From Lachnospiraceae bacterium (GTDB lineage Bacteria > Bacillota > Clostridia > Lachnospirales > Lachnospiraceae), in assembly GCA_017622845.1 (NCBI GenBank), contig JAGAQJ010000075.1:1-59371 (forward strand): a stretch of DNA of 59,371 bases, written 5' to 3'. Below are positions 1 to 59,371 of the stretch, in pieces; within the stretch, counting starts at the first letter, position 1, and the number at the start of each line of letters is the position of its first letter. The notes beneath the pieces were generated by a model. That model made no database searches, was not told the origin of the DNA, and worked only from the letters and a program-made list of their open reading frames with translations. Position numbers and translations under genes: made by a program.

Positions 1-140
1 CGACTCGAGCCGGCTCCGTCTTCATTAGACAGCCTTAATTCATCATATTAGGAAATTCCCATTCGGAACCAATGGCAGTTGGCGGGATACTCTCAGCCTT
101 TTTCGTCCGGATAGGAATGCATAAAAGGCTGAACTGTTAC
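1..140 (+). repeat. Interspersed intergenic repeat, copy 1 (left end outside window)
   Basis: This stretch matches 25094-25231 in inverted orientation at roughly 80% identity by eye. Shared blocks include TTAGGAAATTCCCATTCG, AACCAATGGCAG and a block running from GTCCGGATAGGAATGCAT to the terminal GGCTGAACTGTTAC at 127-140. The second copy is bounded on both sides by the same 14-base end as an inverted repeat, so this copy is probably cut off by the window start. No reading frame is conserved. It behaves like a MITE or similar small interspersed element. Confidence 0.75.
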
Positions 141-185
141 TCTACTTTAGTGGGGGAGTGAACAGCAACAACTATGTTACTATTG

Positions 186-236
186 TATAATATTTTTCAA
201 AATTCTATTGATTAACTGATAAAATTGTACTAAGAT
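186..236 (+). promoter_or_regulatory. Candidate promoter(s) for comFB-like gene
   Basis: Two possible minus-10 boxes precede the gene. TATAAT lies at 186-191 without a convincing minus-35. TTGATT (208-213), a 17-base spacer and TAAGAT (231-236) form a moderate sigma-A-like promoter. The gene's start codon is at 304. Which one is used cannot be decided from sequence. Confidence 0.4.
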
Positions 237-303
237 AGTGTATATAACTTGTTATACGATTGGTGTTTCATCTGCCATTTTAACAAGAGAAGGAGGTAAA
301 TAT

Positions 304-573
304 ATGGAAGGCTTAAAAAATATTATGGAGGACGATGTCGAATATCAGTTAAATAAACTGCTGCCTACTATGCCGGATATCTGTTCGTGTAATGTCTGCA
401 GACTGGACATGGCAACATATGCACTTAACCGATTAAAACCGAACTATGTCAGAACAGACGCAGGTGCGTTGTTTCACAAGCTGAATACCTCCTCTACACA
501 GGCAAAAACAGAAATTCTTACCGCTGTTGTTACAGCAATTAACATTATTGGTTCGCATCCACATCATGACTAA
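304..573 (+). CDS. ComFB family protein (late competence development ComFB-like)
   Basis: An 89-residue protein. The reading frame is open from 238, but the ATG at 304 follows AGGAGG at a good distance and is the better start. The core has a C-S-C-N-V-C cluster near residues 28-33 followed by a helical R-L-D-M-A-T-Y-A-L-N segment and Y-V, the layout of ComFB-domain proteins, which often carry metal-binding cysteines. Some ComFB proteins have recently been reported to bind cyclic di-nucleotides; whether this one does is unknown. It stands alone, with a bidirectional terminator after it, and no competence operon nearby. It is probably a small cytosolic regulatory or adaptor protein. Confidence 0.7.
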   Translation: MEGLKNIMEDDVEYQLNKLLPTMPDICSCNVCRLDMATYALNRLKPNYVRTDAGALFHKLNTSSTQAKTEILTAVVTAINIIGSHPHHD

Positions 574-623
574 TATATCAGCTTATATCATTGCGGCATA
601 TTTCCTCTGCACGGGTTATGCAT

Positions 624-657
624 AAAAGCTGCATTCTTTCAAAGAAATGCAGCTTTT
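624..657. terminator. Bidirectional terminator between comFB-like gene and nth
   Basis: AAAGCTGCATT and AATGCAGCTTT form an inverted repeat around a short loop, with A residues before and T residues after it. It sits between two convergent genes, so it can terminate both. Confidence 0.85.
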
Positions 658-659
658 TA

Positions 660-1325
660 TTATATATTCTTTTTGCAGATATCATTCAGGCAGCACTTGT
701 CACAATAGGGTTTCGTTCTGGCTGTACAGACTTCACGTCCATGGCCGACAAGTCTGTGGCAGAAATCATTGCCCTCCTCAGGCGGAATCAGCTCCCATAA
801 CGCCATCTCCACCTTCTTCGGCTCCTTTATCCCATCAACCAATCCCATACGGTTTGTCAGTCTGATGCAATGCGTATCCGTCACGATGGCAGGCTTTCCA
901 AACACATCACCCATAATTAGATTCGCGCTTTTTCTGCCTACTCCCGGAAGCTTCAGCAAGGTATCAAAGTCATCCGGTACCTTACAGTCAAACTCATCGC
1001 GGAGCATCTTCATGCATGCACTGATATCCCGCGCCTTACTATGACCTAACCCACACGGTTTCACGATGTTCTCGATATCCTCCACATCTGCGTCTGCCAG
1101 CGCTTCTATGGTCGGATACTTTTTGTATAGCCCCTGCACGACCACATTCACTCTCGCATCTGTACACTGGGCAGCCAGACGCACGCTGACCAGAAGCTTC
1201 CAGGCCTCATTATAGTCAAGCGTACAGTCTGAATTAGGATATTCTTCCTTCAGCCTCTTGATAATCTCAAGCGCAAGCGCCTTTTTCTCTGCTGTCTTTT
1301 TTGAATCCTTTTTCGCTTTTTCCAC
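660..1325 (-). CDS. nth: Endonuclease III (DNA glycosylase/AP lyase)
   Basis: A 221-residue base-excision repair enzyme that removes oxidised pyrimidines and nicks abasic sites. The helix-hairpin-helix motif L-P-G-V-G-R-K is at residues 126-132, with the catalytic Lys132 and the partner Asp150 in V-T-D-T-H. Four cysteines at 200, 208, 211 and 217 form the C-terminal [4Fe-4S] loop; the first gap is seven residues rather than the usual six. The start is a GTG preceded by GGGGG. It lies 13 bases after aspS and is the last gene of the 82-aa protein-hisS-aspS-nth operon. Confidence 0.95.
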   Translation of the reverse strand: MEKAKKDSKKTAEKKALALEIIKRLKEEYPNSDCTLDYNEAWKLLVSVRLAAQCTDARVNVVVQGLYKKYPTIEALADADVEDIENIVKPCGLGHSKARDISACMKMLRDEFDCKVPDDFDTLLKLPGVGRKSANLIMGDVFGKPAIVTDTHCIRLTNRMGLVDGIKEPKKVEMALWELIPPEEGNDFCHRLVGHGREVCTARTKPYCDKCCLNDICKKNI

Positions 1326-1338
1326 AGTTTCCCCCGGA

Positions 1339-3153
1339 TTACGCCTCTGTTTCCGCCTGCTTTACAACGGCAATGCCAAGTTCCTCAAGCTGAATATCGT
1401 CAACAAGGTTCGGCGCATCTGTCATCAGACAGGAAGCATCCTTCACCTTAGGGAATGCAATCACTTCACGGATAGAGTCTGCCTGTGCCATCAGCATCAC
1501 CATACGGTCAAGACCGAAAGCAAGACCGGCGTGAGGCGGCACACCATACTTGAATGCATTTAGCAAGAAACCGAAACGCTCGTTTGCAGTCTCTTTCGAA
1601 AGTCCGATAATCTCAAACATCTTCTCCTGAATATGATTCTGGAAAATACGCACACTTCCGCCGCCAAGCTCCGTACCGTTCAGCACGATATCATATGCCT
1701 TTGCACGTACCTTGCCAGGGTCGGTATCAAGAAGGGCTAAGTCCTCCTCCATCGGCATTGTAAATGGGTGATGCATTGCTACATACCGGTTCTCCTCCTC
1801 ACTCCACTCCAGAAGAGGGAACTCTGTTACCCAGAGGAAGTTGTACTGATTTTTATCTAAGATGCCAAGATTTCTTGCAATCTCGAGGCGGAGATTTCCA
1901 AGCACATCCCAAACGACCTTGTTTTTGTCTGCTGCAAAGAGCAGTAAATCGCCGTTTTCTCCGTCCATTGCCTTGATGAGCGCTGCCATCTCATCCTCTG
2001 TCATAAACTTGGCAAAAGACGACTTTACTGTTCCGTCAGGCTGAATTGCTATGTAAGCCAAGCCTTTTGCACCAAAGCCTTTTGCATACTCTATCAGCGC
2101 GTCAATCTTCTTTCTCGGCATTGCTCCCTGCCCTTTTGCATTGATGCCGCGCACAGAGCCGCCGTTCTCAAGGGCGCCGCTAAATACGCTGAACCCACAG
2201 CCTGCCACAACGTCACTGACGTTGACAAGCTCCATTCCAAAGCGCGTATCGGGCTTATCAGAACCATATCTGTCCATAGCCTCCTGCCACGTCATTCTCT
2301 GAATCGGAAGCTGAATATCAATACCGATTGTATCCTTAAAGATATATTTTAGCAATCTCTCATTTACTTCAATTACATCATCTACATCTACAAAGGACAG
2401 CTCCATGTCTACCTGTGTAAACTCCGGCTGCCTGTCTGCACGAAGGTCCTCATCGCGGAAACACTTTGCAATCTGAAAATATCTGTCATAGCCTGAGCAC
2501 ATTAAAAGCTGCTTGAAAAGCTGCGGGGACTGCGGCAGCGCATAAAAACTGCCTGGGTGGATACGGCTTGGTACAAGGTAATCTCTTGCTCCCTCTGGTG
2601 TTGATTTGTTCAAAATCGGAGTCTCAATCTCAAGGAAGCCTTCCTTTGTCATGAACTCTCTGATTTTTGCGGTAACGCGGCTTCTCATCATGATTTTTTC
2701 CTGCAAATCAGGACGTCTCAAATCAAGATAACGGTATTTTAACCGAAGCTCCTCTTTTGTCTTGGAATCCGCCTCAATGGGGAAGGGCGGTGTCTCTGAC
2801 TCTGAGAGAATGCGCACCTGTGTTGCTCTTACTTCGATATCGCCTGTCTTCATATTGGCATTGGCATTGCCTTCACGCTTCTCCACTTTACCAACTACAG
2901 CGATTACATATTCGCTTCTAAGAGACTCTGCCTTTGCAAAATTTTCCGCATCAACAGCACGGCTTAAGTCCTCTCCCTGTTCAAAGATAATCTGGAGGAT
3001 ACCGCTTCTGTCGCGAAGGTCTACAAAGATAATGCCTCCTTTATTTCTGTTTTTCTGAACCCATCCCATAACAGTAACTTCCTCACCGACATTGGCAACG
3101 GAAAGCTCCGTACATCTGTGCGTTCTCTTTAATCCTTTCATTGACTCTGCCAT
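1339..3153 (-). CDS. aspS: Aspartyl-tRNA synthetase (class II)
   Basis: About 604 residues, of the usual bacterial length. It has the N-terminal OB fold, class II motif 2 around F-R-D-E-D-L-R, the bacterial GAD insert and the C-terminal G-L-A-F-G-L-D-R motif 3. It charges tRNA-Asp in the cytoplasm. The frame is open to 3177, but the ATG at 3153 follows AGAGGAAA and gives the normal N-terminus (M-A-E-S-M-K-G-L). It follows hisS after about 28 bases; the hisS-aspS pairing is common in Firmicutes. Presence or absence of an Asn-dependent transamidation route cannot be judged here. Confidence 0.97.
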   Translation of the reverse strand: MAESMKGLKRTHRCTELSVANVGEEVTVMGWVQKNRNKGGIIFVDLRDRSGILQIIFEQGEDLSRAVDAENFAKAESLRSEYVIAVVGKVEKREGNANANMKTGDIEVRATQVRILSESETPPFPIEADSKTKEELRLKYRYLDLRRPDLQEKIMMRSRVTAKIREFMTKEGFLEIETPILNKSTPEGARDYLVPSRIHPGSFYALPQSPQLFKQLLMCSGYDRYFQIAKCFRDEDLRADRQPEFTQVDMELSFVDVDDVIEVNERLLKYIFKDTIGIDIQLPIQRMTWQEAMDRYGSDKPDTRFGMELVNVSDVVAGCGFSVFSGALENGGSVRGINAKGQGAMPRKKIDALIEYAKGFGAKGLAYIAIQPDGTVKSSFAKFMTEDEMAALIKAMDGENGDLLLFAADKNKVVWDVLGNLRLEIARNLGILDKNQYNFLWVTEFPLLEWSEEENRYVAMHHPFTMPMEEDLALLDTDPGKVRAKAYDIVLNGTELGGGSVRIFQNHIQEKMFEIIGLSKETANERFGFLLNAFKYGVPPHAGLAFGLDRMVMLMAQADSIREVIAFPKVKDASCLMTDAPNLVDDIQLEELGIAVVKQAETEA

Positions 3154-3181
3154 TTTGATTTCCTCTTTCTTTATCATTATC

Positions 3182-4444
3182 CTAATTTTTTAAGCTTTCC
3201 TTATAAAACTGTTTAAATTCCTCATAGCCCTCTGCCATAAGCTGCTCCTTTTGGAATTTTTTATTTTTGTTCATGCGCGCTACAAGCACCTGTGTGCCGT
3301 CCTGTCTTGCTTTTTGTGCTTCCGCAATAACATTGCAAAGAGCTTCTCCGGATACACCCTTTTCAATCAGATATGCAGCCTTTTTGCTCTGATTCGGCAC
3401 CTGAAATCCATTTTCCATAAGAATCAGGATAATTCGCTCAAAACCGATTGAAAATCCGCACGCCGGTACGTCCTTTCCCGTAAAACGCCCTACCATCTTA
3501 TCATAACGTCCGCCGCCGCCGCAGCTTCCGCCAAACTCAGGCATGGCAATCTCAAAAATCGTGCCTGTGTAATAAGACATACCGCGTACCAGTGTCGGGT
3601 CAAATACAAGCTTAAAATAATCGCCCTTTGTGGCATTGACACTTTCGATAATCTCGCGGAAGCTTGCCTTAACCTCTTCCTCCAAAAATCCGGTCATTTT
3701 CTCCTCAATAAAAGCAAGCGTATCATCAGCTTCCTTCATTCCTTTGAAAAGCGACAGATATTTTTCAATGCTTTTCTTATCAAAACCATCTTCTGTAAGC
3801 TCTTGTTCCACACCCTCAATACCTATCTTATCCATCTTATCAAGGGTGATGAAAATATTGTCATAATCCTCCTCGGAAAAGCCGCTGTAAGCTGCCATCG
3901 CCTTGAGAATCCTTCTGTCATTGATGCGGATTTCAAAATTCTGAAAGCCCAGCCTGCCAAGTGTTGTCGTTGTTGCAAGAATCAGCTCAATCTCTGCCAG
4001 ATTGGACTCCTCACCAAGAATATCAATATCGCACTGCATAAACTGACGATATCTGCCCTTCTGCGGCTTGTCCGCTCTCCATACGTTTCCCATCTGCAAT
4101 GCCTTAAAGGGCGAGGGCAGCTCATTTGTATGATTGGAATAATATCTTACAAGAGGTACTGTTAAATCATAACGCATACCAAAGTCAACCACATCTGCTT
4201 CTGTCTGTGCCGTATCAAGGTGAAGCTTTTCCCCTCTTTTTAATACCTTAAAAATCAATTTTTCATTCTCACCGCCCTGCTTACTGCTGAGATTCTCAAT
4301 ATTCTCCATGCAAGGGGTCTCCATCGGGGTAAATCCAAACTTACCGTATGTCTCCTTGATTACGCTCATCACATAATCACGTATCTGCATTTCCTCCGGC
4401 ATAATATCCTTCATACCGGTTACAGGCTTTTTATTTAATCCCAT
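3182..4444 (-). CDS. hisS: Histidyl-tRNA synthetase (class II)
   Basis: A 420-residue synthetase that charges tRNA-His. The start M-G-L-N-K-K-P-V-T-G-M-K-D-I and the histidine-specific V-R-G-M-S-Y-Y-T-G-T motif are visible, with a C-terminal anticodon-binding domain. The ATG follows GAGGT at normal spacing. It is upstream of aspS in the same operon. A HisZ-type regulatory paralogue of the histidine pathway is less likely, because the anticodon domain and catalytic motifs are complete. Confidence 0.95.
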   Translation of the reverse strand: MGLNKKPVTGMKDIMPEEMQIRDYVMSVIKETYGKFGFTPMETPCMENIENLSSKQGGENEKLIFKVLKRGEKLHLDTAQTEADVVDFGMRYDLTVPLVRYYSNHTNELPSPFKALQMGNVWRADKPQKGRYRQFMQCDIDILGEESNLAEIELILATTTTLGRLGFQNFEIRINDRRILKAMAAYSGFSEEDYDNIFITLDKMDKIGIEGVEQELTEDGFDKKSIEKYLSLFKGMKEADDTLAFIEEKMTGFLEEEVKASFREIIESVNATKGDYFKLVFDPTLVRGMSYYTGTIFEIAMPEFGGSCGGGGRYDKMVGRFTGKDVPACGFSIGFERIILILMENGFQVPNQSKKAAYLIEKGVSGEALCNVIAEAQKARQDGTQVLVARMNKNKKFQKEQLMAEGYEEFKQFYKESLKN

Positions 4445-4477
4445 AACTGTACCTCATTTCCGTTTTTATTAAATTAT

Positions 4478-4614
4478 GTAACTATTCAGCAAGCACTTTC
4501 CTGGTGCAACCCATTTTAATGAACCTTACGTTTTGCTTGCCTATCCGTCCATCTGCGGCGGCATCGATAACTGACGACAACGCCGCAAATGAAAATTCCT
4601 GTCCTGAACTGTCA
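4478..4614. repeat. Degenerate intergenic repeat with ends of the CTGAACTGTTAC family
   Basis: The left end GTAACTATTCAGC (4478-4490) and the right end CTGAACTGTCA (4604-4614) match the ends of the repeat at 25094-25290 with few differences. Inside, 4553-4590 matches 42798-42835 at 31 of 38 positions. The stretch lies between the 82-aa gene and hisS, inside a predicted transcript. It holds no convincing gene. Confidence 0.45.
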
Positions 4615-4676
4615 TAAGTTTACACTGTTTGAGTCATATTTTCAAGTATTTATCAAATACAATATCAGCCTTATTA

Positions 4677-4925
4677 TCAATCGCAGCCATAGTTTCTCAC
4701 AGTTCCCCTCGCCCATGGGCTGCCTACATCACAGCGTCCGTGATGATACTGCGTACTTACGGTTCCCTCCTGCTGTTCATCAGATACATTGACCTTGATG
4801 CGGCTCACGCCGCCTTCCGTTTTACTGTCCAGCATATTGATGATTTCATCTATTTCCTTCTCCTGCTGGTTCTTTTTCCTTGCCTCAAGCTCGTCCATAT
4901 CCTCTAAACCACTAAATACTGCCAT
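4677..4925 (-). CDS. Small protein of unknown function heading the hisS-aspS-nth operon
   Basis: An 82-residue protein, not assigned to a family. Its start is well supported: AAAGGAGGATA precedes the ATG, and a strong promoter (TTGGCA/TATAAT) lies just upstream. The first half is charged and probably helical (D-E-L-E-A-R-K-K-N-Q-Q-E-K-E-I-D-E-I-I). The second half has I-K-V-N-V-S-D-E and Y-H-H-G-R-C-D-V-G-S-P-W-A, a distinctive stretch with a lone cysteine. There is no signal peptide or membrane segment. The position at the head of a tRNA synthetase operon hints at a housekeeping or regulatory role, but that is inference. Confidence 0.65.
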   Translation of the reverse strand: MAVFSGLEDMDELEARKKNQQEKEIDEIINMLDSKTEGGVSRIKVNVSDEQQEGTVSTQYHHGRCDVGSPWARGTVRNYGCD

Positions 4926-4968
4926 ACTAAATATCCTCCTTTTCCTGCCTGCCGCATTTTTATGCCAG

Positions 4969-4996
4969 ATTATAACTATTGTCCACTCTCTGCCAA
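4969..4996 (-). promoter_or_regulatory. Sigma-A promoter of the 82-aa protein-hisS-aspS-nth operon
   Basis: Read on the minus strand, TTGGCA (4991-4996) and TATAAT (4969-4974) are separated by 16 bases. The start codon is about 45 bases downstream at 4925. No T-box-like leader is visible. Confidence 0.75.
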
Positions 4997-5024
4997 AACC
5001 GGGGCAATGTACGCCAAAATGCCT

Positions 5025-6389
5025 TTACTTCTGCATTGATTCTCTGCTCCAGTCCTCCACTGGAAGTTCAATCAGATACATATCTCCATAAATCAACTCA
5101 TCGGAATCCTCATAATAATAGTAATCTCCAAAGCATAAGCCAACCTGCTCCTCGTTCTCAGGTATGCTGAAAATAAGCTTTCCTGTCGTGTCATTATCTG
5201 AATCAATCGTATATTCGTCCGGAAGCTGTCCCTCAATCATTCCTGCTTTCTGCGGATAGTCATATTCTCCTCCTGTCCGCATCAGAATGAAATCATCATA
5301 ATACATGCCAACGGGATCATCGTACATATCATTCCGGGTCAGCCGGATATCAAGCGTAAGAAACCGATATCCCTCCGGCGCCCCGGCATTGCCGACAGCG
5401 TTGGATACAGCGACCTTGTCAACCTGAATGTCATAGAACATCGTCTCAACCCGTTCTTCCCTGTCAAATGTATACAGCCCGCCTTCCTCCGTATCACTGC
5501 CGTCTTCTTCCTCTGTCTTCTCAGGATATGCAATATCTGATATTTTACCACTATTAATCTGTTCCAAAAAGCTTTCTGAGCTGTGTGCTACCTTTGTGCC
5601 TGCCATCGTTCCCATATGGATTCCTATCACCTCTCCATATTCGTTCACTATCGGCGCTCCGCTTGCACCTGTAGTGCCGTACCGGCTGTCAAGCTCATAG
5701 TACACGACCGCTCCGTCGGCGCCCTTTACCTTGCACTCGTATACACAGTTTTCATGGACATCATCGGTATCCCACAGATTTGACAGCAGATAAACAGTAT
5801 CGCCCTTTTTCACCTCATGTGTAGACAGCGGAAGTGTCGGCAGTTGTTCACCGCCCTGAATCGTAAATGCCGCAACATCCTTATCAATATCAGGGAAAGA
5901 AGCTGCATCCTCCATCACAACACAATTCTTAATGGAAGCTCCGGTTGCTTCAAAAGAATGGTCATAAAATATCTGCCCTCCCTGAAGGTATTCCGGCAAA
6001 TCTGCTCCCGAATAATCAGAATCGTCCTCCGGAACCAGAAAATGAAATGCTGTCACCAAAAGCTTTTCCTGATATTTCTCTGAGTCCATCAAAAATGCAG
6101 TTCCCGATGTAAAAGAATCATCTTCCGCATACCATGTAACACAGAACACATTATTTTTTGCAAGCTCCTCAATTTCTTCAAAAGTCAGCTTCTCCGATTC
6201 TTCACCGGAAACCTTCCCTTTCCTGCTCCCGGAACTGTTATTTCTGTTTGTATCCGCAAACTCATCCTTTATTGAGCCGCTGCCTGCATCACCGCCTGCT
6301 GCCGTTTGGGAAGACACGCTCCCTGTACAGCCTGCGGCAGAAACTACTGCCGCCAATGCTGCGGCTGCCATCAACTTTTTCAGCTTCAT
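5025..6389 (-). CDS. Trypsin-like serine protease lipoprotein
   Basis: A 454-residue predicted lipoprotein. The signal peptide ends in V-S-A-A-G-C with Cys21 as the lipidation site, followed by a Gly/Ser-rich linker to about residue 60. A trypsin-like domain has His116 (T-A-F-H-F), Asp171 (D-K-D-V-A) and Ser243 in G-A-S-G-A-P, so the catalytic triad looks complete. From about residue 300 an immunoglobulin-like DUF4352-type domain follows, ending in a Tyr- and Asp-rich stretch. It should act on the outer face of the membrane. Substrate is unknown. It has its own promoter and no operon partner. Confidence 0.85.
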   Translation of the reverse strand: MKLKKLMAAAALAAVVSAAGCTGSVSSQTAAGGDAGSGSIKDEFADTNRNNSSGSRKGKVSGEESEKLTFEEIEELAKNNVFCVTWYAEDDSFTSGTAFLMDSEKYQEKLLVTAFHFLVPEDDSDYSGADLPEYLQGGQIFYDHSFEATGASIKNCVVMEDAASFPDIDKDVAAFTIQGGEQLPTLPLSTHEVKKGDTVYLLSNLWDTDDVHENCVYECKVKGADGAVVYYELDSRYGTTGASGAPIVNEYGEVIGIHMGTMAGTKVAHSSESFLEQINSGKISDIAYPEKTEEEDGSDTEEGGLYTFDREERVETMFYDIQVDKVAVSNAVGNAGAPEGYRFLTLDIRLTRNDMYDDPVGMYYDDFILMRTGGEYDYPQKAGMIEGQLPDEYTIDSDNDTTGKLIFSIPENEEQVGLCFGDYYYYEDSDELIYGDMYLIELPVEDWSRESMQK

Positions 6390-6435
6390 ATTTGCACTGT
6401 TCCCCCTTTCCTCATATGCAATTTATTATGCTATC

Positions 6436-6464
6436 ATCATACCACCACAACAGAAACTTTTGAA
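6436..6464 (-). promoter_or_regulatory. Promoter of the trypsin-like lipoprotein gene
   Basis: On the minus strand TTCAAA (6459-6464), a 17-base spacer and TATGAT (6436-6441) precede the gene by about 45 bases. The rest of the 6390-6714 gap holds the tpiA terminator and otherwise nothing I can identify. Confidence 0.6.
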
Positions 6465-6619
6465 GCCTTTATTTTGTCAGTTTATGCAGAACTGCCTTGA
6501 GTCTTTCAGCCGCTGCGTTTTCTTGCCTTCGCTCCATTTTTCAAGCATTACCTGTACTTTTTGTAGTGATTTCACGTAAAATACTGTTCCGTGGCCATGA
6601 AAATATTGTAAAACACCAC

Positions 6620-6665
6620 AAAAGACTATTCAATCAGTAAAAACAATCCAATTGAATAGCCTTTT
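6620..6665 (-). terminator. Terminator after tpiA
   Basis: On the minus strand a 15-base stem (AAAAGGCTATTCAAT against ATTGAATAGTCTTTT, with one G-U pair) closes a T-rich loop and ends in T residues. It follows the tpiA stop by about 50 bases and closes the glycolytic cluster. Confidence 0.8.
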
Positions 6666-6714
6666 GCAATGTTTTAAACGCTTTTATTGTTGAATCATAA
6701 ACCTTAGTGTCAGC

Positions 6715-7464
6715 TTATTTATAATTGACAATTTTTCCAAAATCCGCCTTAAGGCTTGCTCCGCCTACAAGACCACCATCAATATCAGGCTGTGCAAAAA
6801 GTTCTGCTGCATTTGCCGCATTTACGGAACCGCCGTACTGAATGCGTACTTCCTCTGCAGTTGCTGCGTCATACATCTCAGCGATGCAGTCGCGGATACC
6901 CTTGCAAACCTCCTGTGCCTGTGCAGTTGTGGCAGTCTTGCCCGTACCAATCGCCCAGATAGGTTCATAAGCGATAACCATCTTCTTAACCTGGTCTGCT
7001 GTAATTCCTACTAAATCTGACTTAATCTGAAGTCTAATCCAGTCCATTGTCACGCCAGTTTCTCTCTGTTCAAGAGACTCACCGCAGCAAAGAATCGGTG
7101 TAAGACCATGCTCAAATGCCTTTGCTACCTTCTTGTTCAGGAAAGCATCATCCTCTTTGAAGTAATCACGGCGCTCAGAATGACCGATAATAACATACTT
7201 CACACCTGCATCAACTAACATCGCAGGTGCAATCTCACCTGTAAAAGCACCCTTTTCTTCGATGTACATATTCTCAGCGCCAACCTCAACATTTGTGCCC
7301 TTCACTGCCTCTACAACCGGTACGATATCGATTGCCGGAACGCAGTATACTACATCTACTTCATCTGACTTTACCAGGTCCTTTAACTCAGCAACTAATT
7401 TAACAGCTTCGCTGGGAGTCATATTCATCTTCCAGTTTCCTGCTACAATTTTTCTTCTTGCCAT
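6715..7464 (-). CDS. tpiA: Triosephosphate isomerase
   Basis: A 249-residue enzyme interconverting dihydroxyacetone phosphate and glyceraldehyde 3-phosphate. It has the N-terminal G-N-W-K-M-N substrate lysine motif, the catalytic histidine in I-I-G-H-S-E-R-R and the catalytic glutamate in [11 protein letters not shown], with the phosphate-binding Y-G-G-S-V and V-G-G-A-S near the end. It is the third gene of gap-pgk-tpiA on the minus strand. The pgk-tpiA gap is 166 bases long and carries unusual stem-loops. Confidence 0.97.
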
Positions 7465-7517
7465 TTTAAAAATTCTCCTTAATTTTTATCTTATTATTCT
7501 TACCGCCTGAACCCGAA

Positions 7518-7617
7518 AGTACGCTGCATTTTTTGTGCGTACTGCGCTTACCAAACCCAGGAAAAGGCGCTTTTGGCACACAAATGTGCACTGCGCTTTT
7601 CCCTGAGTTTTCTCAGG
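7518..7617 (-). other. Cluster of three stem-loops in the pgk-tpiA gap
   Basis: Three inverted repeats follow each other: AGTACGC/GCGTACT (7518-7524 and 7537-7543), GCACA/TGTGC inside a wider GCGC-closed stem (7562-7600), and CCTGAG/CTCAGG with a four-base loop (7602-7617). A direct repeat, TGTGCGTACTGCGCTT and TGTGCACTGCGCTT, links the first two. None has a proper T tract, so RNA processing or stabilisation is more likely than termination. Confidence 0.5.
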
Positions 7618-7630
7618 CTGTTATCTGCGA

Positions 7631-8854
7631 CTATTTGTCGTCTGCTGCAACTACGCCCGGAAGCTCCTTGCCCTCTAAGAACTCAAGAGAAGCTCCGCCG
7701 CCTGTTGAAATATGGCTCATCTTATCAGCAAAGCCTAACTGGTTAACTGCTGCTGCAGAATCGCCGCCGCCGATAATTGTCGTAGCATCTGTCTCTGCAA
7801 GAGCCTTTGCAACTGCAATTGTACCTGCCGCAAGCGTAGGATTCTCAAATACACCCATCGGTCCGTTCCATACAACGGTCTTTGCAGATTTTACTGCCTC
7901 TGCATACATAGCTGCTGTCTTAGGTCCGATGTCGCAACCCTCTCTGTCTGCCGGCATATTCTCTACATCATACACCTCTGTCTCTACCGGAGCATCAATA
8001 GGATTCGGAAAATCTGCAATTGTAACGGAATCTACCGGAAGAAGGAGCTTCTTTCCAAGCTTCTCAGCCTTGGCCATCATCTCTTTACAGTAGTCAAGCT
8101 TCTCATTGTCCACTAATGACTTACCAATTTCATAGCCCTGTGCCTTTAAGAAGGTATATGCCATACCGCCGCCGATAATCAATGTATCGCACTTCTCGAG
8201 CAGGTTTGAGATAACATTCAGCTTATCTGCAACCTTAGCGCCGCCAAGAATTGCTACGAAAGGTCTTACCGGATTCTCTACGGCATTGCCGAGGAACTCA
8301 ATTTCCTTCTGCATTAAGTATCCGACTGCATTCTCTCCGCCCTTTGCCGTAATGCACTTTGTCACACCGGCAACAGATGCATGTGCTCTATGAGAAGAAC
8401 CGAATGCATCACATACATATAAATCAGCCAAATCAGCTAACTCCTGACTAAATGCCTCACCGTTCTTTGTCTCTTCAGCACCGCGGAAGCGGGTATTCTG
8501 CAATAAGACAACATCGCCTTCTTTCATAGCTTCAACTGCTGCTGTAGCAGCCTCGCCTGTTACATTGTAATCAGCTACGAATTTTACTTCCTTGCCAAGC
8601 TTCTCAGAAAGTCTCTTAGCTACAGGCGCCAGAGATTCTCCCTCGTTCGGTCCGTTCTTTACCTTTCCTAAATGGGAGCAGAGAATCACCTTTCCGCCGT
8701 CATTGATCAGCTTGTTGATTGTAGGAAGCGCAGCAACGATACGTGTCTCATCTGTAATCTCGCCATTCTTAAGAGGTACATTGAAGTCACATCTTACGAG
8801 TACTCTTTTGCCCTTTGCATTGATATCATCAACTGATTTCTTGTTTAATCCCAT
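7631..8854 (-). CDS. pgk: Phosphoglycerate kinase
   Basis: A 407-residue two-domain kinase making ATP from 1,3-bisphosphoglycerate. The N-terminal R-C-D-F-N-V-P-L signature, the hinge region and the C-terminal nucleotide-binding [10 protein letters not shown] and G-G-G-D-S motifs are intact. Length is slightly above the usual 395. It sits between gap and tpiA, all on the minus strand. A strong terminator lies between gap and pgk, so pgk may depend on read-through or a promoter in the 8855-8955 gap, where I see none that is clear. Confidence 0.97.
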
Positions 8855-8957
8855 GTTAAATATCCTCCATTATTGATTTAAAATTTATTTTCTTTAGTCG
8901 TATGCATAGCAATCGAATAGGGGAACGTCCTTCTCCACTACGCGCTACGCATAAAGC

Positions 8958-8990
8958 AAAAGGGTCCGGTCCATAAGACCGGACCCTTAA
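8958..8990 (-). terminator. Terminator between gap and pgk
   Basis: AAGGGTCCGGTC and GACCGGACCCTT form a perfect 12-base stem with a five-base loop, followed on the minus strand by a short T stretch. It ends the gap transcript and may allow partial read-through into pgk. Confidence 0.85.
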
Positions 8991-9010
8991 AAGGTCTTTT
9001 AATTAACAAA

Positions 9011-10024
9011 TTAAGCTAACTCTGAGAAGTACTTAATTGTACGAACCATCTGAGATGTGTAGCTGTTCTCGTTATCATACCAGGATACAACCTGTACCTG
9101 TGTATTGCCGTCTTCCATAGGAGCTACCATTGTCTGTGTAGCATCGAACAATGAACCATATGTCATACCGATAACGTCTGAAGAAACAATCTCATCTGTG
9201 TTGTAGCCGTAAGACTCTGTCTGAGCTGCCTTCATAGCATCGTTGATCTGCTCCTTTGTAACCTGTCCCTTAACAACTGCTACTAAGATTGTAGTAGAAC
9301 CTGTAGGGGTCGGTACACGCTGTGCAGAACCGATTAACTTGCCGTTTAACTCAGGAATAACTAAGCCGATAGCCTTAGCTGCACCTGTTGAGTTCGGAAC
9401 GATATTCTGAGCGCCTGCTCTTGATCTTCTCTTGTCGCCCTTTCTCTGAGGTCCGTCAAGAATCATCTGATCACCTGTGTATGCATGAACAGTTGTCATG
9501 ATACCAGACTGGATAGGAGCCAAATCATTAAGAGCCTTAGCCATAGGCGCTAAGCAGTTTGTTGTACAAGAAGCTGCTGAAATAACTGTATCAGAAGCCT
9601 TCAATGTCTTATGGTTTACATTGTAAACGATTGTAGGAAGGTCATTTCCTGCAGGTGCAGAGATAACAACCTTGCGAGCGCCTGCTGTGATATGAGCAGA
9701 AGCCTTTTCCTTTGATGTATAGAAGCCTGTACACTCAAGAACTACGTCTACCTTTAACTCGCCCCAAGGAAGCTTGGAAGCATCAGCCTCTTTGTAGATT
9801 GTAATCTTCTTGCCGTTCACTGTGATAGAATCCTCGCCGGCTTCTACCTTGTCAGCATACTTATATCTGCCCTGAGCTGTATCATACTTTAATAAATGAG
9901 CAAGCATATCAGGACTTGTTAAATCGTTGATTGCTACTACTTCATATCCCTCTGCATCGAACATCTGTCTGAATGCAAGACGACCAATACGGCCAAAACC
10001 ATTGATTGCTACTCTTACTGCCAT
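9011..10024 (-). CDS. gap: Glyceraldehyde-3-phosphate dehydrogenase, type I
   Basis: A 337-residue NAD-linked glycolytic enzyme. The N-terminal G-F-G-R-I-G-R Rossmann motif, the catalytic S-A-S-C-T-T-N-C and the C-terminal W-Y-D-N-E are complete. It makes 1,3-bisphosphoglycerate, the substrate of the next gene, pgk. Its leader is AT-rich with AGGAGGAAAA before the ATG. The strong hairpin after it suggests that it can be expressed at a higher level than pgk and tpiA. No CggR-type regulator gene is present upstream. Confidence 0.98.
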
Positions 10025-10247
10025 GTTGTTTTCCTCCTAAAATAAAATAGATAATATTATTTTATCATCTTTATCTTGTCCAATTCAAGTACACTGGTAT
10101 GCCTTTGTGTAACATGATTGACAAAATTTTATCAGCAATTTCATTCTACCTAATTATGCTGCAAAATTCAAGTCATATTTTGAAAAAATCAAAAAAACTT
10201 ATCACGAAATAGTTACAAACAAATAATTCAAATAGCGGAACACATTT

Positions 10248-10276
10248 TTGTATGTTTATTTTCCATTTTTTATGAT
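10248..10276 (+). promoter_or_regulatory. Promoter of the hisJ-like gene
   Basis: TTGTAT (10248-10253), a 17-base spacer and TATGAT (10271-10276) give a good sigma-A match, about 43 bases before the ATG. Confidence 0.65.
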
Positions 10277-10294
10277 AAGCTTAATAATAAATTT

Positions 10295-10316
10295 ATGATA
10301 TTGGAAGGAGGATTTT
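10295..10316 (+). promoter_or_regulatory. Ribosome binding site deciding the hisJ-like start
   Basis: GGAAGGAGG lies just upstream of the ATG at 10319. The frame is open from 10295, but that upstream ATG has no ribosome binding site, so 10319 is preferred. Confidence 0.7.
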
Positions 10317-10318
10317 CC

Positions 10319-11134
10319 ATGGCTGTCAAAGCGGATTTCCATATGCACTCTGCATTTTCAGGCGACAGCGACGCTCCGATGGAGGAAATGATAAAAAAAG
10401 CGATTTCTCTTGGTCTTTCCCACATCTGTCTGACCGAGCACTGCGACCCTGATTACGTATATCTTCCGGGGGAGGAGGGTATGTTTGAGTTAAATACTGA
10501 CTCTTATCTGTATGAGCTTCTAAAGCTCCGGCAGAAATACCAGGACTCCATCTATGTCGGCTTTGGCGTCGAGCTTGGGCTGCAGCCTCATTTAAAACGG
10601 CAGCTGGCCGCCTACGCCAAGTCACAGGCGTTTGACTTTATCATCGGTTCCTCACACCTCTGCAACCGTAAGGACCCCTACTATCCTGCATTTTTTGAAG
10701 GGCGCAGCGAAGATGAGGCGCATCAGGAGTATTTTGAATCGGTTCTTGAATGCATCAGGACTCTGCCTTATTTTGATGTATACGGTCATCTTGATTATGT
10801 CGTACGCTACGGTCCAACCAAAAATTCCGGCTATACCTATGCAAAGCACGCCGATGTATTTGACCGGATTTTGATGCATTTAATTGAAGAGGAAAAAGGA
10901 ATTGAGCTGAACACAGGAGGCTTTCGGAGCGGACTTGGACAGCCGAACCCATGCATTGATGTCTTAAAGCGTTATCATGAGCTTGGCGGTGAAATCATCA
11001 CAATAGGCTCCGATGCGCATACCCCCGCTGATATTGCTTCGAATTTTGATAAAGCCTCTGACATATTGAAGGCATGCGGCTTCAAATACTATTGTATATT
11101 CCAGTCACGCATGCCCGAATATTTCAAGATTTAA
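10319..11134 (+). CDS. hisJ: PHP-domain phosphatase, histidinol-phosphatase (HisJ) family
   Basis: A 271-residue PHP-fold metal-dependent phosphoesterase. The D-F-H-M-H-S motif near residue 6, L-T-E-H-C-D-P near residue 41, G-S-S-H near residue 108, Y-G-H-L-D-Y near residue 150 and G-S-D-A-H near residue 234 supply metal ligands. The pattern matches the HisJ family, which dephosphorylates histidinol phosphate in histidine synthesis. No other his biosynthesis gene is nearby, so a different PHP substrate is possible. It is transcribed alone and converges on mnmA. Confidence 0.8.
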   Translation: MAVKADFHMHSAFSGDSDAPMEEMIKKAISLGLSHICLTEHCDPDYVYLPGEEGMFELNTDSYLYELLKLRQKYQDSIYVGFGVELGLQPHLKRQLAAYAKSQAFDFIIGSSHLCNRKDPYYPAFFEGRSEDEAHQEYFESVLECIRTLPYFDVYGHLDYVVRYGPTKNSGYTYAKHADVFDRILMHLIEEEKGIELNTGGFRSGLGQPNPCIDVLKRYHELGGEIITIGSDAHTPADIASNFDKASDILKACGFKYYCIFQSRMPEYFKI

Positions 11135-11168
11135 GGCAAATTTTCCCTTTCAAACAATTCTGTTACAT

Positions 11169-12248
11169 TCAGCGGATAATTGTTCCGCCGCCAAAAACAT
11201 AATCATCACGGTAAAACACCACTGCCTGTCCGGGCGTAACGGCCCTGACAGGTTCTTTAAAAGTACATTTTACCTGCCCATTGTGCATCTTCTGTATGAC
11301 GCACGGAGCGCCTGCATGGGAATAACGTATCTTTGCCAGAACCTCCACAGGCTCCGCAATATCCTCAACTGCCATAAAGTTCAAGTCGCCGCACACAAGC
11401 GAATCTGCCAATACCTCGTCTGCCTCACCGATAACAACCTCATTGGCTTCCGGCCTGATTTCTGTCACAAACACCGGATGTCCCATTGCAAGGTTCAATC
11501 CTTTCCTCTGCCCTATTGTATAGTGAATAATTCCTTTATGTTTTCCGAGAATCTCACCTTCCGCAGTCACAAAATTCCCCACGCCCGGCACCCGGTCTCC
11601 TGCCTCATGCTCCACTACTGATGCATAATCATTATCCGGCACAAAGCAGATATCCTGACTGTCCGGCTTTGAAGCGACAGAAAGCCCAAGCTCTCCGGCA
11701 AGCTCTCTGACTGCCTCCTTTTCAAAATCTCCTACCGGCATCAGCGTATGGGAAAGCTGGTACTGCGTGAGGTTGTAAAGGGCATAAGTCTGATCCTTTT
11801 TGGCTGTTACGGAATTGCGTATGACATATCTCCCGTTTGGCAGCTGCATAATTCGTGCATAGTGTCCCGTTGCAATGTAATCAGCGCCCAAGTCCATGCT
11901 TCGTTTCAAGAGCGCCTCCCATTTTACATACCGGTTGCAGAGAATACAGGGATTGGGCGTTCTGCCGTGCAGATAGTCCTCGACAAATGGATGAATGACA
12001 CAGCTTCGAAACTCCTTTTTAAAATTCAGAACATAATATGGAATGTCCAGCTGCTGCGCTACGCGTCTTGCGTCATCTACTGCACTCAGCCCACAGCAGC
12101 CCCCGTTCTGCTCTGCTGCATATCGGTCTTCCTCCTGCCATATCTGCATCGTTACACCAATCACATCATATCCCTGCTTTTTGAGCAGATACGCCGCAAC
12201 TGACGAATCCACTCCGCCTGACATTCCCACAACTACCTTTTTTCCCAT
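11169..12248 (-). CDS. mnmA: tRNA-uridine 2-sulfurtransferase
   Basis: A 359-residue enzyme that thiolates U34 of Glu, Gln and Lys tRNAs. It has the PP-loop ATP motif [10 protein letters not shown] at its N-terminus, the catalytic cysteine in T-P-N-P-C-I-L-C-N near residue 100, D-Q-T-Y-A-L-Y and the second cysteine in D-I-C-F-V-P. The start chosen is the ATG at 12248, because homologues begin just before the PP-loop. The frame stays open 59 codons further, to 12425, and that extension has no recognisable domain. Ribosome binding sites are weak at both starts. Confidence 0.93.
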
Positions 12249-12492
12249 AAGCGCTGCACCTTTCCGCAGCAGTTTATCCTTGCCAGGCTGCTGCGCCTTT
12301 CCAGTCATAATACTATGATATCCTGTTTCATCCGTTTCTTTCAGAAATAACGCATGAACGTGTGTTTCATCATAACATCCTGTCAGGAACCTGTCAATGA
12401 CCAGAGAGAACATTCCTTCCCTCATGGCTTCCTGTCATATTTCTCAGAACATACCATAAAATGTATAGATAGAATTGAGCGGAGCATTTCAC

Positions 12493-13866
12493 ATGTTAAA
12501 TCAGTCAACTACTGCTGCTAAAAGCAGCATCCGCAGTTATCTAAATCCTGCTTACCTCAAAAATCCTATTATTATAGGCACATTTTTTTTAACTGCTGCC
12601 GGCATCATCACCAAATTTATTGGATTTTTTTACCGTATTTTTTTATCGAGAATCTTTAACGAGGAAGGTCTTGGCATTTTAGGTCTTATAAGTCCTGTTA
12701 TGATGCTGGTGCATTCCATATGCGCTGCCGGCATCCAAAATGCTGTCACGCGCTTTGTCGCTGCCTCTAAAAAAGAAAAAACTGCAGAAGCCTACGGTTT
12801 TCTTTTTACGGGAATCGCAATTTCCGTTTTCCTGTCAGGCGCTATGGCTTATATTGTCTTTCAGCAGGCTCCTTTTATTGCAGTCCGCCTGATCGGCGAG
12901 CGGCGGTGCATTCCGCTGCTGCGTATCAGTTCCTTATCGTTTCCTCTTGCAACGATTCATTCCTGCATGAACGGCTTTTTCTATGGTCAAAAGCGTGCTT
13001 TCGTCCCTGCTATATCCATGATTATAGAACAATCGTTCCGCGTATTCACTGTATATGCGCTGTATAAGCTTTCTGTCGAGGCGGGCGCAAATGTTTCCTT
13101 GTCTTATATCTGTATCGGCATGCTTGTCGGTGAATTTTCTTCCGCTTTTTTCTCATGCTTTATGCTCGCACTCCGGCCGGGAAGCAAAAATGTCTCCATC
13201 CATAAGTCCATTTCATACAGGAAAGGCATTTCCATTCTGTCCTTAGCGCTTCCTATCAGCCTGAATAAAATCTGCATCAGCCTGATATCCAGTGTCGAAA
13301 CAATACAATTGCCTAAAAAGCTTATTGCCAGCGGTCTTAGTTCCTCCGCTGCTCTTTCTGTATATGGCGTATTCTCCGGAATGGCATTTCCGCTTATTAT
13401 GTTTCCAAGCGCCCTCACATCGTCCATATCCTCGCTGCTTCTTCCCTCCGTTTCCGAAGCGCAGGCGCAAGGCGATACAAGACGCATACGCAAAACCATC
13501 TGTCTGACGGTCGGCTTTTGTTTTCTGCTCGGCGTATTCTGTCTGCTGTTTTTCTTTCTTTTTGCAGACTTAATCGGCAAAATACTGTTTGACAGTACTG
13601 TTGCTGCCGGTCAGATTCGCGCGCTTTCCTTTGTCTGCCCTTTTTTGTATATTTCCGGAGCGCTGTGCAGTATTCTCCATGGTCTGGGCAAAACAGGTAT
13701 TACCTTTCTTTTTAACGTGATAAGCTTACTGCTGAGACTGGGCTTTGTATATTTCGCAGTGCCCTCCGCAGGCTTTTCCGGCTATATTTACGGCATCCTT
13801 TGCAGTCAGATATTCTTTGATTTTCTAATTATTCTTGCTTTAAAACGCTATATCATTTATAATTAG
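12493..13866 (+). CDS. Polysaccharide/lipid flippase, SpoVB-like (MOP superfamily)
   Basis: A 457-residue membrane protein with about twelve to fourteen predicted helices, opening I-I-I-G-T-F-F-L-T-A-A-G-I-I-T-K-F-I-G-F and F-Y-R-I-F-L-S-R, which is typical of the SpoVB/YabM branch. Members move lipid-linked precursors across the membrane; SpoVB is needed for spore cortex synthesis. The frame opens at 12475, but the ATG at 12493 follows GCGGAG at good spacing. It is divergent from mnmA. Assignment to SpoVB itself rather than a general oligosaccharide flippase is uncertain. Confidence 0.8.
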   Translation: MLNQSTTAAKSSIRSYLNPAYLKNPIIIGTFFLTAAGIITKFIGFFYRIFLSRIFNEEGLGILGLISPVMMLVHSICAAGIQNAVTRFVAASKKEKTAEAYGFLFTGIAISVFLSGAMAYIVFQQAPFIAVRLIGERRCIPLLRISSLSFPLATIHSCMNGFFYGQKRAFVPAISMIIEQSFRVFTVYALYKLSVEAGANVSLSYICIGMLVGEFSSAFFSCFMLALRPGSKNVSIHKSISYRKGISILSLALPISLNKICISLISSVETIQLPKKLIASGLSSSAALSVYGVFSGMAFPLIMFPSALTSSISSLLLPSVSEAQAQGDTRRIRKTICLTVGFCFLLGVFCLLFFFLFADLIGKILFDSTVAAGQIRALSFVCPFLYISGALCSILHGLGKTGITFLFNVISLLLRLGFVYFAVPSAGFSGYIYGILCSQIFFDFLIILALKRYIIYN

Positions 13867-13955
13867 AATGTTTGCAATAATTCAAAAAGCACAAAAAGTA
13901 TTCATAAAAAGCATGAAGAACCAATCTCATGTTTTTTGCCGAAAGGAGTCTAAAG

Positions 13956-14984
13956 ATGAGCTTTGAATTCATAAAAAAATTACCAACTCCTGACCAAATC
14001 AGGGCGGAATATCCTGTTCCTGATGCCATGCAGGAGTTAAAGAAAAAAAGAGACCTTGAGATCAGCGATGTACTAACCGGTAAATCGGACAAGTTTCTAG
14101 TCATAATAGGACCTTGCTCCGCTGACAATGAAGACGCCGTATGTGAATATGTCTCAAGGCTTGCCAGGGTAAACGAAAAAGTAAGCGACAAGCTGATTAT
14201 CATTCCGAGAATTTATACAAACAAGCCAAGAACCACGGGAGACGGCTACAAGGGAATTGTGCACCAGCCCGATCCGGAGAAGGGTACTGACTTTTTGAAG
14301 GGCATTATTGCTATGAGAAAAATGCAGCTTCGTGCCATGAGCGAATCAGAGCTTACTGCTGCGGACGAGATGCTGTATCCGGAAAACTGGGGATATGTAT
14401 CCGATATTCTTTCCTATGTGGCTATTGGCGCACGCTCTGTAGAGGATCAGCAGCACCGTCTGGTAGTGAGCGGATTTGACGTGCCTGCCGGAATGAAAAA
14501 TCCTACCAGCGGCGACCTGAGCGTTATGCTGAATTCCGTGTATGCGGCACAGCACCCTCATCCTTTTATCTACCGCGGCTGGGAGGTTAACACGACCGGG
14601 AATCCGCTTGCACACACGATTTTGCGCGGCGCTGTCAATAAGCATGGAAACAGTATACCAAACTATCACTATGAGGACCTTGTTCTGTTGCTTGAAAAGT
14701 ACAATGAACGCGATCTTGTCAATCCCGCCTGCATTGTTGACGCCAACCACAGCAACTCCAACAAGCAGTTCAAGGAGCAGATTCGCATTGTCAACGAAGT
14801 AATGCATTCGCGCAGGCATAACAGCGACCTTGCCAAGCTTGTAAAGGGGGTCATGGTCGAGAGCTACATCAAAGAAGGCAGCCAGAAAATCGGCGAGCAT
14901 ATCTACGGCAAATCCATCACAGACCCATGTCTTGGCTGGAAGGATACGGAAGACCTGATTTTTAGAATTGCTGACTTTGTATAA
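13956..14984 (+). CDS. aroF: 3-deoxy-7-phosphoheptulonate synthase, class I (AroF/G/H type)
   Basis: A 342-residue DAHP synthase that condenses phosphoenolpyruvate and erythrose 4-phosphate, the first step of the shikimate pathway. The G-P-C-S-A motif holds a metal cysteine; P-R-I-Y-T-N-K-P-R-T-T and the C-terminal D-A-N-H-S-N-S-N-K motif are complete. The ATG at 13956 follows AAAGGAG; an upstream in-frame ATG at 13929 lacks a site. Which aromatic amino acid inhibits it cannot be read from sequence. It has no aro neighbours here. Confidence 0.93.
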   Translation: MSFEFIKKLPTPDQIRAEYPVPDAMQELKKKRDLEISDVLTGKSDKFLVIIGPCSADNEDAVCEYVSRLARVNEKVSDKLIIIPRIYTNKPRTTGDGYKGIVHQPDPEKGTDFLKGIIAMRKMQLRAMSESELTAADEMLYPENWGYVSDILSYVAIGARSVEDQQHRLVVSGFDVPAGMKNPTSGDLSVMLNSVYAAQHPHPFIYRGWEVNTTGNPLAHTILRGAVNKHGNSIPNYHYEDLVLLLEKYNERDLVNPACIVDANHSNSNKQFKEQIRIVNEVMHSRRHNSDLAKLVKGVMVESYIKEGSQKIGEHIYGKSITDPCLGWKDTEDLIFRIADFV

Positions 14985-14996
14985 ATAAGCGCATAT

Positions 14997-15032
14997 AAAA
15001 AATCCACCCTTTCCCAAAAGAGTGGATTTTTT
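14997..15032. terminator. Bidirectional terminator between aroF and xerD
   Basis: AAAAATCCAC and GTGGATTTTT form a stem with an inner CTTT/AAAG pairing, with A and T tracts on either side. The flanking genes converge. Confidence 0.85.
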
Positions 15033-15041
15033 ACTGCAATT

Positions 15042-15926
15042 TTATCCTCTTGGATGCGCCTTGGCATACACTTCTCTAATGCGGTTGTGCGTCATTGCCG
15101 CATATACCTGTGTTGTAGAAATATCGGAATGTCCGAGCATTTCCTGCACACTTCTCAAATCTGCACCATTCTCCACCAAGTGTGCAGCAAATGAATGGCG
15201 GAGCGTATGCGGTGTAATGTCTGCCATGATGCCTGCCTTTTTGGCATAATACTTAATCAATTTCCAGAATCCCTGCCTGCTCATCGGCTGTCCCGAACAG
15301 TTCACAAACAGAATATCAGACTGCAAATCAAACAGCATTACATTGCGTGCTTTCTCAAGATAGTTTGTCATTGCTTTTTTGGCAGCAGCTCCGAACGGAA
15401 TCACTCTCTCTCTGCTGCCGTCCCTGCAGATAATAAAGCCCATCTGCATGTTTACATCGGAAACTTTTAGGGTAATCAGTTCCGTCACGCGGATTCCAGT
15501 CGCATATAAAAGCTCCAACATAGCTTTATCGCGAATTTCTTTGGGAGTATCTCCCTTTGGTTGTTCCAGAAGCCATATTACCTCTTCCGGCGTCAAAATC
15601 TCAGGCATTTTCTTTTCGATTTTTGGTGCTTTCAACCCATCTGATATATCTTTTTCTGCAATGCCCTCTTTGCACAGATAGTGAAAGAAAGCCTTTATAG
15701 AAGCAACATTTCTCGATATGGTTGCAGCAGCAAAGTGGTTTTCCCCTAAATACACAATATAGGATTCCAGTACCTCTGCCGTAATATCCTTCACGTCAGT
15801 GATACCCTTTTCTTCTAAATACTGGCGCAGCTTGCCTAAATCCCTCTTGTATGATAATTCAGTATTATTCGAAGTTTTCTTTATATTATGTAAATAAGAA
15901 ATAAAATCATTAATTTCTCTTTCCAT
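15042..15926 (-). CDS. xerD: Site-specific tyrosine recombinase XerD
   Basis: A 294-residue tyrosine recombinase that with XerC resolves chromosome dimers at dif. The N-terminal SAM-like core-binding domain covers about 1-90. Catalytic Arg146 (T-G-I-R-V-T-E-L), His240 and Arg243 (H-T-L-R-H), His266 (L-G-H) and the nucleophile Tyr275 are present. The usual G-K-G turn that carries the catalytic lysine reads C-R-D-G-S-R here. The locus order nudF-spoIIM-xerD matches other spore formers, which supports XerD over a phage integrase. It has its own promoter. Confidence 0.9.
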   Translation of the reverse strand: MEREINDFISYLHNIKKTSNNTELSYKRDLGKLRQYLEEKGITDVKDITAEVLESYIVYLGENHFAAATISRNVASIKAFFHYLCKEGIAEKDISDGLKAPKIEKKMPEILTPEEVIWLLEQPKGDTPKEIRDKAMLELLYATGIRVTELITLKVSDVNMQMGFIICRDGSRERVIPFGAAAKKAMTNYLEKARNVMLFDLQSDILFVNCSGQPMSRQGFWKLIKYYAKKAGIMADITPHTLRHSFAAHLVENGADLRSVQEMLGHSDISTTQVYAAMTHNRIREVYAKAHPRG

Positions 15927-15975
15927 AAATTTTGAAAAACCTCCTCATATATATTTACCCCTTATGCCTAGCTCT

Positions 15976-16004
15976 ATTATATATTGAATTTGACATAAAA
16001 TCAA
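15976..16004 (-). promoter_or_regulatory. Promoter of xerD
   Basis: On the minus strand TTGATT (15999-16004), a 17-base spacer and TATAAT (15976-15981) precede xerD by about 50 bases, so xerD need not rely on read-through from spoIIM. Confidence 0.7.
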
Positions 16005-16109
16005 ACATTTTTTCTGAAAATTTTAAATTATTTCAACTTATTTTTAGATTAATTCGTCCAAAAGCTTTATTTGTCTTAAATAATCAAATTTTTGCTGCTA
16101 TTAATATTT

Positions 16110-16802
16110 TCAGAAAAATAGAGCCATTTTTCTTATAATTTCAGGGTTCACATAGATTTCACACAGAACGCCGGTAATAAACAACAGCAGAATCAACAGA
16201 ATCTTCTTTAAATTTTCCATTTTTTTATGTCGCCCATTACTGCTTTCTGTAACCTCATTATGACAACATTTTGTGTTACTCAGCCAATATTTGTTAAAGA
16301 TAATCAAAAATACGGCCATGTAAAATACTCCATGCGGCAAAAACATGGAAAAAGTAAGAAATGCTCCCTTCAATCCATACTGATATACCAGAGAAAAAAT
16401 GATAAATCCTGCTTCAAATCCATACCAGCCTATGATGGAATACGCTAACAGCCCTCCGATTGTGCAGAGCGAACAGATAATACAGAACAAAAGCTGCCTG
16501 AATCTAAGCCCGAACACATATGCAAAAAAACCTGACTGGTCCACTTCAAAATTCTGAAGCTGCACCAGATGTTCTCTGTTCAAAAGACCTGCTGCACTAT
16601 TTTGAATACTCATATTCTGTCCTCTTGAAAAATAAAAAAACACCATGCCTATGCAGAACCCTGTCAAAAACACAAGCACTCTGCCATCAGGCATAGTATT
16701 TCCATAATATTTTCTTCGATAATCTATATAGGAAGCATTGTTGACCGAACTGTTTAACAGGTCTGTCCTGTCAATCTGTTCTTCGGTATGAAACATGTTC
16801 AT
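16110..16802 (-). CDS. spoIIM: Stage II sporulation protein M-like membrane protein
   Basis: A 230-residue protein with about five predicted membrane helices and a soluble N-terminus, the size of SpoIIM, the scaffold of the SpoIIDMP engulfment machine. The sequence G-F-E-A-G-F-I-I-F-S-L-V-Y-Q-Y-G-L-K-G and the F-L-P-H-G-V-F-Y segment fit the stage II sporulation M family, which has a conserved helix with P-H-G-x-x-E. Here the residue after the glycine is Val and no Glu follows. Position between nudF and xerD is as in Bacillus. The start ATG has only a weak site. Confidence 0.75.
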   Translation of the reverse strand: MNMFHTEEQIDRTDLLNSSVNNASYIDYRRKYYGNTMPDGRVLVFLTGFCIGMVFFYFSRGQNMSIQNSAAGLLNREHLVQLQNFEVDQSGFFAYVFGLRFRQLLFCIICSLCTIGGLLAYSIIGWYGFEAGFIIFSLVYQYGLKGAFLTFSMFLPHGVFYMAVFLIIFNKYWLSNTKCCHNEVTESSNGRHKKMENLKKILLILLLFITGVLCEIYVNPEIIRKMALFF

Positions 16803-16910
16803 CTGTCATTTCACCCATGCAGAAGCTATTTATCTAAACCTATGCAGTATCCCGCACATTTATTCTTAGCCGGTGAAATATATCGGCAGTGGCATCATAA
16901 GTGCATACTA

Positions 16911-17447
16911 CTATCCTACGTATTTATTCTTATATGCTAAAATTGCTGCAATTGTTTTTGAATCCTCTATCACACCTTCATAAATCATATGTTCGAGTTC
17001 TTCCAGCGTATAAAGCTCTACATTGACATATTCATCCTCGTCCAAATGCTGGCAGGTTCTTTTAAGATTTGTTGCAAGATAAATATCAATCTTTTCATTG
17101 CAGAAAGCAACTGTTGTTCGAATTGTTATCAGCTTCTCTATACTGCCGCACTTGTATCCCGTCTCCTCCTCCAGCTCTCTCGCAGCAGCATCTATCGTTG
17201 GTTCATTAGGGTTTAAGCCTCCGGCAGGTATCTCAATTGTATATCTGTCCAATGCATTTCGGTACTGCCTGACCATCACAAGTCTTCCGTCCTCTAGTAC
17301 CCCAACTGCCGCTGCCGCACCGTTATGGCCCACAAAATCCCACACGGCAGTTTTGCCATCCGGCAGTTGAACTGTATCCTTGTAGTATTTTGTAATCGCT
17401 CCCTCACACTGTAATTCTCTTTTTAATCTTTTTATTTCCTGATTCAT
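16911..17447 (-). CDS. nudF: ADP-ribose pyrophosphatase, NUDIX family
   Basis: A 178-residue NUDIX hydrolase. The NUDIX box begins G-G-L-N-P-N-E-P near residue 77 and ends R-E-L-E-E-E-T-G-Y, with all metal-binding glutamates. Overall layout matches the ADP-ribose diphosphatase branch, which cleaves ADP-ribose to AMP and ribose 5-phosphate. The ATG has a strong AAGGAG. Its start overlaps the stop of a 26-codon upstream frame. Synteny with spoIIM and xerD supports the nudF label. Confidence 0.9.
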   Translation of the reverse strand: MNQEIKRLKRELQCEGAITKYYKDTVQLPDGKTAVWDFVGHNGAAAAVGVLEDGRLVMVRQYRNALDRYTIEIPAGGLNPNEPTIDAAARELEEETGYKCGSIEKLITIRTTVAFCNEKIDIYLATNLKRTCQHLDEDEYVNVELYTLEELEHMIYEGVIEDSKTIAAILAYKNKYVG

Positions 17448-17524
17448 TGTAATAATCTCCTTCCTATCAATTTTTCTGATGCCAATCCATCACGCAGCAT
17501 AGTCTGTGCACCGGCACGATTCAT
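17444..17524 (-). CDS. Possible 26-codon upstream peptide overlapping the nudF start
   Basis: A short frame from ATG at 17524 to a TGA that overlaps the nudF ATG as ATGA. AAGGA lies seven bases before its start. The peptide is basic at the end (K-L-I-G-R-R-L-L-Q). It contains the nudF ribosome binding site near its 3' end, so translational coupling is conceivable. No homologue is recognised; it may be chance. Confidence 0.3.
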   Translation of the reverse strand: MNRAGAQTMLRDGLASEKLIGRRLLQ

Positions 17525-17555
17525 AAAAATATCCTTCTTTCCTAATGAAAGAAAA

Positions 17556-17610
17556 TAAAAAGCAGGGAATATTGAAAATGCTGTCTTCTCAATACTTTCC
17601 CCGCTTTTTA
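17556..17610 (-). terminator. Terminator after rny
   Basis: On the minus strand AAAAAGCGGGGAAAGTATTGA pairs imperfectly with TCAATATTCCCTGCTTTTT (shown as two arms of about 20 bases), followed by T residues. It lies 10 bases beyond the rny stop. Confidence 0.8.
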
Positions 17611-17622
17611 TATCATGCAAAA

Positions 17623-19167
17623 TTATTTCGCATACTCAACGACACGAGATTCTCTGATGACATTTACCTTAATCTGTCCCGGATACTCAAGCTCTGCTTC
17701 AATCTGCTTTGAAATATCACGTGCCAGCAGTACCATGTCAGCATCACTAATCTGCTCAGGAACTACCATAACACGAACCTCTCTACCTGCCTGAATAGCA
17801 AAAGATTTATCGACACCTTTAAAATTGTTGGTTATTTCTTCTAATTGTTTTAATCTGGTTGTATATGTTTCAAGAGTTTCACGTCTTGCACCCGGTCTTG
17901 CAGCAGAAATGGTATCTGCGGCTTGAACCAGACAGGCAATCAATGACTGTGCCTCCACATCGCCATGATGTGATTCGACAGCATTTATAACAATCGGAGA
18001 TTCCTTGTACTTTCTGCACAATTCTGCACCTAACTGTATATGCGAGCCTTCCATCTCATGATCTACCGCTTTACCGATATCATGCAACAATCCGGCTCTC
18101 TTTGCCATTCTGACATCAAGTCCCATCTCAGCAGCCAATAAACCTGTAAGATGTGCAACCTCAATAGAATGCTTCAAAGCGTTCTGACCATAGCTTGTTC
18201 TAAACTTCATCTTGCCCAAAAGCTTAACAAGCTCAGGATGAATGCCGTGTACGCCAACCTCAAGTGTTGCTGCTTCGCCTTCCTCCTTAATCATGATCTC
18301 AACTTCTCTCTGAGCTTTCTCAACCATTTCCTCAATCCTTGCAGGATGAATACGACCATCTACAATCAGCTTCTCAAGAGCTATTCTGGCTACCTCTCTC
18401 CTTATCGGATCAAAGCCTGACAGAATAACTGCTTCCGGCGTATCATCAATAATCAGCTCAACACCTGTAAGTGTCTCAAGAGTTCTGATATTACGTCCCT
18501 CTCTGCCAATAATCCTGCCCTTCATCTCATCATTCGGAAGCTGAACAACGGAAATGGTCGTTTCAGATACATGGTCAGCGGCGCACTTCTGAATTGCTGT
18601 GACAACATATTCCTTTGCCTTCTTGTCAGCTTCTTCCTTCGCCCTGCTTTCCAGTTCTTTAATCATTACTGCTGTTTCATGTTTTACTTCGTCTTCAACA
18701 ATTTTTAATAAATGCTCTTTTGCCTGTTCAGAGGTTAATCCTGAAATTCGCTCCAGTTCCTGTATTCGCTCTTCGTTAAGTCTTGCAACGACTGCCTTCT
18801 GCCTGGCAAGCTCTTCCTCACGCGCAACAAGACCGGCTTCTTTCTTTTCAATCGCATCCGCCTTCTTGTCAATGCTCTCTTCCTTCTGCTGCACCCTTCT
18901 CTCGTAGCGCTGAGCCTCTGCTCTGCGTTCTTTGATTTCCTTGTCAAGCTCGTTCTTGGTCTTAATGGATTCCTCCTTAATTTCAAGAAGTCCCTCGCGC
19001 TTTTTGGTCTCGGCAGTCTTAAGAGCTTCATCAACAATCTCTCTCGCCTTGTTCTCAGCATTTCCAATTGTAGCCTCTATATTTTTCTTGTAATTGGAAA
19101 ATGCGAAAAAGCAACCTGCTACACATACTGCAATAATAACAATTGCCTCTACTACGTAGTATAGCAT
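17623..19167 (-). CDS. rny: Ribonuclease Y
   Basis: A 514-residue membrane-anchored endoribonuclease that starts mRNA decay in Firmicutes. It has an N-terminal membrane helix (residues 5-25), a long Glu/Lys/Arg-rich coiled coil to about 200, a KH domain with [11 protein letters not shown] near 215 and an HD domain with L-L-H-D-I-G-K-A near 355. A GTG at 19179 overlaps the ribosome binding site, so the ATG at 19167 is preferred (spacing about 11). It is monocistronic, with promoter and terminator. Confidence 0.97.
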
Positions 19168-19288
19168 GTACAGGAGCACCTCCTTATTAAATTTTCATTG
19201 TGTAATCATATACGGGGATAACCCCAGCTGCATATTATCCAAATGCGCATCAAGCGCAAGAATTAGATGCTGATATTACAACGTATTA

Positions 19289-19317
19289 ATTTTACCCTTT
19301 TAGAGTGCCCATGTCAA
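19289..19317 (-). promoter_or_regulatory. Promoter of rny
   Basis: On the minus strand TTGACA (19312-19317), a 17-base spacer and TAAAAT (19289-19294) give a near-consensus promoter with a leader of about 115 bases before the rny ATG. Confidence 0.8.
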
Positions 19318-19342
19318 GTGTTATAGTATAATATAAATATTT

Positions 19343-19960
19343 TTAAAAGTCTGTTTGTCCCAAAGCTTTATATATTTTATCCAATGAAAACCCTTTTCGG
19401 TACAGAAAACCTATCATTTTTTGACGTTCCTCATAAGCTGCAGATGCTCCGTCATAGTGTTTTTTTACAAGAAGCTTCCTGATAATTTCTTCCTCACAGG
19501 CCAGGCTTTCTGACTCTGTGCACTGTTCATATGCCTGCGCGATGTCTCCCTTTGAGATTCCTTTTCCAAGCAGCGCAGTTTCAATCTGCTTCCGGCTTCT
19601 GGTATTCCCTGCATACGCAATATATGATTTTGCATATGCAATATCGTTCACATAACCAAAAGAGATTACATACGCAACCGCATCTTCAATAATGCTGTCA
19701 GGATAAAGTCCCTGCTTAAGCTTTGTCCTGAGCTGATATTCCGTATAATCCCTGCTTTTTAAAAGATTCATGCATCTGAGCTTTGCCCTTTTGAGCAATA
19801 CCTCGTCCATAAGCTTATGATACAGTTCCCCGGAAATCTCCTCATCTTTGTTGATACAGTACGTTCGAAGCTCACTCTTATAAAGAGCAAAGGTCTCATT
19901 GTGATCAATGCAGACCTTCACTTTTGCTTTTGATATTTCAGTAATATCCGTTATTGTCAT
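19343..19960 (-). CDS. recX: Regulatory protein RecX
   Basis: A 205-residue all-helical RecX-family protein that modulates RecA filaments. The family pattern of repeated three-helix units is seen in C-M-N-L-L-K-S-R-D-Y-T-E-Y-Q-L-R-T-K-L and G-Y-V-N-D-I-A-Y-A-K-S-Y. It starts 13 bases after the recA stop and is probably co-transcribed with it. The ATG at 19960 is preferred; a GTG three bases earlier is possible. Confidence 0.92.
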   Translation of the reverse strand: MTITDITEISKAKVKVCIDHNETFALYKSELRTYCINKDEEISGELYHKLMDEVLLKRAKLRCMNLLKSRDYTEYQLRTKLKQGLYPDSIIEDAVAYVISFGYVNDIAYAKSYIAYAGNTRSRKQIETALLGKGISKGDIAQAYEQCTESESLACEEEIIRKLLVKKHYDGASAAYEERQKMIGFLYRKGFSLDKIYKALGQTDF

Positions 19961-19973
19961 CACAGGTTACCTG

Positions 19974-21062
19974 CTATTTTTCGTCCGGTGCTGCTGCTTC
20001 ATCCGGCTTTGCTGCCTTCGGCTTGTCTTTGCCCTCCGGCTTCTCCTCAGCAGCAGCCTGTTCAGCTCCCTGCAGACCGAAATGAACACGGACCTTATTC
20101 TCTATTTCCTTACAGATTTCAGGATTATCCTTGAGATACTGCTTTGCATTCTCCCGTCCCTGACCAATCTTATTCCCCTCATAAGCATACCAGGCACCGC
20201 TCTTTACAACAATATTCACTGATGCTGCAAGGTCAAGGATATCGCCTGCTACAGATATTCCTTCGCCAAACATGATGTCAAATTCTGCTTCTTTAAACGG
20301 AGGTGCAATTTTATTCTTTACAACTTTAACTCTTGTCCTGTTGCCTGTTATTTCACCGCTTTGTTTCAGGGCCTCAATTCTTCTGACATCAAGACGAACT
20401 GACGAATAAAACTTCAGCGCACGTCCGCCTGTAGTAGTTTCCGGATTTCCGAACATAATGCCTACCTTTTCACGAAGCTGGTTGATAAAGACGACAACGC
20501 AGTTGGATTTGCTGATAACTGCCGTAAGCTTGCGAAGAGCCTGGGACATCAGCCTTGCCTGAAGTCCCACATGTGCGTCACCCATATCTCCATCAATCTC
20601 AGCCTTTGGAACAAGCGCTGCTACAGAGTCGACTACTACAATATCAATTGCACCCGATCTCACCATTGTCTCCGTAATCTCAAGCGCCTGTTCGCCATTG
20701 TCGGGCTGTGATATGTAAAGGTTGTCCACATCAACTCCTATGTTTTTGGCATATACAGGGTCAAGCGCATGCTCCGCATCAATAAATCCGGCGATGCCGC
20801 CCCTTTTCTGAACCTCAGCAATCATATGAAGCGTAACTGTCGTCTTACCGGATGACTCCGGTCCGTAAATTTCAATAATTCTTCCCTTTGGAATTCCGCC
20901 AAGCCCTAACGCAATATCAAGACTTAACGAGCCTGTCGGTATTGTCTCAACATTCATCTGTGCACCGGGATCTCCCAGCTTCATAACCGCTCCTTTTCCA
21001 TACTGCTTCTCTATCTGTGAAAGCGCTGCATCAAGCGCCTTTAATTTTTCTTCTTTTTCCAT
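19974..21062 (-). CDS. recA: Recombinase RecA
   Basis: A 362-residue strand-exchange protein and LexA co-protease. Walker [10 protein letters not shown] near residue 67, the L1/L2 loops with the [15 protein letters not shown] signature and the Walker B V-V-V-D-S-V are intact. The C-terminal tail is rich in Ala, Glu, Lys and Pro (about 335-362), a little longer and less acidic than usual. It is preceded by a 220-base leader and a LexA-type controlled promoter, and followed by recX. Confidence 0.98.
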
Positions 21063-21265
21063 ACTGAATACTCCTTTTTGATTTATGTTTTATTTCTGTC
21101 TTATTTCTGCTTTCCTGCCTCAAATACCAAAACGCTTCAATCTTATCAGGCATATTTGCTTCACCCTTTAGCAGCAGTGAAACTGTATATCCTGACAGCC
21201 ATCCCCCGAAGTCATGCTTATGATTGCCGGCAGCATGGCTGAAGTGTTTCAGATATCCATACGCA
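21063..21265 (-). other. Structured leader of recA
   Basis: About 200 bases separate the second LexA box from recA. CAGCCAT (21235-21241 region) can pair with ATGGCTG (21196-21202 region). A reading frame without ATG at its start stays open for 82 codons across this leader into recA (21031-21276). No riboswitch is recognised. Between 21319 and 21530 I see only a partial repeat end, GTAACAGTTCA at 21407-21417. Confidence 0.4.
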
Positions 21266-21279
21266 AGAACAAATGTTTA
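21266..21279 (-). promoter_or_regulatory. LexA box 2 of recA (downstream of transcription start)
   Basis: The plus strand reads AGAACAAATGTTTA, matching the Gram-positive LexA/DinR box GAAC-N4-GTTC with one mismatch. It lies just after the predicted transcription start near 21283. Confidence 0.7.
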
Positions 21280-21289
21280 TCATATGTAT

Positions 21290-21318
21290 ACTATAAAACA
21301 TCTGTTCGCAATTGTCAA
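21290..21318 (-). promoter_or_regulatory. recA promoter with LexA box 1 in the spacer
   Basis: On the minus strand TTGACA (21313-21318), 17 bases and TATAGT (21290-21295) form a near-perfect promoter. CGAACAGATGTTTT (21295-21308) fills the spacer and matches the LexA/DinR consensus CGAAC-N4-GTTCG at most positions. Two operators on one promoter point to standard SOS control. Confidence 0.85.
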
Positions 21319-21531
21319 TAGTATTTTACATATATGCCTGTCTGAATAACCTTATCATATATAAATTTCTAAAACAAGTGCGATTTTTTACATTTCACCA
21401 TATAAAGTAACAGTTCACACCTCTATTGTATTTTGAGCATTTATACATGTTTTCGGTGCGAACAGCAGCATTTATGCACACAAAATGCAAAAAGGCAGGC
21501 ATTTCTATTTGTCTAAACTCTTCATCGAAAT

Positions 21532-21569
21532 AAAAAAGCACGTATCACCGTATCTCCGATGCACGTGCC
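21532..21569 (-). terminator. Terminator after pgsA
   Basis: On the minus strand GCACGT and ACGTGC close an imperfect hairpin followed by six T residues, about 12 bases beyond the pgsA stop. Confidence 0.75.
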
Positions 21570-21580
21570 TAAAACCGCCT

Positions 21581-22156
21581 CTATATCTTTCCGTCAAGCA
21601 GTACGCCTTTATTTTTAACCAGATAATCTGCAAGCGAAACAATCGTAAGGATGACCGCAATCCACATGATAATCTGTGTCAGTACGGCAAGCGCTCCAAT
21701 ATCTGCAATCATCAGGCAGACCATGACCATCTGAAAGGTTGTCTTGAATTTTCCCCAATAGCTTGCGGCAATCACAACTTTGTTGTCCGCTGCTACAAGC
21801 CGGAAACCGCTGATGATAAACTCTCTGCTGATAATGATAATGACAATCCACGCCGGAATCCTGTCAAGCTCGACAAGGCAGATAAGCGCCGAGCAGACAA
21901 GAAGCTTATCCGCAAGCGGGTCCATAAATTTCCCAAAGTTTGTGACAAGGTTGTATTTTCTTGCAATCTTACCGTCGAGCAAATCAGTGAGGCTTGCAAT
22001 AATAAATATGCCGAGTGCGATATAATCCGCGTACTCTGCTATCCCGCCAAACACTGCCATAAACCAGCCCCATTCGGCATGGCTGCCAAGCATCAGCAGT
22101 ACAAAGGGCACGATCAGAATCACTCTGAAAACAGTAAGCTTATTCGGTAAATTCAT
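21581..22156 (-). CDS. pgsA: CDP-diacylglycerol-glycerol-3-phosphate 3-phosphatidyltransferase
   Basis: A 191-residue membrane enzyme making phosphatidylglycerol phosphate. The CDP-alcohol phosphotransferase motif D-G-x2-A-R-x8-G-x3-D-x3-D is complete (D-G-K-I-A-R through G-K-F-M-D-P-L-A-D). Four to six membrane helices are predicted. Its start overlaps the rimO stop by 17 bases, so translation is probably coupled. In related genomes cinA often follows before recA; it is not present here. Confidence 0.95.
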   Translation of the reverse strand: MNLPNKLTVFRVILIVPFVLLMLGSHAEWGWFMAVFGGIAEYADYIALGIFIIASLTDLLDGKIARKYNLVTNFGKFMDPLADKLLVCSALICLVELDRIPAWIVIIIISREFIISGFRLVAADNKVVIAASYWGKFKTTFQMVMVCLMIADIGALAVLTQIIMWIAVILTIVSLADYLVKNKGVLLDGKI

Positions 22157-23477
22157 CTTCTATCTCTCCTATCAAGTCGTATTCATATGAGCCTGTTATC
22201 TTCACTCTTACAAAATCGCCTGTCATCAATTCCCTGCCTGTCTGAATGAATACAAAACCGTCTACATTCGGCGCATCCTTGTAGCTCCTTGCTACATAAG
22301 CGTGCTCATCAGGAACTTTCCCCTCCACCATAACAAGCAAAGAACTTCCTATAGCCGCCTCAGCCTTTTCAAATGCAATCTCCTGCTGAAGCTCCATAAT
22401 CTCCGCCTGTCTGTCCAGCTTCACATCCTCATCAATCTGATTTTCAAACAGGGCAGCCGGAGTATTCTCCTCTGGAGAATAGGTAAAGACACCTAGTCTG
22501 TCAAATTCCATCTCGTCGACAAATTCCAGCAGCGACTCATGGTCCTCCTGCGTCTCACCCGGGAATCCGGTAATCAGCGTCGTTCGCAGGCAAATATCGG
22601 GTATCCTTTCGCGCAGCTTCGTCACGATTTGAACAAGTTCCTGCTTATCTGTACGCCTTCCCATACGCTTTAATATCCTGTCAGATGCATGCTGTATGGG
22701 AATATCAAGATAGTTACACACCTTTTCTTCACTTCGTATCGCTTCAATTAACTCATCTGTTATTTCCTCAGGATAGCAGTAAAGAATTCTCACCCAATAA
22801 AGCCCGCTGATTTCACAGAGACGGTGCAGAAGTTCCGGAAGGCATTTTCTGCCATATAGGTCCATTCCATACAAGGTTGTCTCCTGTGCCACCAGAATCA
22901 GCTCTTTCGCCCCAAATGAAACTAACGACTGCGCTTCCGCAATCAGGCTGTCCATCGGGATGCTCCTGTAATTACCCCGAACTTTTGGAATAATACAATA
23001 ACTGCAATGCTTGTCGCAGCCCTCTGCAATCTTAAGATATGCATAGTGTCCGCCTGTAGTGACAATCCTTTTCTTGTCATAAACAGGTTTGCGGTTAATA
23101 TCCTCTAAATGGTTATGCCCTTGTCCTGCAAACACTTCCTCCAATGCATCTGTAATCGCATCAATGGCGGTCGTTCCTACAATGGCATCAACCTCCGGAA
23201 TCTCTTTTTGAATTTCATCACTGTAGCGCTGCGCCAGACAGCCTGCTGCGACCAGCGCCTTGATGTCGCCGTTTTTTCGCAATTCTGCCATTTCAAGAAG
23301 CGTATTAATGCTTTCCTGCTTTGCATCATTAATAAAGCAGCACGTGTTGACAACAACCGCCTCTGCTTCTGTCTCATCATCTGTAATAGAATAACCCTTC
23401 TGAACCAGCATGCCAAGCATCATCTCTGTATCGACGAGATTCTTGTCGCAGCCCAGAGAAATAAATAAAATTTTCAT
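22140..23477 (-). CDS. rimO: Ribosomal protein S12 methylthiotransferase
   Basis: A 445-residue radical SAM enzyme that methylthiolates an aspartate of ribosomal protein S12. The N-terminal MTTase domain has three cysteines (S-L-G-C-D-K-N, N-T-C-C-F-I and A-G-C-L-A-Q). The radical SAM motif C-D-K-H-C-S-Y-C is near residue 153, and a C-terminal TRAM domain ends the protein. The opening S-L-G-C-D-K-N-L-V-D-T-E favours RimO over MiaB. It is in the yicC-remA-rpoZ-rimO-pgsA run. Confidence 0.95.
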   Translation of the reverse strand: MKILFISLGCDKNLVDTEMMLGMLVQKGYSITDDETEAEAVVVNTCCFINDAKQESINTLLEMAELRKNGDIKALVAAGCLAQRYSDEIQKEIPEVDAIVGTTAIDAITDALEEVFAGQGHNHLEDINRKPVYDKKRIVTTGGHYAYLKIAEGCDKHCSYCIIPKVRGNYRSIPMDSLIAEAQSLVSFGAKELILVAQETTLYGMDLYGRKCLPELLHRLCEISGLYWVRILYCYPEEITDELIEAIRSEEKVCNYLDIPIQHASDRILKRMGRRTDKQELVQIVTKLRERIPDICLRTTLITGFPGETQEDHESLLEFVDEMEFDRLGVFTYSPEENTPAALFENQIDEDVKLDRQAEIMELQQEIAFEKAEAAIGSSLLVMVEGKVPDEHAYVARSYKDAPNVDGFVFIQTGRELMTGDFVRVKITGSYEYDLIGEIEDEFTE

Positions 23478-23488
23478 AAATTACTGTA

Positions 23489-23719
23489 CTATTCCTCATG
23501 CGTAATCTTAATTTTTCCCTTGTTCAGCTCTTCTATTGCAATGGATAACGGCTTGGTCTGCCTGGTATCCACTAACGGCTCCTCGCCTGCAATGATCTGT
23601 CTGGCACGCTTTGCGGTTGCCATAACAATCGAATAACGGCTGTTTACGACTGGTGCTTCTCCCGGCTCTACCTCACTGTTTACGACTTTCATTAAATCTG
23701 TGTAAGATGGATGTAACAT
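23489..23719 (-). CDS. rpoZ: DNA-directed RNA polymerase omega subunit
   Basis: A 76-residue omega subunit. The helical core V-V-N-S-R-Y-S-I-V-M-A-T-A-K-R-A-R-Q-I is the conserved signature. It assists folding of beta-prime. GAGGT precedes the ATG. The usual upstream neighbour gmk is missing; remA is directly upstream across a 60-base gap with a hairpin. Confidence 0.92.
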   Translation of the reverse strand: MLHPSYTDLMKVVNSEVEPGEAPVVNSRYSIVMATAKRARQIIAGEEPLVDTRQTKPLSIAIEELNKGKIKITHEE

Positions 23720-23756
23720 AATTTTACCTCGCTTTTATATAATATCATTTATATTG

Positions 23757-23780
23757 CGGCCGGTCAAAAAACGACCGGTC
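23757..23780 (-). other. GC-rich hairpin in the remA-rpoZ gap
   Basis: On the plus strand GGCCGGTC and GACCGGTC pair over eight positions with one wobble, around a run of A residues. On the transcript the T run is in the loop, not after the stem, so it is not a normal terminator. It sits where gmk would normally lie. Confidence 0.55.
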
Positions 23781-24049
23781 TATGAATTCTCATCAGAGTC
23801 CTCATCATTCAGTACGCCCTGTGCTCTTCCGGCAATTGTTTCCGGCAAAAGCGCCGAAAGCACAATCTGACTGCTTTCCATGACAAGCACCGATTTCGTC
23901 TTGCGCCCTTGTGTGGCATCAATGGCGGTTCCGTTTTCCCTGGACTTCTGCACAAGCCTTTTAACAGGCGCAGAATCAGGACTCACTATCGCAATAATCT
24001 TTGATGTATTTACAATGTTTCCAAAACCTATATGAATCAGTTTGTTCAC
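23780..24049 (-). CDS. remA: Extracellular matrix regulatory protein RemA family (DUF370)
   Basis: An 89-residue DNA-binding protein of the RemA family. The start L-I-H-I-G-F-G-N and the R-K-T-K-S-V-L-V-M-E-S segment are characteristic. In Bacillus RemA activates biofilm matrix operons; its role in this lineage is unknown. The C-terminus ends in an acidic D-E-D-S-D-E-N-S tail. The start codon is GTG after GAGGT. It follows yicC by 24 bases. Confidence 0.93.
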   Translation of the reverse strand: MNKLIHIGFGNIVNTSKIIAIVSPDSAPVKRLVQKSRENGTAIDATQGRKTKSVLVMESSQIVLSALLPETIAGRAQGVLNDEDSDENS

Positions 24050-24073
24050 CTGACACCTCGCTGTATGAGACTA

Positions 24074-24952
24074 TTACTCAATATTTTGTATCTGTTCCCT
24101 TACTTTTTCAATCTCGGTCTTCAAATCAATGCCGCGGTTGGAAATGGCAAGGTCATTTGCCTTTGAAAGAATCGTATTTGCCTCTCTGTTCATCTCCTGT
24201 GCGATAAAATCCAGCTTTCTTCCGATACTACCGCCTTCAATAAGGGACTGTTTCATCGTCTCGATATGGCTTCTTAAGCGCACCAGCTCCTCGTCCACGC
24301 ACACCTTATCCGCAAAAATTGTAACCTCTGTCAGAAGTCTTGACTCGTCCACGGAAACATCGCCCAAAAGCTCATGAACCCTGTCCTGAATTTTTTTTCT
24401 GTATTCATCAATAATCTGCGGCGAACGCTCCTCAATAAAGGCAACATGCTCCAGCATACCATCAAGCTTCACGATCAAGTCGTCTGCAAGGTTCTGCCCT
24501 TCCTTTATACGTGTCTCCACAAAGCCCTCTGATGCTCCTCTGATTGCTTTTACAAGGCCATTCCAGATTTCTTCCTCATCTATGGTCTGTTCTTCCATCG
24601 TGAACACCTCAGGATATCTTGAAAGTGTTGACACCCTGATATCATCATCTAATCCAAAATCCTCTGACATGGATTTGAGATAGGACAGATACTCTGCTGC
24701 TACATCTTTATTATATTTTATGCACACATTTGTCTCCGAAAAATCCTCGTATGTGATAAACAAATCAATTTTTCCGCGCTGCACATAATTTTTCAGCTCA
24801 TTTCTAATGGAACTTTCAAAAAAGCTGAGCTTCTTAGGCATCTTGATATTGACATCAAGATATCTGTGATTCACGGATTTCATCTCAACCGTGTACTTAC
24901 GGCTGCCCTCCGCTATCTCACATCTTCCAAAGCCTGTCATACTTTTAATCAT
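24074..24952 (-). CDS. yicC: YicC/YloC family endoribonuclease
   Basis: A 292-residue cytosolic protein. The opening M-I-K-S-M-T-G-F-G-R, V-N-H-R-Y-L-D near residue 35 and the C-terminal E-M-N-R-E-A-N-T-I-L-S-K motif define the family; E. coli YicC has been reported as an endoribonuclease. The frame is open to 25030, but the ATG at 24952 follows AGGGGG and gives the conserved N-terminus. The 5' leader carries a repeat-derived hairpin. It heads the operon with remA, rpoZ, rimO and pgsA. Confidence 0.93.
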   Translation of the reverse strand: MIKSMTGFGRCEIAEGSRKYTVEMKSVNHRYLDVNIKMPKKLSFFESSIRNELKNYVQRGKIDLFITYEDFSETNVCIKYNKDVAAEYLSYLKSMSEDFGLDDDIRVSTLSRYPEVFTMEEQTIDEEEIWNGLVKAIRGASEGFVETRIKEGQNLADDLIVKLDGMLEHVAFIEERSPQIIDEYRKKIQDRVHELLGDVSVDESRLLTEVTIFADKVCVDEELVRLRSHIETMKQSLIEGGSIGRKLDFIAQEMNREANTILSKANDLAISNRGIDLKTEIEKVREQIQNIE

Positions 24953-24975
24953 GTCAATCCCCCTGTTGATTGCCA

Positions 24976-25005
24976 GTGACAGTTCAGTGCTGTCTGAACT
25001 GTTAC
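24976..25005 (-). repeat. Palindromic pair of repeat ends in the yicC leader
   Basis: GTGACAGTTCAG (24976-24987) and CTGAACTGTTAC (24994-25005) are an inverted repeat with one mismatch around a six-base loop. The arms match the ends of the repeat at 25094-25290. It lies between the predicted transcription start (about 25049) and the yicC ribosome binding site, so it forms a hairpin in the mRNA leader. Confidence 0.7.
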
Positions 25006-25055
25006 GATTGCCTGCAACTGTCAGGTACACTCACAGTCACGATAGATTCTTTTGT

Positions 25056-25084
25056 ATTATAGAATAATCCTAACTCCACGTCAA
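25056..25084 (-). promoter_or_regulatory. Promoter of the yicC-remA-rpoZ-rimO-pgsA operon
   Basis: On the minus strand TTGACG (25079-25084), a 17-base spacer and TATAAT (25056-25061). It abuts the repeat element that begins at 25094. Confidence 0.85.
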
Positions 25085-25093
25085 CATTTTTCC

Positions 25094-25290
25094 GTAACAG
25101 TTCAGCCTTTTATGCATTCCTATCCGGACAAAAACTGCAGATAGTATCCCTCCGGCTGCCATTGGTTTCGAATGGGAATTTCCTAATACGATGAGTCAAG
25201 GTTTTCTAATGAGGACTTAAGCCGGCTCGAGTCAGCAGTCCTATGCCGACCTTCGTCCTGATTAAAATATCCATACGGCTGAACTGTTAC
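25094..25290. mobile_element. MITE-like element with 14-base terminal inverted repeats (copy 2)
   Basis: GTAACAGTTCAGCC at 25094-25107 and GGCTGAACTGTTAC at 25277-25290 are perfect inverted ends of a 197-base unit without a gene. The first 138 bases match window bases 1-140 in reverse. It fills the space between the divergent yicC and ltaS-like promoters. A degenerate end, CTGAGCAGTTAC (25306-25317), follows. No target-site duplication is obvious. Confidence 0.7.
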
Positions 25291-25401
25291 AGCCTAACTG
25301 CAGGACTGAGCAGTTACCCTTGAAAATACAAGAAAAAAATGCTATTGTAATAAAGTTGTTATTACTTATTTAATGTGTATAACAAATGTGGAGGAATCAA
25401 A

Positions 25402-27204
25402 ATGAAAAAGTTTATGTCAAAACACCCAAAAATCATATGGGGACTTCGGAATTTTATCCCGATGTTTCTGTTTCCCATTGCAAATTTTTATTTGTTCGAA
25501 TGGTATACGCACAATCCATGGGAAACGATGAAGGTTGCCATACAGTTTCTCAATATTTACTTGTTCGAGCTGTTGGCGCTATTGTTCCTTTTGGTCTTCG
25601 GCAGACTGAAATGGGCGCTTCGCCTGCAAAGTATTTTCTTTATGGTGGTCGGACTTGTCAATTATTATGTAATCAGCTTTCGCTCTGCTCCCATCATGCC
25701 GTGGGATATTTACTCTATCGGCACTGCCATGAGCGTTGCTGATAATTTTAAATATACGCTTGAGCGGCAGACAGTTTTTGTCCTGATTGGCTTTCTTGTA
25801 TTGATTCTTGCGGAATCAGCCGTCAATCTAAAGCTTAAAGGCACTGAAAAATGGAAAATTCGATTTTGGGGAATACGTGCGGCAGGTGCAGTGATATCGT
25901 TTGCACTTTTATGCAGCTTCACGCACATGCTCCATCAGGACAGTACCATCTTAAAATATGGTATGTATGACAAGCTGTTTACACCGACGGTAATGAGTAA
26001 GCGCGATGGCACCGCTGTTGCCTTTTTAATGGAATTAAAATACGTGTCTGTAGACAAGCCCGACAATTACAGTGCGTCAACGGCAAAGCAGCTTCTTGAG
26101 CCTTATGAGGGCAGTGACGAAGCAGTCGGCGAATCCAAACCAAACATTATTGTCATCATGAATGAAGCTTTTTCTGACCCTGCTGTTCTTGGAGCATTTG
26201 AAACAAACGAAGATTATATGCCTTATGTACACTCTATCCTAAACGGCGCAGTAGACAATACTATATCCGGCTATCTGAATGTATCCGTGCTTGGCGGAAA
26301 TACTGCTAATACCGAATTTGAATTTTTAACAGGAAATACCATGGCATTCCTGCCTCAGGGGAGCGTTCCCTATCAGCAGTATCTCAAGAAGGAACTGCCC
26401 TCACTTGCGTCCCATCTGAAAAATCTTGGTTATGAGACAATTGCCGCCCATCCTTATAACAGTACAGGCTGGGACAGAAATAAGGTGTATCCTCTGCTCG
26501 GCTTTGATGAAATGTATTTTATCAGGGATTATAAGAATCCTGAAAAAATTCGTAAATATGTCAGTGACAAGGCATGCTATGACAAAATCATCGAGCTGTA
26601 TGAGTCAAAGCCTGATGACACGCCGTTTTTTGTATTTAATGTCACCATGCAGAACCACTCCTCCTATACAGATGAGTTTGACAATTTCACCCCTGATATT
26701 GAAGTATCGGACAGTAAATCAACAGCATTAAACAACTATCTGTCTCTGATGAAAATATCCGATGAGGCAATACAATATCTGATTGATTACTTCTCAGGCA
26801 AGGATGAGGATACCATGATTGTATTTTTCGGCGACCATCAGCCTACAAATTCCGTGGTTTCTAATATATGGAAGCTGAACGGCAAAAACGGCAATGAACT
26901 GTCTGATGAAGACGAAGCAAACAGATACAAGGTTCCCTATTTTATCTGGTGCAACTATGATATTGATTTAAAGACGAATGTCGATACAAGTGCAAACTTC
27001 CTGAGCACAGATGTCCTGAATGCAGCCGGTATTCCCTTGAATGCTTATGAGGCTTATCTTGACAATCTGTCAAAGTCTTATCCTGTTGTCACCTCTATCC
27101 GCGCCGAACAGGCTGACGGAAAAAGCACTGAGGTCCAAAATGCGATGGACGACTTAAACAATTACGCTATTTTACAATATGACCGTTTATTTGGTAAAAA
27201 ATAA
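25402..27204 (+). CDS. LtaS-type sulfatase, lipoteichoic acid synthase family
   Basis: A 600-residue polytopic membrane protein with an extracellular sulfatase-fold domain. About five N-terminal helices cover residues 1-180. The catalytic domain starts near P-N-I-I-V-I-M-N-E-A-F (metal Glu) and has Thr301 in G-N-T-A-N-T-E-F, the position of the LtaS nucleophile, then H-P-Y-N-S, Q-N-H-S-S-Y and F-F-G-D-H-Q-P near the end. It should transfer glycerol phosphate or a similar group outside the cell. The ATG at 25402 follows GGAGGAA. It forms an operon with the next gene, 18 bases on. Confidence 0.85.
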   Translation: MKKFMSKHPKIIWGLRNFIPMFLFPIANFYLFEWYTHNPWETMKVAIQFLNIYLFELLALLFLLVFGRLKWALRLQSIFFMVVGLVNYYVISFRSAPIMPWDIYSIGTAMSVADNFKYTLERQTVFVLIGFLVLILAESAVNLKLKGTEKWKIRFWGIRAAGAVISFALLCSFTHMLHQDSTILKYGMYDKLFTPTVMSKRDGTAVAFLMELKYVSVDKPDNYSASTAKQLLEPYEGSDEAVGESKPNIIVIMNEAFSDPAVLGAFETNEDYMPYVHSILNGAVDNTISGYLNVSVLGGNTANTEFEFLTGNTMAFLPQGSVPYQQYLKKELPSLASHLKNLGYETIAAHPYNSTGWDRNKVYPLLGFDEMYFIRDYKNPEKIRKYVSDKACYDKIIELYESKPDDTPFFVFNVTMQNHSSYTDEFDNFTPDIEVSDSKSTALNNYLSLMKISDEAIQYLIDYFSGKDEDTMIVFFGDHQPTNSVVSNIWKLNGKNGNELSDEDEANRYKVPYFIWCNYDIDLKTNVDTSANFLSTDVLNAAGIPLNAYEAYLDNLSKSYPVVTSIRAEQADGKSTEVQNAMDDLNNYAILQYDRLFGKK

Positions 27205-27222
27205 ACCGGAGGGTTTTCGAAT

Positions 27223-29916
27223 ATGAAATCAATAAAAACAAAAAAATTTTTTAAGCTCGATATGCTGTATCTTTTTTCATTTTTGATTCCTGCATTGGTT
27301 ATGCTCGTAATCTTTATCATACGAAAAATTTATCCTTTTGGGGAACGTTCCTTTCTTCATATCGACATGTATCACCAGTATTTTCCATTTCTTGTGGAAT
27401 TTTATCATAAGCTGAAAAACGGCGAAAGTCTTCTCTACTCATGGAATACCGGAATCGGCTCCAATTTTATCGCTCTTTATGTGTACTATCTTGCAAGCCC
27501 GTTGAACTGGCTTTGTGTTCTGATTCCTGAAGCGTATCTTATGGAGTTTCTGTCTTATATGGTAGTGTTAAAGACCGGGCTATGCGGTTTTACCTTCGCT
27601 TATTATATTAGAAAGCATTTTCGAAAGGACTCTTGGGTTGTTCTGTGCTTTGCGCTGTTCTATGCCTTATCAGGCTTTATGGCTGCTTACAACTGGAATG
27701 TGATGTGGCTCGATGTCATCGTACTTGCGCCGGTCATTATCCTTGGCGTCGAGCGGTTGATAAACGAGGGAAAATGCTATCTGTATTGTATCACACTCGG
27801 ATTATCCATTCTGTCAAATTATTACCTTTCCATTATGCTGTGCATCTTTCTTGTGCTTTATTTTATCGTCCTTTTGATTGCAAAGAATCCTGCATCGCAG
27901 GATGCTTCTGCCCCTTTAGCCTTTCCGCATTTTAACCGGATAAAAAACTTCTACCTTAAAGCCGTGATTCGCTTTGGGGTATACTCTCTGCTTGCCGGAG
28001 GAATGGCAGCAATCCTGCTGCTGCCGGAGATTGCTGCACTTCGTTTTACGGAATTCAGCGATATCAGCTTTCCAAGCAAGGTAAAGACATATTTCTCCGT
28101 CATTGATATGCTCGCAAGGCACTGCTTTAATGTAACAGTTGAGACAGGGCTTGACCACTGGCCAAACATTTACTGCGGTGTGGCAGTATTTATCCTGCTG
28201 CCTCTGTATGTAATGCAGAAAAAAATCCCTATCCGCGAAAAAGCTCCTAAGCTGATTCTGCTCACATTTATGCTTATCAGCTACTCGACCAATGTATTAA
28301 ACTTTATATGGCATGGTCTCAACTATCCTGACTCTCTGCCTGCAAGACAGTCTTTTTTGTATATTTTCCTGCTGCTTACACTGTGTTATGAAGCGCTGCT
28401 GCATATACGCGAGCATTCCGGAAGCGAGCTTATGACTTTATTTTTGGGAGTATTATTCTTTATCCTGCTGTGCGAAAAGCTAATCACGGATGATTCCTTT
28501 ACGGGCGCCTGCTTCCTTGCTACAGGTATTTTCCTGCTTATCTATGCAGGCTTTATCCACAGCTACCGGCTTCATGCAAACGTTTCCAAATGGCTCTGTA
28601 TCTGTACAATAGCTGCTGCGATTATTGAGTCGGGAGTCAATACCTACCTGACAAGCGTTCCTACGGTATCAAGAACTACGTATCTTTCAAACCACGACTC
28701 TTATCAGACGTTAACGGAACGGACCCTTCAGAAAGAGAATGGTGATTTCTTCCGCTTTGAGAAATTTGCACGCAGAACGCAAAATGATGCAATGCTGATT
28801 GGTTTTCAGGGCGCTTCTTATTTCTCATCGACACTGAATTCTCTTGTGTCTGATTTTTATGAGAAATACGGAATGAAGGGCAGCCGTGTCAACTATTGCT
28901 ATGATGGCGCTACTCCTGTCACTGCCGCGCTTTTGTCAAACAGATATATGCTTTATACACTGGACAGAGGCTACGATACGCTTTTTGAGCTTGTTGATAC
29001 GGAAGGAAAGCTTTATCTGTACAAAAACAATTATTCTCTCCCTCTTGGGTATATGATTACAGACCATGAGGATTTCTCCTCACAGGATATTTCTGCTGTT
29101 GTTGAGGAATCACCGAGTCTCGAAAATCTTGAGGAAACGACGGACGAGCCGGCTTTTGCCGACACTGTCTTAAATGAATTGTTTAGTGACGCCGAAGATA
29201 TCGAAGAAAATCCTCATGATATTGAGGATGCTGACAAAAATCTAAATCCTATCCAGCGTCAGAATAAACTGGTTCATAAACTCGGCGTGAAGGACGATGT
29301 GTTTATCGGCGTTGAGACAAATTCCTATGGCGACCAGGCGGATATCTATATTGAAGAAAGCGGACATTATTACGCCTATACAGCAAATACCAGGATTGAT
29401 ACCATTATGCTGAATTATGAGGAAGAAACCAAAAGCTTCAGTCAGATTAAAAAGAAATATATACTGGACCTTGGCTATCACAGCGCCGGTGATATTTTGT
29501 CACTCAGCTCTGAAAACGGCGAGTCTCTCAATCTTATTGCATATAAGGTTGACGAATCTGTGCTTGCCGAGTTTATCGGACGCTTAAGCCAGCAGACAAT
29601 GGTTGTTGACGGCTACGATGAAACCTCTCTGACAGGTCATATTGATGTGGAAAATGCCGGTCAGCTGGTGCTTTCCATTGCGTATGAACCGGGCTGGACC
29701 TTATATGTTGACGGCGCCCCCACTGATATGGATCTGTTTGAGGATACCTTTATCAGCGTTTATCTTGAGGAGGGTTCCCATACAATCGAACTGAAATACT
29801 TCCCGGACGGCTTGATACCAGGTGCTACTGTTTCTCTAATATCACTGCTTTTATTTGCAGGTCTGGTACTGACTGTGCGTTATTGCACGAAGCCAAAGAC
29901 AGCAATTCATAAATAA
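27223..29916 (+). CDS. YfhO family membrane protein (GT-C-like)
   Basis: An 897-residue protein with about twelve membrane helices over residues 10-480, an extracellular C-terminal domain of about 400 residues and a last helix near 870-890. The opening F-L-I-P-A-L-V-M-L, then S-F-L-H-I-D-M-Y-H-Q-Y-F-P-F and a W-N-T-G-I-G-S-N-F motif are typical of YfhO, which in Bacillus is needed to glycosylate lipoteichoic acid. The link with an LtaS-type gene supports such a role. An acidic stretch near residues 620-680 is unusual. GGAGGG precedes the ATG. Confidence 0.85.
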   Translation: MKSIKTKKFFKLDMLYLFSFLIPALVMLVIFIIRKIYPFGERSFLHIDMYHQYFPFLVEFYHKLKNGESLLYSWNTGIGSNFIALYVYYLASPLNWLCVLIPEAYLMEFLSYMVVLKTGLCGFTFAYYIRKHFRKDSWVVLCFALFYALSGFMAAYNWNVMWLDVIVLAPVIILGVERLINEGKCYLYCITLGLSILSNYYLSIMLCIFLVLYFIVLLIAKNPASQDASAPLAFPHFNRIKNFYLKAVIRFGVYSLLAGGMAAILLLPEIAALRFTEFSDISFPSKVKTYFSVIDMLARHCFNVTVETGLDHWPNIYCGVAVFILLPLYVMQKKIPIREKAPKLILLTFMLISYSTNVLNFIWHGLNYPDSLPARQSFLYIFLLLTLCYEALLHIREHSGSELMTLFLGVLFFILLCEKLITDDSFTGACFLATGIFLLIYAGFIHSYRLHANVSKWLCICTIAAAIIESGVNTYLTSVPTVSRTTYLSNHDSYQTLTERTLQKENGDFFRFEKFARRTQNDAMLIGFQGASYFSSTLNSLVSDFYEKYGMKGSRVNYCYDGATPVTAALLSNRYMLYTLDRGYDTLFELVDTEGKLYLYKNNYSLPLGYMITDHEDFSSQDISAVVEESPSLENLEETTDEPAFADTVLNELFSDAEDIEENPHDIEDADKNLNPIQRQNKLVHKLGVKDDVFIGVETNSYGDQADIYIEESGHYYAYTANTRIDTIMLNYEEETKSFSQIKKKYILDLGYHSAGDILSLSSENGESLNLIAYKVDESVLAEFIGRLSQQTMVVDGYDETSLTGHIDVENAGQLVLSIAYEPGWTLYVDGAPTDMDLFEDTFISVYLEEGSHTIELKYFPDGLIPGATVSLISLLLFAGLVLTVRYCTKPKTAIHK

Positions 29917-29917
29917 T

Positions 29918-29945
29918 AATAACAGCAGCTTCCTGTTATTTATTG
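29918..29945 (+). terminator. Terminator-like hairpin after the yfhO-like gene
   Basis: AATAACAG and CTGTTATT form an eight-base stem with a seven-base loop, followed by a T-rich stretch, immediately after the stop codon. Confidence 0.55.
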
Positions 29946-30006
29946 AAATCCCAATAGAAAAAGCTTGTCTGTCATCATTCACAGCTTACGCCTCCAGCAA
30001 CCGGAA

Positions 30007-30051
30007 AACCCGGCATGTACACTATGAAAGCATACATGCCGGGTTCATTTT
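30007..30051. terminator. Bidirectional terminator between yfhO-like gene and rqcH
   Basis: AACCCGGCATGTA and TACATGCCGGGTT form a perfect 13-base stem with A residues before and T-rich sequence after. The flanking genes converge. Confidence 0.85.
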
Positions 30052-31789
30052 ATTCCTCAACCTGTTTCAGTCCTTCGATATCAGAATCAATCACAAGAGA
30101 ATAGTTCGTATAATACACGACAAAACCGGGCTTCGAACCGTTCGGTTTTTTTACATTTTTCTTCTGCGTATAATCAATCTCGACCTTTTCCTGCCCTCTT
30201 GCCTGCGAGTAATGCGCCGCAAGTCTTCCTGCTTCCTCAAATACCCTGTCCGGAAGCTCCTCGCCGTTTGTCTTAACAACAACGTGGGAACCCGGGATTC
30301 CCTTGGCATGAAACCACCAATCATTTCCTGCGGCAAACCGGAAGGTCAGTTCTTCATTCTGATAATTATTTTTCCCAACGTATATATGATAACCGTCACT
30401 GCTGATATAATGAAACGGCTTGCTTGTAATGCGCTCGCGTTTTGCATTCCCTTTTCTTCTGATGTAACCGCTCTCTATCAGCTCCTCTTTAATCTGTACC
30501 AAATCCTCTTCCTTGAGCGCGATGTCAAGCGATGTGCTTATGGAGGATAAATGCTTTATCTCGTCATCAGTTTCCTTCGTCAGCGTCGTCAGCGCTTCAT
30601 AGGTCCGCTTGAGCTTCTGGTACTTATCAAAATATTTTTTAGCGTTTTCTCCTGCTGTCAGCATCGGGTCAAGCGGTATCGTTATCATCTGATTGTCGTA
30701 ATAGTTCAAGGCCTCCATTGACTTTGCCCCCGGCTCTACGCCATAACCATACGCATTCAATAATTCTCCATACACTCTGTACTTTTCTCTTTTTTCCGTA
30801 TCCTCAAGCTGCTTCATCTGAAGGTCATACTTTTTGACATTCCGCTCCAATGCTGTCTGGACAATCTTTCTCAAGTCAACAGAGCGCTGCCGGATTCGCG
30901 TAATCGTGTTCTTTTCTGCGTAATAATACTCCAGCAGCCCGGAAATGCTGTCAAATTCCCTTATGCTGTCTTGGGAATAAGAAGTCAATGCCGTTACAGC
31001 ATATTCTGCCGGCTGTTTATTTTCATATACAACATTAGGATAAAAGCTTCCGTTTTGAATATCCTCTGACAGCTTACGAAGCTCTGATGAAAGGTTTGCA
31101 AGCTCGGAAACCGTAAGCTCCGCGCCGGACTTGTCTGAATCAATTCCTGCCCTGTAACACAGCTCATGCGCGATACTAGGCGATATTCCCGTAAATCCTG
31201 TGTATACTGCCTTATATATCGGCATACACTTTGCTTTCAGTACTGCTTCTATCTCACCTTCAGAGCACACTAAAAGCTCTGCCTTATCCTGTGTCTTTGG
31301 AATAAAGTATTCTCTCCCCGGAAGGACTTCCCGTACAGAGCTTACCATGCCTGAGATATGCTTGATACTGTCAATAATCATATTGTTCTCATCACAGAAT
31401 ATGATATTGCTGTGCTTTCCCATAAGCTCTATAATCAAATATTTCCTGCACAAATCGCCTAATTCGTTGAGATGCTCCAGTTCAAAGCGAACAATCCGCT
31501 CCAGACCCGGCTGTGTAACTGATACAATGCGGGCATTCTGCAGGTGCTTGCGCAGCAGCATGCAGAAATTCGGTGCTGTCATGGGACTTGTTTTATTTTT
31601 GTCCGTTAAATATAAAAGCGGCAGGGAAGCATCTGCGGACATGAGCATCCGCACCTGTCCGCAGCTTCCCTTTATAGTCAGGAGCAGCTCATCCTTTTCA
31701 GGCTGAGCTATCTTGTATACCCTGTTTCCAACTAATTTGTCTTGCAGTTCGTTGACAATACCTGCTATTGTCACTCCATCAAATGCCAT
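30050..31789 (-). CDS. rqcH: RqcH-type ribosome quality control factor (NFACT family)
   Basis: A 579-residue NFACT protein, formerly called fibronectin-binding protein. It has NFACT-N (1-180, opening A-F-D-G-V-T-I-A-G-I-V), a helix-hairpin-helix, a long coiled coil (about 280-430, with the D-P-x-x-T-A-x-E-N-A-x-x-Y-F motif) and NFACT-R from about 455 with G-I-P-G-S-H-V-V-V. RqcH binds stalled 50S subunits and adds alanine tails to nascent chains. It follows glgA by 45 bases, which may be chance. Confidence 0.92.
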   Translation of the reverse strand: MAFDGVTIAGIVNELQDKLVGNRVYKIAQPEKDELLLTIKGSCGQVRMLMSADASLPLLYLTDKNKTSPMTAPNFCMLLRKHLQNARIVSVTQPGLERIVRFELEHLNELGDLCRKYLIIELMGKHSNIIFCDENNMIIDSIKHISGMVSSVREVLPGREYFIPKTQDKAELLVCSEGEIEAVLKAKCMPIYKAVYTGFTGISPSIAHELCYRAGIDSDKSGAELTVSELANLSSELRKLSEDIQNGSFYPNVVYENKQPAEYAVTALTSYSQDSIREFDSISGLLEYYYAEKNTITRIRQRSVDLRKIVQTALERNVKKYDLQMKQLEDTEKREKYRVYGELLNAYGYGVEPGAKSMEALNYYDNQMITIPLDPMLTAGENAKKYFDKYQKLKRTYEALTTLTKETDDEIKHLSSISTSLDIALKEEDLVQIKEELIESGYIRRKGNAKRERITSKPFHYISSDGYHIYVGKNNYQNEELTFRFAAGNDWWFHAKGIPGSHVVVKTNGEELPDRVFEEAGRLAAHYSQARGQEKVEIDYTQKKNVKKPNGSKPGFVVYYTNYSLVIDSDIEGLKQVEE

Positions 31790-31834
31790 TTCTGTCCTCC
31801 GGCTTATGTTCTCTGTCAGGGATAGGAACTACGG

Positions 31835-33283
31835 CTATCCAATCATCCAATCGTACATTTCCTGATATTTCAGTGCAGATACCCCCCATGAATAGTCTGC
31901 AGCCATTGCACGGTCCACAATCTTATTCCAGTCACGTTTCTTATCATAATAGATTTGCTCTGCATACCGGATCGTATTCAGCATTTCATGTGCGTTGTAA
32001 TTGGTAAAGCTGAATCCTGTGCCTTTTCCTTCATATTCATTATACGGCTCTACTGTATCTTTCAATCCGCCTGTCTCGCGCACGATAGGAACAGTGCCGT
32101 ATCTCAGGGACATAAGCTGGCTTAGTCCGCACGGCTCAAACAAAGACGGCATCAGGAAGGCATCGCTTGCGGCATAGATTCTATGAGAAAGCTCCTCTGA
32201 GTAATAAATATTGGCAGAAACCTTGCCGTGATATTTCCAGTCAAAGTGACGGAACATATTCTCATAACGTTCTTCACCTGTTCCAAGTACAACAAGCTGA
32301 ATATCGTCCCTGCTGCACATCTCATCCATAATATAAGCAACCAAATCCATACCCTTCTGATCTGTCAGTCTTGATACGATACCGATCATCATCTTCTTGT
32401 CGTTTTCTTCCAGCCCAAGCTGCCTTTGCAGTTCTCTCTTGTTCTTAATCTTCTCTTTTCTGAAGTTCGAAGCATTGTAGCGATGTACTATATACTGATC
32501 TGTCTCAGGATTGTACTCACCATAGTCAATACCATTTACAATCCCTCTAAGGTCATTGCTTCTGGCTGTAAGAAGACCGTTCAGCTTCTCACCGTAGAAA
32601 TCGGTCTTGATTTCCTCAGCGTATGTTGCGCTTACAGTTGTAATTGCATCTGCATACGTAAGTCCGCCCTTTAACAGATTACCATCCTTAAAATAGCCAA
32701 GCTTATCCGGTGTAAAATATGAGCCGTCAAGACCTGTAATATTCTGAACAGTCTTAATGTCATAGATGCCTTGGAATTTCAGGTTATGGATTGTCATAAT
32801 TGTCTTGATTCCCCTGTAAAACTCACCCTGGGCAAATCTTTCTTTTAAGTAAACCGGGATGATCGCTGACTGCCAGTCATGGCAGTGTACAATATCAGGT
32901 CGGAAGCCCACAACCGGAAGAATGGATAATGCTGCTTTTGAGAAAAAGACAAACTTTGTAATCTCTCCTACATGGTCATCACTGTATGGCTTAAAGCCGC
33001 CGAACATCTTTTCATTATCAATAAAATAATATGTGATGCCGTCGTACTGTGCCTCAAGGACTCCCACATACTCGCTCTGTCCCATGAAATCCATATAAAA
33101 ATGCGTTCTGTACTGCATCAGCGATTTCATGTGTTCGGACATGCACATGTATTTGGGAAGCACTACTCTTGCATCAAAATATCTCTTATCATAATATTTT
33201 GGAAGCGAGCCTACCACATCGGCAAGTCCTCCTGTTTTAATAAACGGCACACCTTCTGAAGCCACAAATAAAATGTTTTTCAT
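31835..33283 (-). CDS. glgA: Glycogen synthase (ADP-glucose, GT5)
   Basis: A 482-residue glucosyltransferase with two Rossmann domains. The ADP-glucose-binding K-T-G-G-L-A-D-V-V-G-S-L-P motif is at residues 16-28; the C-terminal active-site E-P-C-G-L-S-Q-L and R-E-T-G-G-L-K-D-T-V are present. It elongates glycogen chains. No other glg genes are nearby. It has its own promoter, downstream of the Spo0A-like gene on the same strand. Confidence 0.95.
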   Translation of the reverse strand: MKNILFVASEGVPFIKTGGLADVVGSLPKYYDKRYFDARVVLPKYMCMSEHMKSLMQYRTHFYMDFMGQSEYVGVLEAQYDGITYYFIDNEKMFGGFKPYSDDHVGEITKFVFFSKAALSILPVVGFRPDIVHCHDWQSAIIPVYLKERFAQGEFYRGIKTIMTIHNLKFQGIYDIKTVQNITGLDGSYFTPDKLGYFKDGNLLKGGLTYADAITTVSATYAEEIKTDFYGEKLNGLLTARSNDLRGIVNGIDYGEYNPETDQYIVHRYNASNFRKEKIKNKRELQRQLGLEENDKKMMIGIVSRLTDQKGMDLVAYIMDEMCSRDDIQLVVLGTGEERYENMFRHFDWKYHGKVSANIYYSEELSHRIYAASDAFLMPSLFEPCGLSQLMSLRYGTVPIVRETGGLKDTVEPYNEYEGKGTGFSFTNYNAHEMLNTIRYAEQIYYDKKRDWNKIVDRAMAADYSWGVSALKYQEMYDWMIG

Positions 33284-33340
33284 ACGCTCAAATCCCTTTC
33301 CTCACTAATTCTAATCCCAGTGATTAATTACACTGCTATA

Positions 33341-33370
33341 ATTATACACCAGACGCAGTGGGAATGTAAA
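33341..33370 (-). promoter_or_regulatory. Promoter of glgA
   Basis: On the minus strand TTTACA (33365-33370), an 18-base spacer and TATAAT (33341-33346). It starts 11 bases past the stop codon of the Spo0A-like gene. Confidence 0.7.
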
Positions 33371-33380
33371 GAAATTTGTC

Positions 33381-33926
33381 CTATGCTCTGTAATGAAGTC
33401 TTATCTTATCAGCTATCAAAGCAATAAACTCCGAATTTGTCGGCTTGCCCTTTCCTATATTAATCGTATATCCGAAAAGGGAGTCAAGTGTTTCCATCTT
33501 TCCTCTGCTCCAAGCCACCTCTATGGCATGTCTTATAGCACGCTCAACACGGCTTGGTGTTGTCTGGTATTTTTTCGCGATTGACGGATAGAGAATTTTT
33601 GTAATAGAGTTCAGCATCTCGATATCCTCTACTGACATCATAATCGCCTCGCGCAGATATTGATACCCTTTGATATGTGCAGGCACTCCAATCTCGTGTA
33701 TCATATCTGTCACATCTTTTTCAAGATCATGTGCATTTGCTGCAGAATTTAGTTCCTGCCTGTTATCCGTTTTGCCTTTGATCAGACTGCTGTCGCCGTT
33801 TGTAAGCTTTGATCCTGCGGGGACTGTTATCATAATCTGAAATTCTTTATCGTTCGTCAGTAAATCGCTGAGAATCCTAAAAATTTTCTCATTGTCCTGC
33901 TGTGTCATTACATTTAACTGTTCCAT
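33381..33926 (-). CDS. Receiverless Spo0A-like DNA-binding protein
   Basis: A 181-residue protein whose residues about 69-181 match the DNA-binding effector domain of Spo0A closely, including V-P-A-H-I-K-G-Y and the recognition helix [21 protein letters not shown] (shown spaced; residues 122-142), and K-P-T-N-S-E-F-I-A. The first 68 residues are short and show no receiver domain, no D-D acidic pocket and no phospho-acceptor. It may bind 0A boxes independently of phosphorylation or compete with full Spo0A. It is upstream of glgA. No 0A box is obvious in its own leader. Confidence 0.85.
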
Positions 33927-34221
33927 ATTTCTCCTCCATTCTTATCCTGACAATCATGCCAGAGCCTATATCACCACAATACTACACCTGTGCCTGCCTA
34001 AAAGAATCCGTAATTTACGTTTACCTACAAATTCTAGCAGCATTTGGCAATGTCAATTATATAAGAATGTCAATTTATCTTGCAACAGTTACTTATCGCA
34101 CTTTTTGCGCGATAAATACAGCATCCGTCAAAATACAGCATATTCCGTGGAAATACTGTAAAAATAGCTGTTCTTTCTTGTTGAAACGGCTGAAACTTTT
34201 TTTATAAATCCTATGATTTTT
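33927..34221. other. Gene-free AT-rich gap between the Spo0A-like and flavodoxin-like genes
   Basis: It holds a hairpin (TTATCGC against GCGATAA near 34087-34112) without a T tract, and two nearby copies of AATGTCAATT (34050-34075) on the plus strand, equal to TTGACATT on the minus strand, one of which may be a minus-35 box. No gene is supported. Confidence 0.35.
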
Positions 34222-34836
34222 TTAATTTTGCGCGATTTTTACGCGATGATTTTTTTTGGTTTCATGATTAATCCTGCGGACATACCCCCCTCTTGAAATT
34301 CTCTTGGGGTCGACATATTCGTCTTCCCCCTGTACCCTTTCCTTTATAAACATAACATGTTCCTGTAAAGAGCGCATTTTAAAATCAGAAGCATTTTTCC
34401 AAAATATTCCTTTCAGACCGCCTTTTGCCACTGTTTTTATGCCATTTCCGCCAATCCCTAAGCCTCTTCCCCATGTAATATTGGCGTGTACGCAAAAATT
34501 CTTCAAAATTTCCATAGCGGCGCTGGTCTGCTCCCCTTCGTACAGTGCAGTGTAGAGAACCGCATAAAATTTTCCTCCAATGCTCTCTCCGTCTATCACC
34601 GCCTGCTCAACCTTTTGAAGAAATCTGAGAACGCAGGCCGGTACGCTGTTCATATGCACATCTGCCGCCAAAACGATTGCTCCTGCATCCTCCAGATATC
34701 TTAATACGCTGTTCCAGTCCACAGCATCTTTAATAGTCACCGATATCACTTCTTCGTCCGTATTCTGCCTTATACTCTCAAGACACCCCTTGCTGTCACA
34801 TGCAGAAGTATATCCTCCGTCCAACAATAATATCAT
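34222..34836 (-). CDS. Flavodoxin-like / NADPH-dependent FMN reductase-like protein (second of a pair)
   Basis: A 204-residue protein with a Rossmann-like flavodoxin fold: beta strand M-I-L-L-L-D-G-G, then A-I-V-L-A-A-D-V-H-M-N-S-V-P near residue 55 and K-F-Y-A-V-L-Y-T-A-L-Y-E-G near 88. The usual phosphate loop (S-x-R-x-x-S or T-x-T-G-x-T) is replaced by G-G-Y-T-S-A-C-D-S-K-G. The C-terminal 40 residues are basic. The start at 34836 follows AGAGGA; a GTG at 34884 overlaps the previous gene. Function is unknown. Confidence 0.65.
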   Translation of the reverse strand: MILLLDGGYTSACDSKGCLESIRQNTDEEVISVTIKDAVDWNSVLRYLEDAGAIVLAADVHMNSVPACVLRFLQKVEQAVIDGESIGGKFYAVLYTALYEGEQTSAAMEILKNFCVHANITWGRGLGIGGNGIKTVAKGGLKGIFWKNASDFKMRSLQEHVMFIKERVQGEDEYVDPKRISRGGYVRRINHETKKNHRVKIAQN

Positions 34837-34874
34837 TTCGACAATCCTCTTATCTTTCTGCGTCATTCTGAACT

Positions 34875-35330
34875 TTATACACACACATTGTTAAGCTGCT
34901 TTAATTTATCAGCCGTATCATAAAACAAAACCTTAACCCCTCTTGCCCGCAGAGCAACTCCATCCAGCACAGACTGTATCCTTGCAGACTGCTCCTCTGC
35001 CGACGTAATATTATCCCCATAAAAACAGCAGATAAGCCCAAACGCACTCTTGTTTTCATGGTTTACTACATACTGCGACTGTCCCTGCCGCACCTCCAAA
35101 AACGGTTCAAAGTTTTCCCTGCGCCTGTCAAACATCTGCTGTATAAAGGGGCTGAAGCCTCCATATACACAGCGGCTGATAATTATCAGCTGGCCGCAGC
35201 TTCCCATCAGCTCTTCAATACGGCTATCGGCAATATTCTTTTCCTTTCCAATAACGATATCTTTTTCATGAAGCCTCATTCCGAGCTCCTGCCATAATTT
35301 TTCCTGCAGGTCGTGCACGATAACTTTCAT
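34875..35330 (-). CDS. Flavodoxin-like protein (first of a pair)
   Basis: A 151-residue protein. The segment Q-L-I-I-I-S-R-C-V-Y-G-G-F-S-P-F-I-Q-Q-M-F-D-R matches the FMN-contact loop of flavodoxin-like reductases, and F-G-L-I-C-C-F-Y-G-D-N-I is the next strand. It lacks an N-terminal phosphate loop, so it looks like a shortened family member. It ends 38 bases before the next gene's preferred start, and the two are probably co-transcribed and may act together. No redox partner is seen. Confidence 0.65.
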   Translation of the reverse strand: MKVIVHDLQEKLWQELGMRLHEKDIVIGKEKNIADSRIEELMGSCGQLIIISRCVYGGFSPFIQQMFDRRRENFEPFLEVRQGQSQYVVNHENKSAFGLICCFYGDNITSAEEQSARIQSVLDGVALRARGVKVLFYDTADKLKQLNNVCV

Positions 35331-35602
35331 AAAACAATTCTCCTCTTCCTTCTCCTGCAGCTATAATTACCTGCATATCCTGTCTTGATATATAAATTTC
35401 GCAGCTGTTCCATATAAGAATTTTTGATGTTATGAATTCCTGCTAAAAATATAATTACCATAATCTTATCACATAAACAGGATTTTAAAAAGACTTATTG
35501 CAGAAAAATATAACTGCCCGGCAACAGCATTCCCCCATTTAAAACCGCCTCCGGCAAGAACCGAGCCGGTTACTCTTCATTCAAAAAATATCAAAAAAGA
35601 TA

Positions 35603-35631
35603 TTGACATTCTAACCAAAATGCAGTATAGT
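35603..35631 (+). promoter_or_regulatory. Promoter of the tRNA-Val/tRNA-Met operon
   Basis: TTGACA (35603-35608), a 17-base spacer and TATAGT (35626-35631) give a near-consensus promoter about 35 bases before the first tRNA. The 35331-35600 stretch upstream shows nothing else identifiable. Confidence 0.88.
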
Positions 35632-35666
35632 ATAGATATCGGTTGGAACACCACCGTGTTGAATGT

Positions 35667-35739
35667 GGGGTCTTAGCTCAGCTGGGAGAGCATCTGCCTT
35701 ACAAGCAGAGGGTCACAGGTTCGAGCCCTGTAGGCCCCA
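35667..35739 (+). tRNA. tRNA-Val (anticodon TAC)
   Basis: A full cloverleaf can be drawn: acceptor GGGGTCT/AGGCCCC, D arm with AGCTCAGCTGGGAGAGC, anticodon stem TCTGC/GCAGA around the loop CTTACAA, and T arm with GGTTCGAGCC. CCA is not encoded. Confidence 0.95.
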
Positions 35740-35771
35740 TTTTATTGTCAATTATATGATTTTCTAATTAT

Positions 35772-35845
35772 GGCGAAGTAGCTCAGTTGGCTAGAGCACG
35801 CGGTTCATACCCGCGGTGTCGAGGGTTCGAATCCCCCCTTCGCTA
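35772..35845 (+). tRNA. tRNA-Met (anticodon CAT, probably elongator)
   Basis: Cloverleaf with acceptor GGCGAAG/CTTCGCT, D loop AGTTGGCTAGA, anticodon stem CGCGG/CCGCG around TTCATAC, and T arm GGGTTCGAATCCC. The anticodon stem lacks the three consecutive G-C pairs of initiator tRNA. A lysidine-modified tRNA-Ile(CAT) cannot be fully excluded. CCA is not encoded. Confidence 0.92.
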
Positions 35846-35911
35846 TTTTTATTTTGCAAGAATCCAGCGTCAGTGGAACTTCCTTTCCCTCTGTACGGGT
35901 CTGTGCGGATA

Positions 35912-35951
35912 AAAAACACGAACCGGTGATCATGAACCGGTTCGTGTTTTT
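35912..35951. terminator. Bidirectional terminator between tRNA-Met and trpB2
   Basis: AACACGAACCGGT and ACCGGTTCGTGTT form a perfect stem with a short loop, flanked by A and T tracts. It serves the plus-strand tRNAs and the minus-strand trpB-like gene. A solo repeat end, TAACAGTTCAGCC, follows at 35960-35972. Confidence 0.88.
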
Positions 35952-35991
35952 ATGAAGCATAACAGTTCAGCCCTGCGGCTTCCCGTTACTC

Positions 35992-37365
35992 TTAGATATT
36001 GACCTGAGGAAGTGTGGCAAAGCTCTTTGCAAGCTCCTCGTCAGTCGGAATATAATCTGTCATCTCTCCATCATTGAACTTCTGGTATGCAACCATATCA
36101 AAATATCCTGTTCCGGTAAGACCGAAGACAATATTTTTCTCCTCTCCGGTCTCCTTGCATTTCAGCGCCTCATCAATTGCGACCTTGATTGCATGGCTGC
36201 TCTCCGGTGCCGGAAGAATTCCCTCAACTTTTGCAAAAGTCTGTGCTGCCTTAAACACCTCTGTCTGTTCTACGCTTCTGGCTGTAAGAATACCATCGTC
36301 ATAAAGCTGTGACACAATAGAGCTCATGCCGTGATAGCGGAGTCCTCCGGCGTGATTTGCTGACGGGATAAAACCGCTTCCCAAGGTATACATCTTAGCT
36401 AACGGACAAATCTTTCCCGTATCGCAGTAATCGTATGCGTATTTTCCTCTTGTAAGACTTGGGCAGGAAGCAGGCTCTACTGCTATGATGTCGTACTTAG
36501 CCTCACCTCTTACCATCTCGCCTGCAAAAGGAGATATCAGTCCGCCCAGATTGGAACCGCCGCCGGCACAGCCGATAATCATATCTGCCTTAATACCATA
36601 CTTATCCAATGCCGCTTTCGTCTCCAGACCAATGATTGTCTGATGCAGCAATACCTGCGACAATACAGAGCCTAATACATATCGGTAACCCTCCTGCGCC
36701 GTGGCAGCTTCTACCGCCTCAGAAATGGCACAGCCAAGGCTTCCTGTCGTTCCCGGAAATTCGGCATTAATCTTTCTTCCGACATTGGTAAGCATGGAAG
36801 GAGACGGTGTAACCTTCGCTCCGTATGTTCTCATCACTTCACGTCTGAAGGGCTTCTGTTCATAAGACACCTTAACCATGTACACCTGACAATCCAAATC
36901 AAAATAAGAGCATGCCATGGAAAGCGCTGTCCCCCACTGCCCTGCGCCCGTCTCGGTCGTCACACCCTTAAGCCCCTGCTTTTTCGCATAATACGCCTGT
37001 GCTATGGCAGAATTCAGCTTATGGCTTCCTGAGGTGTTGTTGCCCTCAAACTTATAATAAATGTGAGCCGGCGTATCCAGCTTTTTCTCAAGGCAGTAAG
37101 CGCGTACCAGCGGAGACGGACGGTACATCTTGTAAAAATCAAGGATATCCTGCGGAATATCAAAATACGGGGTCGTATCGTCAAGCTCCTGTCTTGCAAG
37201 CTCCTCACAGAATATCGGCGACAACTCCTCAACCGTAATCGGCTTCATGGTCGCGGGGTTCAGTATCGGAGCAGGCTTCTTTTTCATATCTGCCCTTACG
37301 TTGTACCACTGCTTCGGCATTTCGCTTTCTTCCAGATAAATCTTATAGGGTATTTCTTTGTTCAT
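35992..37365 (-). CDS. TrpB2-type tryptophan synthase beta-like protein
   Basis: A 457-residue PLP enzyme. The PLP lysine is Lys116 in T-S-G-S-H-K-L-N-S-A, with E-T-G-A-G-Q-W-G near residue 138 and the phosphate-binding G-C-A-G-G-G-S-N. The long N-terminus and overall length fit the TrpB2 branch, which lacks the interface for TrpA. No trp genes are adjacent, so it probably works alone, making Trp from indole and serine or serving another PLP reaction. It has its own promoter. Confidence 0.92.
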   Translation of the reverse strand: MNKEIPYKIYLEESEMPKQWYNVRADMKKKPAPILNPATMKPITVEELSPIFCEELARQELDDTTPYFDIPQDILDFYKMYRPSPLVRAYCLEKKLDTPAHIYYKFEGNNTSGSHKLNSAIAQAYYAKKQGLKGVTTETGAGQWGTALSMACSYFDLDCQVYMVKVSYEQKPFRREVMRTYGAKVTPSPSMLTNVGRKINAEFPGTTGSLGCAISEAVEAATAQEGYRYVLGSVLSQVLLHQTIIGLETKAALDKYGIKADMIIGCAGGGSNLGGLISPFAGEMVRGEAKYDIIAVEPASCPSLTRGKYAYDYCDTGKICPLAKMYTLGSGFIPSANHAGGLRYHGMSSIVSQLYDDGILTARSVEQTEVFKAAQTFAKVEGILPAPESSHAIKVAIDEALKCKETGEEKNIVFGLTGTGYFDMVAYQKFNDGEMTDYIPTDEELAKSFATLPQVNI

Positions 37366-37401
37366 GCTTTATTCTCACTTTCCTGCAGCGTCCCTGTACA
37401 C

Positions 37402-37452
37402 TGACACTGTCATTAATACTTTGATTATACCCTTTTTATGCTATGACTGCAA
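37402..37452 (-). promoter_or_regulatory. Promoter of the trpB2 gene with an adjacent palindrome
   Basis: On the minus strand TTGCAG (37447-37452), a 17-base spacer and TATAAT (37424-37429). Just downstream, the palindrome TGACACTGTCA (37402-37412) overlaps the early transcript and could be an operator. Confidence 0.7.
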
Positions 37453-37462
37453 CCGCGAAATT

Positions 37463-38608
37463 TTATGATCTTTGCAGGCTGTTCTTGTGCGTCAGCAAAA
37501 TTCCGCTCATCAGCGCTGTAAACGGCGCCACTGCAACAAGTCCGAAGCTTCCGACAATCGTATGCAGAATTTCCGATGACACATATTTGTAGTTTAGAAT
37601 ATTGTAGACAGGCGTGCCCTGTGCCATAAATACCATGAGCAGCGCAAGGTATCCTCCCGAATATGCAAGCAAAAGCGTAGTCGTCATTGTTCCCATTGCT
37701 GCCCGTCCTACATGAATACCGGACATTACTGCTTCCTTTATGCCGATATCCGGCTTTTTCTCTACAACCTCATTTACTGCCGAGGTAATATCGACCGCGA
37801 TATCCATAATCGCTCCGCTTGCCCCGATAAAAATACTTGCCATAAAAATCTGTGTCAGATTCAAATGTTCGAACCCTGCATACAGCAGGCTTTCCGAATA
37901 AGACATCACTGCACCGTGGATTTTAAAGGCATCTGTGAAAATAATACCGAGAATGCAGGTTGTGGCAACTCCCAGTAAAACGCCTGCCGTAGCTGCCAGA
38001 AAGCGTCTGTCGTAGCCATAGACAAGCGATATAATAACAATCGTCAGCACGGTCACAAGCATCAGGCCGACGAAAATCGGGTTTTTACCGTTTAAATAAA
38101 ACGGAATCAGTATTTTCCATATGCTTAAGACAGAAATCAAAAATGATAACAGGCTCCGAAGACCAATTCCTTTTGCAAAAATAATCAGAACAATTGAAAA
38201 AACAGCCATTAAGAGCAATTCTTTATCTAAGCGGTAATGGTCAATCATATTAACAGATAAAATTTCATCCTCCTGATAGCTGATTACGACCTGTGCAATA
38301 TCACCAACCGCATAAATTTTATCACTTTCCAGCGAACCGCTCAAAAGATTATAGGCTTCTGTTTCCTGTCCCTGAAACTTTCCGCCCAAGAGCTTCACGA
38401 CACAATTTTGTTCCCCTGACTGGATCAGTCCGCTGCTGATTACAGAAGACTCATCTGTTGCCAATACTTCCGCTCTGCATCTGTCCGTTCCCTGATAAAT
38501 AACAGCATCCTCATAGCCCGTCGGCAAAGCTATGAGGACGCATAATAAAACCATGCATATCAGAAACGGAAGATGAGGCAGAAGCTTCTTTTTATCTCTC
38601 TGCTTCAT
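37463..38608 (-). CDS. YibE/F family membrane protein
   Basis: A 381-residue protein with one N-terminal helix, an extracellular beta-rich domain (about 35-125) and seven or so helices afterwards. The signature G-A-S-G-A-I-M-D-I-A-V-D-I-T-S-A-V-N-E (shown spaced) near residue 262 and the G-R-A-A-M-G-T-M-T-T-T-L motif define the YibE/F family. Substrate is unknown; a transporter is likely. It follows phoA by 18 bases and so may belong to a phosphate-responsive unit. Confidence 0.88.
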   Translation of the reverse strand: MKQRDKKKLLPHLPFLICMVLLCVLIALPTGYEDAVIYQGTDRCRAEVLATDESSVISSGLIQSGEQNCVVKLLGGKFQGQETEAYNLLSGSLESDKIYAVGDIAQVVISYQEDEILSVNMIDHYRLDKELLLMAVFSIVLIIFAKGIGLRSLLSFLISVLSIWKILIPFYLNGKNPIFVGLMLVTVLTIVIISLVYGYDRRFLAATAGVLLGVATTCILGIIFTDAFKIHGAVMSYSESLLYAGFEHLNLTQIFMASIFIGASGAIMDIAVDITSAVNEVVEKKPDIGIKEAVMSGIHVGRAAMGTMTTTLLLAYSGGYLALLMVFMAQGTPVYNILNYKYVSSEILHTIVGSFGLVAVAPFTALMSGILLTHKNSLQRS

Positions 38609-38626
38609 CGTTCACTCCTCTTACTG

Positions 38627-40192
38627 CTATTTTACCTTTGTGATGGCAGCAAGCTTATTATAAATGTCTGTGTTGTCATAATAGCCTGCAAACAGACTGG
38701 AGCTGTTTCCGATTGCAAATACCGGAACCGGCAGGCCTGTATGAGAATATGAGGTAAATGCAACTCCTGACTTATTGTTTAAAATATGTGTAATGGTTAC
38801 TGACAACGGCTCGTAAGTACCATAGAGTACATATTCCTCCTGTGACATCTTATCCTGTGTGGAAGCGCCGGTTTTCAGTGTTCTCTCATAAGCAGCCTTT
38901 AACTTCCGGACCTCATAATCGGTCAGTACAAGCGTAGGATCTGCTGCTGCCGCTGCATCGTCCTGTGTTACAAGTCCAAAATTATTCTTGATATCAACAA
39001 GCACCTGTGAAAACGGTGTATTATTATTCCTATAATTCTCTACATAGTCTGTGTCAAACTTAGCAAAGGAAACCTTCTGATTTTCAAGATTTTTTAAATA
39101 GGTGTCATAGTTTGTACCTGCAAAGCCAATTGTCAATCCGCCTGTTTCATGGTCACCTGTTACTATAATCAATGTTTCAGAAGGATGCTGCTCATAAAAC
39201 TTGTAAGCAGTCTGTACTGCCTTGTCAAATGCGAGAGTATCATTGATGGTTGCTGCCGCATCATTTGCATGACATGCCCAGTCAATCTTACCGCCTTCTA
39301 CCATCATAAAGAAGCCCTTGTCATTGTCAAGCACCTCAATGCCCTTCTGCACATAATCAGCTAACTGCCACTGACCCTCCCCACGGTCCATGTCATAAGC
39401 CATTGCATCACTATCTGCAAGATGCTCATCAATTGCAATTACCTTGCCTGAAGACTGATTAATCGCTGCGATTTCACTCTGCGTGGCTGCGACTGTATAG
39501 CCTGCCTCTTTTGCCACATCATAAAGGTTCGGAAGATTTTCTTTTTTTCCTGTCGGGCTTAAAAGTCCGCCGCCCGCAAAATAATCAAAACCGCTGGCGA
39601 TTAATTCCTGACCGATTTCATAATAATTGCTTCTTGATGCCTGATGCGCATAAAATGCAGCAGGTGTCGCATGGTTTAAATTAACAGTCGTCAAAATACC
39701 GATTTTGTAGCCATACTGGCTCTTGAGCTTTTCGGAAATTGTCTCAAATGCAATGGTCTTTGTTGTATCCATGTTAATGACACCGCTGTAGGTCTTATTG
39801 CCTGTTGAAATAGAGGTTGCCGTAGAAGCCGAATCAGGACAGAAGGAGGTACTGTCAAAGGTCTGTGCTGAACCGACAACAGGAAAATTCATAAAAGAAA
39901 GCTCCTCTGTGACAACACCGCCGTCATGATTCTTTGCGCCCAAATAATAAGACGCGGACTGTATCTGCGGATAACTCATTCCATCGCCGATAAACAAAAA
40001 TATGTACTTTGGCGCCTGCGTATTGACTGTATTTGTTTCATTGGAAACACTCGCGCTGTACTCCTCATTTACTACTGTTACAGTCTGTGACCTGGTCTTA
40101 TTGTCAGATGCCTGACCAAAACCTACGATTGCCGAAGCCATAATTGCTGCTGACATGACAACGGCAGTTACTTTGTGACTGAATTTTTTCAT
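38627..40192 (-). CDS. phoA: Alkaline phosphatase, secreted
   Basis: A 521-residue exported phosphatase. A signal peptide covers about 1-28 (A-S-A-I-V-G-F-G-Q-A-S). The metal motif F-I-G-D-G-M-S is near residue 70, and the nucleophile motif P-D-S-A-S-T-A-T-S near residue 120 has Ser in the family position. E-G-G-K-I-D-W-A-C-H-A-N-D, G-D-H-E-T-G-G-L and the late Y-S-H-T-G (residues near 490) supply further ligands. No anchor motif is seen. A tandem 11-base repeat upstream resembles a Pho box. Confidence 0.93.
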   Translation of the reverse strand: MKKFSHKVTAVVMSAAIMASAIVGFGQASDNKTRSQTVTVVNEEYSASVSNETNTVNTQAPKYIFLFIGDGMSYPQIQSASYYLGAKNHDGGVVTEELSFMNFPVVGSAQTFDSTSFCPDSASTATSISTGNKTYSGVINMDTTKTIAFETISEKLKSQYGYKIGILTTVNLNHATPAAFYAHQASRSNYYEIGQELIASGFDYFAGGGLLSPTGKKENLPNLYDVAKEAGYTVAATQSEIAAINQSSGKVIAIDEHLADSDAMAYDMDRGEGQWQLADYVQKGIEVLDNDKGFFMMVEGGKIDWACHANDAAATINDTLAFDKAVQTAYKFYEQHPSETLIIVTGDHETGGLTIGFAGTNYDTYLKNLENQKVSFAKFDTDYVENYRNNNTPFSQVLVDIKNNFGLVTQDDAAAAADPTLVLTDYEVRKLKAAYERTLKTGASTQDKMSQEEYVLYGTYEPLSVTITHILNNKSGVAFTSYSHTGLPVPVFAIGNSSSLFAGYYDNTDIYNKLAAITKVK

Positions 40193-40269
40193 GTTTCTTT
40201 TCCTCTTTTCTGTTTCATATTAACCCTTCGGTTATAAACAGATTTTATCTGCTGCATGTAAAAACGGCT

Positions 40270-40306
40270 ATCATATATCAATATATTTTGCGTAAATTTT
40301 ATGTAA
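40270..40306 (-). promoter_or_regulatory. Candidate Pho-box repeat and minus-10 upstream of phoA
   Basis: On the minus strand TTACATAAAAT and TTACGCAAAAT are head-to-tail 11-base repeats (40285-40306), and TATGAT (40270-40275) follows after nine bases. PhoP sites in Gram-positive bacteria are direct TTAACA-like repeats with 11-base period at this distance, so control by phosphate is likely. Confidence 0.5.
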
Positions 40307-40320
40307 TAATTCAGCCACAA

Positions 40321-40385
40321 AAAATGATTGTACAAAATGACCATGAGCACTTGCTCACTAAGGACATTCGTACAATCAATTTTTA
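40321..40385 (-). terminator. Cruciform terminator after the hydrogenase-like/MCP gene
   Basis: GATTGTAC and GTACAATC close a long, interrupted stem with a second palindrome TGAGCA/TGCTCA at its tip. On the minus strand it ends in six T residues. It is about 95 bases after the stop codon. Confidence 0.7.
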
Positions 40386-40479
40386 TAAGTCAGACACCCG
40401 GCATGAAATAAGTTGCCATCAATGCAGCAAAACATAAATCAGACAGCTAATATATGGACATGGCTGAATAGCCACTGCT

Positions 40480-42435
40480 TTATAACGAATTGATTCTGTC
40501 AAACTTATCATGAAGCTCTGACGCAACCTGCCCAATCATTGTTGCAGATGCCGCAATTTCCTCCGTGCTGGCAGCAAGATTCGTAATACGCTCATTGACA
40601 TCGTCTACAACCTTCATGAGATTTTCCGAATTTTGAACCAGTCTGTTTATCGCTTCGACAATACGCTCTTTGTTTTTGTTGCTGTCGTCGGCAGCTCCCT
40701 TGCTGACATCACTTAAGGTTTTGATTTCCTGTGCAACAACTGCAAAGCCTTTTCCAACCTCTCCTGCTCTTGCCGCCTCAATGGAAGCATTCAGGGAAAG
40801 CAGATTTGTCTTTGAGGCAACCTTTGTGATGTTTTCATTATTTCCGCCAAGCTGTACCAAAAGCTCGTGAATCTCATCAAAGGATTTCCTCATATCATCG
40901 CAGAAATCGACCACCTCAACCATTGCCATGCTGATATTGGTGCTCTCCTCTGCGTTGTTGTTATTGCCGTCTATCATTTCACTAATCGACATATTCAGCG
41001 TATTAAACTCGCCGTTTGCCTCTGACACCATCATTCCGATGGTTTCATTCTTTTGGGAAATTTCTGCGTTTTTATTCTCTATCTCATTGGAAATCTCCTG
41101 TATGCGCTTGTTCTCATCCTCAACAACGCTCTTTATATAATGCACACAGCTGTCCTTCCGATTGCAGCCATTATAAATGGCTGTTGCCATATCAGTACAG
41201 GTATGATAACCGCACGCACTGCAGTTGATATGCTGAAGCGATTTCTCTGTCTTCTTCATATCCTGGAAAATAGCGCTCAATTCTGACTGGCTTGGTTTTT
41301 GTATCTCATTTCCCTTTGATTTGTCAGTGTATTCCCTGATAAAATCATTGAGATTCAGATGCGCAAATTGTTTATTGAGATTTTTAAGCCTCTGCTCCGG
41401 CTTCGCATTTTTTGCCCATGCGCTGCTTCTCCTCTTTGACTTGCTTGCTTCCTTTATCGCCTGAAGCTCATAAAGAATATCGTCTGATTTTGTCTTTTCC
41501 TCCTCCACGCCTGTACCGTAGATACAGCCTTGTGCGCAATTCAGTGCATCTACCATAAACGGAAGCCTCCTGCCTGCAAGAACTCTGTTTTTGTAGTCCT
41601 CAAGGAAATGATATGCATGCTTCTCGCCTTCTATCTGGCGTATAAACACTTCTTCTCCGCAGAACCAATATACATTTTCCTTTAATCCGCCCGGCATCGG
41701 ATAGATAGAACCTAAGCCATATTCAATCTCATTTGCCGCAGGCTCTGCCTTGATGTTGTGCTTTCGGGCATACTGCGCCAAATGGTCAAAGGTTACGTTG
41801 TAGCTGACATAGCCTTTATTTTTAGGGTCATTAATCTCGTCACGCTTGGCGATACACGGACTTATAAATGCAAGCTTATCTGTTATTTTCAGATATTTTT
41901 TGGCATAAATTGCGCTGCACATCAACGGACTTTGTATCGGAACAAGCTTCGGTATCAGCTCCGGTATGTAATGCTCGATATAATTGACGATTGCAGGACA
42001 CGGCTGCGAGATACCGCCTGTAAACTGATGCTCCGTGATATACTTGATATATCCCCATGTCGTGATATCCGCTCCAAAGCTTACACTGATGATACGATTT
42101 ACCCCCAGCTTCTTCAAGCCCCCAAGAATCTGCTTGTATTCATTCGGATAATTTGCTGCAAATGCCGACGCCCACAGCACCGATATCCGTTCTCCTCCTG
42201 CAAGCGCTGCAAAAAATTCTTCCGTATCATCTACGAACTCCCTCGCATGATGTTCACAGGCATCAAAGCATGCTCCGCAGGCAATACATTTATCACCATC
42301 TACCTCTATCCGCTGAGAACCGTCTTCCATCTGAACAGCCCGATTTGCAGTAATAACAGGACATGTTGATATACATTTATTACAGCCGATACATTTATCA
42401 TTAGTAAAAACTAACCCCTTCTGATTCCCGTACAT
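40480..42435 (-). CDS. Ferredoxin/[FeFe]-hydrogenase-like/chemoreceptor fusion protein
   Basis: A 651-residue cytoplasmic protein. Two [4Fe-4S] ferredoxin motifs (C15, C18, C21, C25 and C50, C53, C56, C60) lead into a hydrogenase large-subunit-like domain (about 85-310). Cluster cysteines C146 (Q-P-C-P-A), C194 (S-P-C-I-A-K), C300 and C304 (N-C-A-Q-G-C) align with the H-cluster ligands. The proton-transfer cysteine of T-S-C-C-P is Pro145. A further Fe-S domain has C405, C408, C413, C424 and C430. The last 215 residues are an MCP signalling coiled coil with [16 protein letters not shown]. No membrane helix. It is probably a redox or H2 sensor. ATG at 42435 is preferred over GTG at 42444. Confidence 0.88.
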
Positions 42436-42719
42436 AATGTACACATCCTCTCGCTTTTTATTTGTTATTTATTTTAACACAAAATTTTCATTCTGTACAT
42501 AATTCACTGTAATTTCTGTTTTTGCAATCAAATTTTTGTTACTTTCTACAATCGGTGCCGCAGTGGCTCTTATAAATGTGCTTAGTCAAATTTACCGTTT
42601 TTTCTTTTACATGAACTTTTTTTCCTGTTTCCATACACTTCCATATTTTTTAACTTTTCCGCCGTTATCATAACATCCGTGTACAAAGGCATGGTCTGAG
42701 GCGTGTTGCCCCCTGTACA

Positions 42720-42885
42720 CTAGTGTACTGACACGCTCATTTCCGAACTAACAGTGTTGGATATTTTGTTACTCTGCAAGGCGGAGGAATGAGGCGATGC
42801 GGTGGCATCGTCGATTGACGACAACGCAGCAGATGGCAAAATAGGCAATACTGTTAGTCTGAATATGAACGTGTCAGTACACTAG
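42720..42885. mobile_element. MITE-like element with long terminal inverted repeats
   Basis: The ends are inverted repeats of about 48 bases with few mismatches, starting CTAGTGTACTGACACG on each strand and including CTAACAGT. The 166-base unit has no gene. Its centre holds TGCGGTGGCATCG and TTGACGACAACGC, related to 4553-4590. It lies between the hydrogenase-like gene and the mannanase gene. The surrounding 42436-43169 stretch shows nothing else that I can identify. Confidence 0.75.
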
Positions 42886-43169
42886 CACTAAGCTGCCGGA
42901 TTGTCCGTTGTTACTCCGCATATACCCTGTACTTCTATATTTTTAACATTTTTTATGTTTATTTAATTTAATAATTAGTGATATTTAAACAGCGTTCCGC
43001 CTTTTATCGTGAAATAACACAACATTTAAGTTCATTAAACTATAATTTTCCCCATTGTTTCCCAGTATTTTTTAATGTATTTTAGTTTTAGATGTTTTGT
43101 ATTACAGCCGGCTCTTGTTTGAAAAGCATCCTTGTTTCTATTAACATTGATACGCGAATGGAGGTTCTT

Positions 43170-44561
43170 ATGAGGAATAAATATACGCACGCACTGACAT
43201 TTACGGCAGGAGCTGCTGTCCTGGCATCTATGATGTTCACCTTTCCCGGACAATCAGTAAATGCTGCCGAAACATCTTCTTATCATCAAATCATAGAATT
43301 TGAAGATGCCAATCATTTTGAAGCCAATGGAAACAACAGAATTGAATCGTCACAATTTGCAGACTATTCCGGAAGCGGATATCTGTATCTTGTTTCGGGG
43401 TGGGGTGAAGTCAATTTCTCCGTTCCGCAGGCAGGCGAATACAAAATTACAATCGCTTCCAATGCCGACACTTACAAAGAAAATTATCTTTACCTTGATC
43501 ATGACAGTGCCGGCACATTAACCACAGCAGGAAACGGCTGGCAGGAGGATGTCTATACCTGCTACCTGTCAGAGGGAAGCCACAAATTCGGCGTTTCCAC
43601 AGGCTGGGGATACACTGCTCTCGACTATGTAGTGGTAGAATCCGTTTCTGACAGTCCGTCTCCTTCTGCCAACGGCATGTATATCAGCAACGGCAGGCTC
43701 TATGATGCCGACGGAAAAGAGTTTGTCATGCGCGGTATCAATATCGCACATGCATGGTATCCCGACTACACACAAACCTCTATCAATGCTATCGCAGACC
43801 TCGGCGCTAACTGTGTGCGTGTCGTTTTGGCAGATGGTACGCAATGGAACAAAACCTCTCGTTCCGAGGTTGAAAATATCATATCATGGTGTGAAGCGAG
43901 AGGTCTTGTATGTATCCTCGAAGTTCATGACCACACCGGTTATGATGATGTAAGCCGTCTCAATACGGCAGTCAGCTATTGGACTGACATGGCGGATTTA
44001 CTCAATGCTCACAAAAACTATGTCATCGTCAATATTGCAAATGAATGGCTTGGCACATGGAACAATTCTTCCACCTGGACCAGCTCATATCAGTCTGCAA
44101 TCCGTTCTCTTAGAAATGCCGGCATCGGAAATGTCCTTATGGTCGATACCTCCGGCTACGGTCAGGAAACGTCAACCTGCATCAATAACTGCCAGAGCGT
44201 TGTATCTGCCGACAACACCGGAAATACCATGATTTCCATCCATATGTACTCTGTTGCCGGGAAAGACGCTGCAACTGTGGAAAATAATATTGATTCCATG
44301 GTTTCCAAGGGGGTATGCTTCTGCATCGGCGAATTCGGCAACTGGCAAAACGGCGGCGATGTGGACGAAACAGCAATCATGCGCCGCTGCACCGATAAGA
44401 ATGTCGGCTATCTTGCATGGTCCTGGAAAGGAAACAGCGGTATTGATACCAGCCTGGATATCGCAAACGACTGGGCAGGCAGCAGTCTTACCGACTGGGG
44501 AAGCTATGTGTTCTATGCAGACGGCATCGGCATCAGAGCAACCTCACGCCTCGCCTACTAA
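43170..44561 (+). CDS. Secreted beta-mannanase, CBM35-like plus GH5
   Basis: A 463-residue exported glycoside hydrolase. A signal peptide (about 1-33, ending V-N-A-A) precedes a CBM6/35-like beta-sandwich (about 38-155, opening Y-H-Q-I-I-E-F-E-D-A). A Ser/Pro linker leads to a GH5 barrel. The acid/base is Glu292 in N-I-A-N-E-W and the nucleophile is Glu388 in I-G-E-F-G. The I-L-E-V-H-D-H-T-G-Y strand fits bacterial GH5 subfamily 8 mannanases. It should degrade plant mannan outside the cell. GGAGG precedes the ATG at 43170; the frame opens earlier at 43092. Confidence 0.88.
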   Translation: MRNKYTHALTFTAGAAVLASMMFTFPGQSVNAAETSSYHQIIEFEDANHFEANGNNRIESSQFADYSGSGYLYLVSGWGEVNFSVPQAGEYKITIASNADTYKENYLYLDHDSAGTLTTAGNGWQEDVYTCYLSEGSHKFGVSTGWGYTALDYVVVESVSDSPSPSANGMYISNGRLYDADGKEFVMRGINIAHAWYPDYTQTSINAIADLGANCVRVVLADGTQWNKTSRSEVENIISWCEARGLVCILEVHDHTGYDDVSRLNTAVSYWTDMADLLNAHKNYVIVNIANEWLGTWNNSSTWTSSYQSAIRSLRNAGIGNVLMVDTSGYGQETSTCINNCQSVVSADNTGNTMISIHMYSVAGKDAATVENNIDSMVSKGVCFCIGEFGNWQNGGDVDETAIMRRCTDKNVGYLAWSWKGNSGIDTSLDIANDWAGSSLTDWGSYVFYADGIGIRATSRLAY

Positions 44562-44615
44562 ACACCTATATATGCACCGCAGCAAACAAAACGGGGGTTG
44601 GGTAAAATGATGCAC

Positions 44616-44641
44616 GGACAGCGCAGCGAAATGCGCTGTCC
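44616..44641. other. Perfect hairpin between the mannanase gene and fliB
   Basis: GGACAGCGCA and TGCGCTGTCC pair over ten bases with a six-base loop. It lies between two convergent genes, so termination is its likely role, but there is no long T tract on either side. Confidence 0.55.
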
Positions 44642-44676
44642 TGATAAAAATATTGCTGTTATTTTCCAAACGCGCT

Positions 44677-45840
44677 CTAATGCAAAATAAGGAAAAAATA
44701 CTCCATCTCCAGCACCGGGTCTTCGAAATTTTCTTCCCAATACTCTGCCATTCCGTCTGTATTGTGGCCAATCATTCGAATATAAAGCGACAGGTAATCC
44801 CGCACTTCTTCCCACCGAAGCTTTCGCCCGGCAAGCTTTTCCTTAATAAATACTGACACACGTGTCATAATAAATTCCATTGCAATGCTTTGAAAATGCT
44901 CTGTCAGATACTCTAAATCATCGCTGACGCAATCACCATAAATTTCCGATACCAGCACATTCTCATAAAAAATCATATCTTTTGCAAAGTGTCCGTTCCA
45001 TTCATGCCATTCCTGTAAAAGTTCGTTCCATACTGCTTCTTTCCCGTCCAGCTCTTCCACAAAGGCTGCAATATCATGCAAGTATGGTTGATATGCAGGT
45101 TCTTCCTTATAAAACTGTGTCACATCAAACAAGGTCTGGCACACCTCAATCAATGCCTCCTTTTCATCAAATATTGTCTTTTGCCACAATTTTAGATTTT
45201 CTTGAAGATTTTCTGCATCTTCATACACTTCTATACAGGCATAGACCTCCTCCTCCCACTCGCATTCAAGACATTCATGGAGCAGGGAAAAGCAAAGCAT
45301 CAGTCTGTCCTCAAGAGAAAACTCCCGACGCCAAAGCAAGCCAATCAATGCATTCCGTACCTGATATTCCATCGGAAAATCAGAGTGCTCCAGGCAATGC
45401 GGAGGCAGCTGCATACGGCACTGCTCCGGCTTTTGGTGAATTAACTCCAGCACGGATGGGCAGGCACCGGAAAGAGAATACTCCTTCACAAGGATACTAT
45501 CCGCCTCGTCCTTACCAATTACATCAATTTCATTCTGCTTTCTTGGGAAACGGGCACATGTCTCTGATAACGCATGCTCTCCGTGTCTTTTCACAATCTC
45601 ACACAGACCGTTTTCGTCCAACAGCACACATGCCTGGCAAGGATTCTGCTTCATCTGATAGCCTTTTTCATCGTCCTGCCCTCCATGCGTTGTGTACTCG
45701 CACAGATACTTTGTTTCCTCATGATTCTGCCAGTTATCATAGCTTTCCTGCTCCACACGAATCGCCCAGCCCTTACAGCAGGTCATGGTACATTGCTCTG
45801 CAATGCACTGAAAGCTGTCATATATCGAATCCTGATACAT
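44677..45840 (-). CDS. fliB: Flagellin lysine-N-methylase
   Basis: A 387-residue protein with the cysteine-rich opening F-Q-C-I-A-E-Q-C-T-M-T-C-C-K-G-W, then C-Q-A-C-V-L-L-D and T-C-A-R-F-P-R, the pattern of FliB Fe-S proteins that methylate lysines of flagellin using SAM. The C-terminal half is helical and acidic. It implies a flagellated host, although no flagellin gene is in the window. It is transcribed alone. Confidence 0.88.
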   Translation of the reverse strand: MYQDSIYDSFQCIAEQCTMTCCKGWAIRVEQESYDNWQNHEETKYLCEYTTHGGQDDEKGYQMKQNPCQACVLLDENGLCEIVKRHGEHALSETCARFPRKQNEIDVIGKDEADSILVKEYSLSGACPSVLELIHQKPEQCRMQLPPHCLEHSDFPMEYQVRNALIGLLWRREFSLEDRLMLCFSLLHECLECEWEEEVYACIEVYEDAENLQENLKLWQKTIFDEKEALIEVCQTLFDVTQFYKEEPAYQPYLHDIAAFVEELDGKEAVWNELLQEWHEWNGHFAKDMIFYENVLVSEIYGDCVSDDLEYLTEHFQSIAMEFIMTRVSVFIKEKLAGRKLRWEEVRDYLSLYIRMIGHNTDGMAEYWEENFEDPVLEMEYFFLILH

Positions 45841-45933
45841 ATCTTATCCTTTCTGTATTACTTCCTGTAAACCCAAAAATTACAGCGCCCAAGTTGGAAG
45901 CTTACAAAACCTAATGCTCCAAGTAGAGCAGTC

Positions 45934-46242
45934 TTATTCCCAATATTGAAAGTCATATCCATCTTCAGGTTCGCCAATAGCATAGCCTAATGCAGCTGTT
46001 GTTTTATCTTTGAATATCTGCAGCCATTCATCCCATTCTTTTTGCGGCATTTTACCATAAAGCTGCAATCCACTCGGTTCAACAGAGGCTTCGATAAATT
46101 TTCCGTCCTCACCGTACCATTGCGGACAACCATTGACAAACCCTTTCCATTGTGGCATTTGAGTATAAATTTTCTCTACTTTATTCCATACTTCTTGTGG
46201 TGCAGAATAATGAATATTGATATTAATGCAAAAATTTACCAT
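45934..46242 (-). CDS. Small protein of unknown function
   Basis: A 102-residue protein that I do not recognise. The ATG at 46242 follows GGGAG; the open frame runs back to 46410 into argS and is unlikely to be coding there. It has I-N-I-H-Y-S-A-P-Q-E-V-W, three tryptophan-rich turns (P-Q-W-K-G-F, P-Q-W-Y-G-E-D-G) and the ending G-E-P-E-D-G-Y-D-F-Q-Y-W-E. It has no signal or membrane segment. Size and composition resemble immunity or polymorphic-toxin accessory proteins, but no toxin is nearby. Confidence 0.6.
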   Translation of the reverse strand: MVNFCININIHYSAPQEVWNKVEKIYTQMPQWKGFVNGCPQWYGEDGKFIEASVEPSGLQLYGKMPQKEWDEWLQIFKDKTTAALGYAIGEPEDGYDFQYWE

Positions 46243-46354
46243 AAAAACATCTCCCATCCGCCGATTTAGCGGCATATTTCCTATACACGGGTCTGTGCAT
46301 AAAAATATGCGGTGAAGCTCATTCACCACATATTTTCTATCGTCCAATACGTCA

Positions 46355-48127
46355 TTACATTCGTTCCGGTGCAGAGAAACCAAGTAAATCAATGGAAGTC
46401 TCAAGCACATCTCTTGTAAGCGCCAGAAGCGCTATCCAGCCAGCCTTTTGTTCCTCGTCTTCTTCCGTAAGGATTTTTGTCTCATGATAAAAATGGTTGA
46501 AGGCATTGGCAAGACCATAAATATAAGCACAAATCTTATGCGGCGCAAGCTCGTCATAGGCCGCCTGCATACTTGCATTGTAAGAAGCAAGCTCCAGCAT
46601 AAGCTGCTTCTCGCTCTCGTTTACAGGCGCTTTAATCTTAGAAAGTACCGCTTCTACATCTTGGCCGTTTTCTGTGTATTTGGCAAGAATTGACTTAATA
46701 CGCACAATTGTGTACAGAATATATGGACCGGTATCTCCCTCAAACGAAGTAAAGCGGTCAATATCAAAGATATAATCTTTGCTTGCCTGATTGGATAAGT
46801 CTCCATATTTCAATGCAGATAACGCAACAATCTCCGCTGTCTGCTTCGCTTCGTTTTCGTCTACCTCGCGGTTATCTGTAATCTTGCGGAGCATTTCATC
46901 ATTGATTTCCTGAATCAGATTCTCCAGACGCATCACGCCGCCTTCCCGTGTCTTAAACGGCTTCCCGTCTTTGCCGTTCATCGTACCGAATCCGATATGC
47001 ACAAGCTTTGTCTCGGGCTTCACAAGCTTTGTCTTTCTTGCACAGCGGAATACCTGCTCAAAATAAAGCTCCTGACGCTTATCTGTCAGATATACCAGCT
47101 CATCCGGCTTCTCCTGCTCCATACGCATCAGAATCGTGGCAAGGTCGGTCGTATTGTAAAGCGCTGCTCCATCTGACTTTAAAATCATACATGGAGGAAT
47201 CTCCTTTGTGTCTGTCTCTTCCTTCACATCAACGACAAGTGCGCCGTCACTGATATATGCATAGCCGCCCTTTTTCATCTCATCAACCATGCCCGGTATC
47301 AGGTCATGAACTGACGATTCACCGTTCCAAAGGTCAAAGTCCACATTTAACTTCTCATAATTTTTCTTTAAATCTGTCACAGATACAGCGATAATGTGAT
47401 TCCAAAGTGCGCGATACCCTCTCACGCCGCTTTGCAGCTTAAAGGTGCACGCCATCGCATTTGCCTTGTACTCCTCATCCTCCTTGGAACGTTTGCTTGC
47501 AAACGGATAAATCTCCTCAAGCTCGGAAATCGTAAACGGAGGCTCTGTCGGGTAATCGCCTGTGTAACTTTCGTCAAAATACACAAGCTCAGGTTTCCGT
47601 ATCTTCAGCTCGTTCATAATCAGCCCCATCGGCTGTCCCCAGTCGCCAAGGTGAATATCGCCAATGACATTGTGCCCCATGAAACGGGCAATCCGCTTTA
47701 CGCTTTCACCGATAATTGCAGAACGAAGATGCCCCACATGTAACGGCTTTGCAACATTAGGACCGCCGTAATCAATCACAATCTTAAGCGGATTTTCGGC
47801 TTCCTCAACTCCGTACTTCTTTGCCACTCTCATCTCTTTTACATAATGACCAACAAACTCATTTTTAAGCTTCAAGTTCAAAAATCCGGGGGCTGCTGCC
47901 TCAGCCTTCTCAAATACGCTGCTGTCTGCCAGCTTTGCAGCCACATCATTTGCAATCATAATCGGTGCTTTTTTGTACTGCTTTGCGCCTGCCATCGCAC
48001 CGTTACACTGATACTCGCATAAATCAGGTCTGTTTGAAATCGTGACCTTGCCAAGCTCACGCTCATAGCCTGCTGCCTCAAAAGCGTTCTTCATCTCTTC
48101 TGAAATTAATTCCAATAGCTTCTTCAT
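46355..48127 (-). CDS. argS: Arginyl-tRNA synthetase (class I)
   Basis: A 590-residue synthetase. The N-terminal additional domain is followed by the HIGH motif in K-P-L-H-V-G-H-L-R near residue 130, and the KMSKS position is occupied by a G-K-P-F-K-T-R-E-G-type motif near residue 390. The C-terminal DALR anticodon domain ends in the conserved A-P-E-R-M. It overlaps the queH stop by four bases (ATGA), so the two are translationally coupled. Confidence 0.97.
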   Translation of the reverse strand: MKKLLELISEEMKNAFEAAGYERELGKVTISNRPDLCEYQCNGAMAGAKQYKKAPIMIANDVAAKLADSSVFEKAEAAAPGFLNLKLKNEFVGHYVKEMRVAKKYGVEEAENPLKIVIDYGGPNVAKPLHVGHLRSAIIGESVKRIARFMGHNVIGDIHLGDWGQPMGLIMNELKIRKPELVYFDESYTGDYPTEPPFTISELEEIYPFASKRSKEDEEYKANAMACTFKLQSGVRGYRALWNHIIAVSVTDLKKNYEKLNVDFDLWNGESSVHDLIPGMVDEMKKGGYAYISDGALVVDVKEETDTKEIPPCMILKSDGAALYNTTDLATILMRMEQEKPDELVYLTDKRQELYFEQVFRCARKTKLVKPETKLVHIGFGTMNGKDGKPFKTREGGVMRLENLIQEINDEMLRKITDNREVDENEAKQTAEIVALSALKYGDLSNQASKDYIFDIDRFTSFEGDTGPYILYTIVRIKSILAKYTENGQDVEAVLSKIKAPVNESEKQLMLELASYNASMQAAYDELAPHKICAYIYGLANAFNHFYHETKILTEEDEEQKAGWIALLALTRDVLETSIDLLGFSAPERM

Positions 48128-48858
48128 GCTTCATTTTTCCTTTCTGCCTTCTGTTTTTCCCTCTCCTGCTTCGAATAGACACATCCGCAGTAATCCTGCC
48201 TGTATAAATCATACTCCGCCGAAAGCTCGATGGACCTCTTATAACCGTTCTTCTTTTTAAAATCGGACACCAGCCAATTTACATGATACTCCTGTGACAG
48301 CCGCTCACCAATTTCGTTCAGTTTCTTCGCATTTTTCAGAGGACTTATCGTCAGTGTTGTGGCAAAGTAATCATAGTTTCCCTTTTGTGCAAGTTCGGCT
48401 GTCTTTCTCAGACGAAGCTCATAACACAAAAAACACCGCTCTCCACCTTCAGGACAATCCTCAAGTCCTTTCGCTGTCTGATAAAATTGTTCCGGTTCAT
48501 AATCGCCCTCTAACACCTCTATCGGATATCCAATGCCCTGGCGGTTGTATGCTTCAATCAGGCGCTTCTGCTCTGCAGCACGCCTTTTATATTCATTCGC
48601 AAAGGAAATGTTCGGATTATAATAAAAAACCGTGATTCTGAAATACTTACGCAGATATTCCAGCACATAACTGCTGCACGGTGCACAACAACTGTGCAGA
48701 AAAAGCCGTTTTCCGTTTTCCTGATTCTTTTCCTGTTGTTCCAACAGCTTATCCAGCTCCTTTTGAAAATTTCTTGCATTCTCCACGTCTGCTCCAAACC
48801 TTTCCTTACTGCCATACTTTTTAAGAGAGTACACCTGTCTGATATCTTTCTTTTGCAT
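48124..48858 (-). CDS. queH: Epoxyqueuosine reductase QueH
   Basis: A 244-residue enzyme of the last queuosine step. The L-H-S-C-C-A-P-C-S-S-Y motif near residue 55 gives the first cysteine group, with E-R-C-F-L-C-Y-E-L-R-L and D-Y-C-G-C further on. The ATG at 48858 is chosen because the GTG at 48918 lies inside a strong hairpin; neither start has a good ribosome binding site. It is coupled to argS by an ATGA overlap. It implies queuosine-modified tRNAs. Confidence 0.85.
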   Translation of the reverse strand: MQKKDIRQVYSLKKYGSKERFGADVENARNFQKELDKLLEQQEKNQENGKRLFLHSCCAPCSSYVLEYLRKYFRITVFYYNPNISFANEYKRRAAEQKRLIEAYNRQGIGYPIEVLEGDYEPEQFYQTAKGLEDCPEGGERCFLCYELRLRKTAELAQKGNYDYFATTLTISPLKNAKKLNEIGERLSQEYHVNWLVSDFKKKNGYKRSIELSAEYDLYRQDYCGCVYSKQEREKQKAERKNEA

Positions 48859-48904
48859 ATTTTTATATAGAGAACATGCCTGTCCAATCTGTCTGTAATA
48901 TATG

Positions 48905-48941
48905 AAATAGAAGAACACCTTCTCCTGGCGTTCTTCTATTT
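48905..48941 (-). terminator. Strong hairpin after carB, overlapping the alternative queH start
   Basis: On the minus strand AAATAGAAGAACGCC and GGTGTTCTTCTATTT pair over 15 bases, with a G-U pair that exists only on this strand. The tail is T-rich. It is 25 bases after the carB stop and contains AGGAG in its loop. Confidence 0.75.
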
Positions 48942-48965
48942 TTATCTTCTGCTCCGCTGACGTAA

Positions 48966-51900
48966 CTACAAGTCTGCAATGTTCACCAATGTAAGCGGAT
49001 TTTCATTTTTATTCTCTAAGCTGGTAGCCAACGCTTTTGCAGTGTCAAGCGCCGTAATACAGTTGACGCCTGTTTCAATAGAGGTTCTCCTTATCAGGAA
49101 ACCATCTCTTGACTTGTCGCGTCCTTGTGTCGGCGTATCAATTACAAGGTCAATCTTATGTCCGAGGATTAAGTCCATAACAGTCGGCGACTCCTGATGA
49201 ATCTTGTTCACCTTTCTTGCCTTTACACCGGCATCATTTAATGCCTTAGCAGTACTTCTTGTTGCATAAATCGTATATCCAAGCTTTTCAAATCGTCTGC
49301 CGATCTCAATTGCCTCACCCTTGTCAGCATCCTTTACAGTAATAATCATCTGTTTATGTCTTGGCAAATCAATACCTGCTCCAAGGAATGCCTTGTAGAG
49401 CGCCTCATTAAAGGTCTTGGCAATGCCGAGGCATTCACCTGTCGACTTCATCTCCGGTCCAAGACTAATCTCGGCGCCTCTTATTTTCTCGAAGGAGAAT
49501 ACCGGCATTTTAATCGCAACATATTCCGCTTCCTTCTGTAAGCCCGGCTCATATCCTAACTCCTTAATCGTCTTTCCGATAATAACCTCTGTTGCAAGGT
49601 CCACAATCGGGATACCTGTTACCTTGCTGATATAGGGAACTGTCCTTGAAGAACGCGGATTTACTTCGATGACATAAACCTCCTCGCCTACAGCGATAAA
49701 CTGGATATTAATCAGTCCCTTTACATGCAATGCTTTTGCAAGACGTCTTGTGTACTCGGCAATCGTCTCTTTTACCTTATTGCTGATTGTATGTGCAGGA
49801 TATACGGAAATGGAATCGCCGGAGTGAACTCCCGTTCTTTCGATATGCTCCATAATGCCCGGTATCAGAATATCCGTACCGTCGCATACAGCATCTACCT
49901 CAAGCTCCTTGCCCTGCAGGTACTTATCAACAAGAATTGGATGGTCCTGTGCAATCCGATTGATGATTTCCATAAATTCTTCGATTTCTTCATCGGAAAT
50001 CGCAATCTGCATACCTTGTCCGCCAAGGACATAGGACGGTCTGACAAGTACAGGATAACCTAATCGGTTCGCAACCTCCTTTGCCTCCTTCGCGGTATAT
50101 ACGGTACCACCTGCCGCACGCGGAATCTGTGTCTCCTCAAGAATTTTATCAAATAATTCCCTATCCTCTGCTGCGTCAACGTCTTCCGCCTTCGTGCCGA
50201 GAATGGGAACGCCCATCTTCATCAGGCTTTCTGTCAGCTTAATTGCCGTCTGTCCGCCGAACTGAACGACTGCTCCGTCAGGCTTCTCGATATTGACGAT
50301 ATTCTCGACATCCTCCGGAGTAAGCGGTTCAAAATAAAGTTTGTCGGCAATGTCAAAGTCCGTACTTACTGTCTCAGGGTTATTGTTGATAATTACCGTC
50401 TCATAACCTGCCTTAGAGAAAGCCCATGTAGCATGTACGGAACAGTAATCAAACTCAATACCCTGTCCGATACGAATCGGTCCTGAACCAAGCACCAGTA
50501 CCTTCTTGGGCGGATTTGTCTCAACCGCTTCGTTACTTCCGTCAAAGCATGAATAATAATATGGTGTGCTCGCCTCAAACTCAGCCGCACAGGTGTCAAC
50601 CATTTTAAAGGCTGCAACAATATGATTGTCATAGCGCATTTGCTTGATTTCCTGCTCACTCTTTCCGGTCAGTCTCGCAATCACATTGTCAGGAAACTCA
50701 ATTCTCTTTGCTTCCCTTAAAAGCTCTACCGTAAGCGGCTGTGTCTCCAATGCATGCTCCATCTCCACAATGACAGCAAGCTTATCAATAAACCATCTGT
50801 CTATCTTCGTAATGTGATAGATAGTATCATAATCAATTCCTTTTCTGAGCGCCTCTGCAATCACATAGATTCTCTGGTCATCGACTTTCTCCATGCGCTT
50901 TAACAGGGCATCCTTGTCAAGCGCGCTGAAGTCATAGCTTCTAAGACAGTCAACATGCTGCTCCAAGGAACGAATTGCCTTCATCAGTGCGCCTTCAAAG
51001 TTTGTGCAGATGCTCATGACCTCGCCTGTTGCCTTCATCTGCGTGGTCAATGTTCTCTTTGCCGTGATAAACTTATCAAACGGAAGTCTCGGCATTTTTA
51101 CGACGCAGTAGTCAAGCGCCGGCTCAAAGCTTGCATAGGTCTTGCCTGTAATGGCATTTTTAATCTCATCCAGTGTATAGCCAAGCGCTATCTTTGCTGC
51201 AACCTTTGCAATCGGATAGCCTGTTGCCTTGGAAGCAAGCGCTGAAGAACGGCTGACACGAGGGTTTACTTCGATGACACAATACTCAAAGCTTGTAGGA
51301 TGAAGTGCAAACTGTACATTACAGCCGCCTGTGATATTCAGCTCTGAGATAATATTTAATGCGGAAGTACGCAGCATCTGATACTCTTTATCACTTAAGG
51401 TCTGCGAAGGCGCTACGACGATACTGTCGCCCGTATGTACGCCGACAGGGTCGATATTTTCCATATTACATACCGTGATGCAGTTTCCGGCACTGTCGCG
51501 CATCACCTCATACTCAATTTCCTTCCAGCCTGCAATACAGCGCTCTACAAGAACCTGTCCCACGCGGGAAAGTCTCAGACCATTTTCAAGAATTTCCTCA
51601 AGCTCTGCCTGATTGTGTGCGATACCGCCGCCGCTTCCGCCAAGGGTATAAGCAGGACGAAGCACTACGGGATATCCAATCGTATTGGTAAATGCCACGC
51701 CGTCTTCCACATTTTCGACAACAAGGGACGCTGCACAAGGCTCACCGATTTTTTCCATGGTGTCTTTAAATTCCTGTCTGTCCTCAGCCTTCTTGATGGT
51801 AGCTGCTGTCGTGCCGAGAAGCTTTACATTATGAGAAGCCAGAAAACCGCTCTCCTCAAGCTCCATGCCAAGATTTAATCCTGCCTGGCCTCCCAGTGTA

Positions 51901-52163
51901 GGAAGTATCGAATCAGGCTTTTCCTTCTCGATAATCTGCTCCAAAACCTTTACTGTCAAAGGCTCAATATAAACTTTATCTGCGATATCTCTGTCCGTCA
52001 TGATGGTAGCCGGATTGGAGTTTACCAGAACAACCTCAATGCCCTCCTCCTTTAAGGAACGGCATGCCTGCGTTCCTGCATAGTCAAACTCTGCAGCCTG
52101 TCCGATGACGATAGGACCGGAACCAATCACCATTACTTTTTTTACATTAGGATTCTTTGGCAT
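48966..52163 (-). CDS. carB: Carbamoyl-phosphate synthase large subunit
   Basis: A 1065-residue enzyme made of two homologous ATP-grasp halves (about 1-400 and 550-935) and a C-terminal MGS-like allosteric domain. The G-S-G-P-I-V-I-G-Q and G-S-G-P-I-R-I-G-Q openings, E-V-N-P-R-V-S-R and E-V-N-P-R-S-S-R signatures confirm both halves. With CarA it makes carbamoyl phosphate for arginine and pyrimidine synthesis. Its start overlaps the carA stop by one base. Confidence 0.98.
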   Translation of the reverse strand: MPKNPNVKKVMVIGSGPIVIGQAAEFDYAGTQACRSLKEEGIEVVLVNSNPATIMTDRDIADKVYIEPLTVKVLEQIIEKEKPDSILPTLGGQAGLNLGMELEESGFLASHNVKLLGTTAATIKKAEDRQEFKDTMEKIGEPCAASLVVENVEDGVAFTNTIGYPVVLRPAYTLGGSGGGIAHNQAELEEILENGLRLSRVGQVLVERCIAGWKEIEYEVMRDSAGNCITVCNMENIDPVGVHTGDSIVVAPSQTLSDKEYQMLRTSALNIISELNITGGCNVQFALHPTSFEYCVIEVNPRVSRSSALASKATGYPIAKVAAKIALGYTLDEIKNAITGKTYASFEPALDYCVVKMPRLPFDKFITAKRTLTTQMKATGEVMSICTNFEGALMKAIRSLEQHVDCLRSYDFSALDKDALLKRMEKVDDQRIYVIAEALRKGIDYDTIYHITKIDRWFIDKLAVIVEMEHALETQPLTVELLREAKRIEFPDNVIARLTGKSEQEIKQMRYDNHIVAAFKMVDTCAAEFEASTPYYYSCFDGSNEAVETNPPKKVLVLGSGPIRIGQGIEFDYCSVHATWAFSKAGYETVIINNNPETVSTDFDIADKLYFEPLTPEDVENIVNIEKPDGAVVQFGGQTAIKLTESLMKMGVPILGTKAEDVDAAEDRELFDKILEETQIPRAAGGTVYTAKEAKEVANRLGYPVLVRPSYVLGGQGMQIAISDEEIEEFMEIINRIAQDHPILVDKYLQGKELEVDAVCDGTDILIPGIMEHIERTGVHSGDSISVYPAHTISNKVKETIAEYTRRLAKALHVKGLINIQFIAVGEEVYVIEVNPRSSRTVPYISKVTGIPIVDLATEVIIGKTIKELGYEPGLQKEAEYVAIKMPVFSFEKIRGAEISLGPEMKSTGECLGIAKTFNEALYKAFLGAGIDLPRHKQMIITVKDADKGEAIEIGRRFEKLGYTIYATRSTAKALNDAGVKARKVNKIHQESPTVMDLILGHKIDLVIDTPTQGRDKSRDGFLIRRTSIETGVNCITALDTAKALATSLENKNENPLTLVNIADL

Positions 52164-53350
52164 TATCTCGTCACCTCCATCATCTTGATAAATCTGTCAA
52201 ACAAATAACCTGAGTCCTGCGGACCGCAGCATGCCTCCGGATGAAACTGAACCGTAAAAATATTTTTTCCTGTATAATTCAGCCCTTCATTTGTTCCATC
52301 GTTTACATTGATAAATGCAGGAGTCGCAACCTTCGGATCAAGCTTGTCCATGTCCACCACATATCCGTGGTTCTGTGAGGAGATATATACGCGTCCCGTT
52401 GCAAGGTCCTTAACGGGATGATTTCCGCCTCTGTGTCCGTACTTCATCTTGTAGGTATCCGCTCCCGTTGCAAGCGCCATAAGCTGATGCCCCAAGCAAA
52501 TTGCGAATATTGGAATCTCTGTGTCGTAGAGCTTTTTAATCTCTGCTATAATGGAGGTACATTCCTTCGGGTCTCCGGGACCGTTTGAAAGCATGATTCC
52601 GTCAGGATTTGACGCGATAATTTCTGCTGCCGTTGTGTGTGCAGGATATACTGTCACATCACAGCCTCTGATTTTAAGAGAGTACGCAATATTATCTTTT
52701 GTGCCAAGGTCAAGAAGCGCGACTTTCTTTCCTAAGCCGTTTAACTCTCTTACAAGCGACGGCTTCCTTTCTCTTTTTCCTGCTTCGTAATCGGCTGCCG
52801 CAAATTTTGCGCTTCCTGATATTGCACCGTTTTCCGCAAGAGATGTCGAGCCTTTTACTTCGTATTTTTCTTTACAGGTAACCTTTTCAACTACTTTACC
52901 GGTTGTATAGGCTTTTAATTTTGGTAAAACCTCTTCAAAACTGTAGTTTTCATTTGTGGTTATCATGCCGTTCATCGTACCCTTTTCGCGCAGTATTTTT
53001 GTAAGCGCTCTGGTGTCAATGCCTGCAATACCCGGTACATTATTTTCTTCTAAAAACTGCTGAATTGAAAAATCTGCTCTGAAATTGCTGAAATTCCTAG
53101 ATAATTCCCTGACAATGAACCCATCGGTCCAAGGCTTGAGAGACTCCATGTCGTCCTTACAGATACCGTAATTGCCTATCAGCGGATAGGTCATGCAGAC
53201 TGCCTGTCCCGCATAAGACGGGTCCGTAAGCACTTCAAGGTAGCCTGCCATGGAGGTATTAAATACGATTTCACTGATAACTTCTTTGTCGGCGCCGATA
53301 TGAGTTCCCTCAAATACAGTGCCGTCTTCCAATATTAAAAATGCCTTCAT
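52163..53350 (-). CDS. carA: Carbamoyl-phosphate synthase small subunit
   Basis: A 395-residue glutaminase subunit. The C-terminal class I amidotransferase domain has the nucleophile in F-A-I-C-L-G-H-Q near residue 287, with F-H-P-E-A near 371. An insertion near residues 175-200 with A-E-N-G-A-I-S-G-S-A-K is longer than usual. It is first in the carAB operon, behind a clear promoter. No pyr-type leader or attenuator is visible. Confidence 0.97.
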   Translation of the reverse strand: MKAFLILEDGTVFEGTHIGADKEVISEIVFNTSMAGYLEVLTDPSYAGQAVCMTYPLIGNYGICKDDMESLKPWTDGFIVRELSRNFSNFRADFSIQQFLEENNVPGIAGIDTRALTKILREKGTMNGMITTNENYSFEEVLPKLKAYTTGKVVEKVTCKEKYEVKGSTSLAENGAISGSAKFAAADYEAGKRERKPSLVRELNGLGKKVALLDLGTKDNIAYSLKIRGCDVTVYPAHTTAAEIIASNPDGIMLSNGPGDPKECTSIIAEIKKLYDTEIPIFAICLGHQLMALATGADTYKMKYGHRGGNHPVKDLATGRVYISSQNHGYVVDMDKLDPKVATPAFINVNDGTNEGLNYTGKNIFTVQFHPEACCGPQDSGYLFDRFIKMMEVTR

Positions 53351-53385
53351 TTTATCACCTGTACTTCCTTTCGCATAATCGACTA

Positions 53386-53414
53386 ATTATATCATAAGAA
53401 ATTTTGTCCTTCAA
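53386..53414 (-). promoter_or_regulatory. Promoter of carAB
   Basis: On the minus strand TTGAAG (53409-53414), a 17-base spacer and TATAAT (53386-53391) place the start about 25-30 bases before the carA ATG. The short leader leaves no room for an attenuator. Confidence 0.75.
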
Positions 53415-53474
53415 GTGATATATTCATGTGTTTTACATAAAAATGCATATTTATGAATTTTTGCAAAATATCTC

Positions 53475-53702
53475 TCACATCATTCCTTTTAATTGTGCAA
53501 ACAGGTCAAGATCACTTTGTGTTATCTTCATATTGGTATTATATTCCCTGCCTTCGGGACTCGTTACCTTGACCTCGATAATCGTTCCGTCTGCAATTGC
53601 CTCACGTCCTACTGCCTGCATAAACGGCATAAACTTAGGGTGATTGTGCGTGAACGTTTCCCATGCTCCTTTCATTTTCATAATTGCTGAAAAATCCATC
53701 AT
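53475..53702 (-). CDS. Small protein of unknown function
   Basis: A 75-residue protein, not recognised. AAGGAG stands ten bases before the first of two ATGs. It contains M-K-G-A-W-E-T-F-T-H-N-H-P-K-F, then V-K-V-T-S-P-E-G-R-E-Y, and a C-terminal helix D-L-D-L-F-A-Q-L. The layout suggests a small alpha/beta protein in the cytoplasm. It is upstream of carA on the same strand, but carA has its own promoter. Confidence 0.6.
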   Translation of the reverse strand: MMDFSAIMKMKGAWETFTHNHPKFMPFMQAVGREAIADGTIIEVKVTSPEGREYNTNMKITQSDLDLFAQLKGMM

Positions 53703-53826
53703 TGTATCGAATCTCCTTTTCCTATAATCTTTTATTCATTTCTGAAATGATTATACTATGCTTAACCATGGTTCTTCAACCAAAACTTTTTACTGCCTGT
53801 GCAATCGGGCAGGAGGAATGTCTTTG

Positions 53827-53860
53827 CATAAAAAAAGTACCACTTTTTAGCGATACTTTC
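53827..53860 (-). terminator. Terminator after the 86-aa gene
   Basis: On the minus strand AAGTATCGCT and AGTGGTACTT pair with one wobble around a four-base A loop, followed by seven T residues. Confidence 0.75.
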
Positions 53861-53870
53861 CTCTTATGCA

Positions 53871-54131
53871 TTATACAAGATAATTAACACTGCCCTCGTC
53901 CAGACTCTTTTCATCCATTGCGGCTTTTGCCTCGTCCTCCTGAAATCTGTTAATGTGAAACGAATATTTCATCTTACTCTCAAAACGTCCCTTTTTCATA
54001 TCACGCACTTTATCAACCTTTATCAGATAAGAAACGCCATGTTTCAAAAACGCCTTCTCAATCGTTTTCTTCACTGCTTCATCATAAGTCTCTACAAAAG
54101 CAATTTCGCGCCCCTGTTTCTTCTCTGCCAT
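53871..54131 (-). CDS. Small protein of unknown function
   Basis: An 86-residue protein, not recognised, with start supported by AAGGAAG. Charged: the opening M-A-E-K-K-Q-G-R-E-I-A-F-V-E-T-Y is followed by a helical K-K-T-I-E-K-A-F-L-K-H and a strand F-H-I-N-R-F. No signal or membrane segment. It has its own terminator, so it is a separate transcription unit. Confidence 0.6.
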   Translation of the reverse strand: MAEKKQGREIAFVETYDEAVKKTIEKAFLKHGVSYLIKVDKVRDMKKGRFESKMKYSFHINRFQEDEAKAAMDEKSLDEGSVNYLV

Positions 54132-54155
54132 TTAGATTCACTTCCTTCTTAACCA

Positions 54156-54169
54156 TATACTATAGTATA
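54156..54169. promoter_or_regulatory. 14-base palindrome over the likely minus-10 region of the 86-aa gene
   Basis: TATACTATAGTATA is a perfect palindrome located 25 bases upstream of the ATG. It contains TATAGT and TATACT, so it may be a minus-10 box, an operator or both. Minus-35 candidates are weak. Confidence 0.35.
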
Positions 54170-54390
54170 GACTGAATTATCCGAAAAGTACAGTTGACAT
54201 ATTCACTAATAAATTTGTTTGTATTTGTGAAATTTTTGTGACAATAACGACATTTCTTGTTCACATTTTAAACCGAAAGCACAAATTACGGCTGTTTTAG
54301 TCTCTGTCCAAATAGTGCAGCATACTGCACTGTATTGCATTGTAGTTATCAAACGCAAGACTTATTGAGACAATTTCTCTTTTGATTTTA

Positions 54391-54450
54391 TTGACTTTTT
54401 TACTTCCTTTTGTTAAAGTCGTATAAGTTAGTTTAATATTACTAATATTA
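54391..54450 (+). promoter_or_regulatory. Promoter and possible operator of the Tp47-like operon
   Basis: TTGACT (54391-54396), a 17-base spacer and TAAAGT (54414-54419) form a plausible promoter. Just downstream, TAATATTA-C-TAATATTA (54434-54450) is an inverted repeat around one base and fits an operator. The rest of 54132-54390 shows nothing clear. Confidence 0.5.
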
Positions 54451-54487
54451 GTTTTACCGTACTTTATTTCAATTATAGGAGGTTTTT

Positions 54488-56005
54488 ATGAAAAAAAAGT
54501 ATCTTGTACGAAATATAGGAATTGCAGGTCTGCTAATGCTTTCTGCAGCAGGCTGCCAAAGTGAACAGGCTGCCACAAATACGGTGCCGGAAACAGACAC
54601 CGAAATTTCCGCGGTTGAAGATAGCTCATCTGCAGAAGCTGCCAGCACTGAAGACATGCAAAGCCAGGAGGAAACAAATTATCTCTATGGAACGGTTAAC
54701 CTTCCTTATGCCGACTTCTACTATGGAGAGTTAAATGATATTGAGCCGGAAACAGATGCCTCTGCCGGACAGTATACAACGCCTGATCTTGCAGCAGCAG
54801 CAGGCTATGAGGAGGAAGGAATGTATGACGCTGTAACCAGTGCAACGAAGCAAAAATCAACCCGATTTGAAGCTTCTTATTATGAAGAAGTTGACACGGG
54901 TGTCAATATTTTAGGTGTTGCTAATGTCAATGTCGCCATCACCAAGGATTTATATGACGATGTGCAGAACGCTGTCGAAGCAGGAACTCCCTGTGAAAAT
55001 CCGTTAATTGAAATTGTCAGCGCTATGACTTTGACGGAAAATGTGCCTGTGGAATATAAGGTTATCAACTCTGACGGAACCTTGAGCCGAACCATCGGCA
55101 ATACGATAACTGCCGATTCCGTTACTGCTGCCCTGACCAGCATTTCTTCATGGGGAAATTATCAGATTGATCTCGAAGGTCTTGAGCTGGAATCTTCTGT
55201 CGTTCAAGGCGCTATTCTCGAAACCTCAGACGGTGCGCGCTATGGTCTGGAGCATGAGGATAATCTATGGCTGCAGCCATCAGAGCTGTCCGTAGCTGTC
55301 GAACCGTTTCGGGAACCGCATGGCAATGATGTCGCTTATCAGCGTTTTACCGACCTTCCCGGCAAAACAATCACAAAAATTACATACCTTGTAGCGAATG
55401 GCGATGATATTGCGATTGACACGAATTTATACTGTAATATGCTGTTATCGGATGAATACGGTATTTCCGGCGACGAGTCTGTCACTTATTCCACAGAAGG
55501 CACTGATATTTCTGTCACGCTAACCGTTCCTTCAGACAGCTCTTATCAACTGACTGCGGCACTATCCGGACGTACTGCCAAAGACATCAGCGAGCTTACT
55601 TATGATAATGGCACTTTATCTATTCCTGCGTCCTTTACTCCCGGCTCCTACACCTTCCATTTTGAAGACGCTGTCTATGAGGGATTAACATACACTGTGC
55701 TGGTTGATTCCGGTCTGAGTGAAAGCGATGTGACCTTTGACGGTACAACAATTCAGCTTGCAGGAGAACTTGGGTTATCAGGAACAGACTATATTGCAAA
55801 CATTTCCGCAGCAGCCGTAAACGGCGAAAAATTGAACGGCAGAAACTTGGGCTCTGTTCTCTTTAACGAAGACGGCAGCATCAATCCTGATGCCGAGACA
55901 GGAAGCGATGATGCCAAAACTCCTCTTTTTGCCGAAGGAAGCTCTTACGAGGTTACATTAGAGTCTGCGGGATATCCTTCCGTCACCTTTACGCTTGAAC
56001 GGTAA
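54488..56005 (+). CDS. Tp47-like lipoprotein
   Basis: A 505-residue predicted lipoprotein. The signal peptide ends L-S-A-A-G-C with Cys23. After an acidic Ser/Thr/Glu linker (24-65) comes Y-L-Y-G-T-V-N-L-P-Y-A-D-F-Y-Y-G-E-L (spaced), then G-M-Y-D-A-V-T-S-A-T. These match the start of the Treponema pallidum 47-kDa lipoprotein (Y-A-D-Y-W-A-G-E-L and G-M-F-D-A-V). The rest is beta-rich with Ig-like domains to the end. Penicillin binding by Tp47 has been reported, but the function of this family is not settled. GGAGG precedes the ATG. It overlaps no gene; the next starts 11 bases later. Confidence 0.75.
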   Translation: MKKKYLVRNIGIAGLLMLSAAGCQSEQAATNTVPETDTEISAVEDSSSAEAASTEDMQSQEETNYLYGTVNLPYADFYYGELNDIEPETDASAGQYTTPDLAAAAGYEEEGMYDAVTSATKQKSTRFEASYYEEVDTGVNILGVANVNVAITKDLYDDVQNAVEAGTPCENPLIEIVSAMTLTENVPVEYKVINSDGTLSRTIGNTITADSVTAALTSISSWGNYQIDLEGLELESSVVQGAILETSDGARYGLEHEDNLWLQPSELSVAVEPFREPHGNDVAYQRFTDLPGKTITKITYLVANGDDIAIDTNLYCNMLLSDEYGISGDESVTYSTEGTDISVTLTVPSDSSYQLTAALSGRTAKDISELTYDNGTLSIPASFTPGSYTFHFEDAVYEGLTYTVLVDSGLSESDVTFDGTTIQLAGELGLSGTDYIANISAAAVNGEKLNGRNLGSVLFNEDGSINPDAETGSDDAKTPLFAEGSSYEVTLESAGYPSVTFTLER

Positions 56006-56015
56006 GGGGGCTTCT

Positions 56016-57146
56016 ATGCGGTTATTGATATCCCTTGCAGCAGCTTTGTTCATCATTGTAGTATTTGAAAATAATATCCGAAAGCATGCTTCCGTATGGT
56101 ACTGCTCTGCATTCGTCATCGGACTGCTCTGTATGCATCTGCCGGCTTCCACTCCGGCAGCAGTGCAGTCAGCTGTCACAAATTACATCGGACGCGGCAC
56201 CATCGCTACTGCGCTGTTTATCTTGGTGATGTACGCAAGAATCCTTCCGCCGAAAAGCCGTCTGTTCCGCACGCTGATGAGCCTGCGCGCCCCGCTTGCC
56301 ATTATGGCTGCTTTGCTGATTCTGCTGCACAACGCAACCTACTTCGCCTATTATGCCCGGAATATTTCTTTGCGCGGTATTCCTATGAGTACCTCCGAAA
56401 GACTGGCTTGCGTATGTACGCTCCTGATGTTATTGCTTCTGCTTCCGCTCACTATTACTTCCTTTTCCGGTGTAAGGAAGCGAATGAAAGCAAAAAGCTG
56501 GAAAAAGCTGCAGCGTCTTTCTTATCTTTTTTACGGACTCATTTACTTCCATGTGGCATGTCTTTTTGGAAAGCAGCTTGCCCTTGGAAATTATCATTAT
56601 GGCATTGAGCTTGGTATCTATACTTTTATCTTTGGTTTTTATCTGATACGGCGGATTGCACTTTATTTGCAGGGAAAACAGTCTGTGAAAGCCAAAAATC
56701 TTCTTCTTCGGGTTGGTTTACCTGTTATTACGGTTGTATCATTGGAGCTTTGTGCATTCAGACCGATAACGGCCCTGATTCCTGCTGCATCGGTAACGTC
56801 GGAGGGTATGTCGGTGTCGCTCACAGAACAGATGATACCGGAATCAACACTGGAGCAGGACACTGTGCCTTCTGTCTTCTATCAGGACGGCGAATGGATT
56901 GGCTCAGGTTTTGGATTTAACGGAACGATAACCGTTTGTGTAACAATTGAAAATCAACAGATTACAGATATTACTGTTTTAGATGGTTCTGATGATGAGC
57001 CGTATTATGGCTGGGCAAAAAAAGAACTGCCTTCCAAAATAATGGAAGCGCAGTCTGCAGACGTCGACAGTGTCAGCGGTGCAACCTTTAGTTCAAAGGG
57101 CATCAAAGACGCAGTCAATGATGCATTGGAACAGGCAGCACGTTAG
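56016..57146 (+). CDS. Ferric-reductase-like membrane protein with covalent-FMN domain
   Basis: A 376-residue protein. Six or seven N-terminal helices (to about residue 255) have histidines in L-L-H-N-A-T-Y and Y-F-H-V-A-C, typical of haem-b ferric reductase-like domains. After an extracellular linker comes an FMN-binding domain (about 285-376) with D-S-V-S-G-A-T-F-S-S; Thr357 is the site where ApbE would attach FMN. It probably passes electrons across the membrane to an extracellular acceptor. The ATG at 56016 follows GGGGG. It is co-transcribed with the Tp47-like gene. No ApbE gene is in the window. Confidence 0.82.
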   Translation: MRLLISLAAALFIIVVFENNIRKHASVWYCSAFVIGLLCMHLPASTPAAVQSAVTNYIGRGTIATALFILVMYARILPPKSRLFRTLMSLRAPLAIMAALLILLHNATYFAYYARNISLRGIPMSTSERLACVCTLLMLLLLLPLTITSFSGVRKRMKAKSWKKLQRLSYLFYGLIYFHVACLFGKQLALGNYHYGIELGIYTFIFGFYLIRRIALYLQGKQSVKAKNLLLRVGLPVITVVSLELCAFRPITALIPAASVTSEGMSVSLTEQMIPESTLEQDTVPSVFYQDGEWIGSGFGFNGTITVCVTIENQQITDITVLDGSDDEPYYGWAKKELPSKIMEAQSADVDSVSGATFSSKGIKDAVNDALEQAAR

Positions 57147-57173
57147 CGGCTGCCTGTGCAAGACCGGCAGACA

Positions 57174-57202
57174 AAATCTCACACTCCTGTGTGGGATTTT
57201 TT
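57174..57202 (+). terminator. Terminator after the FMN-domain gene
   Basis: AAATCTCACAC and GTGTGGGATTT pair with one wobble around a four-base loop, followed by T residues. Confidence 0.85.
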
Positions 57203-57264
57203 GTTACGGATGTTCCCTTATATTGTTGACAGGTTCTGTTAACATGTTTTCAGGCATATCGCTT

Positions 57265-58851
57265 TTACAGGTTAATCAATTTTTCCTTTATTTCCTCATC
57301 TGTCAATGATATTCCCTCCAAATATAAAATATTCAACTTGTCCAAATTCTTCAAAAAGCTCCAATCATGGACCCCTGTATCAGAGATATCCAGACTTTTC
57401 AATTCTTTCAATTGGCTCAAACATTCAAAGCTCCGTTCATCCAGATTATGACACCCAGCTAATGACAATACTGCAAGCTGCTTCATTCCAGAAAGCAATG
57501 ACAAGTCGGAATAATTTGTATAAGAGAGATTTAACTGTTGGATATTGACACAATGTGACAACCATGAAAAATCATTTACAATTCTCCCTGAAAGATTCAA
57601 CTTCTGAAGCTTTACGGCAGAAGCCAGGCAGGAATAATCCCCGATTTCCGTAAGAAATGAATAATCATCACATAAGGTAATATGGTCTGAACAATCCAAT
57701 GTTTTTATTTTCATGACATCATATTTCACAGCCGGCGGGTATCCCAAAGAATTCATCAATCCACTGTAAAGCCAGCGGTCTTTCACATTCAACTTCCGCG
57801 AGTCCTGGCATGTCTCTTGTGTTTGCCGTTTATCCGTTTTTTGCTCCACAAACGAGCTATTTCGAGAATAAACCACCTCTGCATGATACTGATAATTTTC
57901 CAGAGGCGTAAGTACAAGAACCCTTAACGCAATACGGCTTGGCACTGCATCCCAGGATAACTGGTCGGGCATCTGTTCCAAATCAGCATATATCAATCTG
58001 AGATTAGGCAATTCTCCCAAAACTGAAAAGTCCGTAATTGGATTATCTGCCAGATAGAGACTGGTCAGTTTCTTCATGCCTGCCAGTGGAGAAAGGTCTG
58101 TGATTTGGTTGCCGGCAAGACCTAACTCATCCAAATTAACCAACGATGCAAGAAAGTCTATCTTCTGGATTCCCATTCCACACAGATACAAGCTTTTCAG
58201 CTGCGTATACTCAGACAGCACTTCTAAGTCCCTAGCTTTAGAAATCCCATTGACTGTCAGGGAACGCAGGGTATCCTGGCAGTTCAACTGACGAAAAGAG
58301 ACGATATCTCCCGGATTCAATTTCAACTTTTTTGCACCTTCAAAATGAGTATTGGGATTTCCAGGCACAGCATCCCAAAACCGAAGTTTTTGGGAAATCC
58401 GTTCTACTTGAACATGCAACCGTTTTCTTTTCCATAGATTCAGTTTCTTATTCCAATGTTTCCCTTTTGCCTGCGCTGGAAATCTCGTTTGAAGCTGTCC
58501 AATATAATACTCTAAAATCTGAAAACATTTTCGGTATGAGCACTGATAAACGGTTTCTCCGGATTTTTGAAACAAGACAACTGCCTTGGAGGGTATAATG
58601 GCATAAGGGCTTGATTGCTTTTTGACTGCCTGGCTAATTCCATTTACTTGGATTTTCAATTTTTGTGCCAGCCGGTAATCTTTGGCAAACTCTTGTATAT
58701 AGCTGTCTCCCTTTCCCAAAAAATCAAGTAAAGTATCCATCTCTTCTATATAGACCAGAACCATCTCTTCTCTGTCTGCTCCAATCCATATACAATTATA
58801 ATTATCATAAAAAAATGCATCTGTTTTTTCACGATAAGCGTTTTGCTTCAT
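57265..58851 (-). CDS. Leucine-rich repeat protein
   Basis: A 528-residue protein without a signal peptide or membrane helix. The N-terminal 200 residues are mixed and basic near 140-160. LRR units occur at about 205-290 (L-D-E-L-G-L-A-G-N-Q-I-T-D-L-S-P-L) and again at 390-528 (L-Q-K-L-N-L-S, L-K-S-L-D-I-S), of the 22-residue internalin type. The motif W-D-A-V-P occurs before each LRR block, so the protein may be a duplication. Its partner is unknown. Confidence 0.75.
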   Translation of the reverse strand: MKQNAYREKTDAFFYDNYNCIWIGADREEMVLVYIEEMDTLLDFLGKGDSYIQEFAKDYRLAQKLKIQVNGISQAVKKQSSPYAIIPSKAVVLFQKSGETVYQCSYRKCFQILEYYIGQLQTRFPAQAKGKHWNKKLNLWKRKRLHVQVERISQKLRFWDAVPGNPNTHFEGAKKLKLNPGDIVSFRQLNCQDTLRSLTVNGISKARDLEVLSEYTQLKSLYLCGMGIQKIDFLASLVNLDELGLAGNQITDLSPLAGMKKLTSLYLADNPITDFSVLGELPNLRLIYADLEQMPDQLSWDAVPSRIALRVLVLTPLENYQYHAEVVYSRNSSFVEQKTDKRQTQETCQDSRKLNVKDRWLYSGLMNSLGYPPAVKYDVMKIKTLDCSDHITLCDDYSFLTEIGDYSCLASAVKLQKLNLSGRIVNDFSWLSHCVNIQQLNLSYTNYSDLSLLSGMKQLAVLSLAGCHNLDERSFECLSQLKELKSLDISDTGVHDWSFLKNLDKLNILYLEGISLTDEEIKEKLINL

Positions 58852-59185
58852 TCTTCTCTCCTTACATGACCGCCTATTTCGAATACATGTGACTACTTTA
58901 TCATAATCCTTTGCGGATAAATTGGCAACTTTATTTCATCCAAATTCCAGTTATGTAATGTATAAACCATTCCTTTGTTGTCGTTCCACCACAGGTAAAT
59001 CTGGGTCACTTACTGTCTGATCAGTGTGTGCATACGATTAAGGCTGCTGTCTTTGAAGGAATAATGATTATATCGATTCTCGCAACCAAACCCATTCTAC
59101 TTTTCAAAAGCTGCGCCGGATCGAGCAAAAGGATTATCCAGAAGCAGCCGAGAGAAAGGGCAGGACTACGCATTGCCATCTTTCT

Positions 59186-59224
59186 AATGAAGGGTTATGA
59201 CCAATACAGTCATAACCCTTCATT
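59186..59224. repeat. 16-base perfect inverted repeat
   Basis: AATGAAGGGTTATGAC and GTCATAACCCTTCATT are exact inverted copies around a seven-base loop. No T tract follows on the plus strand, so it is not a classical terminator. It may end an element or a decayed transcript from the 58852-59185 region, where only a 47-codon frame without a start (59047-59195, with K-L-R-R-I-E-Q-K-D-Y-P-E) is visible. Confidence 0.5.
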
Positions 59225-59233
59225 GTTAGAGCA

Positions 59234-59371
59234 TGGCCCTGTTCTCCATTGAGGAGTTTTTCGCTGATCCGAAAAACGGAACTTTGGAGAACAAATAAAC
59301 CACCTGCTCTGCGGGTGGTTGGAATAGCTTTAGCGTTGTGTAAAAAACCTCCAATGATATAATAAAAATAG
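59234..59371 (+). mobile_element. Possible left end of an IS200/IS605-type element (transposase outside window)
   Basis: The hairpin AACCACC-TGC-TCT-GCG-GGTGGTT (59298-59320) resembles the subterminal hairpins of IS200-like elements. A promoter, TTGTGT (59336-59341), 16 bases, TATAAT (59358-59363), points off the right edge, where tnpA would be expected. Upstream, TGTTCTCCA and TGGAGAACA form a second stem. The call is tentative. Confidence 0.35.

Follow-up and report, generated by a model that had tools for sequence, protein, structure and literature searches.

What would a cytosolic chemoreceptor sense if its sensory half were built on an [FeFe]-hydrogenase-like core, and would that core still hold an H-cluster? 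The question is raised by one gene in the window (the whole stretch of 59,371 nucleotides analysed here, from a Lachnospiraceae genome with gut-type members of the family as its closest named kin). The frame at 40480..42444 on the minus strand, which also carries every receptor feature below, is open throughout and opens at GTG in the ORF listing. We regard the ATG at 42435 as the more likely start because a probable ribosome-binding site, AGAGG (42447..42451), lies 11 nt upstream of it and would leave only 2 nt before the possible alternative GTG start at 42444. From the ATG, the receptor gene (40480..42435) encodes 651 aa. Its domains, all above Pfam cut-offs, follow the order dicluster ferredoxin, H-domain, short Fe-S domain, and MCP: two [4Fe-4S] ferredoxin motifs (Fer4_10; residues 9-60, 42256..42411; Cys 15/18/21/25 and 50/53/56/60); an [FeFe]-hydrogenase-like H-domain (Fe_hyd_lg_C; residues 89-307, 41515..42171; 107.8 bits, cut-off 22.1); a C-terminal Fe-S domain (PF04060 FeS; match to residues 400-431, 29.2 bits, cut-off 23) with the motif C405-X2-C408-X4-C413-X16-C430 (41143..41238); and an MCP signalling domain (PF00015, MCPsignal; residues 494-641, 40513..40956; 74.4 bits, cut-off 34.6). 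Pfam thus recovers each of the four parts named by an earlier, sequence-only reading of this DNA. The hairpin tip, the CheA/CheW contact region of MCPs on which that reading had made its case depend, is intact (residues 543-568, 40732..40809) and conserved among relatives. The maximum 19-residue hydropathy mean is 1.18, so the receptor is expected to lack a membrane helix, as that reading had also claimed. A predicted structure of 445 residues has the hydrogenase fold. Finally, dS could be estimated for two of five relatives tried, the remaining three giving no estimate; compared with L097, the closest named relative, the gene gives dN 0.09 and dS 2.9 (near saturation), and this ratio together with the intact frame makes the gene look constrained rather than a product of chance.

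The H-site keeps its ligands, with some of the residues around them replaced. The L1 motif, SQPCPA (residues 143-148, 41992..42009), contains the ligand C146 and has P145 where the proton-relay Cys would stand; the L2 motif, SPCIAK (192-197, 41845..41862), contains the ligand C194 and retains K197, which corresponds to the [2Fe]-contact Lys of CpI; and the L3 motif (296-309, 41509..41550) contains the ligands C300 and C304 and terminates in G307-T308-G309. In the alignment, these four cysteines superpose on the four cubane-ligand columns, P145 occupies the column of CpI C299, and L298 occupies the position of CpI M497. The alignment therefore bears out the view of an [FeFe]-hydrogenase-like core in which all four cluster ligands remain and the usual proton-transfer Cys has been replaced. 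Two of these features have published parallels (PMC10055695): the M497L variant of CpI has a poorly integrated [2Fe] site, which with L298 here speaks against a loaded H-cluster, and some 10% of the sensory sequences in HydDB have Pro at the C299 position. The proline is accordingly already on record and not new.

To gauge conservation, one-per-species genomes were scanned with the family profile, yielding at least 595 pattern matches (a single gene may give two). Relatives are encoded by 579 of the matches listed, and the best 80 loci among those listed, nearly all titled Lachnospiraceae or genera within it, were retained. Across our receptor and these 80 relatives, the four H-site cysteines together with P145, C173, S192, K197, Y245, L251, D296, L298, and N299 are the same in all 81 rows. 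The eight ferredoxin cysteines are present in 80 of 81, the remaining row showing a gap; L109 and L168, which entered this alignment as partial frames, are the source of the single gaps. S90 is private to our receptor, the other 80 of the 81 rows carrying Pro. Its codon, TCG, is one base off a Pro codon, so a real substitution and an assembly error are both possible. As a separate observation, a highly diverged receptor on a long branch (L086, 1848-3821) reads NYCSA at L1 and still keeps the cluster cysteines.

A fusion of this kind already has a place in hydrogenase classification. HydDB has named an [FeFe] group C2, "Chemotactic (putative)", since 2016, comprising a hydrogenase catalytic domain with an MCP output and a proposed role in H2 sensing (PMC5037454). 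Our receptor likewise has an H-domain with four cubane-ligand cysteines and a linked MCP signalling domain, and, compared by description, no tested feature sets it apart from C2. The earlier view that MCP fusions are less documented needs correcting, given this named class and a sensor module present in 83 of 397 family genomes (66 of 320 high-quality ones; E up to 1e-60). In the portion of PMC5037454 available, a kinase link is the description of C1, and a c-di-GMP output is absent from the [FeFe] classes tabulated. An acetogen survey contained C2 matches that were discarded in validation, which for [FeFe] enzymes looked for an established motif coordinating the H-domain cluster (PMC9431212). 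Our literature search, with most subscription papers outside its scope, found no characterised C2 protein or H2-taxis receptor, nor did the available portions of PMC8924675, PMC3561251, and PMC4342158 contain one. The receptor is a well-conserved member of a known and, as far as we found, uncharacterised class.

Two sensory hydrogenases are also close to it. TmHydS (group C, M2f; Thermotoga maritima) resembles our receptor in its two N-terminal clusters, H-domain, C-terminal Fe-S cluster, and Tyr at the F417 position (Y223 there, Y245 here); it differs in having a PAS domain and, according to the papers, Ala at C299, Gly at M353, and Ser at M497. TamHydS (group D, M2e; Thermoanaerobacter mathranii) shares the C-terminal CX2CX4CX16C domain, Ser at M353, and Leu at M497, whereas it lacks an output domain and has Ala at C299 and a Glu252 relay where our receptor has Leu. 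Both were set apart by their published descriptions, and the rows aligned are PAS-type C and group D-like ones. The CX2CX4CX16C motif, described for M2e/M2f sensory hydrogenases (PMC8163306), is present here as C405, C408, C413, and C430, and these cysteines are kept in every aligned sensor-clade, C, and D row. No PAS domain follows the Fe-S domain of our receptor among 25 of the 27 Pfam families listed; L073 does carry PAS by Pfam, and the PAS-type rows form a separate clade. Group D is distinguished by Glu in the L251 column (7/7 D rows), and our receptor departs from it both there and in its MCP fusion. In comparison with the catalytic group A enzymes CbA5H and CpI, C299, M353, and M497 have all been replaced, and P145 along with low scores for TIGR04105 (128.7 vs 450 bits) and TIGR02512 (86.3 vs 405.95) places the receptor outside catalytic groups A and B. 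On the output side, the MCPsignal domain and intact tip place it among the MCPs; its hairpin resembles, by sequence, those of MCP signalling domains with known structures, for example 3g6b, a soluble T. maritima receptor that is not known to have a hydrogenase-like sensor.

A phylogeny with groups A-D, which the sequence-only reading had suggested, resolves the sensor module as a unit. The tree contains 23 F1 receptors like ours, six second-type receptors, and nine other sensor-module proteins, along with all six PAS-type group C loci, seven group D, three group B-like, and seven group A rows, the last being 7 of 33 loci; group names were assigned from architecture and motifs, and the F1 loci L009 and L017 were left out of the alignment for interrupted frames. 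A branch supported at 100/100 separates all 38 sensor-module rows from the A-D rows tested, and the C, D, B, and A rows each form their own clade. The placement of the sensor clade relative to these groups is tentative, since long branches meet in the tree, C joining D and B joining A. A Cys at residue 173 (41917-41919) occurs in 37 of 38 sensor-clade rows, the F1 row L027 being the one without, and in 0 of 23 A-D rows; it is a candidate cluster-side thiol. The same clade-only Cys, with the clade-specific P145, L251, and D296 around the site, might instead reflect an old H-cluster pocket that now senses another small ligand (CO, formate, or a metabolite) without metal-hydride chemistry. We consider this highly unlikely, as the four ligands and K197 are invariant in all 81 rows of the relatives' alignment. 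Separately, five of the seven group A rows (L037, L038, L042, L052, and L094) read TSCSPGW at L1, with Ser in one cubane-ligand column.

Within the sensor clade, the output has been exchanged. Pfam identifies hybrid histidine kinase outputs in L026, L028, L032, L069, L071, and L072, a GGDEF-EAL output in L067, and an MCP plus receiver in L015, all nested in the clade. Labelled by phmmer (nine of the proteins also checked by Pfam), 171 distinct sensor modules comprise 151 with MCP, ten with kinase, seven with EAL, one with MCP plus receiver, and two with no output, a set skewed to MCP since many loci were fetched using the full receptor. Among the nine other rows is L068, a fusion whose MCP part is weaker. 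In the class, the module occurs in 13 of 291 genomes, including nine spread over seven other families. New here are the sensor-module clade among the rows tested, the clade-wide residue invariance, and the swapping of outputs, GGDEF-EAL included. Two side observations concern these fusions: those of GGDEF/EAL type comprise L067 by Pfam and L221, L226, L242, L244, L245, and L255 by phmmer, and L089 (2182-4107) and L010 (1465-3432) are tandem receptors in one genome (G108:C4), the second just 36% identical to ours.

The chemotaxis side of the protein is accompanied by its partners. Genomes of 27 of 150 genera have a full-length fused homologue (in three the match contains a single stop), and CheA is present in 27 of 27 receptor genomes versus 56 of 123 others (Fisher p 1.2e-8); G087, the genome of L068 and not counted among the 27, likewise has CheA. 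The receptor's own genome encodes two CheA, three flagellins, and one FliB. The conserved, intact MCP tip, the complete co-occurrence (itself new), and the CheA and flagellins of the own genome make it very likely that the receptor signals to CheA. The tip and the co-occurrence also argue against a genuine hydrogenase that turns over slowly, acting as an H2 or proton valve for which the MCP part is a mere assembly scaffold. The H-domain, two ferredoxin clusters, and hydrogenase fold would suit such an enzyme, and the similarly changed TamHydS does evolve H2, about a thousand-fold slower than group A (PMC11803613). Set against a conserved tip, a CheA in every receptor genome, the fusion of the same module to kinase and GGDEF-EAL outputs, and the loss of both known relay residues, a catalytic role is so improbable that we give it little weight.

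On whether an H-cluster would be loaded, the evidence from the maturases points both ways. HydF, HydG, and HydE are adjacent on contig C39 of the own genome. In three relatives, NCBIfam matches above cut-off place the maturase genes directly beside the receptor on a single strand, in the order hydE-hydG-hydF-receptor (L134, L142) or receptor-hydE-hydG-hydF (L155), with junctions of 19 bp, 128 bp, and a slight overlap, respectively. No catalytic hydrogenase was found in the stretches around these three receptors, and the L134 (2.0 Mb) and L142 (2.6 Mb) genomes yielded no PF02906 protein other than the receptor; the L134 layout recurs in G151, listed as 72% complete, and the L142 genome may be incomplete. 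In a tree of 102 rows with MCP rows thinned by half, L134 groups in the branch of our receptor, and L142 and L155 are non-sisters within one 12-row group of modest support. Linkage was seen at three distinct loci of 178 scanned (duplicates kept; L207 is the same contig as L134), against a chance rate that is a rough guess (0.05 expected, P about 2e-5). These hydEGF-receptor clusters are new, and in two of the genomes the receptor appears to be the one client. Elsewhere, hydF lies near L172 and a hydrogenase-like frame near L071 (kinase output); in the 150-genome set, 18 genomes have HydF as well as a full-length receptor, and in none of them are the two on one contig.

Scanned across the same 150 genomes, the maturases show no association with the receptor (HydF, 18/27 vs 68/123, p 0.39; HydG, 14/27 vs 60/123, p 0.83; HydE, 18/27 vs 67/123, p 0.29). 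All three are missing in eight of the 27 receptor genomes, six of which are listed as 99-100% complete, and the eight include G031 and G060, the closest relatives among the 150. These absences argue that the H-site holds just a [4Fe-4S] cluster and that the protein is a redox chemoreceptor (for the ferredoxin pool, O2, or NO) with no [2Fe] subcluster or use of H2. Such a reading also accords with the loss of both known proton relays and with four predicted [4Fe-4S] sites per chain, which would suit redox taxis. It would leave unexplained why K197 is kept in 81 of 81 rows and within an intact H-site in the eight receptors of maturase-less genomes (L005, L006, L008, L012, L015, L018, L030, and L033), and why hydE-G-F adjoin the receptor in three relatives and have it as their only client found in two. 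We judge it unlikely, if the most serious of the alternatives. Maturase absence is moreover not specific to receptors, since 31 of 100 genomes with a group-A-like H-domain (≥280 bits) also lack HydE, HydF, and HydG above cut-off, G127 with nine contigs being a well-assembled example; it may reflect something general in the family. For the same reason, we set aside maturase presence as a test for an H-cluster, which it serves weakly.

Our proposal is that the protein is probably a cytosolic chemoreceptor in which a slow H-cluster reports H2 or a low-potential redox state. The H-cluster, held by C146, C194, C300, and C304, would change state in response to H2 or to the redox poise of the low-potential ferredoxin pool. 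Turnover there would be slow because the group A Cys relay (here P145) and the group D Glu relay (here L251) are both missing. The change would then pass via the C-terminal Fe-S domain toward the MCP coiled coil, where altered CheA kinase activity would alter flagellar behaviour. The link from Fe-S domain to MCP helix rests on the 445-residue model, in which C430 just precedes the final helix (model 429-444, window residues 431-446); by sequence, this helix continues toward the MCP part, with no PAS found between by Pfam. In TamHydS, H2 alters secondary structure and the C-terminal cluster is not reduced (PMC13104023), which favours a conformational route. By analogy, the state of the H-cluster may alter the H-domain, the Fe-S domain may serve as a rigid hinge, and the paired helices of the dimer may shift; this is the route we favour. 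From the above we infer a loaded H-cluster, H2 as the signal, and the signal route; H2 might either raise or lower kinase activity. The link from H2 or redox state to motility, as drawn in the sequence-only reading, likewise stays something we infer, strengthened by the hydEGF neighbours of three relatives and weakened by the receptor genomes without HydE/F/G.

More tentatively, and with some doubt, the module may be a widespread one in Lachnospiraceae and other Clostridia in which the H-cluster is purely a receptor cofactor and outputs (chemotaxis, hybrid-kinase, c-di-GMP) are swapped, such that some genomes keep HydEFG solely for a motility receptor and have no catalytic [FeFe] hydrogenase. 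In anaerobic communities such as the gut, H2 passes from fermenters to H2 consumers. In flagellated Lachnospiraceae, such a receptor would give a molecular entry point to the study of H2 or redox taxis, and the hydEGF-receptor clusters would allow a direct test of the [FeFe] H-cluster as receptor cofactor rather than catalyst. Chemotactic movement toward H2 is on record for a methanogen (work cited in PMC4266047) and is suspected in a sulfate reducer (PMC12004927).

Finally, the genes around the receptor in the window recur little beside its relatives. Eight neighbours were sought beside the 80 related loci in flanks of up to 6 kb, which exceeded 4 kb upstream in 64 loci and downstream in 63. 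A PALP-family gene recurs in three, GH5 in two, and ArgRS and QueH in one each; FliB, yibEF, alkaline phosphatase, and a 158-aa frame were found within these flanks in 0 of 80. The nearby fliB had been offered as support for motility. Its identity as flagellin lysine-N-methylase stands (44677-45840; NF038110, 173.6 bits), whereas the argument falls away, as it adjoins none of the 80 best related loci. Another neighbour is conserved in 24 of 80 loci, with 23 of the 24 frames upstream, and from its letters looks like an aspartokinase. About 285 bp upstream of the receptor start, the window contains a near-perfect palindrome of about 165 bp (42715-42890; fold z-score -12), which has 47 matching rows in the own genome, some of them the same copy on the opposite strand, with four near full length, itself included, and many partial; it looks like a MITE.
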